Shown here: positions 1 through 64,000 of the stretch, one piece after another
How the letters are laid out: every line of letters begins with the position of its first letter
Numbering within the stretch: position 1 is the first letter of the stretch
From: Mycobacterium colombiense CECT 3035
GTDB taxonomy: Bacteria > Actinomycetota > Actinomycetes > Mycobacteriales > Mycobacteriaceae
NCBI RefSeq assembly: GCF_002105755.1
Contig: NZ_CP020821.1
Coordinates: 620,001 to 684,000, forward strand
Length of the DNA stretch: 64,000 nt
Reading direction: 5' to 3'
Made by a program: the position numbers and the translations under genes
Notes under the pieces: generated by a model
Told to the model about the DNA's origin: nothing
What the model saw: the letters and a program-made list of their open reading frames with translations, nothing else
Database searches by the model: none

Positions 1-1051
1 CCACGCCCTCGTTCTCCAGCACCACGAACACGTCCCGCAGGTCGATCCCGACCGCCGAGAGCTTGTCGAACACCTGCTGGGCGTCGCCTGCGGTGCCGGT
101 GACCGTGTCGCCCTTGATCTCGCCGTGATCGGCGACGGCGTCAATGGTCTTCTCCGGCATGGTGTTCACCGTGTTGGGCGCCACCAGTTCGGTGACGTAG
201 AGGGTGTCGGAGTAGTCGGGGTTCTTGACGCCGGTGGACGCCCACAGCGGGCGCTGCACGCGGCCGCCGTCGGCCTTGAGCGACTTGTAGCGCTCGCCAC
301 CCTCGAACACCTCCTGGTAGGCCGCGTAGGCCAGCCGGGCGTTGGCCACACCGGCCTGCCCGCGAAGCGCGAGCGCGTCCTCGCTGCCGATCTTCTCCAG
401 CCGCTTGTCGACCTCGGTGTCCACCCGGGACACGAAGAACGACGCCACCGAGTGGATCTTGGACAGGTCGTGTCCGGCCTCGCGGGCCTTCTCCAGTCCG
501 GCCAGGTAGGCGTCCATCACGGCCCGGTGCCGTTCGACGGAGAAGATCAGGGTGACGTTGACCGAAATCCCTTCGGCCAGAACCGCGGTGATGGCCGGGA
601 TGCCGGCCTTGGTGGCCGGGATCTTGATGAACAGGTTCGGCCGGTCGACGATCTTCCACAGCTCGACGGCCTGCGCGACGGTCTTGTCGGTCTCGGCCGC
701 CAGGCGCGGGTCCACCTCGATGGACACCCGGCCGTCCACACCGTCGGAGGCGTCCCACTCGCGCTTGAGCACGTCGCACGCGTTGCGGACGTCGTCGGTG
801 GTGACGGTGCGGATGGTGGCGTCGACGTCGGCGCCGCGCTCGGCCAGCTCGGCGATCTGGGCGTCGTAGGAATCGCCCTCCGCCAACGCTTTCTGGAAGA
901 TCGACGGGTTGGTGGTCACGCCGACGACGCTCTTGGTGTCGATCAGCTCCTGCAGGTTGCCCGACTCCAGCCGCTGACGCGACAGGTCGTCAAGCCAGAC
1001 GGATACGCCGGCGGCGGACAGCGCCGCCAGATTCGGGTTCTGAGCGGTCAT
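1..1051 (-). CDS. tal: Transaldolase (3' end beyond the window)
   Basis: Transaldolase of the non-oxidative pentose phosphate pathway, moving a dihydroxyacetone unit from sedoheptulose-7-phosphate to glyceraldehyde-3-phosphate in the cytosol. Reading leftward from the ATG ending at 1051 the protein begins [15 protein letters not shown] and continues open to the window edge for about 350 codons, close to the roughly 370 residues of mycobacterial Tal, so only the extreme C-terminus is missing. The [10 protein letters not shown] substrate motif lies at about residues 46-55, and the Schiff-base lysine is K143 in [10 protein letters not shown]. It starts 16 bases after the transketolase stop, so tkt and tal probably form one operon. 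Orthologous to Rv1448c by sequence and position. Confidence 0.95.
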
Positions 1052-1067
1052 GTGAATTACCCTTTCG

Positions 1068-3166
1068 TCAGTTATCCACTACTTCTTCCGCGGCGGCCGC
1101 GACGGCTTCGGCGGTGAAGCCGAATTCACGGAATAAGGTTTTGTAGTCGGCGGATTCGCCGTAGTGCTCGATCGAGACGATCTTGCCGGTGTCACCGACC
1201 AGCTTGTGCCAGCTCTGCGCGACGCCGGCCTCGACGGCCACCCGCGCCGACACGGTCGGCGGCAGCACGCTGTCGCGGTAGTCGGCGGGCTGCGACTCGA
1301 ACCACTCGACGCACGGCATGGAAACCACCCGCGCCACAATGTCCTTGTCCGCCAACAACTTCTGCGCCTCGACCGCCAGCTGGACCTCCGAGCCGGTGGC
1401 GATCAGCACCACGTCGGGGTCTTGGCCGGCTTCCTCGCCGTCCGAGCCCAGGATGTAGCCGCCCCGGGCGACGCCGTCGGCGCTGGTGCCCTCGAGCACC
1501 GGCACGCCCTGGCGGGTCAGGATCAGCCCGACCGGTCCGCTGCCGTTGCCGCGGGCCAGGATCGTCCGCCAGGCGTGGGCGGTCTCGTTGGCGTCGGCCG
1601 GGCGCACGACCGAGAGCTTCGGGATGGCCCGCAGCGCAGCGAGGTGCTCGATCGGCTGGTGCGTCGGCCCGTCCTCACCGAGCCCGACGGAATCGTGCGT
1701 CCACACGTAGATGGTGTCGATGTCCATCAGCGAGGCCAGCCGGACCGCCGGGCGCATGTAGTCGGAGAACTGCAGGAAGGTGCCGCCGTAGGCCCGGGTG
1801 GGGCCGTGCAGCACGATGCCGGACAGGATGGCGCCCATCGCGTGTTCGCGCACACCGAAGTGCAGGGTGCGCCCGTACCAGTCCGCCGTGTAGTCCTTGG
1901 TCGAAATCGACGGCGGCCCAAAGGATTTGACGTTGTCCATGGTGGTGTTGTTGCTGCCCGCCAGGTCGGCCGAACCGCCCCACAGCTCGGGCAGCTTCGG
2001 CCCGACCGCGTTGAGCACCTTGCCGGACGCGGCGCGGGTGGCCAGGTCCTTGTCGCCCGGCTTCCAGACCGGGATGTCGGCGTCCCAGCCGTCCGGCAGC
2101 TCCTCGGCGGTCAACCGGTCCAGCAGCGCCTTGCGTTCGGGCTGGCCCTGCGCCCAGGCGTCGAAATCCGCCTGCCACTTCTCGTGGGCCTCCTTGCCGC
2201 GGTCCACCAGCTTGCGGGTGTGGGCGATCACGTCGTCGCGCACCTCGAACTTCTTGTCCGGGTCGAAGCCGAGGATCTCCTTGACGGCGGCGACTTCCTC
2301 GTCGCCCAGGGCCGCGCCGTGGGCCTTACCGGTGTTCATCAGCTTGGGTGCCGGATAGCCGATGATGGTGCGCAGCGAGATGAACGACGGCCGGTCGGTG
2401 GCCGCCTTGGCGTTGGCGATGGCCTCCTCGATCGCGACGACGTTCTCGCCGCCCTCGATCTCCTGCACGTGCCAGCCGTAGGCGCGGTAGCGCGCGGCGG
2501 TGTCCTCGCACAGCGCGATGTCGGTGTCGTCCTCGATGGAGATCTCGTTGTGGTCGTAGAAGACGATGAGGTTGCCCAACTGCTGCACGCCCGCCAGCGA
2601 CGAGGCCTCCGAGGTGACGCCCTCCTCGATGTCGCCGTCGGAGGCGATCACGTAGATGAAGTGGTCGAACGGGCTGGTGCCCGGGGCCGCATCGGGATCG
2701 AACAGGCCGCGCTCGTAGCGGGCGGCCATCGCCATGCCCACCGCCGAGGCCAGGCCCTGCCCCAGCGGGCCGGTGGTGATCTCAACGCCCTTGGTGTGCC
2801 GGAACTCCGGGTGCCCGGGGTCTTGGAGCCCCAGGTGCGCAGGGACTCGATGTCGGAGAGCTCCAGGCCGAAACCGCCCAGGTACAGCTGCAGGTACAGC
2901 GTCAGGCTGCTGTGCCCGCAGGACAGGACGAACCGGTCGCGGCCCAACCAGTGGGTGTCGCTGGGGTCGTGGCGCATCGTGCGCTGAAACAAGGTGTACG
3001 CCAGGGGCGCCAGGCTCATCGCGGTCCCGGGGTGGCCGTTGCCCACCTTCTGCACCGCGTCCGCGGCCAGCACCCGGATGGTGTCGACGGCGGCCGAGTC
3101 GAGTTCGGTCCAGTCGTCGGGGAGGTGCGGTTGGGTCAGCGTAGAGATCTCTTCGAGTGTCGTCAC
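1068..3166 (-). pseudogene. tkt: Transketolase, interrupted by one single-base deletion
   Basis: Thiamine-diphosphate transketolase of the pentose phosphate pathway. Two overlapping frames together give a full-length protein of about 699 residues: the N-terminal part (starting MTTLEEISTLTQ, with GNGHPGTAMSLAPLAY) reads from 3166 and the rest (SDGDIEEGVTSEASS, GVREHAMGAILSGIV, HDSVGLGEDGPTHQP) reads to 1068. The frame changes right after GSKTPG, where the family has HPEFRHT; one C is missing in the coding strand near 2811-2815. Adding one base makes the total length divisible by three and restores the consensus. Because Tkt is a central, normally essential enzyme, a sequencing or assembly error is more likely than a true pseudogene. 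Start chosen by similarity to Rv1449c. Confidence 0.88.
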
Positions 3167-3421
3167 AGACGTTGTCCTTGGGTCATCGAGCTGATCAATC
3201 CCACCCTAGTGCGGGAGGGCCGGCTCTTGCAGCGCAGGATTTCGGGTACCCACGGCCGGCAGGAGTGAAAATTACGCGCCCGTCGAAAGCGCTTAACATT
3301 CAGTTCGGAAATCTGGGAAAAGTCTGCGGGAACGGACCCGCGGGCAGGCCAACACCACAACGCGGTCTACCATCGTCTGTAGTAGATGCTGCGCGCCGCT
3401 GCGACCCCAAGGAGTTATTGC

Positions 3422-4348
3422 GTGAGCGTTCGCGGGCGCGTCGCGCCGAGCCAAATGCCAAGCCGAATACAAGGCACGGTGCTGGCTTATCTGGCGCTGA
3501 CCAAGCCGCGGGTCATCGAGCTGCTGCTCGTCACCGCCATCCCGGCGATGCTGCTGGCCCAGCGCGGCACCGTGAACCCGCTGCTGATCGTCAACACCCT
3601 GATCGGCGGGATGCTGGCCGCCGGCGGCGCGAACACCCTCAACTGCGTGGCCGACGCGGACATCGACAAGGTGATGAAGCGCACTGCGCGGCGGCCGCTG
3701 GCCCGGGCGGCGGTGCCCACGCGCAACGCCCTGGTGCTCGGCCTGGTGCTGACGGTGTCGTCGTTCGTCTGGCTCTGGTGGACGACGAACCTGCTGTCCG
3801 GGCTGCTGGCCCTGGCGACGATCGCCTTCTACGTGTTCGTCTACACGCTGCTGCTCAAGCGCCGTACCTCGCAGAACGTGGTGTGGGGCGGTGCGGCCGG
3901 CTGCATGCCGGTGATGATCGGCTGGTCGGCCGTCACGGGCACCATTCAATGGCCCGCGCTGGTGATGTTCGCCATCATTTTCTTCTGGACGCCGCCGCAC
4001 ACCTGGGCGCTGGCGATGCGCTATAAGGACGACTACAAGGCGGCGGGCGTGCCGATGCTGCCCGCCGTGGCGACCGAGCGTCAGGTGACCAAGCAGATCC
4101 TGATCTACACCTGGCTGACGGTGCTGGCCACCTTGGCGCTGGCGCTGGCGACGGGCTGGCTGTACGCGGCCGTCGCGGTGCTCGCCGGGGTGTGGTTCCT
4201 GGCGATGGCCCACCAGCTCTACGCCGGGGTTCGCGCGGGCGAGCCGGTCAAGCCGCTGCGGTTGTTCCTGCAGTCGAACAACTATCTGGCCGTGGTGTTC
4301 TGCGCGCTGGCCGTGGACTCGGCCATCGGGCTGCCGCACCTGTTCTGA
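3422..4348 (+). CDS. ctaB: Protoheme IX farnesyltransferase (heme O synthase) CtaB
   Basis: Membrane prenyltransferase of the UbiA superfamily that adds farnesyl to protoheme IX to give heme O, the precursor of heme A of the aa3 cytochrome oxidase. About 308 residues with roughly nine hydrophobic segments. The first Asp-rich motif is [12 protein letters not shown] with the conserved [10 protein letters not shown] stretch, and the second is in [17 protein letters not shown] chose the GTG at 3422 ([10 protein letters not shown]) because AAGGAG at 3409-3414 is well spaced from it; an upstream in-frame ATG at 3386 would give a non-conserved extension. Transcribed divergently from tkt across a 255-base gap. 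CtaA, the next enzyme of the pathway, is encoded at 6135-7097. Rv1451 orthologue. Confidence 0.95.
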
Positions 4349-4392
4349 GTCACGTCCGCCACGCGCGTCTCTCCGAGCGGCGCCACCTCTTG

Positions 4393-4473
4393 TGCCCACC
4401 TCAGAGCGACAACATTTCTTCGCGCCCAAACTGTCGCCATTTCTTCGCGCCCAAACTGTCGCTCTGAGGCGGG
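4393..4473. repeat. Palindromic intergenic element, family A, copy 1, with internal tandem repeat
   Basis: An 18-base inverted repeat (outer arms 4393-4410 and 4456-4473, one mismatch, core CCTCAGAGCGACA) encloses a perfect tandem duplication of a 25-base unit (4413-4437 and 4438-4462, containing TTCTTCGCGCCCAAACTG). The arms match those of the element at 42411-42478. It sits between the convergent ctaB and qor genes, so it could act as a bidirectional terminator, but there is no U-tract. Confidence 0.7.
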
Positions 4474-4526
4474 CAAAACGTCGACCCCTTCCCTCTTGGG
4501 GCCAGAGTGACTTGTGTGCCGAATCG

Positions 4527-5500
4527 CTACGGCAGCAGCACGATAGAGCCCGCCGTCTTGCGGCCCTGCAGATCCTGGTGGGCGCGGGCCGCCTCGGCCA
4601 GGGGGTAGCGCCCACCGACCTCGACGGTGATGTCGCCGCCGGCGATCGCGGCGAACAATTCCTCTGCCCGCCAACTGAATTCCTGGCCGGTGCGCACGAA
4701 GTGCGCCAGCGACGGCCGGGTCAAGAACACCGATCCGGCGGCGTTGAGGCGCTGCGGGTCGAACGGGGGAACGGGCCCGCTGGCCGCGCCGAACAGCGCC
4801 AGCGTGCCCGGACGGCCAGGCTGGCCAGGCTGGCGTCGAAGGTGGTCGCGCCGACGCCGTCGTACACCGCGGCCACGCCGTCGCCGTCGGTCAACGAGCG
4901 GATCCGCTCGCCGAACGCCGCGGCGTCGTCGGGGTAGGGGAGCACCTCGTCGGCGCCCGCCCGCCGGGACAGCCGCTCCTTGTCCGGGGTCGAGACCGTG
5001 GTGATCACCCGCACACCGAGCAGGTGGGCCCACTGCGTCAGGATCAGGCCGACGCCGCCCGCGCCGGCGTGCACCAGCACCGTGTCGCCCGCTTGCACCG
5101 GATACACCGACTTCAGCAGGTAATGCGCGGTCAGCCCCTTCAGCAGCGACGACGCCGCCACCTCGGCCGTCACGCCGTCGGGCACCTCGGCGGTCAAATG
5201 TGCGGGGGCCGTAGCGTATTCGGCATATCCGCCGGACGCCGCGGCGCTCACCACGCGGTCGCCGACGCGTAACCCGTCGACGCCGTCGCCGAGGGATTCG
5301 ACGGTGCCGGCCAGTTCCGAGCCGAGGACGAACGGCAACTCCCGCGGGTACTGCCCGGAGCGGAAGTAGGTGTCGATGTAGTTGACGCCGATGGCCTCGG
5401 CCTTGATCAGCACCTCGCCCCGCCCGGGGGTCGGCGTGGGCCTGTCGACGTAGCGCAGCACTTCGGGGCCGCCGGTCTCGCTGACTTCGATTGCGTGCAT
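4527..5500 (-). pseudogene. qor: NADPH:quinone oxidoreductase (zinc-free MDR family), interrupted by one single-base deletion
   Basis: Medium-chain dehydrogenase/reductase of the quinone oxidoreductase type. From the ATG ending at 5500 (MHAIEVSETGGPEVLRYVD) the frame covers the catalytic domain and the nucleotide-binding glycine motif HAGAGGVGLILTQWA. It then continues in another frame from GTLALFGAASGPVPP to the stop at 4527. The switch follows SLASLAVR, where the coding strand has CCGGGCAC and the family needs one more G; the lesion is at 4806-4810. With one base restored the protein is 324 residues, matching Rv1454c. No zinc-binding residues are expected in this subfamily. Probably a sequence error. 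The start is 19 bases from the divergent gene at 5520, so the two share a very short promoter region. Confidence 0.85.
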
Positions 5501-5519
5501 CTGCTTATCATGCCCGGGC

Positions 5520-6191
5520 ATGAAACTCTCTCGCCCGGACGTCTTCCATCCCCGCATCGTGCTGGCGGGGGCGGGTGACGGCGCGGGGGACACGGTCGAC
5601 GACGACGGTCTGGTGGGCGCGCTGCGCCGGCGCGGCCTGCACGCGCGCTGGCTGTCCTGGGACGATCCCGACACCGCCGGCGCGGATCTGGTGATCCTGC
5701 GGGCCGTCGCGGCCGCCCCGGATCGGCGCGCCGAATTCCTGGCCTGGACCCGGCGGGTGCGCCGCCTGCTCAACCCGCCCGGCGCGGTGGCCTGGAACCT
5801 CGACGAGCGGTATCTGCGCGACCTCGAGCACGACGGGCTGCCGACGGCCAACGCGGGCGCGGCCCCGGACGCCTCGCTGATCTTCCTGGGCGGCGAGCGG
5901 TCGCACGCCTGGCCGGTCGAGCCGGAGTTCGAGTCGTGGGACCTCGGTCACGCCGCGCTCGCCGCGGCCGCCCAGCGCTCCGGCATCGCCGCGCGGGAGC
6001 TGCTGTGCGCGCGGGTCGACGTGGCCGGCGAACGGCTGGTGGGGCTCGACCTGGTCGGGCCGGCACTGGGCGGGCGCGGGCTGAACCCCGCGGCCCGCGA
6101 CCTCGCCCGGCACCGCTTCGCCCTGGCGGTGGAGTCAGCCTGCGAGCGGCTCGGGCTCGGCCCGCTCTCGCATCGACGCCCAGAGGGCTGA
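5520..6191 (+). CDS. Conserved hypothetical protein, Rv1455-like
   Basis: A 223-residue soluble protein without signal peptide or membrane segments. Its N-terminus (HPRIVLAGAGDGAG, then DDDGLVGALRRRGLHARWLSWDD and LVILRAV) resembles the N-terminal substrate domain of ATP-grasp-type proteins, but I see no complete ATP-grasp nucleotide-binding core, so no reaction is assigned. Position between qor and the ctaA operon matches Rv1455. It is transcribed divergently from qor, and its last 57 bases overlap the 3' end of ctaA on the opposite strand, a tail-to-tail overlap. The Ala/Arg-rich composition is normal for this genome. Confidence 0.8.
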   Translation: MKLSRPDVFHPRIVLAGAGDGAGDTVDDDGLVGALRRRGLHARWLSWDDPDTAGADLVILRAVAAAPDRRAEFLAWTRRVRRLLNPPGAVAWNLDERYLRDLEHDGLPTANAGAAPDASLIFLGGERSHAWPVEPEFESWDLGHAALAAAAQRSGIAARELLCARVDVAGERLVGLDLVGPALGGRGLNPAARDLARHRFALAVESACERLGLGPLSHRRPEG

Positions 6192-7097
6192 AGTGGCCGC
6201 GGTGCACGCCGCGGCCCCGGCGACGTGCAGGGCGACCAGCACGGCCGGAACCCCGGTGTAGTACTGCGCGGTGCCGACGGCGGCCTGGGCGACCACCAGC
6301 GCCAGCAGCACCCCGAGCCTTAGCAGCACGGGGCGGGCGGCGCGTACGGCCAGCAGCCCGAAGCCCAGCCCGACCAGCAGCGTGAGGTAGGCGATCAGCA
6401 GCGACGAGTGCATGTGCACCAGGGTGTCGACCTCCACCTTCAGCCGCGGCACCGTTCGGGTGGGGCTGCGATCACCCGCGTGCGGGCCGGCGGCCGTCAC
6501 CAGCGTGCCGGTGACCAGCACCGCGGCCAGGTCCAGGCCGGTCAGGGCGGTCAGCGCGCGCAGCGGCCTGACGACGCGCTCGCGAACCACGCCGGCCCCG
6601 TCTCCATCGGGCTCGCCGACCTTCACGTAGAGCAGCACGGCCAGCCACACCATCGTCATCGACGTCAGCAGGTGGATGGCCACCGTCCACCACAACAGCC
6701 CGGTGCGCACGGTGATGCCGCCGATCACCGCCTGCACCACGGTGGACACCGGCATCAGCCACGCGTAGACGAGCACCTCGCGGCGCCGCCGCGCCCGGGT
6801 CACGGCCAGCACGGCCAGCGCCGCGGTGATCACCACCGCGAAGGTGACCATCCGGTTGCCGAACTCCACCGCCTGGTGGATGCGCGGCACCTCGGCGTGG
6901 GCCACCGGAACGAAGCTGCCCGGAAAGCACTGCGGCCAGGTGGGGCAGCCCAGGCCGGAGGCGGTGACGCGGACGATCGCACCGGTGATGGCGATGCCGC
7001 CCTGGGTGAGGATGACGGCCGCGGCGATCAGGCGCTGCACACCCAGGCTGGGGTTGGGCAGCAGGTCCACCACGCGCAACAGCATCCGTCCAACCAC
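6135..7097 (-). CDS. ctaA: Heme A synthase, CtaA/COX15 family
   Basis: Integral membrane heme A synthase, oxidising the C8 methyl of heme O to a formyl group for cytochrome aa3 oxidase. 320 residues with about eight predicted membrane helices arranged as two similar four-helix halves. The family motifs TGAIVRVTASGLGCPTWPQC and the heme-binding histidines in RIHQAVEFGNR, VAIHLL, LVHMHSS and ALHVAG are present. The two-cysteine loop of the first half (GCPTWPQC) is intact. It lies 58 bases downstream of the ABC permease stop and is probably the last gene of the mptB operon; the substrate-making enzyme CtaB is 2 kb away on the other strand. Rv1456c orthologue. A start at 7085 (MLLRVVDLL) is also possible. 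Confidence 0.92.
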   Translation of the reverse strand: MVGRMLLRVVDLLPNPSLGVQRLIAAAVILTQGGIAITGAIVRVTASGLGCPTWPQCFPGSFVPVAHAEVPRIHQAVEFGNRMVTFAVVITAALAVLAVTRARRRREVLVYAWLMPVSTVVQAVIGGITVRTGLLWWTVAIHLLTSMTMVWLAVLLYVKVGEPDGDGAGVVRERVVRPLRALTALTGLDLAAVLVTGTLVTAAGPHAGDRSPTRTVPRLKVEVDTLVHMHSSLLIAYLTLLVGLGFGLLAVRAARPVLLRLGVLLALVVAQAAVGTAQYYTGVPAVLVALHVAGAAACTAATSALWASMRERAEPEPLAG

Positions 7098-7155
7098 GGC
7101 CCGATCCTAAGGCACCGAAAACTACGGCCCGTAGTACGGCCGGCGCGTGGCGCGG

Positions 7156-7947
7156 TCAGGTGAAGCGGAACCAGCGCAGCGCGCTCAGCGCGCCCGCCGC
7201 GCCCCAGGCCACCAGCACGGCCACCCCGAACCAGTCCACCGACATGGTCATCGCCTGCGAGAGCGCCTCGGTGAGCGCGCCGGACGGGGTCAGCCGGGCG
7301 GCCAGTTTGACCCCGGCGGGGGTGATCCCGGTTTCCAGGGTGAGCGCGCCCAGGCCGGCGAAGACGAACCACAACAGGTTGGCGACCGCGAGGACGATCT
7401 CGGCGCGCAGCGTCCCGCCGAGCAGCAGCCCCAGCGCCGCGAACACCACCGTGCCCAGCGCGATGACCGCGGCGCCCAGTGCCAGCGCCGTCGGCGTCGG
7501 TCGCCAGCCCAGCGCAAAACCGATGGCGCCCAACAGGATTGCCTGCAGGAACACCACGGTGACCACGGCCAAAGACTTGCCCGCGATGATGCCCCAGACC
7601 GGAAGCGGGGTGGCGCCAAGCCGTTTGAGCGCGCCGTAGCGCCGATCGAAGGCGACCGCGATCGCCTGCCCGGTGAACGCCGTCGAGATCACCGCCAGCG
7701 CCATGATGACCGGGGTGAACGTCGCCGCGCGGTGCTGACCGAACGAACCGAGCGGCAGCAGCGTCAGCCCCACCAGCAGCGTGATCGGGATGAACATGGT
7801 CAGCAGCAGCTGTTCGCCGTTGCGCAGCAGCAGCTTGAGCTCCAAACCGAATTGCGCGGCAAGCATTTTCGGCACCGCGCTGGGCCGCGGGTCGGGGGCG
7901 AAGGTGCCCGGGGGGAACACGCTCGATTGAGTCTCGTTGTCCGTCAA
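7156..7947 (-). CDS. ABC transporter permease (ABC-2 type), Rv1457c-like
   Basis: Membrane subunit of an ABC-2 type exporter, about 263 residues with six predicted helices beginning at LLLTMFIPITLLVGLTLLPL. I place the start at the TTG at 7945-7947 (LTDNETQSS). It overlaps the ATPase stop codon as TTGA, and AGGAAG lies 8 bases upstream, which indicates translational coupling. A longer open frame upstream runs antisense-like through the ATPase gene and is not real. It pairs with the ATPase at 7944-8909. The family includes drug and polyketide/lipid exporters; the substrate cannot be told from sequence. Orthologous by position to Rv1457c. Confidence 0.88.
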   Translation of the reverse strand: MTDNETQSSVFPPGTFAPDPRPSAVPKMLAAQFGLELKLLLRNGEQLLLTMFIPITLLVGLTLLPLGSFGQHRAATFTPVIMALAVISTAFTGQAIAVAFDRRYGALKRLGATPLPVWGIIAGKSLAVVTVVFLQAILLGAIGFALGWRPTPTALALGAAVIALGTVVFAALGLLLGGTLRAEIVLAVANLLWFVFAGLGALTLETGITPAGVKLAARLTPSGALTEALSQAMTMSVDWFGVAVLVAWGAAGALSALRWFRFT

Positions 7948-8909
7948 GGCCGTAACTTCCTGCCGGTCAGGTCGAGGAACACGTCCTCGAGGCTGCGTTG
8001 CTCGACGCGCATGTCGGTGGCCAGCACGTCGATGCGCGCACACCACGCCGTGACGGTCGCCATCACCTGGGGGTCGACGTGCCCCTCGACCAGGTATTCG
8101 CCCGGCGTCACCTCGGTGGCCTTGTAGTCCTCCGGCAGGGCGGCGGTCAGCAACGACAGGTCCAGGCGCGGCGGTGCGCTGAACCGCAACTGGTCCTTGG
8201 CCCCGCTGCGCATCAGCTCCGTGGGCGTGCCGGAGGCCACCGTCGCCCCGTGGTCGATAATCACCAGCCGGTCGGCGAGCTCCTCGGCCTCCTTGAGCTG
8301 GTGGGTGGTCAGCACCACCGTCACGCCGTCGCGGCGCAGGGCGTCGATCAGTTCCCAGACCAGCAGCCGGGCGTGCGCGTCCATGCCCGCGGTGGGTTCG
8401 TCGAGGAACACCAGTTCGGGGCGGCCCACCAGCGCGCAGGCCAGCGCCAGCCGCTGCTGCTGGCCGCCGGAGAGCCGCCGGTAGGTGGTGCGGGCGGCGT
8501 CGGTGAGGCCCAGGGTGTCCAGCAGCCAGGCCGGGTCCAGCGGGTCGGCGGCGTAGGCGGCCACCAGGTCGAGCATCTCGCCCGCCCGGGCCGCGGGGTA
8601 GCCGCCGCCGCCCTGCAGCATCACCCCGATCCGCGCCCGCAGCCGCGCGTTGTCGGCGATCGGATCCAGGCCGAGCACCTCGATGGTGCCGGCGTCCGGG
8701 CGCACGAAGCCCTCGCACATCTCGACCGTCGTCGTCTTGCCGGCGCCGTTGGGACCGAGCAGGGCCAGCACCTCGGCGGCGTACACCTCGAGATCGAGAT
8801 TGGAGACGGCCTCGACGGCCGTCGCCCCGGATCCGTATTTCTTGGTGACCCCGCGCAACCGCACCACTGCGTCAGGGGATTCGCGCGATTCTGGAAAGGC
8901 CGAGCTCAC
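7944..8909 (-). CDS. ABC transporter ATP-binding protein, Rv1458c-like
   Basis: Cytosolic ATPase of an ABC-2/DrrA-type exporter, 321 residues. Walker A is GPNGAGKTT (residues 52-60), the signature LSGGQ is at 146-150 and Walker B LVFLDEP at 167-172, followed by the H-loop TTHQLKEAEELADR. The C-terminal 80 residues form the extra domain common in DrrA-like proteins (ends LEDVFLDLTGRKLRP). The GTG start at 8909 overlaps the mptB stop by four bases, and the stop overlaps the permease start, so mptB, the ATPase and the permease are co-translated. Linkage to a mannosyltransferase may point to export of an envelope component, but this is inference. Confidence 0.93.
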   Translation of the reverse strand: MSSAFPESRESPDAVVRLRGVTKKYGSGATAVEAVSNLDLEVYAAEVLALLGPNGAGKTTTVEMCEGFVRPDAGTIEVLGLDPIADNARLRARIGVMLQGGGGYPAARAGEMLDLVAAYAADPLDPAWLLDTLGLTDAARTTYRRLSGGQQQRLALACALVGRPELVFLDEPTAGMDAHARLLVWELIDALRRDGVTVVLTTHQLKEAEELADRLVIIDHGATVASGTPTELMRSGAKDQLRFSAPPRLDLSLLTAALPEDYKATEVTPGEYLVEGHVDPQVMATVTAWCARIDVLATDMRVEQRSLEDVFLDLTGRKLRP

Positions 8910-10612
8910 GTGGAATCAGCGTAGGCGTCATGTGCCGGCGCCGGGCGGGGGGTCGGCGGAGGCGCCGGCGGTGCGGCCGTGTCGTCGACCGGTTCGCCGT
9001 TGGACTCGGTGTCCCGGACCGGCGCGCGGCGCCACGGCAGGCGGGTGTAGGTCAACGCGATGAGCGCGACGACGATGACCGTGCTGGCCAGGGTGGCGTC
9101 GATGATCTGGAACAAGGCGAACCGGTCGCCGTTGGCCGTCGGGCCGAAGATCCCGACGACCAGGCTGATGACGATGGCCGCCACCCGGAAGCCGGTCCGC
9201 GTCGCCCAGGCGGCCAGCGGGATGATGGCCCACAGCAGGTACCAGGGCTGCACGACGGGGAACAGCAGCACCGTGATGCCCAGCGCGACGCCCAGCCCGC
9301 CGATCGGGTGCAGCCGGCCGCGGAAGACGGCCAGCAGCAGCCAGGCCACCATGACCGTGATGATCAGCACGCCGATCGCGCGGGTCAGCCCCAGCACCGC
9401 GGTGGTGTGATCGCCCAGGCCCAGCAGGATGCCGACCTGTCCGGTGCCGAGCGCCAGCAGCGTCGGCGGCGACATCCAGCTGCGCACCACGTTGGCGGTG
9501 CCCAGCGTGTAGATCCAGCCGAATCCCAGGCCGCTGGCCCACCCCACCAGCGCCATCACCGCCAGCGACAACGCCGCCATGCCGCCGCCCGTCACCAGCA
9601 GGGCGCGCAGGTTGCCGCCGCAGCGGTAGGCCAGCGCCATCGTGACGAAGCCCAGCGCCAGCAGCGACGGGAGCTTCACCTGCGACGACAACACGATCAG
9701 CACCGAACCGGCGACCAGCATCCCCAGCGGTTCCCAGTCCGAGCCCGGTCGCTTCCAGGACGCGGGCAGCAGCCGCGGGGCGTCGATGCCGCGCAACGCG
9801 AATTCGGCCCCGGCCAGCATCAGGCCCAGCATCAGCGCCTCGTTGTGCACCCCGGCCACCAGATGCATGATCAGCAGCGGGTTGGCCGCCCCCAGCCACA
9901 GCGCGCTGACCTCGGCGACGCCGCAACGCCGGGCCAGCCGCGGCGTCGCCCAGACGATCAGTCCCACCCCCAGCAACTCCACCAGCCGGTGACACAGCAC
10001 CGCGGCGACGATGTTCTCCCCGGTGAGCGCGGAGATGCCGCGCCCGATCCACAAGAACAGCGGCCCGTAGGGCGCGGGCGTCTCGCGCCACAGCGTCGGT
10101 ACCGACAGCGTGAAGATGTGGGACAGGCCCAGGCCCGACGCCGGACCCACCCGGTAGGGGTCCAGGCCCTCCAGCGAGATCTGGCTCTGCGCCAGATAGG
10201 AGTAGACGTCCTTGCTGTACATCGGCGGGGCGATCAACAGGGGCAGCACCCACAGCAGCAGGGTGCGGTCCAGGTCGCCGCGCGACATCCGCCGGTTTCC
10301 CAGCGCGAACCGGCCGAGCATCAACCAGGCCAGCGCCATCATGACGGCACCGGTGGTCGTCATCGTCAGCGACACCGTCTGGATGCGTGACGGCAGGTTG
10401 AGCAGGCGCACGCCGAACGTGGGGTCCTGCACGACGGGCCGGGCGCCGGCGCCCAGCGCGCCGATCGCCATCACCACCGTGCCGGTCGCCCCGAACAGGC
10501 GGGTGCGGCGCAGTGAGGTGAGCTCGGTATCGTTCAGCGGCGAGCCCACCGCCTGCTCGTCGCCGTGCAGACTGGCGATCGATGAGCTCAGCGTGTGGTG
10601 GCGGGCTGCCAT
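8906..10612 (-). CDS. mptB: Alpha-(1->6) mannopyranosyltransferase MptB, GT-C family
   Basis: Polyprenyl-phosphomannose-dependent mannosyltransferase that builds the proximal alpha-1,6 mannan backbone of lipomannan and lipoarabinomannan. 568 residues with a short cytosolic N-terminus and about 13 membrane helices (for example VAAVLCHRLVELLGVGLIVW, VLFPVVQPWYLLWAIIPLA), plus a Pro/Ala-rich C-terminal tail. The first extracytoplasmic loop includes IAPPMYSKDVYSYLAQ, containing the acidic residue expected of GT-C enzymes. It is the ortholog of Rv1459c, demonstrated as MptB in M. tuberculosis and Corynebacterium. First gene of the leftward operon continuing into the ABC transporter and ctaA; it is divergent from sufR with a 129-base intergenic region. 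Confidence 0.93.
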   Translation of the reverse strand: MAARHHTLSSSIASLHGDEQAVGSPLNDTELTSLRRTRLFGATGTVVMAIGALGAGARPVVQDPTFGVRLLNLPSRIQTVSLTMTTTGAVMMALAWLMLGRFALGNRRMSRGDLDRTLLLWVLPLLIAPPMYSKDVYSYLAQSQISLEGLDPYRVGPASGLGLSHIFTLSVPTLWRETPAPYGPLFLWIGRGISALTGENIVAAVLCHRLVELLGVGLIVWATPRLARRCGVAEVSALWLGAANPLLIMHLVAGVHNEALMLGLMLAGAEFALRGIDAPRLLPASWKRPGSDWEPLGMLVAGSVLIVLSSQVKLPSLLALGFVTMALAYRCGGNLRALLVTGGGMAALSLAVMALVGWASGLGFGWIYTLGTANVVRSWMSPPTLLALGTGQVGILLGLGDHTTAVLGLTRAIGVLIITVMVAWLLLAVFRGRLHPIGGLGVALGITVLLFPVVQPWYLLWAIIPLAAWATRTGFRVAAIVISLVVGIFGPTANGDRFALFQIIDATLASTVIVVALIALTYTRLPWRRAPVRDTESNGEPVDDTAAPPAPPPTPRPAPAHDAYADST

Positions 10613-10730
10613 CAGAGCAGCGTAGCCGCCGGACGTGCGGCGTCACTGCGCCGCCGCGAGTCGCACTGCATGTGAGCAGCGCAACGCCAGGACAGGGGAC
10701 CCTTGCTAGACCGATCCCCGGAATTGCGTC

Positions 10731-10745
10731 ACACTGGTGTTGTGA
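10731..10745 (+). promoter_or_regulatory. SufR operator ACACT-N5-TGTGA
   Basis: The 15 bases read ACACT GGTGT TGTGA, an exact match to the inverted repeat with five-base spacer reported as the SufR binding site in M. tuberculosis. It overlaps the proposed GTG start codon of sufR (10742-10744), which fits autorepression of the whole suf operon and suggests that transcription starts very close to, or at, the start codon. Confidence 0.85.
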
Positions 10746-11506
10746 AAATCCGAACCAGCCCCGATGGGGCCGCTGACGCCGTTGCCGGCGCGGCGGACGT
10801 CGGCGCGCCGGTGCCGGATGGTCACACCCGCCGCGCGATCGTGCGCCTGCTGCTGGAATCCGGATCGATCACCGCAGGCGAGATCGGTGACCGGCTGGGC
10901 CTGGCCGCCGCCGGCGTGCGACGCCACCTCGACGCCCTGATCGAGGCCGGCGACGCCGAGTCCGTCGCGCCCGCGGCGTGGCAGCAGGCGGGACGCGGGC
11001 GTCCCGCCAAGCGCTATCGGCTGACCGCGGCCGGGCGGGCCAAGCTCGACCACTCCTACGACGACCTGGCGGCGGCGGCCATGCGGCAACTCCGCGAGAT
11101 CGGCGGTGAGGAGGCGGTGCAGGCCTTCGCCCGGCAGCGCATCGACGCCATCCTGGCGGACGTTCCCGCCGCCGACAGCGCGGCGGACCCCGACGTGGAG
11201 GCGGCCGCCGACCGGATCGCCACCGCGCTGACCAAGGCCGGCTACGTCACCACCACCGCGCAGGTCGGCGGACCCATTCACGGCGTGCAGATCTGCCAGC
11301 ACCACTGCCCGGTGTCGCACGTCGCCGAGGAATTCCCCGAGCTGTGCGACGCCGAACAGCAGGCCATGGCCGAGGTATTGGGCACCCACGTCCAGCGGTT
11401 GGCGACCATCGTCAACGGCGACTGCGCCTGCACCACGCACGTACCCCTGACTCAGGCGCCCAGCCCGCGCCACAACACCACGAGCATCAAAGGAGCGTCT
11501 CGATGA
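10742..11506 (+). CDS. sufR: SUF operon transcriptional regulator SufR
   Basis: Iron-sulfur-sensing DNA-binding repressor of the suf operon, 254 residues. The N-terminal winged helix (about residues 28-100) contains [23 protein letters not shown]. The C-terminus carries the cysteines that ligate the cluster: C185 and C189 (CQHHC), C202, and C228/C230 (CAC). I chose the GTG at 10742 (VKIRTSPDG) rather than the upstream in-frame start at 10703. It overlaps the operator at 10731-10745, so if the longer start were right the operator would lie inside the gene. The stop overlaps the sufB start as ATGA. Orthologous to Rv1460. Loss of the 4Fe-4S cluster (iron limitation, oxidative or nitrosative stress) is expected to derepress the operon. 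Confidence 0.92.
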
Positions 11507-12951
11507 CCCTCACCCCCGAGGCCAGCAAGACGGTAACCGCGCCGTTGACCCAGGAAGAGGCGATCGCCTCGCTGGGTAAGTACGGCTACGGCTGGTCGGA
11601 CTCCGACGTCGCCGGGGCCAGCGCCCAGCGCGGGCTGTCCGAGGCCGTCGTGCGCGACATCTCGGCGAAGAAGAACGAGCCCGAGTGGATGCTGCAGACC
11701 CGGCTCAAGGCGCTGCGCATCTTCGACCGCAAGCCGATGCCGGGCTGGGGCTCGAACCTTCAGGGCATCGACTTCGACAACATCAAGTACTTCGTGCGCT
11801 CCACCGAAAAGCAGGCGGCGACGTGGGACGACCTGCCCGAGGACATCCGCAACACCTACGACCGGCTGGGCATCCCGGAGGCCGAGAAGCAGCGGCTGGT
11901 CTCCGGCGTCGCGGCCCAATACGAATCCGAGGTGGTCTACCACCAGATCCGCGAGGACCTGGAGGCCCAGGGCGTCATCTTCCTGGACACCGACACGGCG
12001 TTGCGCGAACACCCCGAGATCTTCCAGGAGTACTTCGGCACCGTGATCCCGGCCGGGGACAACAAGTTCTCCGCGCTGAACACCGCGGTGTGGAGCGGTG
12101 GCTCGTTCATCTACGTCCCGAAGGGCGTGCACGTCGACATCCCGCTGCAGGCCTACTTCCGGATCAACACCGAGAACATGGGCCAGTTCGAGCGGACGCT
12201 GATCATCGCCGACGAGGGCTCCTACGTGCACTACGTCGAGGGCTGTACGGCTCCGATCTACAAGTCGGATTCGCTGCACTCGGCGGTGGTCGAGATCATC
12301 GTGAAACCCAATGCGCGCGTTCGTTACACGACCATCCAGAACTGGTCGGGAAACGTCTACAACCTGGTCACCAAGCGGGCCCGCGCCGAGGCCGGCGCCA
12401 CCATGGAGTGGATCGACGGCAACATCGGGTCGAAGGTCACCATGAAGTACCCGGCGGTCTGGATGACGGGCGAGCACGCCAAGGGTGAGGTGCTCTCGGT
12501 GGCCTTCGCCGGCGAGGACCAGCACCAGGACACCGGCGCGAAGATGCTGCACCTGGCGCCCAACACGTCGAGCAACATCGTGTCCAAGTCGGTGGCCCGC
12601 GGCGGCGGCCGCACCTCCTACCGCGGCCTGGTGCAGGTGAACAAGGGCGCGCACGGATCGCGTTCCAGCGTGAAATGCGATGCGCTGCTGGTAGATACGA
12701 TCAGCCGCAGCGACACCTACCCCTACGTCGACATCCGCGAGGACGACGTCACCATGGGCCACGAGGCCACCGTGTCGAAGGTCAGCGAGAACCAGCTGTT
12801 CTACCTGATGAGCCGCGGCCTGACCGAGGACGAGGCGATGGCCATGGTGGTGCGCGGCTTCGTCGAGCCGATCGCCAAAGAGCTGCCGATGGAGTACGCC
12901 CTGGAGCTCAACCGGCTGATCGAGCTGCAGATGGAAGGCGCGGTCGGCTAG
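11503..12951 (+). CDS. sufB: Fe-S cluster scaffold protein SufB (no intein)
   Basis: Scaffold subunit of the SufBCD complex, on which Fe-S clusters are assembled in the cytosol. 482 residues. Starts at the ATG at 11503 ([14 protein letters not shown]) with AAAGGAG eight bases upstream; the upstream extension of the open frame overlaps sufR and is not coding. Conserved stretches include [23 protein letters not shown] with its putative cluster cysteine, [20 protein letters not shown] and the terminal [18 protein letters not shown] motif. Unlike M. tuberculosis Rv1461 (846 residues), which carries a protein intein, this copy is continuous at GCTAPIY and across the whole scaffold. Overlaps the sufD start by one base. 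Confidence 0.96.
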
Positions 12952-14140
12952 TGACGAACCTGACTGAAGCGGTTGAGGGTTCGGCCCTGGCCGCGGCCAA
13001 CAAGGGCGAGGTCTTCTCCTCGTTCGACGTGGACGCGTTCGAGGTTCCGCACGGCCGCGACGAGATCTGGCGGTTCACCCCGCTGCGCCGGCTGCGTGGC
13101 CTGCACGACGGCTCGGCGCGCGCCACCGGCAGGGCCGGGATCAGCGTCAGCGAGCAGCCCGGCCTGCGGGTCGAGACCGTCCCCCGCGGCGACGAGCGGC
13201 TCGGCCAGGGCGGTGTGCCGACCGATCGTGTTGCCGCGCAAGCCTTTTCGTCGTTCAATTCCGCCACCCTGATCACCGTCGAGCGCGACACCCGCATCGC
13301 CGAGCCGATCGGTGTCACCGTCACCGGCCCCGGCGAGGGCGCGGTGGCCTACGGGCACCTACAGATCCGGGTCTCCGAGCTCGCCGAGGCCGTGGTCGTC
13401 ATCGACCACCGGGGCAGCGGAACCCTGGCCGACAACGTCGAATTCGTTGTCGACGACGCCGCGCGGCTGACCGTGGTGTGGCTGGCCGACTGGGCCGACG
13501 ACGCCGTGCACGTCAGCATGCAGCACGCCAGGCTGGGCAAGGACGCGGTGCTACGCCACGTCGCGGTCACCCTCGGTGGGGAGCTGGTCCGGCTGACGGC
13601 CAACGTGCGGTACCTGGGCCCTGGCGGCGACGCCGAGCTGCTCGGCCTGTACTTCGCCGACGACGGCCAGCACCTGGAGTCGCGGCTGCTGGTCGATCAC
13701 GCCCAGCCCGACTGCAAGTCGAACGTGCTGTACAAGGGTGCGCTGCAAGGTGATCCGGACTCCGCGCTGCCCGACGCGCACACGGTGTGGATCGGCGACG
13801 TGCTGATCCGCGCCGAGGCCACCGGCACCGACACCTTCGAGGTGAACCGCAACCTGGTGCTCACCGACGGGGCGCGCGCCGACTCGGTGCCCAACCTGGA
13901 GATCGAGACCGGCGAGATCGTCGGCGCCGGGCACGCCAGCGCCACCGGGCGTTTCGACGACGAGCAACTGTTCTACCTGCGCTCCCGCGGCATCCCCGAG
14001 GAGCAGGCGCGCCGGCTGGTGATCCGTGGCTTCTTCGCCGAAATCATCTCCAAGATCGCGGTGCCCGAAATACGGGAGCGCCTGACCGCAGCCATCGAAC
14101 ACGAACTGGCCATCACGGAAAAGACGGAAACAACAGCCTC

Positions 14141-14144
<4 letters not shown>
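12951..14144 (+). CDS. sufD: Fe-S cluster assembly protein SufD
   Basis: SufB-like partner of the SufBC2D scaffold, needed for iron entry into the nascent cluster. 397 residues, the same length as Rv1462. GTG start at 12951 ([12 protein letters not shown]) overlaps the sufB TAG stop by one base; an upstream open extension through sufB is a frame artefact. The C-terminal beta-helix and helical region ends with the family motif FYLRSRGIPEEQARRLVIRGFFAEI. Its stop overlaps the sufC start as ATGA, so the genes are translationally coupled. Confidence 0.94.
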
Positions 14145-16244
<2,100 letters not shown>

Positions 16245-16246
16245 CC

Positions 16247-16720
16247 TTGCGTCTCGAGCAGATGTATCAGGACGTGATCCTGGATCACTACAAGCACCCG
16301 CAGCACCGCGGGCTGCGGGAGCCGTTCGGCGCCGAGGTGTTTCACGTCAACCCGGTCTGCGGCGACGAGGTCACCCTGCGGGTGGCGCTGTCCGAGGACG
16401 GCGAGACGGTGGCCGACGTGTCCTATGACGGGCAGGGCTGCTCCATCAGCCAGGCCGCGACCTCGGTCCTCACCGAGCAGGTGATCGGGCACAGCGTGGG
16501 CGACGCGCTCAAGACGGTGACGGCTTTCACCGAGATGGTGTCCTCGCGCGGCACCATCGAGGGCGACGAGGACCTGCTGGGCGACGGGATCGCGTTCGCC
16601 GGGGTGGCCAAATACCCGGCGCGGGTGAAATGCGCGCTGTTGGGCTGGATGGCGTTCAAAGATGCCTTGGCCAAGGCTTGTTCGGACCAGGAAGCAGATT
16701 TTTCAGGAGGTCACAGATGA
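16247..16720 (+). CDS. sufU: Zinc-dependent sulfurtransferase SufU
   Basis: Sulfur acceptor/transfer protein working with SufS. 157 residues, TTG start at 16247 (LRLEQMYQDVILDHYKHPQH) just after the sufS stop. Predicted zinc ligands are C38 and D40 (NPVCGDE), C64 (GQGCSISQAA) and C129 (RVKCALLGW), in the SufU rather than IscU arrangement, with the SufU-type insertion between the second and third cysteines. The stop overlaps the sufT start as ATGA. Orthologue of Rv1465. Confidence 0.94.
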   Translation: MRLEQMYQDVILDHYKHPQHRGLREPFGAEVFHVNPVCGDEVTLRVALSEDGETVADVSYDGQGCSISQAATSVLTEQVIGHSVGDALKTVTAFTEMVSSRGTIEGDEDLLGDGIAFAGVAKYPARVKCALLGWMAFKDALAKACSDQEADFSGGHR

Positions 16721-17064
16721 GCGAAACCACCGCGCAGGGTGAGGAATTCCTTGCCGACCTCGAGGAGGCGATGCGTGACGTCGTCGACCCCGAACTCGGC
16801 ATCAACGTCGTCGATCTGGGACTCGTCTACGGGCTGAACGTCGAAGACGGCGACGACGGAACGGTCGCCCTGATCGACATGACGCTGACCTCGGCGGCCT
16901 GCCCGCTGACCGACGTCATCGAAGACCAGTCCCGCAGCGCGCTGGTGGGTGCCGGGCTGGTCGACGACCTGCGGATCAACTGGGTGTGGAACCCGCCGTG
17001 GGGTCCGGACAAGATCACCGAGGACGGCCGCGAGCAGCTGCGTGCCCTCGGATTCACCGTCTAA
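16717..17064 (+). CDS. sufT: SufT, MIP18/DUF59-family Fe-S maturation protein
   Basis: Small DUF59 (MIP18-like) protein, 115 residues, needed for maturation of Fe-S proteins in actinobacteria and staphylococci. Motifs: MRDVVDPELGINVVDLGLVY, and the reactive cysteine in TLTSAACPLTD. The ATG at 16717 (MSETTAQGEEFL) has a strong AGGAGG at about 16705-16710 and overlaps the sufU stop. It is the last gene of the suf operon; the next gene is convergent with only 38 bases between. Orthologue of Rv1466. Confidence 0.94.
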   Translation: MSETTAQGEEFLADLEEAMRDVVDPELGINVVDLGLVYGLNVEDGDDGTVALIDMTLTSAACPLTDVIEDQSRSALVGAGLVDDLRINWVWNPPWGPDKITEDGREQLRALGFTV

Positions 17065-17102
17065 GCAAGGCTTTTCGCGCGCTTCCCGGTCGCCCGCGTT
17101 CG

Positions 17103-17877
17103 CTAGAGGTGGATGTGGGGGAGGTGAGGCAGGTGCAGGTGGGGGTGCGGGCGCCCCATGGGCGGGCACGTCTCCACACTGATCATCGTCGCGTGCAGGA
17201 CGCCACCGTCCTGAGACCCTTGGGCCCCAATGCATTTACCGTTGGTGATCGCCTGGGCGTCCGACGGTGTCTGACGCTGGTATGAGGTCGAGTCGGCGAC
17301 GGTCACGTTGGTGGCGGCGCCCGGGCCGCCGGGGCCCAGGCCGTTGACGGCGATCGTGTTGCCCGACACCGAGGCCACGGTGCCGTAGAAGCCGGCCGGC
17401 GGCGGGCACTTTCCGTCCGCGGACGGGGTGACCGTCACGGCTTGCGCGGTGATCGGGCCGCCGGGCGCTGGAGCCCCGGGGGCGGCGCGCTCTGCGGGGT
17501 GGCTTTGACGTTCACGCAGCTGCCGGGCGTCACGTCGGACAGCTTCGCCGGGGTGACATCGACGACCCTGGTCTGCGGCGTGTAGTCCACCGTCGCCGAG
17601 CCGGACCGCGTCCGGAGCGCAACCGTGCCATTCGAGTTCGACTGCACCATGCCCTCGACATAGTCCTTGCCGACCGGGGGCGGTGGGGAGCCGGCGGCGG
17701 CGCGGCGCTGGGGGCCGCGCTCGGCGGGACTGCGGTGACGGCCGGAGGGGCGCTGCTGGTCGACCCGTCGTGTGAGGAGCCGCACATCGCGACGCACAGC
17801 GCGACGAAGGCAACAAGGACGCCGAGCGCGATCTGCGTCCGCCGGTTTTTCAACGATATGGCAGCCACAGAACTCAT
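17103..17877 (-). pseudogene. DUF5666-like lipoprotein, two single-base deletions
   Basis: Read across two frame changes this is a 258-residue putative lipoprotein related to its upstream neighbour. The start at 17877 gives MSSVAAISLKNRRTQ, a hydrophobic stretch and a lipobox-like VAMC with Cys at about 32. After a Pro/Ala-rich linker the frame shifts near 17686 (one C missing in a C run) into SPPPPVGKDYVEGMV, and again near 17478 (one G missing) into APGAPAPGGPITAQAV. The two repeats contain GTVASVSGNTIAVNG and GTVALRTRSGSATVDY, beta-strand patterns of the DUF5666 type. The C-terminus is His/Pro-rich. Function unknown; probably exported and membrane-anchored. The lesions are in G/C runs and may be sequence errors. 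Confidence 0.6.
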
Positions 17878-17982
17878 CTCCGATCAAACGCTTCGCCGTC
17901 CTAAACAATTACCCCCGCCGGGCGTGGTTCTCACGCCGCGCCCAGCGGGAGTGACGGCAATCTCAGTCAGCCCGAGCCGGGG

Positions 17983-18774
17983 TCAGCCGCCCTGGCCGGG
18001 CTGTTTGGGCTTGCCGCACTTGCCGTCGACAGCCTGTTTCAGGTTGATGCTCGTCGCTTGCAGCGCGCCGCCGTTGTCCTGGGTTCCGCGCGCCCACAGG
18101 CATTTGCCCGGGGTGATCGCGTCGGTGTTCGCGGGCGACTGCTTGGTGTACTTGGTCTTGTCGTCGACCGTCACGGCGGTCTGCGTGGTGTTGCCGCTGG
18201 GGTCGGTGTTGGTCACGTTGATGGTGTTACCGGACACCGACGCCACCGAGCCGCGCACCCAGGCCGGCTTCGCGGGCGCATTCGACGGCGGAAGCGACGG
18301 CGGCGTGGTGGTCGAGGCGCCGGGCGCGTTCTGCGGCGGTTTCGGGCAGGCGCCGTTGACGGACTCGCTGATCTTCACCGACGCGGCGGTGACCGCCTGT
18401 CCGGGCGCAGATCCCTCCGTCGGCTTCACGCTGACGCAACTGCCCGGCGTGACGTCCGGCAGCCCGGCCGGCAGGGCCTCGGTGATCTTGGTGGTGGAGG
18501 TGAAGTTGACCGCGGCGGTCGCGTTGTCTTCCTTGGTGACCTGGATGGAGTTGCCGGCCACCGAGGCGATCAGACCGCTGACCCGCGCTTCGGCGTTAGG
18601 GGTGGACGACGTGGTCGTCGACGTGACGGTGGACGTCGACGTGGAGGTGGACGTTGACGTGGAACTGGATTTGTTCGAAGAGCCGCAGGCGGACAGGGAC
18701 AATGCGGTGGCTCCCGCGACGGCGAAGACCGCGAGACGAGTGAGCCGGGGCAATTGACAGCTGGCAGACATCAA
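17983..18774 (-). CDS. DUF5666-like lipoprotein of unknown function
   Basis: 263-residue predicted lipoprotein: signal peptide with lipobox LSAC (Cys30), a Ser/Thr linker with repeated ST dipeptides (about residues 36-56), and two similar domains. Each domain has the pattern G-x-I/V-A-S-V-x-G-N (RVSGLIASVAGNSIQV and VRGSVASVSGNTINV), then a DVTPGSCV or AITPGKCL turn with cysteine. The next gene downstream, at 17103-17877, has the same architecture, so this is a tandem duplication. The linker is encoded by repeated GACGT-type hexamers. No enzymatic motif is visible. Start may be the first or second Met. Confidence 0.8.
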   Translation of the reverse strand: MMSASCQLPRLTRLAVFAVAGATALSLSACGSSNKSSSTSTSTSTSTSTVTSTTTSSTPNAEARVSGLIASVAGNSIQVTKEDNATAAVNFTSTTKITEALPAGLPDVTPGSCVSVKPTEGSAPGQAVTAASVKISESVNGACPKPPQNAPGASTTTPPSLPPSNAPAKPAWVRGSVASVSGNTINVTNTDPSGNTTQTAVTVDDKTKYTKQSPANTDAITPGKCLWARGTQDNGGALQATSINLKQAVDGKCGKPKQPGQGG

Positions 18775-18852
18775 CGTTTCTCCATTCGTCGGTTAGAGCC
18801 AACGTCATGGTTTACCCGTTTAACCTGTGCCTAACCTGTGTATCCGCGGCGC

Positions 18853-20679
18853 TCAGAAGGCCTCCTCGGCCACCTTCATGATCTCGTCGTCGATGCTCTC
18901 GATGACGCCGCGCAGCGAGGTGAGCCTCGGCAGCATGTTCTTGGCGAAGAACCCCGCCGTCGCGACCTTGCCCCGATAGAACGCTTCGTCGTTCCCGGCG
19001 CCGTCGGCGAGCGCGCGGGCCGCGATGTTGGCCTGCACCAGCAGCCGCCAGCCGATCAGCAGGTCGCCCACCGCGAGCAGATACCGCACCGATCCCAGTC
19101 CCACCTTGTAGATCTCCGCCGGGTGTTGGGCCGCGGACATCAGATAGCCGGTCAGCGCTCCCGTCATCGCCGTGACGTCGTCGTAGGCCGTCTGCACCAG
19201 CTGGGCGATCGGCTTGAGCGCCTCGTCGCAGTCGTCGATGGTCGCCGTGATCTGCGTCGTCAAGAACTGCAGGGCCTGGCCCCGGTCGCGCACGATCTTG
19301 CGGAAGAAGAAGTCCAGCGCCTGGATGGCGGTGGTGCCCTCATACAGCGAATCGATCTTGGAATCCCGGATGTACTGCTCGAGCGGATAGTCCTGCAGGA
19401 AGCCCGAACCGCCGAGCGTCTGCAGCGATTCGGTCAGCACCTCGTAGGCCCGCTCCGAGCTGACCCCCTTGACGATCGGCAGCAGCAGATCGTCGATGCG
19501 GTGCGCCATCTCGGGGTCGGCACCCGAAACACGTTGGGCCACAGCGTCATCCTGATGCGCGGCGGCGTACATGTAGAGCGCGCGCAGCCCCTCCGCGTAC
19601 GCCTTCTGTGTCATCAGGCTGCGCCGCACGTCGGGGTGGTGGATGATCGTGACCCGCGGCGCGGTCTTGTCCGACATCTGCGTCAGGTCCGCGCCCTGCA
19701 CCCGCTCTTTGGCGAAGGCCAGCGCGTTCAGGTAACCCGTGGACAGCGTGCCGGCCGCCTTGACGCCGATCGTCATGCGCGCCTGCTCGATCACGGTGAA
19801 CATCTGCGCGATACCGCGGTGCACGTCGCCGACCAGATAGCCGACGGCGGGCACATCCGTTGCGCCGAAAGTCAATTCGCACGTGGGGGAGGACTTGATG
19901 CCCATCTTGTGTTCCACCCCGGTGACGTAGACGCCGTTGCGGGGGCCCAGTTCGAAGGTGTCGGGGTCGAACAGGAAGTTGGGCACGTAGAACAGGCTCA
20001 GCCCCTTGGTGCCCGGCCCGGCACCCTCCGGGCGGGCCAGCACCAGATGGAAGATGTTCTCGGCGGTGTCGCCCACGTCGCCGCCGGAGATGAAGCGCTT
20101 GACGCCCTCGATGTGCCACGTGCCGTCGGGTTGTTCGACGGCTTTGGCGCGCCCGGCGCCGACGTCGGAGCCCGCGTCGGGCTCGGTGAGCACCATGGTG
20201 GCCGCCCAGCCCCGCTCCACGCCCTGCGCGGCCCATTGCCGCTGCTGCTCGTTGCCCTCGAGATACAGCGCCTGAGACATGAACGGGCCCAGGCAAAAGA
20301 AGTTCGCCGACGGGTTGGCGCAGATGAGCATCTCGTTGACCGCCCACGCCAGCGGCGGCGGGGCGGGCATGCCGCCGATCTCTTCGGCCATGCCCAGCCG
20401 CCACCAGCCGGCCTCCTTGAGCGCGGCCACCGTCTTGGCCAGCTCTTCGGGCACCGTGATCTTGTGCTCGGCCGGGTCGAATACGGGTGGATTGCGGTCG
20501 GCGAAGGCGAAGGATTCGGCCACCGGACCCTCGGCGAGGCGGGCGGCTTCGGCCAATATCGTTTTGACCGTGTCCTCGTCGAGGTCGCTGTAGCCGCCGG
20601 TGCCCAAAACTGCGCCGACATCGAGCACTTCGAAAAGGTTGAATTCGATATCACGAACGTTTGCGATGTAGTGGCCCAA
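18853..20679 (-). CDS. fadE15: Acyl-CoA dehydrogenase FadE15
   Basis: Long-form acyl-CoA dehydrogenase, 608 residues, FAD-dependent. The N-terminal extension [20 protein letters not shown] is typical of the mycobacterial FadE5-like class. The FAD/substrate motif [13 protein letters not shown], the middle-domain [13 protein letters not shown] and the C-terminal [21 protein letters not shown] are present, with the catalytic-base glutamate in [15 protein letters not shown]. It matches Rv1467c in length and position. It is transcribed away from trxA; the 186 bases between them would carry both promoters. Acts in fatty acid beta-oxidation; substrate chain length is not deducible. Confidence 0.93.
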
Positions 20680-20865
20680 CGCGATTCCCTCACTGGTCCT
20701 CGAGGCGGCGGATCATCAGGCACAGTCTGTCGGACGCGGGAAAACGTACGCAACCGTAACCAGGGCGGTCGGGTGGGGCGCTGGTGGCCCCGCGCGGCGA
20801 TGGCCGTATTCCGAACTCCCGGCGCACCGGGGAACATCGGGTCGGTCCCGGGCGTTGTGGCAAAT

Positions 20866-21219
20866 GTGACAACACTTGATCTCACCGCTGAGAAGTTCAA
20901 CGAAACCATCGAGGGCAACGACATCGTCCTCGTCGACTTCTGGGCGTCCTGGTGCGGCCCGTGCCGCCAGTTCGGCCCGACATTCCAGGCGTCGGCAGAG
21001 AAACACCCCGATATCGTGCACGCCAAAGTCGACACCGAAGCCGAACAACAGCTGGCCGCGGCCGCCCAGATTCGGTCCATCCCCACGCTGATGGCGTTCA
21101 AGAAGGGCAAACTGCTGTTCAACCAGCCGGGAGCGCTGCCACCGGCCGCCCTGGAGGACCTGGTGCAACAGGTCCGCGCCTTCGACGTCGACGCCGCCGA
21201 GGCAGGGCGGGCCGAATAA
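20866..21219 (+). CDS. trxA: Thioredoxin-like protein TrxA
   Basis: Thioredoxin, 117 residues, with the active site WCGPC (C30, C33) in VDFWASWCGPCRQFGP and the cis-proline in IRSIPTLMAFKKGKLLF. I chose the GTG at 20866 (VTTLDLTAEKFN) by similarity to Rv1470; another GTG at 20857 is possible and no strong ribosome site decides. A much longer open frame upstream is antisense to fadE15 and not coding. In M. tuberculosis trxA is followed by trxB1 (Rv1471) and preceded by ctpD (Rv1469); both are missing here, with echA12 directly downstream. Confidence 0.9.
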   Translation: MTTLDLTAEKFNETIEGNDIVLVDFWASWCGPCRQFGPTFQASAEKHPDIVHAKVDTEAEQQLAAAAQIRSIPTLMAFKKGKLLFNQPGALPPAALEDLVQQVRAFDVDAAEAGRAE

Positions 21220-21275
21220 GCCTCCACGCCGCGCTGCGCGCGGAGCCACTGTTAGCTACACGCTAGGTTGCATGG

Positions 21276-22085
21276 GTGAGTTTGGTACTGGTAGATCACC
21301 CGCGGCCCGGCGTCGCGCTGATAACCCTCAATCGGCCCGAGCGGATGAACTCCATGGCGTTCGACGTCATGCTCCCGCTCAAGGAGGCCCTGGACAAGGT
21401 CACCTACGACAATTCGGTGCGCGTGGTCGTGCTGACCGGGGCCGGTCGGGGCTTCTCCTCAGGCGCCGATCACAAGTCCGCGGGCTCGGTGCCCCACGTC
21501 GAGGGGCTGACCCGCCCGACCTACGCGCTGCGCTCCATGGAGGTCCTCGACGAGGTCATCCTGGCGCTGCGCCGGCTGCACCAGCCGGTGATCGCCGCGG
21601 TCAACGGCCCCGCCATCGGCGGGGGCCTGTGTCTGGCCCTGGCCGCCGACATCCGGGTGGCCGCGACCAGCGCGTACTTTCGCGCCGCCGGCATCAACAA
21701 CGGGCTGACCGCCAGCGAGCTGGGCCTGTCCTACCTGCTGCCGCGGGCCATCGGCTCGTCGCGCGCCTTCGAGATCATGCTGACCGGTCGCGACGTCACG
21801 GCCGAGGAGGCCGAGCGCATCGGGCTGGTGTCCTGCCAGGTGCCCGAGGAGCAGCTGCTGGACACCTGCTATGCCATCGCCGCCCGGATAGCGGCCTTCT
21901 CCCGGCCGGGCACCGAGTTGACCAAGCGCACGCTGTGGAGTGGACTGGACGCCGGTAGCCTGGAAGGGCACATGCAAGCCGAAGGCTTGGGACAGCTTTT
22001 CGTCCGCCTGCTCACCGCCAACTTCGAAGAAGCGGTTGCCGCGCGCGCAGAACGACGACCCGCGGTGTTCACCGACGACAAATGA
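21276..22085 (+). CDS. echA12: Enoyl-CoA hydratase/isomerase EchA12
   Basis: Crotonase-fold protein, 269 residues, GTG start at 21276 (MSLVLVDHPRPGVALITLNRP). The oxyanion-hole segments are GRGFSSGADHKS and NGPAIGGGLCLALAADIRVA. The first catalytic glutamate position of typical hydratases is not clear by eye, so hydratase versus isomerase activity is uncertain. It closely matches Rv1472. It lies 56 bases after trxA and 20 bases before the ABC-F gene, suggesting one transcript. Confidence 0.92.
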   Translation: MSLVLVDHPRPGVALITLNRPERMNSMAFDVMLPLKEALDKVTYDNSVRVVVLTGAGRGFSSGADHKSAGSVPHVEGLTRPTYALRSMEVLDEVILALRRLHQPVIAAVNGPAIGGGLCLALAADIRVAATSAYFRAAGINNGLTASELGLSYLLPRAIGSSRAFEIMLTGRDVTAEEAERIGLVSCQVPEEQLLDTCYAIAARIAAFSRPGTELTKRTLWSGLDAGSLEGHMQAEGLGQLFVRLLTANFEEAVAARAERRPAVFTDDK

Positions 22086-22105
22086 TTTTTTAAAGGAGAG
22101 CGATC

Positions 22106-23743
22106 GTGATCACGGCCACGGACCTCGAGGTCCGCGCTGGTGCGCGCATCCTGCTCTCCCCGGACGGTCCCGACCTGCGCGTGCAGCCCGGCGACCGCAT
22201 CGGTCTGGTGGGCCGCAACGGCGCCGGTAAGACCACCACGCTGCGCATCCTGGCGGGGGAGACCGAGCCCTATGCGGGCGCGATCAACCGTGTCGGCGAA
22301 ATCGGTTATCTGCCACAGGATCCCAAAGAGGGCGACCTCGACGTGCTGGCCCGCGACCGGGTGCTGTCGGCCCGCGGGCTCGACGTGTTGCTGACCGACT
22401 TGGAAAAGCAGCAGGCGTTGATGGCCGAGGTCGCCGACGACGACGCCCGCGACCGCGCGATCCGCCGGTACGGGCAGCTGGAGGAGCGTTTCGTCGCCCT
22501 GGGCGGCTACGGCGCGGAGAGCGAAGCGAGCCGCATCTGCGCGAGTCTCGGCCTGCCGGAACGGGTGCTGACGCAGCAGCTGCGCACGCTGTCCGGCGGC
22601 CAGCGCCGCCGGGTGGAACTGGCCCGCATCCTGTTCGCCGCGTCCGAGGGCGGCGCGGGAATGTCGGGTTCGTCGACCACGCTGCTGCTCGACGAGCCGA
22701 CCAACCACCTGGACGCGGATTCCATCGGCTGGCTGCGCGATTTCCTGCGCGCGCACACCGGCGGGCTGGTGATCATCAGCCACAACGTCGAACTGCTCGC
22801 CGACGTCGTCAACCGGGTGTGGTTCCTGGACGCGGTGCGCGGCGAGGTCGACGTCTACAACATGACGTGGCAGAAATACCTCGACGCGCGCGCCACCGAC
22901 GAGCAGCGCCGCCGGCGGGAACGCGCGAACGCCGAACGCAAGGCGACTGCGCTGCGTTCGCAGGCCGCCAAGCTCGGCGCCAAGGCCACCAAAGCCGTTG
23001 CCGCGCAGAACATGTTGCGTCGTGCCGACCGGATGATGGCCGCGCTCGATGACGAGCGGGTGGCCGACAAGGTGGCGCGCATCAAGTTCCCCAACCCGGC
23101 CGCGTGCGGGCGCACGCCGCTGGTGGCCACCGGGCTGAGCAAGTCCTACGGGTCGCTGGAAGTCTTCACCGGCGTCGACCTGGCCATCGACCGCGGCTCG
23201 CGGGTGGTGGTGCTGGGCCTCAACGGCGCCGGCAAGACCACCCTGCTGAGAATCCTGGCCGGCACCGAGGCCCCCGACACCGGGGGACTCGAGCCCGGGC
23301 ACGGGCTGCGGATCGGCTACTTCGCCCAGGAGCACGACACGCTCGACAACGACGCGACCGTGTGGGAGAACATCCGCCACGCCGCACCGGATTCCGGCGA
23401 GCAGGATCTGCGCGGGCTGTTGGGCGCGTTCATGTTCAGCGGCCCCCAGCTCGACCAGCCGGCGGGCACCCTGTCCGGTGGCGAGAAGACCCGGCTCGCG
23501 CTGGCCGGTCTGGTGGCGTCGGCCGCCAACGTGCTGCTGCTCGACGAGCCGACGAACAACCTCGACCCGGCCTCGCGCGAGCAGGTGCTCGACGCGCTGC
23601 GCAGTTACCAGGGCGCGGTGGTGTTGGTGACGCACGACCCCGGTGCCGCCGAGGCGCTCGACCCGCAGCGCGTCGTGCTGTTGCCCGACGGCACCGAGGA
23701 CTTCTGGTCCGACGAATACCGGGATCTCATCGAGCTCGCCTGA
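22106..23743 (+). CDS. ABC-F family ATPase, Rv1473-like
   Basis: Soluble duplicated ABC protein of the ABC-F class, which act on the ribosome in translation control or antibiotic protection. 545 residues. Two Walker A motifs (GRNGAGKTT and GLNGAGKTT), two signatures (LSGGQRRRVE and LSGGEKTRLA) and two Walker B motifs (LLLDEPTNHLD and LLLDEPTNNLD) are intact. The interdomain linker is basic and helical (DEQRRRRERANAERKATALR). No membrane segments, so it is not a transporter despite some annotations. GTG start at 22106 with AAAGGAG upstream. Rv1473 orthologue; a role in macrolide tolerance is possible but unproven. Confidence 0.93.
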   Translation: MITATDLEVRAGARILLSPDGPDLRVQPGDRIGLVGRNGAGKTTTLRILAGETEPYAGAINRVGEIGYLPQDPKEGDLDVLARDRVLSARGLDVLLTDLEKQQALMAEVADDDARDRAIRRYGQLEERFVALGGYGAESEASRICASLGLPERVLTQQLRTLSGGQRRRVELARILFAASEGGAGMSGSSTTLLLDEPTNHLDADSIGWLRDFLRAHTGGLVIISHNVELLADVVNRVWFLDAVRGEVDVYNMTWQKYLDARATDEQRRRRERANAERKATALRSQAAKLGAKATKAVAAQNMLRRADRMMAALDDERVADKVARIKFPNPAACGRTPLVATGLSKSYGSLEVFTGVDLAIDRGSRVVVLGLNGAGKTTLLRILAGTEAPDTGGLEPGHGLRIGYFAQEHDTLDNDATVWENIRHAAPDSGEQDLRGLLGAFMFSGPQLDQPAGTLSGGEKTRLALAGLVASAANVLLLDEPTNNLDPASREQVLDALRSYQGAVVLVTHDPGAAEALDPQRVVLLPDGTEDFWSDEYRDLIELA

Positions 23744-23748
23744 TCTCG

Positions 23749-23775
23749 CGCCAAGTCGCCCCATGCGATTTGGCG
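23749..23775 (+). terminator. Hairpin downstream of the ABC-F gene
   Basis: A ten-base stem (CGCCAAGTCG pairing with CGATTTGGCG, one mismatch or G-U) with a seven-base loop begins six bases after the stop codon. There is no T-run, as is common for mycobacterial intrinsic terminators. Confidence 0.5.
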
Positions 23776-23845
23776 AAATCGGCCCGCGGTCGCCAGCGGC
23801 TTCTTACTCTGGGGGCTTGCGATCGTGTCCCGCGCCGGAGGAGCC

Positions 23846-24055
23846 ATGAAGAGAACACTGCAAAGGTCGGCCAACGCGCGCGACCAGTTGTTGGACGAAC
23901 TGCGCCACGCCTACGAAGGCGGCGCCAGCATCCGCAGCCTGGTCGCGAAGACCGGCAGGTCGTATGGGTCGATTCATAGCTTGCTACGGGAGTCGGGCAC
24001 CACGATGCGCAGCCGCGGCGGCCCCAACCGGACCGCCAAGGTCGCGCGGGCGTAG
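23846..24055 (+). CDS. Small helix-turn-helix protein, Rv1473A-like
   Basis: 69-residue basic protein (MKRTLQRSANARDQLLDELR) with a predicted helix-turn-helix spanning YEGGASIRSLVAKTGRSYGSIHSLLRES, recalling the resolvase/IclR-type HTH. ATG at 23846 has GGAGGAG directly upstream, preferred over the GTG at 23825. No other domain, so it may be a small DNA-binding regulator; M. tuberculosis has a similar short gene, Rv1473A, at this place. Its stop lies at the left arm of the hairpin at 24051-24098. Confidence 0.82.
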   Translation: MKRTLQRSANARDQLLDELRHAYEGGASIRSLVAKTGRSYGSIHSLLRESGTTMRSRGGPNRTAKVARA

Positions 24056-24098
24056 CGTCACTGCGAAATCGCGTCCCCTTGTTCGCAGTGGCGTTACG
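24051..24098. terminator. Inverted repeat between convergent genes
   Basis: A 17-base inverted repeat (arms 24051-24067 and 24082-24098, two mismatches, core CACTGCGAA) lies between the small HTH gene and acnR, overlapping the ends of both coding regions. Position and symmetry suit a bidirectional terminator; it could also be a dispersed repeat. Confidence 0.5.
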
Positions 24099-24675
24099 GT
24101 CGCTTCTCAGATTCGTTGCGGCGCACCGAGTTTTCCACCAGATCCAGGACCGCGGATAGGCGCTGCGGGTCCTCGCCGGACGCCGACCGGGCCACCAGGC
24201 CGTCGAGCACCAACTCCAGATAGCACTGCAGGACGTCGCCGGGCACGTCGTCGCGCACCCGGTGCGCCTCCGTCTGCCGGCGCAACCGATCGGTGGTCGC
24301 CGCCGCCAGCTCGGCCGAACGTTCCGCCCATCCCTGGCTGAACGCGGGATCGTTGCGCAGCTTGCGGGCGATCTCCAATCTGGTGGCCAGCCAGTCGAAC
24401 TGGTCCGGCGCGGCCAGCATGTCGCGCATCACCTGGATGAGTCCCGCGCGGGAGGCCACGTCGGCCATCCGCTCCGCGTCCTCGTGGGCGAGGGCGAAAA
24501 ACAGCGCGTCCTTGTCCCGGAAGTGGTGGAAGATCGCGCCGCGCGACATCCCGATCGCCTTCTCCAGCCGGCGCACCGTCGCCTTCTCGTAGCCGTATTC
24601 GGCAAAGCAGCGGCGGGCGCCGTCGAGGATCTGGCGGCGTCGGGCCGCCAGATGGTCCTCGCTGACCTTGGGCAC
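24094..24675 (-). CDS. acnR: TetR-family regulator of aconitase, AcnR
   Basis: TetR-family repressor, 193 residues, GTG start at 24675 ([20 protein letters not shown]). The HTH is [29 protein letters not shown], and the rest is the helical ligand-binding domain. It sits 25 bases downstream of the acn stop on the same strand, the same order as in M. tuberculosis (Rv1474c) and Corynebacterium glutamicum, where AcnR represses acn. The open frame upstream of 24675 overlaps acn and is not conserved. Confidence 0.9.
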
Positions 24676-24700
24676 GGGGGTGAGTGGATTCGGGCCGGAA

Positions 24701-27517
<2,817 letters not shown>

Positions 27518-27792
27518 TTCAACTCCCAGAGTCTTTAGTTCTCCCGCCGCGACGGGCTGGCGTCGGCGGGTCGTCCAAAACTATCGTGCCGACTTTAACA
27601 GTACGCTTGTCCTGCATTACGCCCGGCACTCCTGATCCGAGTCTTGTCGCCGCGGCGGCCGGTTTAAACCCCTCGCGCACCCCGAATGCGCGACGGCCGT
27701 CACGCTAGAGTGACCGCCGAGGACCGAGCTGGGGGTCCCGCCCGCTTGCGGGGGACAGACCCGCGTGACCGCGCAGCAGGAAGGACCGCGAC

Positions 27793-28341
27793 ATGACCGG
27801 GCACGATTCCTTCGTCCTGCCGCTCTATATCCCGCAGGACGTCGACATGTCCGTGATCAAGGCACAGGTGGCCGCGGACGGTGTGAGCGCCCCGCCGTCG
27901 GCGATGCCGGGACTGCTCGACGTGGTGAACCAGGCGCGCGCCGACGGCATCAACCTCAAGATCGTGCTGCTCGACCACAACCCCCCGAACGACACCCCGC
28001 TACGCGACATCTCGACGGTGGTCGGCGCGGACTATCACGACGCGACGGTGCTGACGCTCAGCCCGAGCTACGTCGGCAGCTACAGCACGCAGTTCCCCCG
28101 CGTCACGCTCGAGGCCGGCGAGGACATCGCCAAGACCGGCAACCCGGTGGTCTCCGCGCAACACTTCTTGCACGAGTTGGACACGCCCGAGTTTCCCTGG
28201 ACGGGCCTGACGATCTTCCTGTTGATCGCCGTCTTCGCGGCGGCCGTCGGCACCCGGTTGTTGCAGTTGCGTAGCAAGCGTTCAGCAACGACGGATGACA
28301 CCGCGGCAAACCCCGCGGCCGACGCCAATACCGCCGTGTAA
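27793..28341 (+). CDS. Membrane protein, Rv1476-like (DUF6676)
   Basis: 182-residue protein with one membrane helix near the C-terminus (LTIFLLIAVFAAAVGTRLL, about residues 138-156), a short basic cytosolic tail and an N-terminal domain (MTGHDSFVLPLYIPQDVDMS) that lacks a signal sequence. The fold resembles the TPM_phosphatase-like Rv1476 protein that stands next to ripA in mycobacteria. It may help control RipA or the septum, but no activity is shown. Starts at ATG 27793 with AAGGA upstream. Confidence 0.87.
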   Translation: MTGHDSFVLPLYIPQDVDMSVIKAQVAADGVSAPPSAMPGLLDVVNQARADGINLKIVLLDHNPPNDTPLRDISTVVGADYHDATVLTLSPSYVGSYSTQFPRVTLEAGEDIAKTGNPVVSAQHFLHELDTPEFPWTGLTIFLLIAVFAAAVGTRLLQLRSKRSATTDDTAANPAADANTAV

Positions 28342-28580
28342 CCACCGGCATTCGCTTCCTCGGGTTCGCTCGGCGAACCCGCACGGGCGACTATGGCAAA
28401 CCGGGCAGGTCACTGTTCGGTCACATTAAACGCACGTAGAGAGTGCGATTTCGGCGGAGCGTTTGCACGCCCATCTGTGTGACGTACGGTGCAAATGATG
28501 CTGGTGTTGTCTTTGGCGCTATTCGGTGAATCTGTGGCTGGCGCCGCCCGTCGTGTTGAGCCGTAGGAGACCTGAGTCGA

Positions 28581-30029
28581 ATGAGACGCACACGCTGGGG
28601 GTCTTCTGCGCGACCGGTCGCAAGGCTGGTGCGGCCCGTCGTCCCGTCCGTTTTGAGCCTGGCCCTGCTGATCGCCACGCCGGGCCTGGCGGAGGCCGAC
28701 CCCACCGCCGACAATCTGGCCGCACTCATCGCCAACGTCGCCAAGGCCAACCAGCGGCTGCAGAACCTCAGCGCCGAGATCCAGACTGAGCAGGAAAGCG
28801 TCAACAAGGCCCTGGTCGACGTGGAGACGGCGCGGGACAACGCGGCCACCGCCCAGCACGATCTGGAGGCCAGCCAGCGAGCGGTCAAGGACGCCAACAT
28901 CGCCATCGCCGGGGCGCAGCGGCGTTTCGACACGTTCGCCGCGGCCACCTACATGAACGGCCCTTCGAACAGCTACCTGACGGCGAGCAGCCCCGACGAC
29001 ATCATCGCGACCGAAGCCGCCGCCAAGAACCTGACCACCAGCTCGCAGACCGTGATGGCCAAGCTGCAGCAGGCCCGCACCGAGCAGGTGAACAAGGAAT
29101 CGGCGGCGCGACTGGCCAAGCAGAACGCCGACAAGGCCGCCGCCGACGCCAAGTCCAGCCAGGACGCGGCGGTGGCGGCGCTGACCAACTCCAAGCAGAA
29201 GTTCGACCAGCAACGCGAAGACATCATTCGCCTTGCCGCCGAACGGGATCAGGCTCAGGTCAAGCTCGAGGCGGCCAAGCGCGAGGCCGCGCGGCAGTGG
29301 TCCGCAGGTGCCGGCGGGCCGGGAGCGCCCGCGTCGGGTGACCGGTGGGAGACCGGATCGGCGGGCGCACCGGCGCCGTCGTCCGGGGGCCGGCAGTGGG
29401 ACGGCGCCTGGGACCCGACGTTGCCGATGATCCCGAGCGCCAACGTCCCCGGCGACCCGATCGCGGTGATCAACCAGGTGCTCGGCATCTCGGCCACCTC
29501 GACACAGGTCACCGCCGGGCTGGGCCGCAACTTCCTGCAGCAGATGGGCATCCTCAAGCCCGACGACACCGGCATCACCAACGCGGCGCCCGGTGGCGTC
29601 GGCGGGCGCATTCCCCGGGTGTACGGCCGGCAGGCCACCGAATACGTGATCCGGCGCGGCATGTCGCAGATCGGCGTGCCCTACTCCTGGGGTGGGGGCA
29701 ATGCCGCCGGCCCGAGCAGGGGCATCGACTCCGGGGCGGGCATCACCGGCTTCGACTGTTCGGGCCTGGTCCTGTACTCGTTCGCCGGCGTGGGCATCAA
29801 GCTGCCGCACTACTCGGGCTCGCAGTACAACCTGGGCCGCAAGATCCCGTCCTCGCAGATGCGCCGCGGCGACGTCATCTTCTACGGCCCGGGCGGCAGC
29901 CAGCACGTCACGATCTACCTCGGCGACGGCCAGATGCTCGAGGCTCCCGACATCGGGCTGAAGGTCCGCGTCGCCCCGGTGCGCACCAGCGGCATGACGC
30001 CCTACGTGGTCCGATACATCGAGTGGTAA
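28581..30029 (+). CDS. ripA: Peptidoglycan endopeptidase RipA (NlpC/P60)
   Basis: Secreted D,L-endopeptidase cleaving between D-Glu and meso-DAP, needed for daughter-cell separation. 482 residues: Sec signal peptide ending near AEA-DP (residue 39), a long coiled-coil pro-domain (about 41-240, KANQRLQNLSAEIQTEQESV) that occludes the active site in the zymogen, a Gly/Pro/Ser-rich linker (241-275), and a C-terminal NlpC/P60 domain (about 342-482). Catalytic residues C393 (GFDCSGLV), H442 (GSQHVTIYL) and E454 (MLEAPD). Followed by ripB after a short gap. Rv1477 orthologue. Confidence 0.97.
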   Translation: MRRTRWGSSARPVARLVRPVVPSVLSLALLIATPGLAEADPTADNLAALIANVAKANQRLQNLSAEIQTEQESVNKALVDVETARDNAATAQHDLEASQRAVKDANIAIAGAQRRFDTFAAATYMNGPSNSYLTASSPDDIIATEAAAKNLTTSSQTVMAKLQQARTEQVNKESAARLAKQNADKAAADAKSSQDAAVAALTNSKQKFDQQREDIIRLAAERDQAQVKLEAAKREAARQWSAGAGGPGAPASGDRWETGSAGAPAPSSGGRQWDGAWDPTLPMIPSANVPGDPIAVINQVLGISATSTQVTAGLGRNFLQQMGILKPDDTGITNAAPGGVGGRIPRVYGRQATEYVIRRGMSQIGVPYSWGGGNAAGPSRGIDSGAGITGFDCSGLVLYSFAGVGIKLPHYSGSQYNLGRKIPSSQMRRGDVIFYGPGGSQHVTIYLGDGQMLEAPDIGLKVRVAPVRTSGMTPYVVRYIEW

Positions 30030-30054
30030 TCAAGTGAGCACTGAACGGACAGCC

Positions 30055-30788
30055 ATGCGCCGCAACCGGTTTCGTCTCGTCAACTTCGCCTGGATCACCG
30101 CGGTGGTGTCCGGGCTGATGTTTTTTCCTGCCGCCCCCGCTCCGCTCGCCGGGGCCGACCCGGGTCAGTGGGATCCCACCCTGCCGGCCCAGATCAGCGC
30201 CGGCGCCCCGGCGACCCGCTCGCCGTCGCCAACGCCTCGCTGCAGGCCACCGCCCAGGCCACCCAGACCACGATGGACCTGGGCAAGCAATTCCTGAGCG
30301 GGCTCGGGATCAACCTCGGCGGCGATCCTCCGGCCGCGGCGGCCACCCCGAGCAACCCCGGCGCCAAGATTCCGCGGGCGAACGGCCGCCAGGCCATCGA
30401 GTACGTGATCCGCCGGATGGGCTCCCAGATGGGGGTGCCGTATTCGTGGGGCGGTGGCTCCCTGGATGGGCCGAGCAAGGGCGTCGGCGACGGCGCGAAC
30501 ATCACCGGCTTCGACTGCTCGGGCCTGATGCGGTACGGGTTCGCCGGCGTGGGCGTGCTGATCCCGCGGTTCTCCGGCGACCAGTACAACGCCGGGCGGC
30601 ACATCCCGCCGGATCAGGCCCGGCGCGGTGACCTGATCTTCTACGGCCCGGGCGGCAGCCAGCACGTCACCATGTACCTGGGCAACGGCCAGATGCTCGA
30701 GGCGTCGGGCAGCGCCGCCAAGGTTACGGTCAGCCCGGTTCGCAAGCCCGGCATGACGCCGTTTTTGACCAGGATCATCGAGTACTGA
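30055..30788 (+). pseudogene. ripB: Peptidoglycan endopeptidase RipB (NlpC/P60), interrupted by one single-base deletion
   Basis: Smaller RipA paralogue lacking the coiled-coil pro-domain. Signal peptide from MRRNRFRLVNFAWITAVVSG to about AGA-DP; then WDPTLPAQISAGAP, where the frame breaks, continuing GDPLAVANASLQATAQ in the +1 frame to the stop at 30788. One G is missing in the CCCCGG run at about 30207-30211. Repaired length is 244 residues, near the 241 of Rv1478. The catalytic motif FDCSGLMRYGF, the histidine in SQHVTMYLGNG and MLEAS are intact. Loss is probably a sequence error. The start is the ATG at 30055, aligned to RipB; a GTG at 30034 is in frame. Confidence 0.87.
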
Positions 30789-30911
30789 TCGCGGCCCCGG
30801 CGGCCCATCGGCTGGGCGAGCGTCGACGGAATTCGGCGGGCCTGGAATAGTTGGACGCGGGCACGTCGCTGCCCGGCAGTCGTGTGTCCGATTGAGCGTG
30901 GAGGGTTCTTG

Positions 30912-32042
30912 ATGACAGCAGCAGGTGGGCCGCCGCCAGGCGCCAGCGGTTACTCGGGCCCGGGCGGGCAATCCGGCCCGGCTCACGAAGCGCCGACGGG
31001 CGGAGGCAACGGGTTGGCCGCCGAGGTGCAGACCCTGGAGCGGGCCATCTTCGAGGTCAAACGCATCATCGTCGGCCAGGACCAGCTGGTGGAGCGCATG
31101 CTGGTCGGCCTTTTGTCCAAGGGGCACGTGCTGCTCGAGGGTGTGCCCGGCGTGGCCAAGACGCTGGCCGTCGAGACCTTCGCCAAGGTGGTCGGCGGGA
31201 CGTTCGCGCGCATCCAGTTCACGCCCGACCTGGTGCCCACCGACATCATCGGTACCCGCATCTACCGGCAGGGCAAGGAGGAGTTCGACACCGAGCTCGG
31301 CCCGGTGGTGGTCAACTTCCTGCTCGCCGACGAGATCAACCGCGCGCCGGCCAAGGTGCAGTCGGCGCTGCTGGAGGTCATGCAGGAGCGCCACGTGTCG
31401 ATCGGCGGTAAGACGTTCCCGCTGCCCAACCCGTTCCTGGTGATGGCGACGCAGAACCCGATCGAGCACGAGGGCGTCTACCCGCTGCCCGAAGCCCAGC
31501 GTGACCGCTTCCTGTTCAAGATCAACGTCGGCTACCCCTCGCCGGAGGAGGAGCGGGAGATCATCTACCGGATGGGCGTGCGCCCGCCGGAGCCCAAGCA
31601 GATCCTCAACACCGGCGACCTGCTGCGGCTGCAGGACATCGCGGCCAACGTCTTCGTCCACCACGCGCTGGTCGACTACGTGGTGCGCGTGGTGACCGCC
31701 ACCCGCCACCCCGAGCAGCTCGGCATGAACGACGTCAAGACGTGGATCTCGTTCGGGGCGTCGCCCCGCGCCTCGCTGGGCATCATCGCGGCGTCCCGGT
31801 CGCTGGCGCTGGTCCGCGGCCGCGACTACGTGATCCCGCAGGACGTCGTGGACGTCATCCCCGACGTGCTGCGGCACCGGCTGGTGCTCACCTACGACGC
31901 GCTGGCCGACGAGATCTCACCGGAGATCGTCATCAACCGGGTGCTGCAGACGGTTGCCCTGCCTCAGGTGAACGCCGTTCCGCAGCAAGGTCATTCGGTG
32001 CCCCCGGTGATGCAACCCGCCGGCGCGGCCAGCGGTCGGTGA
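30912..32042 (+). CDS. moxR1: AAA+ ATPase MoxR1
   Basis: MoxR-family AAA+ chaperone, 376 residues. Walker A GVPGVAKT, Walker B FLLADEINRAPAKVQ, sensor MATQNPIEHEGVYPLPEAQRDRF. ATG at 30912 is preceded by GGAGGG; the longer frame from 30882 is not needed. The Gly/Pro-rich N-terminal 40 residues are disordered. MoxR proteins act with DUF58 and VWA partners, both of which follow here with overlapping codons, so this is the classic MoxR-DUF58-VWA operon. In mycobacteria it is linked to ripA-ripB, suggesting a role in folding or activation of envelope proteins. Rv1479 orthologue. Confidence 0.95.
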   Translation: MTAAGGPPPGASGYSGPGGQSGPAHEAPTGGGNGLAAEVQTLERAIFEVKRIIVGQDQLVERMLVGLLSKGHVLLEGVPGVAKTLAVETFAKVVGGTFARIQFTPDLVPTDIIGTRIYRQGKEEFDTELGPVVVNFLLADEINRAPAKVQSALLEVMQERHVSIGGKTFPLPNPFLVMATQNPIEHEGVYPLPEAQRDRFLFKINVGYPSPEEEREIIYRMGVRPPEPKQILNTGDLLRLQDIAANVFVHHALVDYVVRVVTATRHPEQLGMNDVKTWISFGASPRASLGIIAASRSLALVRGRDYVIPQDVVDVIPDVLRHRLVLTYDALADEISPEIVINRVLQTVALPQVNAVPQQGHSVPPVMQPAGAASGR

Positions 32043-32989
32043 CCGACGCCAAGCGGCCGGTGGTCCATCCGCCGTCGATGCAGCGGGGTCAGATCGATGA
32101 CCCGAAGCTGTCGGCGGCGCTGCGCACGCTCGAGCTCACCGTCAAACGCAAGCTCGACGGTGTGCTGCACGGCGATCACCTCGGCCTGATCCCGGGCCCG
32201 GGCTCGGAACCGGGGGAGTCGCGCGAGTACCAGCCCGGCGACGACGTCCGCCGGATGGACTGGGCCGTCACCGCGCGCACCACGCACCCGCACGTGCGGC
32301 AGATGATCGCCGACCGTGAGCTGGAAACCTGGTTGGTGGTCGACATGTCGGCCAGCCTGGACTTCGGCACCACCGTGTGCGAGAAGCGCGACCTGGCCGT
32401 CGCGGCCGCGGCCGCCATCACCTTCCTCAACAGCGGGGGCGGCAACCGGCTGGGCGCGATCGTGTCCACCGGCGCCAACATCACCCGGGTGCCGGCCCGC
32501 TCCGGGCGCCAGCACGAGCAGACGCTGCTGCGCACCATCGCGACCACGCCGCGCGCCCCGGTCGGGGTGCGCGGCGACCTGGCGACGGCGATCGACGCGC
32601 TGCGCCGGCCGGAACGCCGCCGCGGCATGGCGGTGATCATCAGCGACTTCCTGGGGCCGATCAACTGGATGCGGCCGCTGCGGGCCGTCGCCGCCCGGCA
32701 CGAGGTGCTGGCCGTCGAGGTGCTCGATCCGCGCGACATCGAACTGCCCGACATCGGCGACGTGGTGCTGCAGGACGCCGAGTCCGGCGTCACCCGCGAA
32801 TTCACCATCGACGCCCAGCTGCGCGACGACTTCGCCAAGGCCGCAGCGGCGCACCGCGCCGACGTGGCGCGCACCATCCGCAGCTGCGGGGCCCCGATCC
32901 TGACGCTGCGCACCGACCGCGACTGGATAGCCGACATCGTGCGGTTTGTCGAATCCCGTCGTCGCGGTGCATTGGCAGGGCGGCAGTGA
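32039..32989 (+). CDS. DUF58 domain protein, Rv1480-like
   Basis: 316-residue cytosolic protein of the DUF58 family, GTG start at 32039 overlapping the moxR1 stop (GTGA). The DUF58 core motif is [20 protein letters not shown], and a VWA-like fold with the degenerate metal site [10 protein letters not shown] follows. Partner of MoxR1 and the VWA protein. The open frame upstream through moxR1 is an artefact. Orthologue of Rv1480. Confidence 0.92.
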
Positions 32990-33993
32990 CCCTGCCGCTA
33001 CTCGGCCCAATGTCGTTGTCGGGCTTTGAACATTCGTGGTTCTTCCTGTTCCTGCTCGTCGTCGTCGGGCTGGCCGCGCTCTACATCCTGATGCAGTTGG
33101 CGCGGCAGCGGCGCATGCTGCGCTTCGCCAACATGGAGCTGCTGGAAAGCGTTGCGCCCAAACGGCCTTCGACCTGGCGGCACGTGCCGGCCATTCTGCT
33201 CATCGCGTCGCTCGTGCTGTTCACCATCGCGATGGCGGGTCCGACGAACGACGTGCGGATCCCGCGCAACCGCGCGGTGGTGATGCTGGTCATCGACGTC
33301 TCGCAATCCATGCGCGCCACCGACGTGCAGCCCACCCGGATGGCGGCCGCCCAGGAGGCCGCCAAGCAGTTCGCCGACGAGCTGACCCCGGGCATCAACC
33401 TCGGGCTGATCGCCTATGCGGGCACCGCGACGGTGTTGGTATCGCCGACGACCAACCGCGAATCGACCAAGACCGCGCTGGACAAGTTGCAGTACGCGGA
33501 CCGCACCGCGACCGGCGAGGGCATCTTCACCGCCCTGCAGGCCATCGCGACGGTGGGCGCGGTGATCGGCGGGGGTGACAAGCCGCCGCCGGCGCGCATC
33601 GTGCTGTTCTCCGACGGCAAGGAGACGATGCCGACCAATCCGGACAACCCGAAAGGCGCCTTCACCGCCGCGCGAACCGCCAAGGACCAGGGCGTGCCGA
33701 TCTCGACCATTTCGTTCGGCACGCCCTACGGCTTCGTCGAGATCAACGACCAGCGCCAGCCGGTGCCCGTCGACGACGAGACGCTGAAGAAGGTCGCCCA
33801 GCTCTCGGGTGGAAACGCCTACAACGCAGCGTCATTGCAGGAACTCAAATCGGTGTACGCGACGCTGCAGCAGCAGATCGGCTACGAGACCATCAAGGGC
33901 GATGCCAGCGTGGGCTGGGTGCGGCTGGGTGCGGTGGTGCTGGCGCTGGCCGCGCTGGCGGCGTTGCTGATCAACCGGCGCCTGCCCACGTAG
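32986..33993 (+). CDS. VWA-domain membrane protein, Rv1481-like
   Basis: 335-residue membrane protein: two helices near the N-terminus (about 17-37 and 67-84), a periplasm- or cytosol-facing von Willebrand A domain with complete MIDAS DVSQS (104-108) plus the downstream Thr (TATGEG) and Asp (LFSDGKE), and a C-terminal helix ([16 protein letters not shown]). GTG start at 32986 overlaps the DUF58 stop (GTGA), giving exactly the 335 residues of Rv1481. Third member of the MoxR operon; likely substrate-presenting or Mg-dependent adaptor subunit. Confidence 0.93.
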
Positions 33994-34011
33994 GTCTGCC
34001 CGCTTTTGGCC

Positions 34012-34071
34012 CGCGAGCGTAAGCGCACCGCGATTTTCGGCCCGAATTTCCACAGTGGGCTTACGCTCGCG
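34012..34071. repeat. Palindromic intergenic element, family B, copy 1
   Basis: About 60 bases with inverted arms CGCGAGCGTAAGC at 34012-34024 and its complement at 34059-34071, and a centre containing CGATTTTCGGCCCGAATTTCC. Two more copies are at 34945-35004 and 50962-51021. The stop codon TAA of the gene at 34061-34909 is inside the right arm. Confidence 0.8.
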
Positions 34072-34909
34072 AACCGCGGGCCTCGCGCACACGGCGGATG
34101 ATCTCGTCGCGGTGATGCTCCGCGATGACCCGCACGACGATCCACCCGTGACGTTCGATCGTCTCCAGCCGGCGGATGTCCTTGACGTACTGATAGCGAA
34201 TCGATCGATGCTGATCGCCGTCGTACTCCACGGCCACCTTGATGTCCTCCCAGCCCATGTCCAAATAGGCTTCTGCCCAACCCCATTCGTTGCGGACTGG
34301 AATCTGTGTCCGGGGAGCGGGAAACCCGGCCGCGATCAACAGCAGGCGCAGCCAGGTCTCCTTGGGGGACTGCGCTCCGCCGTCAACGAGTTCGAGGGCG
34401 GCGCGCGCGGCCTTCATGCCTCGGCGTCCGCGATACCGCTCGACCAGCAACTCGACGTCGGCCATCTTCAGATCGGTCGCCCGCACGAGGGCGTCGACCG
34501 CGGCGACCGCGGCACCCAGCTGGCATCGCCTGGCCAAATCGAGCGCGGTTCGAGCGGGCGTGGTGACGCGCATGTTGTCGACGACGGCGATCTCGTCGGC
34601 CTCGATGCGCTCTTCCCACACCTGCACGCCCGGCGCAGGCCACCGGTTGGTGTCGATGATCGCGGCGGGCAACGCCGGGTCGATCCACTTCGAGCCGTGC
34701 AGCGCCGAGGCCGAAAAGCCGGCGAGTATGCCGCGCTGGCGTGATCGCAACCAGCAGGCCTTCGCGCGCAACACCGCCGTCAGCTCGAGGTCGCCGGCCA
34801 CGTACACGTCTTTGTGCAGCGCCGTATACCGTCTGCGCAGCTCGTGCGGAGTCACAGCGCCGACGGCTAGGGCCTCGCTGCCCAAAAAGGGGCCTGTCAT
34901 GCCCGCCAT
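34061..34909 (-). CDS. AbiEi-like/DUF559 domain protein of unknown function
   Basis: About 282 residues, start taken at the ATG at 34909 (MAGMTGPFLGSEALAVG); 34933 and 34900 are alternatives. The N-terminal half resembles the AbiEi antitoxin-like winged-helix region (TPHELRRRYTALHKDVYVAG, AGFSASALHGSKWIDPA). The C-terminal half is a DUF559/Vsr-like restriction-endonuclease fold with the acidic core VAVEYDGDQHRS and RHGWIVVRVIAEH. No toxin partner is adjacent. Such genes are scattered through mycobacterial genomes. It is bracketed by two copies of family B palindrome, and its stop codon comes from one of them. The position corresponds to Rv1482c, though I cannot confirm orthology. Confidence 0.8.
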   Translation of the reverse strand: MAGMTGPFLGSEALAVGAVTPHELRRRYTALHKDVYVAGDLELTAVLRAKACWLRSRQRGILAGFSASALHGSKWIDPALPAAIIDTNRWPAPGVQVWEERIEADEIAVVDNMRVTTPARTALDLARRCQLGAAVAAVDALVRATDLKMADVELLVERYRGRRGMKAARAALELVDGGAQSPKETWLRLLLIAAGFPAPRTQIPVRNEWGWAEAYLDMGWEDIKVAVEYDGDQHRSIRYQYVKDIRRLETIERHGWIVVRVIAEHHRDEIIRRVREARGSRA

Positions 34910-34944
34910 GGGCGGAAGTGTGCTCCGCCACACCGACAGCGCTC

Positions 34945-35004
34945 CGCGAGCGTAAGCACACGGCGGAAATCCGGCCCGAAAGTCGCAGCCTGCTTACGCT
35001 CGCG
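34945..35004. repeat. Palindromic intergenic element, family B, copy 2
   Basis: Arms CGCGAGCGTAAGCA (34945-34958) and complement (34991-35004) around a centre with GAAATCCGGCCCGAAAG. It ends 54 bases before the mabA start and so lies within the mabA-inhA promoter region. Confidence 0.8.
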
Positions 35005-35041
35005 GTGCTAACAGGGGGAGATTTCAGGCCCACCGCAGCGA

Positions 35042-36653
<1,612 letters not shown>

Positions 36654-36659
36654 AGCCTA

Positions 36660-37697
36660 ATGGAATTCGACGCCGTCCTGCTGCTGTCCTTCGGTGGGCC
36701 GGAAGGTCCCGAGCAGGTTCGGCCGTTCCTGGAGAACGTCACCCGGGGCCGCAACGTGCCGCCGGAACGTCTCGATGACGTCGCCGAGCATTACCTGCAT
36801 TTCGGCGGGGTGTCGCCGATCAACGGGATCAACCTGGCGCTGATCGAGCAGTTGCGCGCCGAGCTCGAAGGCCGCGGGCTGGACCTGCCGGTCTACTTCG
36901 GTAACCGCAACTGGGAGCCCTACGTCGAAGACACCGTCGCGACGATGCGGGACAACGGAATTCGCCGGGCCGCGGTATTCACCACGTCGGCGTGGAGCGG
37001 CTATTCCAGCTGCACGCAATACGTCGAGGACATCGCGCGAGCGCGCGAGGCGGCCGGGCCCGATGCGCCCGAACTGGTCAAGCTGCGGCCCTATTTCGAC
37101 CACCCGCGGTTCGTGCAGATCTTCGCCGACACCATCGGTGCGGCGTCGGGCGCGCTGACGGCCAAACAACAGGCGGGCGCGCGGCTGGTGTTCACCGCGC
37201 ATTCCATCCCGGTGGCCGCCGACGACCGGCTGGGCCCGCGGCTGTACAGCCGCCAAGTCGCCTATGCCGCAAGCCTTGTGGCGGCCGCCGCGGGATACCC
37301 GGAGTACGACCTGGCGTGGCAGTCCCGGTCGGGGCCGCCGCAGGTTCCATGGCTGGAGCCCGACGTCGCCGACCATCTCGCCGCGCTGGCGCGGGCGGGC
37401 ACCGAGGCCGTCATAATCTGCCCGATCGGGTTTGTGGCCGACCACATCGAGGTGGTGTGGGACCTCGACAACGAGCTGGCGGCCCAGGCGCAGGCGGCGG
37501 GCGTGGCGATGGTGCGGGCCTCGACCCCCAACGCCCACCCGCGTTTCGCGCAGCTGGCGGCCGACCTGATCGACGAGCTGCGCGACGGCCGGACGCCCGA
37601 GAGGGTGACCGGGCCGGACCCGGTGCCGGGCTGCCTGGCCAGCGTCAACGGCGCGCCATGCCGGCCGCCGCACTGCGCGGCCGGCACTTACACCTAG
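36660..37697 (+). CDS. cpfC: Coproporphyrin III ferrochelatase CpfC (HemZ)
   Basis: Inserts iron into coproporphyrin III in the coproporphyrin-dependent heme pathway of actinobacteria. 345 residues; ATG at 36660 ([20 protein letters not shown]), six bases after inhA. The catalytic histidine is in [10 protein letters not shown] and the acidic partner in [10 protein letters not shown]. Cysteines C325, C334 and C339 near the C-terminus ([16 protein letters not shown]) fit the 2Fe-2S cluster of actinobacterial ferrochelatases. Last gene of the mabA-inhA operon; the 3' end overlaps the convergent gene by four bases. Rv1485 orthologue. Confidence 0.95.
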
Positions 37698-38638
37698 TCG
37701 CCCCAGGCGGAATGCAGGATCGCGGTCACGGCCGCCATCCGCGCCGAACGCACCACGGCGGTCAGCGGTCGCAACGCATCGCTGGCGATGCGCGCCTCAG
37801 ACGACGACTGCGTTCCCAGCGGCTCCACGCCGGCGGCGACGGGAGCGGTGAACCGGTCCGGGGAGTCGGATCGGCTCAGGCCCGCGCTGACCGCGATGAT
37901 GGCGTCGACGTGTGCGGCGTTCTCCAGCACCCGCAGCGCGCGCGTCGGCGCATGGTCGGGAATGCGGTGTTGCCGTGCGGATTCCAGCAGTTGCTCGACC
38001 AGTCCGCGCGGGTCGTCGACGTCGGCCGCGGCGGCTCCCAGCCCGATGGCGCCCAGCGCGTCGGCGGCCGAGCGCACCGCCGACCGCAGCGTGTACTCGG
38101 CGTCGCCGAGCTCGTAGTGGTCCAGCACGGGCGCGCCGGGCAGCGAGTACACCGTCCAGGTCAGCGCGCACAGCTCGGCCAGCCGCGTCTCGTAGTCCTC
38201 GGGCGCGTCCTCGTCGTCCTCGTAGGAGAATTCGGGCACCAAGCCGACGGCGGTGGCGGGGTTGCGGGGATTGGCGATGATGACTGCCTCACCGGCCGCC
38301 AGCGCGTCCCGCTCGAACTGCGTCCCGGGGGCCAGCCCGCGCACATCGCCGGGTACCGGCAAAACCACGTTGATCGTCCCGCGCATCACGCCGAGCGCAT
38401 CCGACGGCGATGCCGGCCGGCCGATCGCGGCGCGCAATGTCTGCAGCAGCGTGACCGTTCCGGCGTCGTGCACGTCCGGCCAGGGCAGCCCGGTGTGGCC
38501 CGCGGCGACGGCATCATACGCGGTCACCGATTGCTTTGGCGCCCAAACGGATAACGCGTCCAGGACGTCGTCGGGCGCGGCCTTTCCGGCGAGCCAGGCA
38601 TTGGCCCACAGGGACAGCGAAACACTGGGACACCACAC
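37694..38638 (-). CDS. Conserved hypothetical protein, Rv1486c-like
   Basis: About 314 residues, with GTG start at 38638 ([20 protein letters not shown]), chosen because the M. tuberculosis homologue begins there; the open frame extends a little further to 38680. Soluble, Ala-rich, acidic patch [14 protein letters not shown] in the middle. No catalytic motif recognised. Convergent with cpfC (4-base overlap) and divergent from the NfeD gene with 57 bases between the starts. Confidence 0.85.
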
Positions 38639-38695
38639 GATCACGCAGTGTAGTTGTTTTGCCCGGCAAAGGCGGATCACGCGTATTCTTGCCGC

Positions 38696-39133
38696 ATGCC
38701 CGCCGCGCTGCTTTGGCTAATATTCGCGCTGGTGCTGGCCGGTGCGGAGGCGCTCACCGGTCATTTGTTTTTGGTGATGCTCGGTGGGGGCGCACTGGCC
38801 GCCTCGCTAACCAGCTGGGTGACCGACTTGCCGGTGTGGGCGAACGGCGCGGTGTTCCTGGTGGTCTCGGTGCTGCTGCTGGTGCTGGTGCGCCCGCCGC
38901 TGAAGCGACGGCTGACGCCGGCCGGAATGCCGCGCTTGGGAATCGAGGCGCTGCAGGGCAAGACCGCGCTGGTGCTCGAGCGGGTCGCGCGTGACGAGGG
39001 CCAGGTGAAACTCGACGGCCAGGTGTGGTCGGCGCGCCCGCTTGACGACGGCGAGGTCTACGAACCTGGCGAGCCGGTCACCGTCATGCAGATCGACGGG
39101 GCCACCGCGGTGGTCTTCAGGAGCAGTCTGTAG
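38696..39133 (+). CDS. NfeD-like membrane protein, Rv1487-like
   Basis: 145-residue NfeD-family protein: three membrane helices ([48 protein letters not shown]) and a C-terminal OB-fold ([13 protein letters not shown] to IDGATAVVF). ATG at 38696; the 14 codons upstream in frame are not conserved. NfeD proteins pair with stomatin-like SPFH proteins in membrane microdomain quality control, and the SPFH gene follows after 44 bases. Rv1487 orthologue. Confidence 0.92.
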
Positions 39134-39177
39134 CGGCGGCAGGCGAAGCCGCCGAGGACTGAGAGAGAGGAAGTCCG

Positions 39178-40311
39178 ATGCAAGGTGCGGTTGCTGGTTT
39201 GGTGCTGCTGGCCGTCCTGGTGATCTTCGCGATCGTCGTGGTGGCCAAGTCGGTGGCGCTGATACCTCAGGCAGAGGCGGCGGTGATCGAACGGCTGGGG
39301 CGATACAGCCGCACGGTCAGCGGGCAACTGACGCTGTTGATTCCGTTCATCGATCGGGTTCGCGCCCGGGTGGATCTGCGCGAGCGAGTGGTGTCGTTCC
39401 CCCCGCAGCCGGTGATCACCGAGGACAACCTGACGTTGAACATCGACACGGTGGTCTACTTCCAGGTCACCGTGCCGCAGGCGGCGGTCTACGAGATCAG
39501 CAACTACATCGTCGGCGTCGAGCAGCTCACCACCACCACGCTGCGCAACGTCGTCGGCGGCATGACGCTCGAGCAGACGCTGACGTCGCGCGACCAGATC
39601 AACGGGCAGCTGCGCGGCGTGCTCGACGAGGCGACGGGCCGGTGGGGGTTGCGGGTCGCCCGGGTCGAATTGCGCAGCATCGACCCGCCGCCGTCGATCC
39701 AGGCGTCGATGGAAAAGCAGATGAAGGCCGACCGCGAGAAGCGGGCGATGATCCTGACCGCCGAGGGCATGCGCGAGGCGGCGATCAAGGAGGCGGAGGG
39801 CCAAAAGCAGGCGCAGATCCTGGCCGCCGAGGGCGCCAAGCAGGCCGCGATCCTGGCTGCCGAGGCCGAGCGGCAGTCCCGGATGCTGCGCGCCCAGGGT
39901 GAACGCGCGGCGGCGTACCTGCAGGCGCAGGGCCAGGCCAAGGCGATCGAGAAGACGTTCGCGGCGATCAAGGCCGGCCGGCCCACCCCCGAGATGCTGG
40001 CCTACCAGTATCTGCAGACGCTGCCGGAGATGGCGCGCGGCGACGCCAACAAGGTGTGGGTGGTGCCCAGCGATTTCAACGCGGCCTTGCAGGGATTCAC
40101 CAAGCTGTTGGGGACCCCGGACCAGGACGGGGTGTTCCGCTTCCAGCCGTCGCCCGTCGATGACGCGCCCAAGCACAGCGCCGACGACGACGCCGATGTC
40201 GCCGACTGGTTCTCCACCGAAACCGACCCCGCCATCGCCCAGGCGGTGGCCAAGGCGGAGGCGATCGCCCGCCAGCCGGCGGATGGCCCGGCGGGGGAGT
40301 TGACTCCCTAG
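39178..40311 (+). CDS. SPFH/stomatin-family membrane protein, Rv1488-like
   Basis: 377-residue prohibitin/stomatin (band 7) protein, one N-terminal membrane helix (VAGLVLLAVLVIFAIVVVA), SPFH domain (IPQAEAAVIERLGRYSRTV to ELRSIDPPPSI) and long Ala/Glu/Lys-rich coiled coil (about 180-270, with AEGMREAAIKEAEGQKQAQ). Acidic C-terminal tail. GAGAGAGGAAG-type ribosome site before the ATG. Likely forms oligomeric scaffolds in the plasma membrane with the NfeD partner. Rv1488 orthologue. Confidence 0.93.
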   Translation: MQGAVAGLVLLAVLVIFAIVVVAKSVALIPQAEAAVIERLGRYSRTVSGQLTLLIPFIDRVRARVDLRERVVSFPPQPVITEDNLTLNIDTVVYFQVTVPQAAVYEISNYIVGVEQLTTTTLRNVVGGMTLEQTLTSRDQINGQLRGVLDEATGRWGLRVARVELRSIDPPPSIQASMEKQMKADREKRAMILTAEGMREAAIKEAEGQKQAQILAAEGAKQAAILAAEAERQSRMLRAQGERAAAYLQAQGQAKAIEKTFAAIKAGRPTPEMLAYQYLQTLPEMARGDANKVWVVPSDFNAALQGFTKLLGTPDQDGVFRFQPSPVDDAPKHSADDDADVADWFSTETDPAIAQAVAKAEAIARQPADGPAGELTP

Positions 40312-40320
40312 GATTAGCGC

Positions 40321-40677
40321 ATGAGTGTGTTGACTTCCCCGAAGACCTACACCGCGCTCGGCGTGTTCCACGCGGTCGACGCGGTTGCGTGCGGCGTCCA
40401 GGTGGCCCCGATCAAGAAGGTCCTCGACGACGTGGGCGTCCCGGAGAACATCCGGCCGGTGCTGCCGGCGGTGAAGGCCGCCGCCGCGGTCGGTTTGCTG
40501 TCGGTGCACCGCTTTCCGGCGCTGGCGCGGTTGACGACGGCGATGCTGACGTTGTACTTCGTGCTGGCGGTCGGCGCGCACGTTCGGGTGCGCGACAAGG
40601 TCGTCAACGGCCTTCCGGCCGCGCTGTTTCTGGCGCTGGTCGCCGGGATGACGATCAAGGGACCGGACCAGGGTTAG
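40321..40677 (+). CDS. Small membrane protein, DoxX-like, Rv1489-like
   Basis: 118 residues with about four hydrophobic helices (LGVFHAVDAVACG, AVKAAAAVGLLS, LTTAMLTLYFVLAVG, AALFLALVAGMT), DoxX-like family. Nine bases after the SPFH gene, probably co-transcribed; overlaps the convergent reductase gene by four bases. Function unknown. Confidence 0.85.
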   Translation: MSVLTSPKTYTALGVFHAVDAVACGVQVAPIKKVLDDVGVPENIRPVLPAVKAAAAVGLLSVHRFPALARLTTAMLTLYFVLAVGAHVRVRDKVVNGLPAALFLALVAGMTIKGPDQG

Positions 40678-41150
40678 TCGAGGCGCAACTCGACCAGCGG
40701 CAGCGGGGTGTCGGTGTCGGTGATCGGCACGCCGAGCGTCTCCTCGAGCACCGGGCGCATCTTGTCCCAGGCTTTGCGATGGCGGCTGACGTAGGCGGAA
40801 AGCGTGCGGTCGGCCTGCTGCTGGTCGAGGACGCGCGCGGTGGCGGGCCTGGGTGCGTGGCTGCCGGCGTAGACCCGAACCCGGGGATTGGCTTCAATGT
40901 TGCGGAACCACTGGGCTTTTCGGCCGAAACCCGAGGCGACGACGTAGGCGTCGGGCGACGGGTGGTCGAGAACTTCCAGCACCACGAAGCGCGGTTCACC
41001 GGATTTGCGGCCGATGTGCTCGAGCATCAGGATCCGCGAGCCGAACAGCGCGCCGGCGCGGGCCTTATAGATCCAGATCGGTGCGCGCATCAGGCGTCGC
41101 GACCGCAGCACGCGTGCGCCGGCGTTGACGAAAAGGGTTGTGTTGGACAC
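40674..41150 (-). CDS. F420-dependent nitroreductase-family (deazaflavin-dependent) oxidoreductase
   Basis: 158-residue split-barrel protein of the Ddn/F420H2-dependent quinone reductase family. N-terminal helix plus the family patterns LMLEHIGRKSGEPRFVVLE, YVVASGFGRKAQWFRNIEAN and VRVYAGSH. Members use F420H2 to reduce quinones or nitro compounds at the membrane. It lies 19 bases downstream of a TetR gene on the same strand, so it is probably the regulated target. Substrate unknown. Confidence 0.88.
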   Translation of the reverse strand: MSNTTLFVNAGARVLRSRRLMRAPIWIYKARAGALFGSRILMLEHIGRKSGEPRFVVLEVLDHPSPDAYVVASGFGRKAQWFRNIEANPRVRVYAGSHAPRPATARVLDQQQADRTLSAYVSRHRKAWDKMRPVLEETLGVPITDTDTPLPLVELRLD

Positions 41151-41169
41151 CTTTACCTCCGTTTCTCTT

Positions 41170-41793
41170 TCAGCTGCCGATCAGTCCGTCGCGATAGATG
41201 GCGAAGACCTCGCCGGCCCACCGCCGCATCCCCTCCTCCGAGAGCGGATCCACTCCGAGCGCCTCGGTGAGGCGCGGCCGCAGTGTCAGCACCGCGAGGT
41301 CGTTGACAAGTAGAAACGCCGCCCGCACCGCCGCGTCCGCACCGCGACTGGCGGTGCCGACCGCGACCATGGCGTCAAGGGTGGTTTGGCTGAGCCGGAA
41401 TAGCCGGTCGAACAATGCCGACCCGGCGCTGCCTCCATTGATCAGCAGCCGGCTCAGGTATGCCGGGATCGGCGAGTCGGGCGGCAGGTAAGTCGCCAGG
41501 CCGTCGAGCAGGCTCGGCACTGCGGTGGGCTCGAGCCCGACCACGGCGGTCTGCTCGGTCATCTTCGTCAGCAGCACTTCGAAGGTGGCGACGACGTGAT
41601 TGTCGACGATCTCGACGAGCCCGTCTTTCGAGCCGTAATGCCTGATGAGCAGGGCTGGTGAAACGCCCGCCGCGTTCGCTATGTCGCGCAGGGTGACCGC
41701 GTCGGGGCCGCGCTCGGCGAACAGACGCAGCGCTTCGTCGCGGATCCGCGCCCGTGCCGTGCGGTCGTCGGGAAGTGGTGAATGCACGTTCAC
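41170..41793 (-). CDS. TetR-family transcriptional regulator
   Basis: 207 residues, GTG start at 41793 (MNVHSPLPDDRTARARIRDE). HTH in AVTLRDIANAAGVSPALLIRHYGSKDGLVE; helical ligand domain follows. The leading gene of a two-gene operon with the F420-dependent reductase. A perfect 14-base palindrome (41799-41812) starts six bases upstream of the start codon and is probably its own operator; this implies a very short or absent leader. Confidence 0.9.
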   Translation of the reverse strand: MNVHSPLPDDRTARARIRDEALRLFAERGPDAVTLRDIANAAGVSPALLIRHYGSKDGLVEIVDNHVVATFEVLLTKMTEQTAVVGLEPTAVPSLLDGLATYLPPDSPIPAYLSRLLINGGSAGSALFDRLFRLSQTTLDAMVAVGTASRGADAAVRAAFLLVNDLAVLTLRPRLTEALGVDPLSEEGMRRWAGEVFAIYRDGLIGS

Positions 41794-41798
41794 AATTA

Positions 41799-41812
41799 TA
41801 AACAGATGTTTA
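41799..41812. promoter_or_regulatory. Palindromic operator upstream of the TetR gene
   Basis: TAAACAGATGTTTA, a 6+2+6 perfect inverted repeat in an AT-rich patch just upstream of the tetR start. Size and position are typical of an autoregulatory TetR operator. Confidence 0.65.
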
Positions 41813-41857
41813 CACGCAGGCTGCGAGTCGACCGCCGCGCAATGGTGGTGGCCCGAC

Positions 41858-41900
41858 GCCTGTCGCCGTCACGGTTTCGGGCATCGTGACGGCGACAGGC
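41858..41900. terminator. Perfect 16-base inverted repeat after the proline-rich gene
   Basis: GCCTGTCGCCGTCACG at 41858-41873 and its exact complement at 41885-41900, 11-base loop, starting eight bases past the stop of the leftward gene at 41908. It is likely a terminator isolating that gene from tetR; no T-run. Confidence 0.6.
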
Positions 41901-41907
41901 TCGGTGG

Positions 41908-42303
41908 TCAGGGGCGCGGCGTGGGCGACGCAGGCGTCGGCGCCGGCGGTGTCGGGAGTCCCTCGCCCGGGGGCGGCGGCCAGAAGCCGCGCGGGGGCGC
42001 CGGCGGCCCGGGCGGGGCGAATCCGAAACCACCCGGCATCGGCCCGCCCATCGGCGGGGGCGGCGGACCGTGAAACGGCGCCGCGAACCCCGGCGGCGGC
42101 CCGGGAGGCGGCGGCGGGGGCGGCCCGACGCTGACGATCCAGGCGAAGGCGATCGCCGCGACGGTGCCGACCGCGCCGAGCAGCACGCCCGCGACGCCGG
42201 CGCCGATCACCACGCCGGTGGGATGGCGGCGCCGCTCGGGTGCCTGGTGGGCGACCGGCGCCGGCGCCGGTGGATTGGTGTTGATGTCGTCGTTCGTGGT
42301 CAT
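41908..42303 (-). CDS. Proline-rich single-pass membrane protein
   Basis: 131 residues: a 29-residue cytosolic N-terminus (MTTNDDINTNPPAPAPVAH), one membrane helix (TGVVIGAGVAGVLLGAVGTV), then about 70 residues that are almost half proline with Gly and Phe (GPPPPPMGGPMPGGFGF). No domain. Such proteins are usual in mycobacterial envelopes and hard to assign. It is divergent from the two-component system at 42567, and a CTGAAG direct repeat lies 24 bases upstream of its start, so it may be a target of that system. Confidence 0.75.
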   Translation of the reverse strand: MTTNDDINTNPPAPAPVAHQAPERRRHPTGVVIGAGVAGVLLGAVGTVAAIAFAWIVSVGPPPPPPPGPPPGFAAPFHGPPPPPMGGPMPGGFGFAPPGPPAPPRGFWPPPPGEGLPTPPAPTPASPTPRP

Positions 42304-42326
42304 GCCACGGACGTTAAGAGCCGGGG

Positions 42327-42343
42327 CTGAAGTGGATCTGAAG
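42327..42343 (+). promoter_or_regulatory. CTGAAG direct repeat, site 1 (putative response-regulator box)
   Basis: CTGAAGTGGATCTGAAG, two identical hexamers 11 bases apart, 24 bases upstream of the proline-rich membrane protein start. The one-turn phasing is what OmpR/PhoB-type dimers recognise. Confidence 0.55.
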
Positions 42344-42410
42344 AAATCAGCCGCCTGAACGAATGGACCTCATCCGTCACAGTGGCCACCGGAAAAGGCC
42401 AACACCCTTT

Positions 42411-42478
42411 TGCCCGCCTTGGAGCGACAACGCGGTGACGTCAGGGCTCAGGCGAGGTTGTCGCTCAGAGGCGGGCAA
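42411..42478. repeat. Palindromic intergenic element, family A, copy 2
   Basis: Arms TGCCCGCCTTGGAGCGACAA (42411-42430) and the complement of TGCCCGCCTCTGAGCGACAA (42459-42478), differing at two positions. The same arm sequence frames the element at 4393-4473, but the centre differs (GCGGTGACGTCAGGGCTCAG here). Confidence 0.7.
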
Positions 42479-42527
42479 TCGGCACATACCTCTCCCTCTG
42501 TGACGAAGATGAGGGGATGCCAAAGGC

Positions 42528-42544
42528 CTTCAGGTTCGCTTCAG
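42528..42544 (-). promoter_or_regulatory. CTGAAG direct repeat, site 2
   Basis: On the minus strand it reads CTGAAGCGAACCTGAAG, again two perfect hexamers with a five-base spacer, 22 bases upstream of the response-regulator start. Probably autoregulation. Confidence 0.6.
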
Positions 42545-42566
42545 CACCGGTGCCGACAATGGGGGT

Positions 42567-43277
42567 ATGACGGTTTGCGCACGTGCCGGCGGCGACTTCA
42601 GCGTCGGCACGCCGCGGGTGCTGGTCGTCGAAGACTCCGAGACCATCCGGGAGATGGTCAGCGAGGCGCTCGCCGATGTCGGCTATCACACCGACACCCG
42701 CCGCGACGGCGAAGGCCTGGAAGAGGTTCTCGACGGGATGCGGCCCGACCTGGTGGTGCTCGACGTCATGCTGCCGGGGCGCGACGGGTTCGAATTGATC
42801 GACGTCGTCCGCGAATGGGGTGACATCGGGATCGTCCTGATCACGGCGCGCGACGGACTGCCCGATCGGCTGCGCGGACTCGACGGCGGGGCCGACGATT
42901 ACGTCATCAAGCCGTTCGAGCTGGCCGAACTGGTGTCGCGGGTCGGCGCGGTGCTGCGCCGCCGCGGCCGGCTGTCCCAGGTGATCCAGGTGGGCGACGT
43001 CACCCTGGACCTCGGCGCCGGCGTGGCCGCGCGCGGCGGTCACCGGCTGGATCTGACCGCGACCGAGCTGCGGGTGCTGGCTTTCCTCGTGGAGCAGCGC
43101 GGCCGGATCGTCAGCGCGGGCCAGATCCTGAACGGGGTGTGGGGCTACGACGCCTACGACCCGAACCTGGTCCAAGTTCATGTCAGCGGGCTGCGGCGCA
43201 AGCTCGAGGCGCACGGGCCGCGGATCCTGCACACCGTGCGCGGCATCGGTTACCGGCTGCGGGCCGAGCGGTCATGA
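42567..43277 (+). CDS. OmpR-family response regulator
   Basis: 236 residues. Receiver domain (about 17-130) with acidic pocket VVEDSE, phospho-acceptor D66 in LVVLDVMLPG, switch residue Thr in LITARDG and K115 in YVIKPFE. The C-terminal winged helix (about 140-233) has LDLTATELRVLAFL and the recognition region YDPNLVQVHVSGLRRKLE. The ATGA overlap with the kinase gene couples translation. The signal is unknown; the orthologue is not obvious in the tal-lipL block of M. tuberculosis, so this TCS is probably an accessory insertion. Direct repeats CTGAAG-N5-CTGAAG near the promoter are a plausible binding site. Confidence 0.93.
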   Translation: MTVCARAGGDFSVGTPRVLVVEDSETIREMVSEALADVGYHTDTRRDGEGLEEVLDGMRPDLVVLDVMLPGRDGFELIDVVREWGDIGIVLITARDGLPDRLRGLDGGADDYVIKPFELAELVSRVGAVLRRRGRLSQVIQVGDVTLDLGAGVAARGGHRLDLTATELRVLAFLVEQRGRIVSAGQILNGVWGYDAYDPNLVQVHVSGLRRKLEAHGPRILHTVRGIGYRLRAERS

Positions 43278-44758
43278 CGGCCGCGTCGACGACGCCGACG
43301 CCGTCGCTGCAGCGCCGCGTGACCCTGGTGGTGCTGGCGCTGCTGGCCGTGCTGCTGGTGGTGCTCGGAGTCACCATCGACATCACGATGGGCGTTCTGG
43401 CCCACCGCAATCTGCACGATCGGCTCTTGGCCGCGACATCGCGCGCCGACGCGTTGAGCGCCGCGCACACCTCACCCGATCTGCTCGCTGCCGAGCTCAA
43501 CGGCGGCGGGATCCGGGCGCTCGTGCTCACGCCCGACGGCACCGCGTACGGCGACCGCGGGATCAGTCCCGAGCTGAGCGACGGCGACGTCGAACCGCCA
43601 CCGTTGTATCCGCCACCGCCACCGCCACCGCCGCCTCCGTACCCGCCACCGCCATACGCGCCAGCGCCGCCGTACCCGCCACCGCCATACCCGCCACCGC
43701 CGCCGCCCGGCCCGCCGCCGGATGCCACCGCGACGGCCGTCGTGCACCCGCTGCCCGGTGGCGGCCGGGTGATCCTGGTCGCCGACACCACGCAGACCAC
43801 CCAGGTCGCACATCAGTTGCGCGGCTTGATGATCGGTGCGGGTCTGGTGACCCTGCTGCTCGCGGCGCTGCTGCTCATCGCGGTCAGCCGGGCGGCCCTG
43901 CGCCCGCTGGATCGGCTCACCGCGCTGGCCAAGGCCATCACCACCGGCGATCGCGGCCGGCGGCTGCACCCGGATCGCGCGGATACCGAACTGGGCCGCG
44001 CCGCAACCGCATTCGACGGCATGCTGGACGCGCTGGAACTGTCCGAACGCCGGGCCCGGCACGCCGCCGACACCGCGCAGCGCGCGGAGACGGCGACCCG
44101 GCGATTTCTCGTCGACGCCGCCCACGAATTGCGCACCCCCATCGCCGGCATTCAGGTCGCCGCCGAGCAGGTCGCGCACAGTGCCTCCGAACACCACGAC
44201 GACGGGCAATATCGCCGGGCGAGCCTGTTGCTCTCTGACGCCCGCCGCGCCGGACGGCTCGTCTCCGACATGCTCGACCTCAGCCGCATCGACGCCGGGC
44301 TCGCGCTCGAGCTGCACGACGTGGACGTGGCCGCCGTGCTCGACGGCGAAGTGGACAGAGCCGCGATGCTGGCACCGCAGGTCAGCGTCACGCGCACCGG
44401 TTTGACCACGCTGCATCTCGACGCCGACGCGACCCGGCTGTCGCAGATCGTGTCCAACCTGCTCGACAACGCCCGCCGGTTCACACCGGCGGGCGGGGCT
44501 ATCACCGTCGACCTTCGCGCACCCGAGGGCGTCGCGGAAATCACCGTCACCGACACCGGCCCGGGCATCCCGGATGACCAGCGGGACAACATCTTTGAGC
44601 GCTTGGTCCGCCTGGACCCGGGCCGCGCCCGCGACCACGGCGGCGCCGGGCTGGGGCTGGCGATCGCGCGGGCGCTGGCGCGCGCCCACGGCGGCGAACT
44701 GGTCTGCCTGCCGCATCGGGGCGGCGCACAATTCCGCCTTACGCTGCCGCGGGTGTGA
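43274..44758 (+). CDS. Sensor histidine kinase with proline/tyrosine-rich extracytoplasmic loop
   Basis: 494 residues, ATG at 43274. Membrane helix 1 (about 17-40), extracytoplasmic region 41-180, helix 2 (about 183-206), HAMP (about 205-255), HisKA with phospho-acceptor H284 (DAAHELRTPIAG), and HATPase with N box NLLDNARRF, G1 DTGPGIP and G2 GGAGLGLAIA. Residues 107-149 are nearly all Pro and Tyr in PPPYPPPP-like units, encoded by short CCGCCACCG repeats, an unusual sensor element. The remaining periplasmic sequence has no recognised ligand domain. Its cytosolic part is complete, so it should be active. Confidence 0.93.
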   Translation: MTAASTTPTPSLQRRVTLVVLALLAVLLVVLGVTIDITMGVLAHRNLHDRLLAATSRADALSAAHTSPDLLAAELNGGGIRALVLTPDGTAYGDRGISPELSDGDVEPPPLYPPPPPPPPPPYPPPPYAPAPPYPPPPYPPPPPPGPPPDATATAVVHPLPGGGRVILVADTTQTTQVAHQLRGLMIGAGLVTLLLAALLLIAVSRAALRPLDRLTALAKAITTGDRGRRLHPDRADTELGRAATAFDGMLDALELSERRARHAADTAQRAETATRRFLVDAAHELRTPIAGIQVAAEQVAHSASEHHDDGQYRRASLLLSDARRAGRLVSDMLDLSRIDAGLALELHDVDVAAVLDGEVDRAAMLAPQVSVTRTGLTTLHLDADATRLSQIVSNLLDNARRFTPAGGAITVDLRAPEGVAEITVTDTGPGIPDDQRDNIFERLVRLDPGRARDHGGAGLGLAIARALARAHGGELVCLPHRGGAQFRLTLPRV

Positions 44759-44781
44759 CGCCGCGACGGTAGGAAGTCAGC

Positions 44782-44798
44782 CTGAAGCCGACCTGAAG
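44782..44798 (+). promoter_or_regulatory. CTGAAG direct repeat, site 3
   Basis: CTGAAGCCGACCTGAAG, same architecture as the two upstream sites, in the 58-base gap between the convergent kinase and protease genes. The position, downstream of both, is unusual for a promoter site; it may be fortuitous or reflect an antisense or internal promoter. Confidence 0.45.
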
Positions 44799-44816
44799 AT
44801 GGCGGGAAAGAGGCCG

Positions 44817-45794
44817 TCAGCCCGGGGCGGCCGGCGCGGTCACGGCGGTCAGGTGCCACTTGTCCAGCCAGGGCCGCACCAACTCGGCGACGGAGAACTT
44901 CGCCCGCGCCGCGCACCCGGCCTTGGCGGTATGGGGGTCGCCGCCGCGAATGAGGATCCCGACGGCGCTGACGGTGCCGTCCTTTTCGTTCAGGTACACC
45001 GGGCCGCCCGAATCGCCGCACCGGCCGCTCGCCAGGAATACCACCTTGCTGCCGGTGATCTGAACGATTTGTCCGCACGCATCCGTGCCGGACCCCATCC
45101 CGAACTTGCACAGCTGCTGGCCGATCACCAGGTTGGTGGCGACACCGCTGACCGGCAACGACGAGGCGATGGCCGGGGACCGCGGAACGTTGTCACCGTC
45201 GAGCGTGATCAGGCCGATGTCGTGCTGTTCGTCGTGGACACCCTCGTTGACCGTCTCGGTGAACGTGCCCAGCGTCGCGTAGGGCAGAACGCCGCCCAGG
45301 TTCATCGTCACCTTGCTGCGTTCCCCGGGGCGGTTGCAGTGCCCGGCGGTGAGGATCCCGGCCCCGCCGCTGCTGGTGTGCACCAAAAACCCTGCGGTGC
45401 AGCCCATTCCGCCGGATCCGTCAGCGTAGTCGACATAGATTCCGGCGCCCGGGCCCGCGGCGCTGGCGGCGGGCAGATCGATCGGCGCCAGGACGGGCGG
45501 CGGAGGCGGCGGCGGCTGCTGCGCCGAAGTGGCGGTCTCGGGGAACAGGCAGACGGCCGCCACCAGGGCGCCGATGCTGCACACCACCGCGAGGGTGAGC
45601 AGCGAGGTGTGGACCTTGGCGCGGCGCGGCTGCGCGCTCATGAGGGCGCGCAGGCTCCTCTTGGGCTTGCGCCGCCGCTCGTCCGGACCGGGCAGGAAAC
45701 CCATCACGGCGAGCACCGCCAGCACCAGGGCGCTCAGCGGCAACGCGACGGTACGAGCCGGCGAGTACCCCGTCCCCCAACTCGCGACCTCCAT
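44817..45794 (-). CDS. Membrane-anchored trypsin-like serine protease
   Basis: About 325 residues, start at ATG 45794 (MEVASWGTGYSPAR; GAGAGGG eight bases upstream) with 45812 as alternative. Two hydrophobic segments (about 17-34 and 63-84), a linker with seven consecutive prolines (about 94-100), and a chymotrypsin-fold protease domain from about 115. The catalytic triad is H152 (TAGHC), D192 (HDIGLI) and S262 (GRCGDSGGP); three cysteine pairs can form disulfides (GCTAGF with AGHC, QLCKFG with TDAC, SGRCGD with KAGC). It resembles streptogrisin/trypsin-like exported proteases of actinobacteria. A long open frame continuing to 46751 on this strand is an artefact. Confidence 0.85.
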   Translation of the reverse strand: MEVASWGTGYSPARTVALPLSALVLAVLAVMGFLPGPDERRRKPKRSLRALMSAQPRRAKVHTSLLTLAVVCSIGALVAAVCLFPETATSAQQPPPPPPPVLAPIDLPAASAAGPGAGIYVDYADGSGGMGCTAGFLVHTSSGGAGILTAGHCNRPGERSKVTMNLGGVLPYATLGTFTETVNEGVHDEQHDIGLITLDGDNVPRSPAIASSLPVSGVATNLVIGQQLCKFGMGSGTDACGQIVQITGSKVVFLASGRCGDSGGPVYLNEKDGTVSAVGILIRGGDPHTAKAGCAARAKFSVAELVRPWLDKWHLTAVTAPAAPG

Positions 45795-45859
45795 CGCGTA
45801 CACCCTCTCCATTAGACCGATGTTTGGCGCACCGCGCGGCGGTCTGACGAAGTTGGTGA

Positions 45860-46627
45860 TCAGCTGATGGTGGCCGGTTCGGGGGAGCGCTCGTCGTCGA
45901 GGTGGCGGTGGGCGCGGCGGTGGTGCCGGCGGAAGTGCCGGATCTCGATGATCAGTCCCGTCAGTCCCAGCGCGCTCGTGACCGCCGACACCAGATACAG
46001 CAGCGCGCTGATGTGACCGGCCAGTGCGTCGCCGAGCACCACGACGGCGGTGGTGCCGGGCAGCAATCCGACCAGGGTCGCGACGGCGTAGGGCAGCACC
46101 CGCACGCTCGATGCGCCCGCGGCGTAGTTGAGCACGGAGAACGGCACCGCGGGGATCAGCCGCAGCGACAGGATGGCGAGCCAGCCCCGTTGGCGCAGGC
46201 GCTCTTCCACGGTGTCGATGGATCGGTGGCGCACCAGGCGATTCAGCCGCCACCCGGCCGCGCGCACCAACAGCATGGCGATCATCGCGCTCACCGTGCT
46301 GGCGACCACCGCGATGGCGACGCCCAGCAGCGGGCCGAACAACAGCCCGGCCGCCAGGGTGAACGCCGTGCGGGGAATGGGCACCACCGTCACGACGATG
46401 TGGGCGGCCAGGAACGCCAGCGGAAACCACGGCCCGACGGACTGCGCCCAGTCGCGCATCTGCACCGGCGAGGGCAGCGGCAGCAACGACGCCAGCAGCA
46501 GCAGCGCTGTGATGCCCACCACTGTCCAGACGATGCGCGACCGGGACACGCCTCGCGCGGCGACGCCGATGGCGCAGCCGAGATCGCGGAGCGTCGCGGT
46601 GATATTGCTGGTGGCGGAACCCGTCAC
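45860..46627 (-). CDS. TVP38/DedA-family (SNARE-associated) membrane protein, Rv1491c-like
   Basis: 255 residues with about five membrane helices and the TVP38 core motifs FTLAAGLLFGPLLGVAIAVV and SLRLIPAVPFSVLNYAAGAS. GTG start at 46627. DedA/TVP38 proteins are thought to be lipid scramblases or transporters. It lies 66 bases upstream of the protease gene on the same strand, and divergent from mutA. Rv1491c orthologue. Confidence 0.9.
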   Translation of the reverse strand: MTGSATSNITATLRDLGCAIGVAARGVSRSRIVWTVVGITALLLLASLLPLPSPVQMRDWAQSVGPWFPLAFLAAHIVVTVVPIPRTAFTLAAGLLFGPLLGVAIAVVASTVSAMIAMLLVRAAGWRLNRLVRHRSIDTVEERLRQRGWLAILSLRLIPAVPFSVLNYAAGASSVRVLPYAVATLVGLLPGTTAVVVLGDALAGHISALLYLVSAVTSALGLTGLIIEIRHFRRHHRRAHRHLDDERSPEPATIS

Positions 46628-46807
46628 GTCTCAATAGGGTACGGGGCGCAGGTGAATAAGCCGTGTCCCGAGCCTGGCGTTTCACCGGGAATCGGGCCCG
46701 CTCGCCGCACCTGGCGGTTTTTAGCGGCGAGCGGTCATCAATTAGCCTCAATAGCTAAGTGGTATCCCCAGAGCTGTAGCCCAAATGCTGGGAAAAGGGA
46801 GCAATCG

Positions 46808-48685
46808 GTGTCCATTGATGTACCCGAGCTCGACGACCTAGAACAGGTTCGCGGGCGTTGGCGCAGTGCGGTCGCCGGAGTGCTGGCTAAAAGCACCCGG
46901 AAGGACCCCGAGCAGTTGGGGGACGCGCCCGAGCGGCTGCTGGAGACCCCGACGTATGACGGGATCGCGGTCCGCGCGCTCTACACCGCGCTCGACGAAC
47001 TGCCGGAACCGCCGCTGCCGGGCGAGTGGCCTTTCGTGCGCGGCGGCGACGCGCTGCGCGACGTCAAGTCCGGCTGGAAGGTCGCCGAGGCCTTCCCGGC
47101 CACCCCGGTGCCCGGCGTCGCGGCCAAAGACGTCAACTCCGCGGTGCTCGACGCGCTCGGCAACGGGGCCGGCGCGCTGGTGCTGCGGATCGGGGAATCG
47201 GGCGTCGCGCCCGATCAGCTGGGGGACACGCTCGAGGGCGTCTATCTGAGCATGGCGCCGCTGATCCTCGAGGCCGGCGCCGACTACCCGGCGGCCAGCG
47301 ACGCGGTGCTGGCGCTGGCGGACGGGGTGGAACCCGACCAGCGCGCCACCCTGTCGATCGACCTGGGCGGCGACCCGCTGAGCGCGGCCCTGAGCGAGCG
47401 GCCGGCGCCGAGGACCGAGGACGTGGTCGCCGTGGCCAAGCGGGCCGCCGATCACACCGGCGTGCGCGCGATCACGGTCGACGGGCCCGCGTTCCACAAC
47501 CTCGGTGCCAACGCGACGTGGGAGCTGGCGGCCAGTGTCGCGGCCGCGGTGAGCTACCTGCGGGTGCTCACCGAATCGGGGCTGTCGATCGGCCAGGCGT
47601 TGCGGCAGATCAGCTTCCGGTTCGCCGCCGATGACGACCAGTTCATGACGATCGCCAAGTTCCGTGCGGCCCGCAACCTGTGGGCGCGGGTCGCCGAGGT
47701 GGTCGGCGACCCGGATGCGGGCGCGACCGTCATCCATGCCGAGACGTCGCTGCCGATGATGACCCAGCGCGACCCGTGGGTGAACATGCTGCGCTGCACC
47801 GTGGCCGCCTTCGGCGCCGGTGTCGGCGGCGCCGACTCCCTGCTGGTATTCCCGTTCGACGTGGCGATCGACGGCGGATTCCCGGACGTCGCAACCAGTT
47901 TCGCCCGCCGCATCGCCCGCAACACGCAGCTGCTGCTCCTCGAGGAGTCGCACGTGGGCCGCGTGTTGGACCCCGCCGGCGGCTCGTGGTTCGTGGAGGA
48001 CCTCACCCGCTGCCTGGCCGAACGGGCCTGGGAGCAGTTCCAGGCCATCGAGAAGCACGGCGGATTCACCCAAGCCCGCGACTTCATCGCCGGGCAGATC
48101 GCCGAGGTGGCCGCCCGCCGCGCCGACGACATCGCGCACCGCAAGACCGCGATCACCGGGGTCAACGAGTTCCCGAACCTCACCGAACCGCCACTGTCGC
48201 ACAGCGACTCGACGTATTCGCCGCTGGCCGCCGGGAAACTGGTGCGGTACGCCGCGGAGTTCGAGGCGTTGCGGGACCGGTCCGACGCCTACCTGGCCCG
48301 CACCGGCTCGCGCCCGCAGGTGCTGTTGCTGCCGCTGGGGCCGTTGGCCGAGAACAACATCCGCGCGACGTTCGCCTCGAACCTGCTGGCCTCCGGCGGC
48401 ATCGAGGCGGTCAACCCCGGAACGGTCGACGCCGACGGCATCGCGTCGGCGGTCGCCGACGCGGGGTCGCCGTCGGCGGCGGTCATCTGCGGCACCGACA
48501 AGCGCTACGCGGACGAGGCGTCCGACGTCGTGCGCGCGGCCCGCGACGCCGGCATCGCGCGGGTCTATCTGGCCGGGCCCGACAAGGCCGTGGCCGACGC
48601 CGAGCACCAACCGGACCAATTCCTGACCGCGAAAATCAATGCGGTCGAAGCTTTGTCGGATCTCCTCACCAGGCTGGGGGCGTAG
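46808..48685 (+). CDS. mutA: Methylmalonyl-CoA mutase small subunit MutA
   Basis: Small (beta) subunit of adenosylcobalamin-dependent methylmalonyl-CoA mutase, interconverting succinyl-CoA and methylmalonyl-CoA for propionate use and methyl-branched lipid synthesis. 625 residues, GTG start at 46808 ([19 protein letters not shown]), AAGGGAG upstream; the longer frame upstream is not coding. TIM-barrel region with [19 protein letters not shown] and the C-terminal degenerate B12 domain with [11 protein letters not shown] lacking the cobalamin histidine motif, as expected for the structural subunit. Five bases before mutB. Rv1492 orthologue. Confidence 0.96.
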
Positions 48686-48690
48686 ACACC

Positions 48691-50943
<2,253 letters not shown>

Positions 50944-50961
50944 ATGGCTGAGGATCTCTAT

Positions 50962-51021
50962 CGCGAGCGTAAGCACACTGCGGATTTGGCCGGGATTTTT
51001 CGCAGTGTGCTTACGCTCGCG
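50962..51021. repeat. Palindromic intergenic element, family B, copy 3
   Basis: A perfect 21-base inverted repeat (arms 50962-50982 and 51001-51021, beginning CGCGAGCGTAAGC) with an 18-base loop GATTTGGCCGGGATTTTT. It occupies most of the gap between mutB and meaB, where M. tuberculosis has mazE4-mazF4. Confidence 0.82.
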
Positions 51022-51038
51022 GCCCGTGGGAGCTGGAG

Positions 51039-52010
51039 ATGAAACCCCAGGAGCTGGCCGAGGCCGTCCGCAACGGCGACCGGGCGGCGTTGCCGCGGGC
51101 GATCACGCTGCTGGAGTCCACCCGCGCCGACCATCGCGAGAAGGCGCAGCAGCTGCTGCTGGAGCTGACTCCGGACTCGGGTAACGCCTATCGGGTCGGT
51201 ATCACCGGCATCCCCGGGGTGGGGAAGTCGACCAGCATCGAGGCCCTCGGCATGCATCTGATCGAGCTGGGCCACCGGGTGGCGGTGCTTGCCGTCGACC
51301 CGTCGTCGACGCGCACCGGCGGCTCGATCCTGGGCGACAAGACCCGGATGTCGCGGCTGGCAATGCATCCGGATGCATACATCCGGCCGTCGCCGACGTC
51401 GGGCACCCTGGGCGGGGTGGCCAAGGCGACCCGTGAAACGGCGGTGCTGCTGGAGGCCGCCGGGTTCGACGTGATCCTCATCGAGACCGTGGGCGTCGGC
51501 CAGTCCGAGGTGACGGTGGCCAACATGGTCGACACCTTCGTCCTGCTCACCCTCGCGCGCGGCGGCGACCAGCTGCAGGGCATCAAGAAGGGCGTGCTGG
51601 AGCTGGCCGACATCGTCGTGGTGAACAAGGCCGACGGCGATCACCTGGCCGAGGCCCGGTCGGCCGCACGCGAGCTGTCCGGGGCGATCCGGCTGATACA
51701 TCCGCGCGAAACACTGTGGCGGCCCCCGGTTCTCACGATGAGCGCGGCCGAAGGGACTGGCCTCGAGGAGCTGTGGGACACCGTCGAACGTCATCGGCGG
51801 GTGCTCAGCGAGGCGGGGGAGTTCGAGGCGCGCCGCCGCGCCCAGCTGGTCGACTGGACGTGGCAGATGGTCCGCGACACCGTGCTGGACCGGGTGTTGT
51901 CCAGCCCCGCGGTGCGCAAGATCCGCGCCGACGTGGAGCGAAAAGTCAAGGCGGGCGAGCTAACTCCCGCGCTGGCGGCCGAGCAAATATTGACGGCCGC
52001 GTCGGGCTAA
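51039..52010 (+). CDS. meaB: MeaB-family GTPase, mutase chaperone
   Basis: G3E-type P-loop GTPase that protects and reloads methylmalonyl-CoA mutase with adenosylcobalamin. 323 residues: P-loop GITGIPGVGKS (54-64), the D-rich switch VLAVDPSSTRTGGSILGDK, catalytic ETVGVGQSE, and NKAD base-recognition motif VVVNKADGD. C-terminal helix for dimerisation (AEQILTAASG). Sometimes annotated ArgK; the mut linkage supports MeaB. Rv1496 orthologue. The ATG at 51039 lies 17 bases after the family B palindrome. Confidence 0.94.
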   Translation: MKPQELAEAVRNGDRAALPRAITLLESTRADHREKAQQLLLELTPDSGNAYRVGITGIPGVGKSTSIEALGMHLIELGHRVAVLAVDPSSTRTGGSILGDKTRMSRLAMHPDAYIRPSPTSGTLGGVAKATRETAVLLEAAGFDVILIETVGVGQSEVTVANMVDTFVLLTLARGGDQLQGIKKGVLELADIVVVNKADGDHLAEARSAARELSGAIRLIHPRETLWRPPVLTMSAAEGTGLEELWDTVERHRRVLSEAGEFEARRRAQLVDWTWQMVRDTVLDRVLSSPAVRKIRADVERKVKAGELTPALAAEQILTAASG

Positions 52011-52072
52011 CGGATAGGTAAATAATCGGGGTTTCGCTCCGGCCGGTTGTGTAATTCAAGTAAATTCAAAGT

Positions 52073-53359
52073 GTGACGGTGGATACCCGAGTCGATCGCC
52101 GCGCGGTCCGTGTCCACGATGACCTTGACGCAGGTCATCGTGTGTCCGGCGCGGCGGACTCACACTTCGGTTGCGTCGTTCGTAGTTTCGCCAGCATGTT
52201 CCCGGCCCGCCGGTTCGGTGGCGGGGCGCTGGCCGTCTATGTCGACGGACAGCCCGTCGTCGACGTCTGGGCGGGTTGGGCCGACCGGGGTGGCCAGCGG
52301 CCGTGGACGGAAAACACCGCGCCCATGGTGTTTTCCGCGACCAAGGGGATGGCCGCCACCGTCATCCACCGGCTTGCCGACCGGGGGCTGATCGACTACG
52401 ACGCGCCCGTCGCCGAGTACTGGCCCGAGTTCGCCGCCAACGGCAAGGCCGACATCACGGTGCGCCAGGTGATGCGGCATCAGGCCGGGCTGTCAGGCCT
52501 GCGCGGCGCCACCAAGGAAGACCTGCTCGATCACGTCGTGATGGAGCAGAAGCTGGCCGCGGCGGCCCCGGGGCGGCTGCTGGGCAAATCGGCGTATCAC
52601 GCGCTGACGTTCGGCTGGCTAATGTCGGGCCTCGGTCGGGCCGTGACCGGCAAAGGCATGGGCACGCTGATCCGCGAGGAACTCGCCGAGCCACTGGGCA
52701 CCGACGGCCTGCACCTCGGCCGGCCGCCGGCCGACGCACCGACGCGGGTCGCCGAGATCATCTGCCCGCAGCACCTGATCGGAAACCCGGTCGTCAGCTA
52801 CGTGACCCGCAAGGTCGCCAACGAGATGTCCGGGGCTTACCGGTCGATGTACTTCAAGGGCCTGGTCGGCGCGGTCCAGGGTGACACCCCATTGCTGGAC
52901 GCGGAGATCCCGGCCGCCAACGGGGTTGCCACGGCGCGGGGGCTGGCGCGCATGTACGGCGCCATCGCCAACGGCGGCGAGGTCGACGGCATCCGGTTCC
53001 TCTCCCGCGATCTGGTCGCCGGCCTGACCGGTGAGCGTAGCCTGCGACCGGACCGAAACATCTTCGTACCGTTGGCTTTTCACCTGGGCTATCACACACT
53101 GCCCATCGGCAGCGTGATGCCGGGGTTCGGCCACGTCGGCATGGGTGGCTCGGTGGGCTGGGCCGACCCCGCCTCCGGGGTGGCGTTCTCGTTGGTGCAC
53201 AACCGGCTGCTGACCCCCTTCGTGATGTCCGATCACGCTGCGTTCGTGGGCATCTACGCGCTGATCCGCAGGGCCGCGGAGCAGGTGCGCAAGCGCGGGT
53301 TCCGCCCGGTCACCGAGTTCGGGGCGCCGTTCTACGAGCCGGGAGCCGTCGCCGGCTGA
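52073..53359 (+). CDS. lipL: Beta-lactamase-fold esterase/lipase LipL
   Basis: Serine esterase of the class C beta-lactamase fold (family VIII esterases), 428 residues. Nucleophile motif S88-A-T-K91 (VFSATKGMAA), the tyrosine motif YHALTFGWL and C-terminal HVGMGGSVGWADP. Similar to Rv1497 (LipL). GTG start at 52073. No clear signal peptide; probably cell-associated. It is the last gene of the block shared with M. tuberculosis, immediately before the accessory cluster. Confidence 0.92.
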   Translation: MTVDTRVDRRAVRVHDDLDAGHRVSGAADSHFGCVVRSFASMFPARRFGGGALAVYVDGQPVVDVWAGWADRGGQRPWTENTAPMVFSATKGMAATVIHRLADRGLIDYDAPVAEYWPEFAANGKADITVRQVMRHQAGLSGLRGATKEDLLDHVVMEQKLAAAAPGRLLGKSAYHALTFGWLMSGLGRAVTGKGMGTLIREELAEPLGTDGLHLGRPPADAPTRVAEIICPQHLIGNPVVSYVTRKVANEMSGAYRSMYFKGLVGAVQGDTPLLDAEIPAANGVATARGLARMYGAIANGGEVDGIRFLSRDLVAGLTGERSLRPDRNIFVPLAFHLGYHTLPIGSVMPGFGHVGMGGSVGWADPASGVAFSLVHNRLLTPFVMSDHAAFVGIYALIRRAAEQVRKRGFRPVTEFGAPFYEPGAVAG

Positions 53360-53620
53360 TGCCGTAAAATAACCATTGTGCTTAATTCAGCGACCGGATT
53401 CGAATAGGCGTAGTTGGTTGCCCGCGCGCGTCGGATTTGCGGGCGATGTACTCTGTCCGGATGTTTGCCCCGTCCATTTCCGCGCATTCTCGCGGCGTTG
53501 CCACGGAATGCCGGGCGGGCGATCTGCGCTCTGGGGGCGCGCTGATGGCCGGGCGGCGATATCGGCATCCAGGAAAGCGGCAAACTCAGTTCGCCTGGTT
53601 GAACGCATCGGAACCCGCAG

Positions 53621-54784
53621 ATGAGCGCGCACCCAGAAGCCTCCGGCCCCGAGCCGACCGCCAACCGCCGGCCGAGGACCGCAAGCCCGAGGCTCGCGCA
53701 GGTATTCGACACCCGGAATAACGCGCTCAACGTCTGGCGCCTGATACTGGCGTCGGGCGTCATCCTGGAACACTCCTGGGCGCTCACCGGCCGCAAGTTG
53801 CACCCGCCGGTCGATCAGCTACTCACCCAGGGGTGGGTCGACGGGTTCTTCGTCATCTCCGGTTTCCTTATCACGTCGAGCTGGGTCCGCAACCCGCGGC
53901 TGCGCGAATACTTCGTCGCCCGCGCTCTGCGCATCTTTCCGGGGCTGTGGGTCTGCATGGCCGTGGTCGCCTTCGTCATCGCCCCGATCGGGGTCGCGAT
54001 CCAAGGGGGCTCGGCGGTCAGGTTGCTGCTGTCGCCCGCGCCGATCACCTATGTACTGAACAACGCCGTCTTGAACGTGTACCACGCCGGCATCGACGGA
54101 ACGCCGAAGAACGTCCCGTTCCCGGGGGTGTGGGACGGGGTGCTGTGGACCCTCATCTTCGAATTGTTCTGCTACGTCGCCGTCGCCGCTGCGGGCGTGG
54201 CCGGCCTGATGAACCGCAGATGGCCGGCCCCAGTGATTTTCACGCTCTTCCTGGTGGTCTCGGTGCTGGTGTCCTACCCCGTCGAGACGGTGCCGACGAT
54301 CGTCCAGATGGTGACGCGGTTCGCGCTGGTGTTCGCGGCGGGTGCGGTGCTGCACGAGTTCCGGGACGTGATCCCGGCCCGGTGGTCACTGGTCGCGCTG
54401 AGCGCCGCCATCGTGGTGGTGACGGGTTTGCTGGTGCCGAACTACCGGATACTCGCCGCGCTTCCGCTGGCCTACGCGGTCGTCGTGTCGGGCGCGCTGC
54501 TCCACCACAAGCGCCTGCGGTTGCGGACCGACCTTTCCTACGGCGTCTACATCTACGCGTGGCCGATGCAGCAGCTGCTGGTCATCTGCGGGCTGGCCTT
54601 CCTGCCTCCGCTGGTGTTCGCGGTCGTCGCCGCCACCGCCACCCTCCCGCTGGCCGCGCTCAGCTGGTTCCTGGTGGAGAAGCGCGCGCTGTCCCTGAAG
54701 TCACGCTTCAAGCGGCGGGCGCGCGGATGGGGTGACACCGGCGTCGGCGCACCGCCGGCCGCAGACGCCGTCCCGGCCGAATAA
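53621..54784 (+). CDS. Acyltransferase 3 family membrane protein
   Basis: 387 residues with about ten membrane helices; family Acyltransferase 3 (OafA/NodX type), transferring acyl groups (often acetyl) to sugars of envelope glycans. Motif R/H-containing N-terminal segment WRLILASGVILEHSWALTGRK holds the conserved His of helix 1, then GFFVISGFLITSSW and ARALRIFPGLWVCM. C-terminal tail is basic then Ala/Pro-rich. GC-poorer upstream region 53380-53430 holds a likely promoter. In GPL-producing mycobacteria such enzymes acetylate glycopeptidolipid sugars; here the substrate is unknown. Confidence 0.86.
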   Translation: MSAHPEASGPEPTANRRPRTASPRLAQVFDTRNNALNVWRLILASGVILEHSWALTGRKLHPPVDQLLTQGWVDGFFVISGFLITSSWVRNPRLREYFVARALRIFPGLWVCMAVVAFVIAPIGVAIQGGSAVRLLLSPAPITYVLNNAVLNVYHAGIDGTPKNVPFPGVWDGVLWTLIFELFCYVAVAAAGVAGLMNRRWPAPVIFTLFLVVSVLVSYPVETVPTIVQMVTRFALVFAAGAVLHEFRDVIPARWSLVALSAAIVVVTGLLVPNYRILAALPLAYAVVVSGALLHHKRLRLRTDLSYGVYIYAWPMQQLLVICGLAFLPPLVFAVVAATATLPLAALSWFLVEKRALSLKSRFKRRARGWGDTGVGAPPAADAVPAE

Positions 54785-55065
54785 CTCACCGAAGGGCGCC
54801 GTCGCCCCCGCGCCGTCGCCGCGGATGCGGCAAACCCGCGCAACAATCCGCAACCCTCAATCTCACCTTTATGCGGAGACATTGGAAATACACAGGATTC
54901 ACCAATATTTGACCCTAAATTGACGTTGCCGGAGGCGTGGTTCGAAGCCGCGGTGGCATTGCCGGAAACGAGTAATTGAACATCGCACCCGAAATTGCAA
55001 AGTCATGCATAATGGCCCCAGATCCCGGGGGCCCGCCAGAGCGAACTGAAAGGTTGGGTTCCGCG

Positions 55066-56085
55066 ATGACGCCTGCCCGGACGAGCCACTCCGCCGAAAG
55101 CGCCGGCCTGCTGGCGCGCCCAGCCCGTTCGGGAACCACTGTCCGCCCCGTCGCGCTGTTCGTGCTGGGCATGGCGCGGTCGGGGACGTCCGCGCTGACC
55201 CGGGTGCTGTCGCTGTGCGGGAGCACGCTGCCGGCGGGGATGTGCGGCGCCGACGGGAACAACCCGCGCGGTTATTGGGAGCCGCGCGCGGCCATCATGC
55301 TCAACGAGTCGATCCTGCGTCGCCACGACAGCAACTGGTACGACCCGACGATGCGGCTGCAAGAGGAGCTCGCGTTCGGCGCGGAGGAAAAGGCCGCGTG
55401 TATCGCAGAGATCGCCGCCTACCTGGGCACGCTGCCGGCTGCGCCGCTGGTGGTGATCAAGGAGCCGAGGATAACCGCGCTCTCCGAACTCTGGTTCGAG
55501 GCGGCGCGCCAGGTCGGGTTCGACGTCGCCGCGGTCATCGCGCTGCGTCACCCGCAGGAGGTCGTCGCCTCGACCGCGAAGTACGTCCAAACCTCGCCGG
55601 AGCTCTCGAGTGCCCTGTGGCTCAAATACAACCTGCTGGCCGAGCGGCATACCCGCGGCATGCCGCGGGTGTTCGTCGACTACGCCAACCTTCTCGACGA
55701 CTGGCACCGAGAGGTGAAGCGCATCGCCACGACGCTCGACATCGATCTGGACACCGCCGAGGAGAGCGCGATCGAGGAGTTCCTCACTCCCGATCTTCGC
55801 CGCCAGAGATACTGCGGACCGGTGGCCGACCACTTCGGTAGCGACTGGATCTCCGCCGTCTACGCAGCGCTGCGCGGGGCGGCGCAGGACGACCCGCTGC
55901 ACGTATCGACACTCGATCGGGTTTTCGAGGCCTATCAGGCCGGCGAGCGTGATTTCCGCATGGCCTTCACCGAATTCCACACGCGGACCAACAGCGTGGT
56001 CCGCCGGGTGTTCAGGCCGTTCATCGTCAAGCCGATCCTCGAGGTGGCCGCGATGGTGCATCGACGCAGGGGAGCCTGGGCCTAG
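55066..56085 (+). CDS. Sulfotransferase family protein, copy 1
   Basis: About 339 residues, ATG at 55066 (MTPARTSHSAESAG) chosen because the leader TGAAAGGTTGGGTTCCGCG closely resembles that of the second copy; the frame is open to 54976. P-loop-like PAPS-binding motif FVLGMARSGTSALTRVL at about residues 32-48, a central substrate segment NNPRGYWEPRAA, and IKEPRITALSELWF. Family: PAPS-dependent sulfotransferase-like. The next sulfotransferase at 56676 is a close paralogue along its whole length. Sulfate or other acceptor transfer is inferred from the fold only. Confidence 0.82.
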   Translation: MTPARTSHSAESAGLLARPARSGTTVRPVALFVLGMARSGTSALTRVLSLCGSTLPAGMCGADGNNPRGYWEPRAAIMLNESILRRHDSNWYDPTMRLQEELAFGAEEKAACIAEIAAYLGTLPAAPLVVIKEPRITALSELWFEAARQVGFDVAAVIALRHPQEVVASTAKYVQTSPELSSALWLKYNLLAERHTRGMPRVFVDYANLLDDWHREVKRIATTLDIDLDTAEESAIEEFLTPDLRRQRYCGPVADHFGSDWISAVYAALRGAAQDDPLHVSTLDRVFEAYQAGERDFRMAFTEFHTRTNSVVRRVFRPFIVKPILEVAAMVHRRRGAWA

Positions 56086-56675
56086 GGGAGCCGTCGCACT
56101 GGTCAGCGCGCTTGTCTCCACCAAACTTGGGTCACCGGCGTGGTTCACGCACGGCGGCTCAGATCGTTTGTTAGAGTAACCATGCTTGCGTTCGCGGAAT
56201 GCACGGCCGGTCTGTCCAAGGCCGCGGCATGGGTGTGCGGATATGGCTTACCGGCCTCGCCGATGCAATTCGCGCCAGGCATAACAATCGCTGTCGTCGT
56301 GTCGTTCTGCGCGTTGCCATCCAAAAGTTAAGTAAACAAAACGGATTCGTAAAAATCATGTCGTGAACGGTGTGCCCCGGCTATAGTCCTTAGCGGGCAC
56401 AATGATCCGACGAAACTGACCCGGGGGGCGAAGTTGACGGTCGCAAGTCATAGCTGACTCCGTATGAGGAGTTCGGTAGGTAATCTCCTCTTTTCGTCAA
56501 AGATGTTGCGGGGCCGAGATTCAGGCCCTGACTTAATGATGTGCGCAATCGGGTTGGCTCCGGTGATTGCTGCGCGCCCGTCCCGGACAGGCCCGCATCA
56601 GCTCGGAAAGACGTGAATAACAACGGAATTCCCGAAGCCGGTTAGATGCCCGAGAAGTGAAAGGTTCGATTCGCG
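56086..56675. other. 590-base AT-richer intergenic region between the sulfotransferase genes
   Basis: No convincing gene. GC content is clearly lower than the surroundings from about 56150 to 56660. Short open frames (for example 56140-56331, 63 codons) have no ribosome site or recognisable product. A hairpin GAGGAG...CTCCTC followed by TTTT at 56466-56494 is a weak terminator or attenuator candidate. The final 20 bases form the leader TGAAAGGTTCGATTCGCG of the second sulfotransferase. Confidence 0.6.
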
Positions 56676-57668
56676 ATGAGATTGGCCCGGACGAGCAAAC
56701 AAGCCGACAACGCCTCTGATTCCACCCGTCCGGTTGTGTTGTTCGTCCTCGGCCCGCAACGGTCCGGAACCTCGGCGCTCACCCGGGTGCTCTCGCTGTG
56801 CGGCGGCACACTTCCTGCTGCGATGTTGGGCGCCGACGCGAATAATCCGCTCGGCTACTGGGAACCGCGGGCGGCCATTTCGCTGAACGAGACGATCCTT
56901 CGCCGGCTCGGGACCAATTGGTACGACCCGTCATTGCGGTTTCTGGACGACGGCGCGGTCGATCCCGGTGAGAGCAAGGCCTGCGTCGCGAAGATCGCCG
57001 CGTATCTGTCCACCCTGCCCGCGGCGCCGCTGGTGGTGATCAAGGAGCCCAGAATCACCACCCTGTCCGACCTGTGGTTCGAGGCGGCGCGTCAGGCCGG
57101 ATTCGACGTCGCGTCGGTGATCGCGGTACGTCATCCGCAGGAGGTCATCTCCTCGATTGTGAAGTCCTGGCACGTCTCTCCCGCGCTCGCGAGTGCCTTA
57201 TGGCTGAAATGCAACATCCTCGCCGAGCGCAACACTCGCGGGGTGCCGCGCGTATTCGTCGATTACGCGAATCTTCTCGACGACTGGCGCCGGGAAATGA
57301 AGCGGATTTCCACCGAGCTGCCGGTCGAGCTGCATACCCAGGACGAGGACGCTATCGAGGAGTTCCTCACCCCCGGTCTGCACCGCCAACGGCACTGCGG
57401 GCCGGTGCCCAGCCTTTTCGGCGCGGATTGGATCTCGTTGGTCTACGAAGCATTACGCGAGGCCGCCCAGGACGATCCGATCGACATGTCAACACTGGAC
57501 CGTGTTTTCGCGTCCTACCGGGAGAGCGAACGGGATTTCCGCAAGGCATTCGAGGACTTTCATGGTTTATCGAACAGCATGCTGTTCCGTATCTTCCGGC
57601 CGGTCATCGCCCGCCCGGTGATGGAGGTGCTGGCAATGGCGCATCGGCACCGGGGGACCTGGGCCTAA
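56676..57668 (+). CDS. Sulfotransferase family protein, copy 2
   Basis: 330 residues, ATG at 56676 (MRLARTSKQADNASDSTRPV) with GAAAGG 15 bases upstream. The PAPS-binding motif is FVLGPQRSGTSALTRVL, and NNPLGYWEPRAA, IKEPRITTLSDLWFEAARQ and VFVDYANLLDDWRREMKR align with copy 1. Divergence is concentrated at the N-terminus and in residues 105-120 and 205-225. A tandem duplicate with probable change of acceptor specificity. Confidence 0.82.
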   Translation: MRLARTSKQADNASDSTRPVVLFVLGPQRSGTSALTRVLSLCGGTLPAAMLGADANNPLGYWEPRAAISLNETILRRLGTNWYDPSLRFLDDGAVDPGESKACVAKIAAYLSTLPAAPLVVIKEPRITTLSDLWFEAARQAGFDVASVIAVRHPQEVISSIVKSWHVSPALASALWLKCNILAERNTRGVPRVFVDYANLLDDWRREMKRISTELPVELHTQDEDAIEEFLTPGLHRQRHCGPVPSLFGADWISLVYEALREAAQDDPIDMSTLDRVFASYRESERDFRKAFEDFHGLSNSMLFRIFRPVIARPVMEVLAMAHRHRGTWA

Positions 57669-57838
57669 CCCCTTTCGCCCGCTTCGTTCGCGCGCTTTGT
57701 GCGAATTCGAGACGCCGTCGGTCCGCTTCGCGGAATCCTGTGATGCCGCCTAGAGTCCCCGATATGATCGACCGGACCGCGCGGCGATGCGCGCCGGTTG
57801 CGTAATTTCCTCTGCACACGAAAGAAAGGCGTCGATTC

Positions 57839-58954
57839 TTGTCAGCGTCCGTGCTCATCAGTGGTGGGGCAGGATTCATCGGGTCGGCGCTCTCACACCG
57901 TCTCGTCGAGGCCGGATACGACGTCGCGGTGATGGACGTCTTGCATCCCCAGGTGCACGGCGGCGCCCGGCCGATCGAGCTGCCGCGCGCCGTGCGGCTG
58001 TTCACCGGCGACGTCACCCATGCGCCCGACTGGGACGCCGTGTTGCGGTTGTTCCGCCCGTCGCAAGTCGTCCATCTGGCGGCCGAGACCGGAACCGCAC
58101 AGTCGCTGTCGGAGGCGACGCGCCACGGTTCGGTGAATGTCGTTGGAACCACTCAGCTTCTGGACGCCCTGAGCCGCTCGGGAAGCGTGCCCGAGCAACT
58201 GGTCCTGGCGTCGTCGCGGGCGGTCTACGGCGAGGGTGCGTGGCAATCCGGCGAGCAGGTTTTCTATCCGAAACCCCGCAGCCACGCACAACTTCTCGCC
58301 GGTGTCTGGGATCCGCAGGGGCCGGCGGGCGAACAGGCCGTGCCGCTGCCCAGCCGCGCCGACCGAACGGAGCCCCGGCCCACCAACGTGTACGCGGCGA
58401 CCAAGCTGGCTCAGGAACACCTGTTGGCGGCCTGGACGGCCGCGCACGACACCAACCTCAGCGTGCTGCGGCTGCAAAATGTCTACGGCCCGGGCCAGTC
58501 ACTGACCAATTCGTATACCGGGATCGTCGCGCTGTTCGCACGGTTGGCGCGGCAGGGGCTTGCGCTGGAGGTCTACGAGGACGGCCGGATCGTACGGGAC
58601 TTCGTCTACATCGATGCCGTCGTCGACGCCCTCTTCGCCGCCGTGCAGCGGCCCGCGACGCAGCCGCGCTGCCTCGACATCGGGTCCGGCAGCGCGACCA
58701 CCATCCATGAGCTGGCCAACAAGATCGCCGCCATGTGCGGCGCGCCCGAACCGACCGTCGTGCCGAAATTCCGCGACGGCGACGTGCGCGCCGCGAGCTG
58801 CGACATCGGACCGGCGCAGACCGAGCTGGGCTGGCATCCGAAGGCCACTCTCGACGACGGTCTGGGCGCGTTGCTCGAATGGATCGGCGAGCAACCCAAG
58901 GCTCCCGCGACCGATTCGGGCCGTCCCGCCGTCGAACACGCCGGGCGCCGCTAA
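57839..58954 (+). CDS. NAD-dependent nucleotide-sugar epimerase/dehydratase
   Basis: 371 residues, extended SDR. TTG start at 57839 with GAAAGG upstream. Rossmann motif GGAGFIGSALSHRL, VVHLAAETGT, the catalytic YxxxK as YAATK (preceded by PRPTNVYAATKLAQEHL), and the QNVYGPGQ substrate loop. There is an insertion of about 45 residues around EQVFYPKPRSHAQLLAGVW between the beta5 serine region (LASSRAVYGEG) and the Tyr. Likely makes a deoxy- or epimerised nucleotide sugar used by the glycosyltransferases downstream; exact reaction not deducible. Confidence 0.85.
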   Translation: MSASVLISGGAGFIGSALSHRLVEAGYDVAVMDVLHPQVHGGARPIELPRAVRLFTGDVTHAPDWDAVLRLFRPSQVVHLAAETGTAQSLSEATRHGSVNVVGTTQLLDALSRSGSVPEQLVLASSRAVYGEGAWQSGEQVFYPKPRSHAQLLAGVWDPQGPAGEQAVPLPSRADRTEPRPTNVYAATKLAQEHLLAAWTAAHDTNLSVLRLQNVYGPGQSLTNSYTGIVALFARLARQGLALEVYEDGRIVRDFVYIDAVVDALFAAVQRPATQPRCLDIGSGSATTIHELANKIAAMCGAPEPTVVPKFRDGDVRAASCDIGPAQTELGWHPKATLDDGLGALLEWIGEQPKAPATDSGRPAVEHAGRR

Positions 58955-59174
58955 GGGGCATCGTCCCGCACCCATCCAGCAGCCGAGGCCGCACAAATTT
59001 AACGCCTATGATGGTTGCTACTGCCCGGTAGGGCAGGGATGGTCACCCGGTAGCGGGGGGACAGGTCAAGGAGGCCGGGCAGGCGAGCTAGTTGGACAAC
59101 TGCGACACGCATTGACGGCCTCGACGTGGTCGAGCGCATCACCGCCAGTACTTCATCTGAACTAAGGGGCACCC

Positions 59175-60002
59175 TTGACCGTTACCGATCGTGACATGCG
59201 ATCTCCCTTTCTAGACACCCGTTCCGCCTATCTTGAGCTGCTGCGACGCAATCTCACCCGATACGGCAGCGACGAGTTGGTGCCGGTCGGCTGGAACTAC
59301 CTCGGGCGTCCCCTCTTCAGCACCCGCAATCTGCTGCTGGTGCGCAAGCGCCCGTTCAACAAGCAGGCGCGTGACCTCGGCCTGGACTGGCCGGCGGACG
59401 CGTTGACGATGATCGGCATGCAGCGGCTGACCAGTTTGCAGCATTGCGTCGAGACGGTCCTGAAAGACGACGTTCCCGGTGATCTCGTCGAGTGCGGTGT
59501 GTGGCGGGGTGGGGCGTCGATCCTGATGCGTGCCGTGCTGTCGGCGTACGGCGACGAGAAGCGTTCCGTGTGGCTGTGCGACTCCTTCGAAGGCGTACCT
59601 CCGCCGGACACCGAGCACTACGAGGCGGACAAGGGCATCAAGTTGCATCGCGCCGCCGGCGTGCTGGCCATACCCCAGGAGCAGGTCAAGGCGAATTTCG
59701 AGCGCTATGGGTTGCTCGATGACCGGGTCCGGTTTGTTCCGGGTTGGTTCAAGGACACCCTGCAGGACGCCCCGATCGACCGCATTTCGGTGTTGCGCCT
59801 GGATGGCGATCTGTATGAGTCGACGATTCAGGCGCTCGATGCGCTCTACCCGCGGCTGTCGCCCGGGGGCTTTTGCATCATCGACGACTACCACGCCATC
59901 GCCGCGTGCGCGCAGGCGGTGACCGACTACCGTACGCAACATGGCGTGACTGCCGAGATCGAGGAGATCGACGGCACCGGCGTGCTGTGGCGCAAAGCCT
60001 GA
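59175..60002 (+). CDS. TylF/macrocin-type O-methyltransferase, copy 1
   Basis: 275 residues, TTG start at 59175 behind the leader AACTAAGGGGCACCC. SAM-dependent, Mg-requiring methyltransferase of the TylF/NovP family that methylates sugar hydroxyls. SAM motif DLVECGVWRGGASILM; WLCDSFEGVPPPD; metal-site VLRLDGDLYEST and IIDDYHA. The N-terminal part reads RNLTRYGSDELVPVGWNYLGR. Copy 2 at 63190 is close throughout, with a nearly identical 189-base 3' tract. Together with the glycosyltransferases it should tailor a cell-surface glycan. Confidence 0.9.
   Translation: MTVTDRDMRSPFLDTRSAYLELLRRNLTRYGSDELVPVGWNYLGRPLFSTRNLLLVRKRPFNKQARDLGLDWPADALTMIGMQRLTSLQHCVETVLKDDVPGDLVECGVWRGGASILMRAVLSAYGDEKRSVWLCDSFEGVPPPDTEHYEADKGIKLHRAAGVLAIPQEQVKANFERYGLLDDRVRFVPGWFKDTLQDAPIDRISVLRLDGDLYESTIQALDALYPRLSPGGFCIIDDYHAIAACAQAVTDYRTQHGVTAEIEEIDGTGVLWRKA
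59691..59879 (+). repeat. Near-identical tract shared with 63685-63873
   Basis: This 189-base segment inside the first TylF gene matches 63685-63873 in the second with only three mismatches that I count, while the preceding 5' part of the genes differs at roughly one base in eight. Suggests a recent gene conversion or strong local constraint. Confidence 0.75.
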
Positions 60003-60125
60003 GTCGCAGCTGCCCTTAGTTCGTCCCCGAGGTAGTCGCGCAAACCGGTGCTGTGAAGTTTCGTCGATATTTACAGTGATGTCGGTGCTTCAAATGACGG
60101 CGCAACCGAAGGGCGTGGATTCGCG

Positions 60126-61403
60126 ATGAAATGTGTGCTGGCCAGTTATGGGACGCGCGGTGATATCGAGCCTTCCCTGGTGGTAGCGCGCGAACTGCAG
60201 CGCCGCGGGCACGACATGGTCATGGCCGTCCCGCCCGACTCGGTCAGCTTCACCGAAGCCGCGGGGCTGACGGCCGTCCCGTATGGGCTGGAATCGCAGG
60301 CCTGGCTCGACGTGTACCGCGACTTCTGGACGTCGTTCTTCCGCGGCTTCTGGAAGATCCGGGAAATGCGCGGCATGTGGCGCGAGATGTGGGACCTCAG
60401 CGATCAGTGCTGGGCGCAGATGAACACCACGTTGATGTCGCTGGCCGACGGAGCCGACCTGGTATTCGCGGGGCAGAGCTACCAGGAGCCGGCCGCCAAC
60501 GTCGCCGAGTACTACGACCTTCCGCTGGCCACGCTGCACCACGTCCCCATGCGGCCCAACGGCCAGGTCGTCTCGATCCTGCCGCCGCCGCTGGCCCGCT
60601 CGGCGATGACCGCGTTCGACTGGTTCTGTTGGCGCCTGAACAAAAAGGTCGAGGACACCCAGCGCCGAGAACTGGGGCTGCCGAAGGCGAAGGGACCGTC
60701 GCCGCGGCGCATCGCCGACCGTGAATCGCTGGAAATCCAAGCGTACGACGAGGTTTGCTTCCCCGGTCTGGCCGCCGAGTGGGCGAAATGGGATGGCCTG
60801 CGGCCCTTCGTCGGCCCGCTGACGATGGAGTTGACCACCGAAGCCGACGACGAGGTGATGTCCTGGATTCGCGGCGGGACCCCGCCCATCTTCTTCGGCT
60901 TCGGCAGCATGCCGGTCGAATCCCCGGCCGACACCGTCGAGATGATCAGCTCGGCGTCCGCGCAGCTGGGGGAGCGGGCGCTGATCGCCGCCGGCCGTAG
61001 CGACTTCAGCGGCGTGCCCCTGGCCGATCACGTCAAGGTGGTGGGCCCGGTCAACTACGCGACGATCTTTCCCGTCTGCCGTGCGGTGGTCCACCACGGC
61101 GGTTCGGGCACCACCGCCGCGAGCCTGCGCTCCGGGGTTCCCACCCTGATTCTGTCGATGGACGCCAATCAGACCGTCTGGGGAGCCCAGCTCAAACGGC
61201 TGAAAGTTGGTACCACACGCCGGTTTTCGGCAACCGACCGGGAATCGTTGGTGGCGGACCTGCGGCGGATCCTGGCCCCGGACTACGCCGCGCGCGCCCG
61301 CGAGATCGGTGCCCGGATGACCAAGCCGGCCGACAGCGTGGTCAAGGCCGCCGACGTCGTGGAGAACTTCGTCAGCTCGCGGAGTCGGTCCCGTTCCAGC
61401 TAG
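60126..61403 (+). CDS. GT-B glycosyltransferase (GT1 family), copy 1
   Basis: 425 residues, GT1/MGT-type enzyme like mycobacterial glycopeptidolipid glycosyltransferases (GtfA/GtfB/RtfA) and M. tuberculosis Rv1524/Rv1526c. N-terminal KCVLASYGTRGDIEPSLVVA, acceptor domain with FRGFWKIREMRGMWREMW, donor-binding C-terminal domain IFFGFGSMPVESPADTVEM and HHGGSGTTAASLRSGVPTLI. ATG at 60126 with leader GAAGGGCGTGGATTCGCG. The donor is presumably a nucleotide-activated deoxysugar. Cytosolic. Copy 2 lies downstream. Confidence 0.9.
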   Translation: MKCVLASYGTRGDIEPSLVVARELQRRGHDMVMAVPPDSVSFTEAAGLTAVPYGLESQAWLDVYRDFWTSFFRGFWKIREMRGMWREMWDLSDQCWAQMNTTLMSLADGADLVFAGQSYQEPAANVAEYYDLPLATLHHVPMRPNGQVVSILPPPLARSAMTAFDWFCWRLNKKVEDTQRRELGLPKAKGPSPRRIADRESLEIQAYDEVCFPGLAAEWAKWDGLRPFVGPLTMELTTEADDEVMSWIRGGTPPIFFGFGSMPVESPADTVEMISSASAQLGERALIAAGRSDFSGVPLADHVKVVGPVNYATIFPVCRAVVHHGGSGTTAASLRSGVPTLILSMDANQTVWGAQLKRLKVGTTRRFSATDRESLVADLRRILAPDYAARAREIGARMTKPADSVVKAADVVENFVSSRSRSRSS

Positions 61404-61808
61404 CCCGCCGCAGCCGTTGTGCAGGGCGGATAGCTGACTCAGCTATCGAATCGGGGCGTGCGGCGCCATCCGGATCGACTTCTGATTTTTCTGAGACACG
61501 CTGTCGATCGTCTGGCAGACTTACATATGATCAGGCGGCGATACCTGGGGTTCAGCTAAACCACCCGGGGTCGTCATACTTCTACGGTCGGGGGGAAAGG
61601 CCGATGGGGTTGGGTTCGTCGCGCTCGACTGTACCGGTGCGCGCTCGCGATCGTGTCTGGCCTCGGGCTGCCAAATCCGTTGCGAAACAACTACATTCAC
61701 TGTCTCTGACCACACCGCAGGGCCAATGGCGGGCCGCAGATTACCGAGCGAAAGCGCTGCAGTCAAAGTTGCCCATGCCGTCGGGGATTGATTAAGGTAT
61801 TAATCGCG
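61404..61808. other. 405-base intergenic region between the two glycosyltransferases
   Basis: No convincing gene; a 63-codon open frame at 61604-61795 lacks a recognisable product. A perfect seven-base inverted repeat GATAGCT-N5-AGCTATC at 61429-61447 could be an operator or terminator. The end of the region, ATTAATCGCG, is an abbreviated form of the shared leader of the cluster. Confidence 0.55.
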
Positions 61809-63095
61809 ATGAAATTTGCTGTGGCAAGCTATGGAACGCGTGGGGATATAGAACCTTGCCTCACCATCGGTCGTGAGCTGATGCGCCGCGGCCATTCGGT
61901 TCGGATGGCCGTCCCGCCCAATCTCGTCGGTCTGGCCGAAGCGGCCGGTCTTCCGGCGATCGGCTATGGGCCGGATATGCACGACTTTTGGAGCGACGAG
62001 TTCATCCGGGACTTCTGGAAGAATTTCGTCAGGGGACCCATCAGTTTGATGCGCGAAGCCTGGGAACCGGTGCTGCGCAACTGGCAGGAAATGAGCTCGG
62101 CGCTGATGTCGGTGGGCGCCGGTGCCGATTTGCTGTTCAGTGGCCAGCTTTACCAGGATTTGGCCATCAACGTCGCCGACTATTACGGCATTCCGATGGC
62201 CACGCTGCACTACATCCCGATGCGTCCCAACGGTCGTCTCCTGCCGAAGGTGCCCGGGCCCCTGGTCCGCACCGGCATGTCGATATACGACTGGATGTGC
62301 TGGCGGATGAACAAGAAGGCCGAGGATCGGCAGCGCCGCGAGCTCGGCCTGCCGACCGCCTCGGTCGCCTCACCGCGACGCATCGCCGAACGCGGTTCGC
62401 TGGAGATTCAGGCGTACGACGACGTCTGCTTCCCCGGGTTGGCCGAAGAATGGAAGAAGTGGGGCACGCAACGGCCTTTCGTGGGTTCGCTGACCATGGA
62501 ACTGCCGACGGACTCCGACGACGAGACCTTGTCGTGGATCGCCCAGGGAACGCCGCCGATTTGTTTCGGCTTCGGCAGCATGCCGGTCGCCGAGACACCC
62601 GCCGATACGGTCCGCATGATCGGCGACGCGTGCGCGGAGCTGGGGGAGCGGGCCCTGATCTGTTCCGGCTGGAGCGACTTCAGCGACGTCCCGCAGCTCG
62701 AGCACGTCAAGGTCGTCGGCGTCGTCAACTACACGAAGATCTTCCCCGCCTGCCGTGCCGTCGTGCACCACGGCGGATCGGGCACCACGGCGGCGGGCCT
62801 GCGCGCCGGGGTTCCCACGCTGATCCTCTGGACGGCGGGTGATCAGCCGATGTGGGGGTCTCACGTCAAGCAGCTGAAGGTGGGCACGTCCCGGCGGTTC
62901 TCGGCCACCACGCCCGAGTCCCTGGTCGCGGACCTGCGAAAGATCCTGGCGCCGGAGTACCTCACCCGTGCCCGTGAGCTTGCGGCGCGGATGAGCAAAC
63001 CCGCCGAGAGCGCAGGTCGCGCCGTCGACCTGCTGGAAGAGTTCGCCCGCTCGGGGCGTTGCGTCCCGGGCATTCCCGCGGAGCGAAGTCGCTGA
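61809..63095 (+). CDS. GT-B glycosyltransferase (GT1 family), copy 2
   Basis: 428 residues, ATG at 61809 (MKFAVASYGTRGDIEPCLTI), start aligned to copy 1. Same domains: KFAVASYGTRGDIEPC, ICFGFGSMPVAETPADTVRM, HHGGSGTTAAGLRAGVPTLI. Strongly similar to copy 1 along its length, with the largest differences at about residues 55-95 (the acceptor loop, VRGPISLMREAWEP versus FRGFWKIREMRGMW), as expected for paralogues with different acceptors. Followed after 94 bases by the second TylF methyltransferase. Confidence 0.9.
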   Translation: MKFAVASYGTRGDIEPCLTIGRELMRRGHSVRMAVPPNLVGLAEAAGLPAIGYGPDMHDFWSDEFIRDFWKNFVRGPISLMREAWEPVLRNWQEMSSALMSVGAGADLLFSGQLYQDLAINVADYYGIPMATLHYIPMRPNGRLLPKVPGPLVRTGMSIYDWMCWRMNKKAEDRQRRELGLPTASVASPRRIAERGSLEIQAYDDVCFPGLAEEWKKWGTQRPFVGSLTMELPTDSDDETLSWIAQGTPPICFGFGSMPVAETPADTVRMIGDACAELGERALICSGWSDFSDVPQLEHVKVVGVVNYTKIFPACRAVVHHGGSGTTAAGLRAGVPTLILWTAGDQPMWGSHVKQLKVGTSRRFSATTPESLVADLRKILAPEYLTRARELAARMSKPAESAGRAVDLLEEFARSGRCVPGIPAERSR

Positions 63096-63189
63096 GCGGG
63101 GCAACGGATACACTGCGAAACGCATTAACGGCGCCCATGCGGCGTCTAGGCTCTACCGGTACTACTGGCTTGCGGATTAAGGGGCAGTT

Positions 63190-63993
63190 TTGGCCGTGAC
63201 GGATCACGACACGCGGTTTGCATACCTCGACCTGCTCCGGCGTGACCTCACCAGGTACGGCAGCGACGAGCTGGTGCCGGTCGGGTTGTACCGCCTCGGT
63301 CGACCCTTGTTCAGCACCCGCAACTTGATGCTCGTGCGGAAGCGTCCGTTCAACAAGCAGGCGCGTGATCTCGGCCTGGACTGGCCGGCGGATGCCCTGA
63401 CGATGATCGGCATGAAGCGGCTGACCAGCTTGCAGAACTGCGTCGAGACGGTGCTGGAAGAGGACGTGCCCGGCGACCTGGTCGAGTGCGGTGTGTGGCG
63501 CGGCGGCGCCTCCATCCTGATGCGTGCCGTGCTCGCGGCCCACGGGGACGAGAAGCGCACCGTATGGCTGTGCGATTCGTTCGCGGGTGTCCCGCCCCCG
63601 GACACCGTCAATTACAAGGCGGATAAAGGGATTAGGCTGCATCGCCACGCGCGCATCCTGGGCGTGCCGCAAGATCACGTCAAAGCGAATTTCGAGCGCT
63701 ATGGGTTGCTCGATGACCAGGTCCGGTTTGTTCCGGGGTGGTTCAAGGACACCCTGCAGGACGCCCCGATCGACCGCATTTCGGTGTTGCGGCTGGATGG
63801 CGATCTGTATGAGTCGACGATTCAGGCGCTCGATGCGCTCTACCCGCGGCTGTCGCCCGGGGGCTTTTGCATCGTCGACGACTACCACGCGATCAAGGCG
63901 TGCGCGCAAGCCGTGACCGACTACCGAACGCAACACGGCGTGACATCGGAGATCGTCGAGATCGACGGCACCGGCGTGCTGTGGCGCAAGTGA
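63190..63993 (+). CDS. TylF/macrocin-type O-methyltransferase, copy 2
   Basis: 267 residues, TTG start at 63190 (MAVTDHDTRFAYLDLLRRDL) behind GATTAAGGGGCAGTT, which matches the leader of copy 1. SAM motif DLVECGVWRGGASILM, WLCDSFAGVPPPD, VLRLDGDLYEST and IVDDYHA. Eight residues shorter at the N-terminus than copy 1, otherwise parallel. It ends 7 bases before the window edge, so more of the cluster may follow. Confidence 0.9.
   Translation: MAVTDHDTRFAYLDLLRRDLTRYGSDELVPVGLYRLGRPLFSTRNLMLVRKRPFNKQARDLGLDWPADALTMIGMKRLTSLQNCVETVLEEDVPGDLVECGVWRGGASILMRAVLAAHGDEKRTVWLCDSFAGVPPPDTVNYKADKGIRLHRHARILGVPQDHVKANFERYGLLDDQVRFVPGWFKDTLQDAPIDRISVLRLDGDLYESTIQALDALYPRLSPGGFCIVDDYHAIKACAQAVTDYRTQHGVTSEIVEIDGTGVLWRK
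63685..63873 (+). repeat. Near-identical tract shared with 59691-59879
   Basis: Second copy of the 189-base tract described at 59691-59879; the three differences counted are at GACCAGG, GGGGTGG and TTGCGGC. Confidence 0.75.
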
Positions 63994-64000
63994 GATTGCT

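Follow-up and report, generated by a model that had tools for sequence, protein, structure and literature searches.

Related systems and the genes of the locus

The PmrA/BasR box is made up of CTTAAT-like repeats separated by 5 nucleotides (N5). It shares with the box described here the layout of a hexamer-N5-hexamer direct repeat with an 11-bp period, but the half-site differs and the regulator studied here lies far under the NCBIfam cut-off for PmrA (139.8 vs 330 bits). M. tuberculosis PrrA has the same domain architecture as this regulator and is its best sequence match in the PDB (162 bits); the similarity is nevertheless at the level of a paralogue, whereas regulator matches from within the genus score 251-472 bits. 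M. tuberculosis PhoP is likewise an OmpR/PhoB regulator and, according to an excerpt of one report, recognizes 9-bp direct repeats (DR1/DR2) lying 2 nt apart, an 11-bp period (PMC3413638). At lipF and pks2, the same excerpt places the PhoP boxes across the -35 position or close to it, with class II activation suggested there, but it gives another repeat sequence, describes a third repeat and proposes 87 target genes, compared to three sites at one locus here (PMC3413638). It also describes the pho box of E. coli PhoB as replacing the -35 element (PMC3413638), a likeness accompanied by differences in sequence, signal and targets, and by a score of 172.7 bits for our regulator where NCBIfam requires 296.2 for PhoB. 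A literature search aimed at the present box and system, judged from its search results, returned no description of either.

The locus lies in a stretch of 64,000 nucleotides from Mycobacterium colombiense CECT 3035, here called the window. Its genes are:

41908..42303, minus strand: open reading frame of PRM, a single-pass membrane protein of 131 aa and the predicted target of box 1
42567..43277, plus strand: OmpR/PhoB-family response regulator of 236 aa, with receiver and Trans_reg_C domains (Pfam)
43274..44758, plus strand: sensor histidine kinase of 494 aa, with HAMP, HisKA and HATPase_c domains (Pfam), joined to the regulator by an ATGA overlap
43595..43720, plus strand: polyproline segment of the kinase sensor, with 42 Pro before the H-box and a longest run of 10

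PRM consists of an arginine-rich stretch, a transmembrane segment (TM) and a polyproline tail, and no Pfam or NCBIfam family matched it. The regulator has the receiver domain and C-terminal winged helix of the OmpR/PhoB family (PF00072, 85.8 bits; PF00486, 80.8 bits; both above gathering), and the kinase has all three domains of a sensor histidine kinase. The NCBIfam cut-off was reached by none of the 25 best of 91 matches for the regulator and by none of the 25 best matches for the kinase; besides PhoB and PmrA, the equivalog models that the regulator fails to reach include MtrA (186.9 of 300 bits) and CseB (159.6 of 350 bits). A neighbouring protease matches Pfam Trypsin (25.3 vs gathering 20.6) and misses the NCBIfam cut-off of the Rv1815 family (40.9 of 175 bits). 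A protease adjoins the kinase in many loci. A search with six short peptide patterns gave at least 80 loci; the 80 listed include no record from M. tuberculosis, which is no more than consistent with the initial remark that these genes have no recognized counterpart in the equivalent M. tuberculosis block.

Occurrence of the box in the genome and across the genus

The initial annotation drew attention to three perfect copies of CTGAAG-N5-CTGAAG, and a pattern scan found them where and as described, at 42327-42343 (+), 42528-42544 (-) and 44782-44798 (+). Read from the opposite strand, each becomes CTTCAG-N5-CTTCAG, and exactly 10 nt separate it from a -10-like hexamer further downstream:

42327..42343, minus strand: box 1, CTTCAG-N5-CTTCAG, exact match; profile E 5e-7
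42311..42316, minus strand: -10-like hexamer TAACGT, 10 nt after box 1 and 7 nt before the PRM ATG
42528..42544, plus strand: box 2, CTTCAG-N5-CTTCAG, exact match; profile E 8e-4
42555..42560, plus strand: -10-like hexamer GACAAT, 10 nt after box 2 and 6 nt before the regulator ATG
44782..44798, minus strand: box 3, CTTCAG-N5-CTTCAG, the best profile score of the genome, E 1e-8; no target gene found here
44766..44771, minus strand: -10-like hexamer TACCGT of a seemingly orphaned promoter, 10 nt after box 3 and pointing into the kinase 3' end

The annotation had noticed no other copy, and an exact-pattern search upholds this for the window and for the entire genome. The genome-wide search that it had proposed shows a rare motif, with 3 exact matches in 5,581,643 bases, all at one locus, against 1 for the reversed pattern. 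At the base composition of the window, chance would give 0.28 exact copies in the whole genome, and 1.2e-4 within the 2,472-bp span that holds the three; the corresponding Poisson probability, uncorrected for the choice of motif, is about 3e-13. Three tandem hexamer families in the window have at least 3 copies within 2.5 kb (exact pairs, spacers 0-15), the other two being CCGCC(A/G) repeats that come mainly from proline-rich coding stretches. With up to 2 mismatches there is no excess over the reversed control (169 vs 297 genome sites), so near-matches are noise; the window itself has 5 such sites compared to 2.45 expected, a number reached by 11 of 100 shuffles. Box and -10 searched together at up to 3 mismatches yield 12 genome matches, the three included, which is the level of the control (14). 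Sites with a single mismatch at genome positions 398703, 1747680, 2336247 and 4119457 were considered as further targets and rejected, as none has a correctly placed TANNGT hexamer.

Homologues of the regulator (threshold E 1e-70) were found in 141 of 396 genus genomes, with 147 matches. The bare box is present in 93 of these 141 genomes and in 62 of the 255 that lack the regulator (Fisher 5e-16, genome relatedness ignored); its copies outnumber those of the reversed control in regulator-positive genomes (179 vs 61) but not in the others (81 vs 106). When the box is followed by N11 and TANCGT, it occurs in 88 of 396 genomes, where the reversed control occurs in none of the 396, and the division becomes 84 of 141 regulator-positive vs 4 of 255 regulator-negative genomes (Fisher 4e-42, again ignoring relatedness).

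For closer analysis we used 144 loci, corresponding to 145 of the 147 regulator matches and to 139 genomes; one locus (L243) spans two matches, of which the better was counted. The genomes G270 and G379 fall outside this set, and their short loci, L157 and L176, likewise have both box and -10-like hexamer. Within 1 kb upstream of the regulator, 129 of 144 loci have a box and 15 do not. The spacing of the half-sites, counted like the regulator tree on 81 of these loci, is N5 in 73, every other spacing from 0 to 14 occurring in 5 or fewer of the 81. Under a looser pattern, spacings of N0 and N11 appeared in 42 and 24 of the 144 loci; most of these arise from repeats inside the N5 box itself, and they were discarded as alternatives (42 of 46 N0 sites, 22 of 24 N11 sites and 9 of 12 N8 sites lie within 25 nt of an N5 box). 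The consensus box consists of two 11-bp units, CTTCAG-GTTCA and CTTCAA-GTTCG.

On the divergent side, 126 of 144 loci have a box, and 118 of these 126 have ANNNT at offset 10, with no more than 8 boxes having it at any other offset (offset 16). The fuller TANNNT is at offset 10 in 99 of 130 divergent-side boxes; the remaining offsets between 4 and 17 have it once in total. The response-regulator side appears less regular: a box is present in 57 of 144 loci and GACAAT at offset 10 in 19 of 144, ANNNT is split between offset 10 (20) and offset 11 (18) among 58 boxes, and TANNNT is found after none of the boxes at offsets 4-17. The 59 boxes that make up the logo of the 81 loci were chosen for having a -10-like hexamer, which fixes three of the -10 letters.

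Box and -10 are kept in three genomes (G282, G357 and G103) although their best response regulators are only 43-45% identical, which is the paralogue level; G282 is assembled in 3 contigs, and the other two are drafts in many contigs. G062 also keeps both elements, and its contig ends inside the kinase. Outside the genus, boxes with at most one mismatch precede regulators of 56-67% identity in Actinomycetospora, Williamsia and Rhodococcoides. Two of these outside relatives (L052 and L058) have the box beside a divergent Gly/Pro-rich reading frame, and at one Williamsia locus (L060) no box was found. By comparison of sequences, the box is shown to be specific to this regulator in its spacing, its position and its phylogenetic company.

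As an independent means of retrieval, a profile was built from 63 boxes with the window and its eight closest loci left out; training required a -10-like hexamer, so that three of the -10 letters are fixed by selection. This profile recovers exactly the three window sites (E 1e-8 for copy 3, 5e-7 for copy 1 and 8e-4 for copy 2). The next site in the genome has an E of 0.97, and there is no further target below that value among the 150 candidates scored out of 2363 from a first look. Because the profile retrieves these three sites only, the regulon in this genome is predicted to be one locus. Taken with the co-occurrence and with the controls on spacing and -10, the profile bears out, at the level of sequence, the initial proposal of a dedicated OmpR/PhoB-type box. 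G319, a genome in one contig, lacks a box within 1 kb at its regulator locus (L200); its site is some 2 Mb away and precedes two genes, one PRM-like and one SPR-like (SPR is described below), so that action in trans is possible.

Promoter layout, the third copy and the rival readings

The arrangement of the box and its putative -10 is the layout of OmpR/PhoB-activated promoters. The site is a tandem direct repeat with an 11-bp period, approximately one helical turn, and the spacing controls agree. As in class II promoters, it stands where a -35 would be, with an offset of 10 to the -10 on the divergent side and less regularity on the response-regulator side. An excerpt of a study of M. smegmatis gives TANNNT as the preferred -10 and 24% of transcripts as leaderless (PMC6448022). 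As the ATG comes only 7 nt (PRM) and 6 nt (regulator) after the -10, both transcripts here are predicted to be leaderless.

It is highly probable, in our estimate, that the locus encodes a two-component system that is self-contained and has a private box, from which it activates at the -35 position. The kinase, a two-TM sensor with a polyproline segment, would sense an envelope signal and phosphorylate the regulator. A regulator dimer, judging from its family, would bind the two 11-bp tandem repeats at the usual place of the -35 and recruit sigma-A polymerase to the -10, 10 nt downstream, which would constitute class II activation. Two of the sites would serve genes, namely the divergent PRM and the regulator-kinase operon (autoregulation). 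The third would be the promoter that in relatives serves a gene named SPR; transcription from it, if it is active here, would run antisense into the 3' end of the kinase. Against this reading stand the 15 loci with no box within 1 kb, the bare motif in genomes that lack the regulator, the box and -10 kept in G282, G357, G103 and G062, and the less regular response-regulator side.

Copy 3 was originally described as lying between kinase and protease, and the protease was counted in the candidate regulon. The position holds, but the two genes are convergent: the site sits where the 3' ends of kinase (+) and protease (-) face each other, directed into the kinase, and is not upstream of the protease. 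In relatives, this same site precedes SPR, a small minus-strand gene between the site and the kinase, whose product has a polyproline chain behind a signal-peptide-like N-terminus and is predicted to be a small secreted proline-rich protein (examples are L035, L188, L238, L245, L291, L295, L297, L300 and L301). Alignment with relatives shows that SPR is missing at the window locus, and elsewhere in the same genome it has only weak matches (best E 7e-5, 47% identity). The distance from the kinase stop to the -10 is 430 bp in L238, which has SPR, compared to 7 bp in the window (44758 to 44766). The best-scoring site of the genome thus looks orphaned after an apparent loss of SPR. Another locus, L182, keeps the site with no SPR match in the locus comparison, though the alignment shows SPR-like DNA there. 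The opposite decay is seen in the relatives G282, G357 and G103, which retain the site with only paralogue-level regulators.

A regulator that represses, occupying the -35 position and blocking polymerase until it is dephosphorylated, would also fit the overlap between box and polymerase footprint, and the sign of regulation does not follow from position. We consider repression unlikely, however, since the divergent-side spacing to the -10 is fixed at 10 nt and since no TTGACA/TATAAT-type (sigma-70-type -35/-10) promoter pair was found in the region, as expected if the regulator replaces the contacts of sigma region 4. The -10 elements of ECF promoters often contain CGTC, and the divergent-side -10 is often TA(C/G)CGTC, although these letters are partly fixed by site selection; this was counted for a reading in which an alternative (ECF) sigma factor uses the repeats as its -35 and TASCGTC as its -10, the two-component genes being merely its targets. 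Such a reading is very improbable, as tandem repeats of 11 bp are suited to a head-to-tail dimer, the response-regulator-side promoter of this clade has GACAAT at the same distance, and the presence of the box tracks the regulator gene.

For copy 3, the alternative to an orphan is a functional promoter whose antisense transcription damps the kinase, a reading to which its rank as the best site of the genome and its direction into the kinase 3' end both lend themselves. The place of SPR between site and kinase in relatives argues against this, and a sequence retained after a recent loss requires no function, so we regard it as unlikely. Control of the protease by copy 3 is suggested by the 18 bp that separate the site from the protease stop codon and by the frequent adjacency of the protease to the kinase; it has very little probability, as the site is at the wrong end of the gene and directed away from it, and the window has no box upstream of the protease start. 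On these grounds the protease was rejected as a target and does not stand as a member of the regulon, while the other part of the proposal, a box ahead of both the proline-rich gene and the regulator, does. That the three copies are a mere chance cluster is hardly credible: the lack of an excess at 2 mismatches would fit chance, but the genome has only 3 exact copies where 0.28 are expected, control families in the window are few, the box tracks the regulator across genomes with spacing and position conserved in 129 of 144 loci, and a profile trained without the clade recovers the same sites.

Polyproline sensors, their predicted targets and apparent rearrangements

In many loci the gene behind the box is PRM-like, with a charged or Pro-rich N-terminus, an arginine-rich stretch, a glycine-rich TM and a polyproline tail. 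In one clade, 9 of 10 regulators have PPE or PE genes behind the box, and the tenth (L228) lacks a box within 1 kb; in a separate clade of four, the targets are PPE/PE in 3, and the fourth (L226) has a PE-like frame that the script left unclassed. Target classes were assigned by a simple script (TM hydropathy, Pro runs, PPE/PE signatures) that missed some genes. So classified, the 80 loci whose sensor has at least 20 Pro before the H-box have 72 Pro-rich targets, no PE/PPE and 8 unclassified, whereas the 40 loci with fewer than 20 Pro have 18 PPE, 2 PE, 2 Pro-rich (L348 and L352) and 18 other or none; the 24 loci with no readable sensor have 16 Pro-rich targets and 8 none. Two genomes carry both kinds side by side: in G060 and G230, L208 and L195 (39 and 32 Pro, PRM-like) stand beside L234 and L235 (16 and 16 Pro, PE and PPE). 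These observations suggest that a polyproline sensor goes with a polyproline target. On the 81-row regulator tree, the low-Pro label needs two changes, of which well-supported branches force only one; independent events are therefore few.

The kinase core is on the strand opposite to the regulator in 3 of the 128 loci with a scored core (L258, L335 and L339) and in none of the 55 loci whose genomes are assembled in at most 10 contigs. In-frame PRM::kinase chimeras were read in L258 (the same contig as L042), L339 and L033, all three drafts. L335, at the end of a contig, shows another kind of rearrangement. In the part of L258 that was searched, exact inverted repeats reach 12 bp at most. Between the PRM and kinase genes of the window, inverted repeats are imperfect (longest 46 nt, 72%), and no exact inverted repeat above 13 bp joins the two genes. 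An invertible switch at this locus is a lead rather than a claim.

A further proposal, which we put forward tentatively and hold to be doubtful, is that sensor and target form a matched pair: the proline-rich products may share the envelope layer of the sensor and feed back on it, hence PE/PPE targets would go with sensors that have no polyproline. Polyproline codons may also act as a gene-fusion joint, since in three draft genomes an apparent inversion puts the membrane anchor of the target in frame onto the kinase core.

The analysis supplies a predicted DNA code for a two-component system found in 141 of the 396 genus genomes sampled, together with a target list that comprises a single locus. 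It also presents a natural case in which a promoter box is conserved while its target differs, being a proline-rich membrane protein or PE/PPE, or appears to be lost, as in this genome. Finally, it offers a lead on the role that polyproline stretches may have in mycobacterial envelope sensing.

The repeat between the divergent promoters

Boxes 1 and 2, two copies of the predicted regulator-binding site CTTCAG-N5-CTTCAG, lie upstream of the divergently oriented genes for the proline-rich membrane protein and the response regulator, and a palindromic element lies between them:

42410-42478, inverted repeat of 22 bp, 91% complementary, with a 25-nt gap

A 101-bp stretch around this repeat has 26 matches in the genome at E <=0.01, with its own place counted and some places matched on both strands. 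Because of these matches, the element looks, at the sequence level, like a dispersed palindromic repeat that sits between two promoters. A search of the repeat stretch against Rfam gave no family at or above its gathering score.

The protease and the third box

The third box falls between the 3' ends of the histidine kinase gene and its convergent neighbor:

44817-45812, minus strand, trypsin-like protease with a transmembrane segment and a Pro-rich linker (identified by eye)

The protease adjoins the kinase in many loci. It is, to judge from its sequence, a distant relative of the Rv1815 family, against which it scores 40.9 bits where the cut-off is 175. No box was found upstream of it within the window. 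The copy-3 promoter adjoining the protease is retained in L292, a locus of G282, which is a close relative: in a comparison of 300 aa of mutA, 97% were identical. The orthologous regulator is absent from G282. About 3 kb downstream, L292 has a reading frame that looks NRPS-like by eye.

Boxes and kinases in related genomes

Boxes also occur at other places in relatives. In the single-contig genome G319, one (L290, genome position 4708738) lies about 2 Mb from the regulator, with a PRM-like gene (proline-rich membrane protein) and a gene resembling that for the small secreted proline-rich protein downstream. Additional boxes, each followed by TAGCGT at offset 10, are found in L045 (Mycobacterium yunnanensis; 3177) and L304 (5001), upstream of a reading frame for a KAPAKK-repeat basic protein, and L237 has a similar box at -2764. 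L048 has a second divergent box pair (10670-10724), which lies downstream of the regulator at a distance of about 4.7 kb and adjoins a gene that appears by eye to be aquaporin-like.

L196 and L207 carry the regulator with a truncated kinase, and neither regulator locus gave a kinase-core match. In L258 and L042 (6600-8800), L033 (4400-7031) and L339, the kinase core is inverted relative to the regulator and joined in frame, via polyproline codons, to a PRM-like membrane anchor. The assemblies are drafts; these loci contain zero N, and exact inverted repeats within the L258 stretch reach at most 12 bp.
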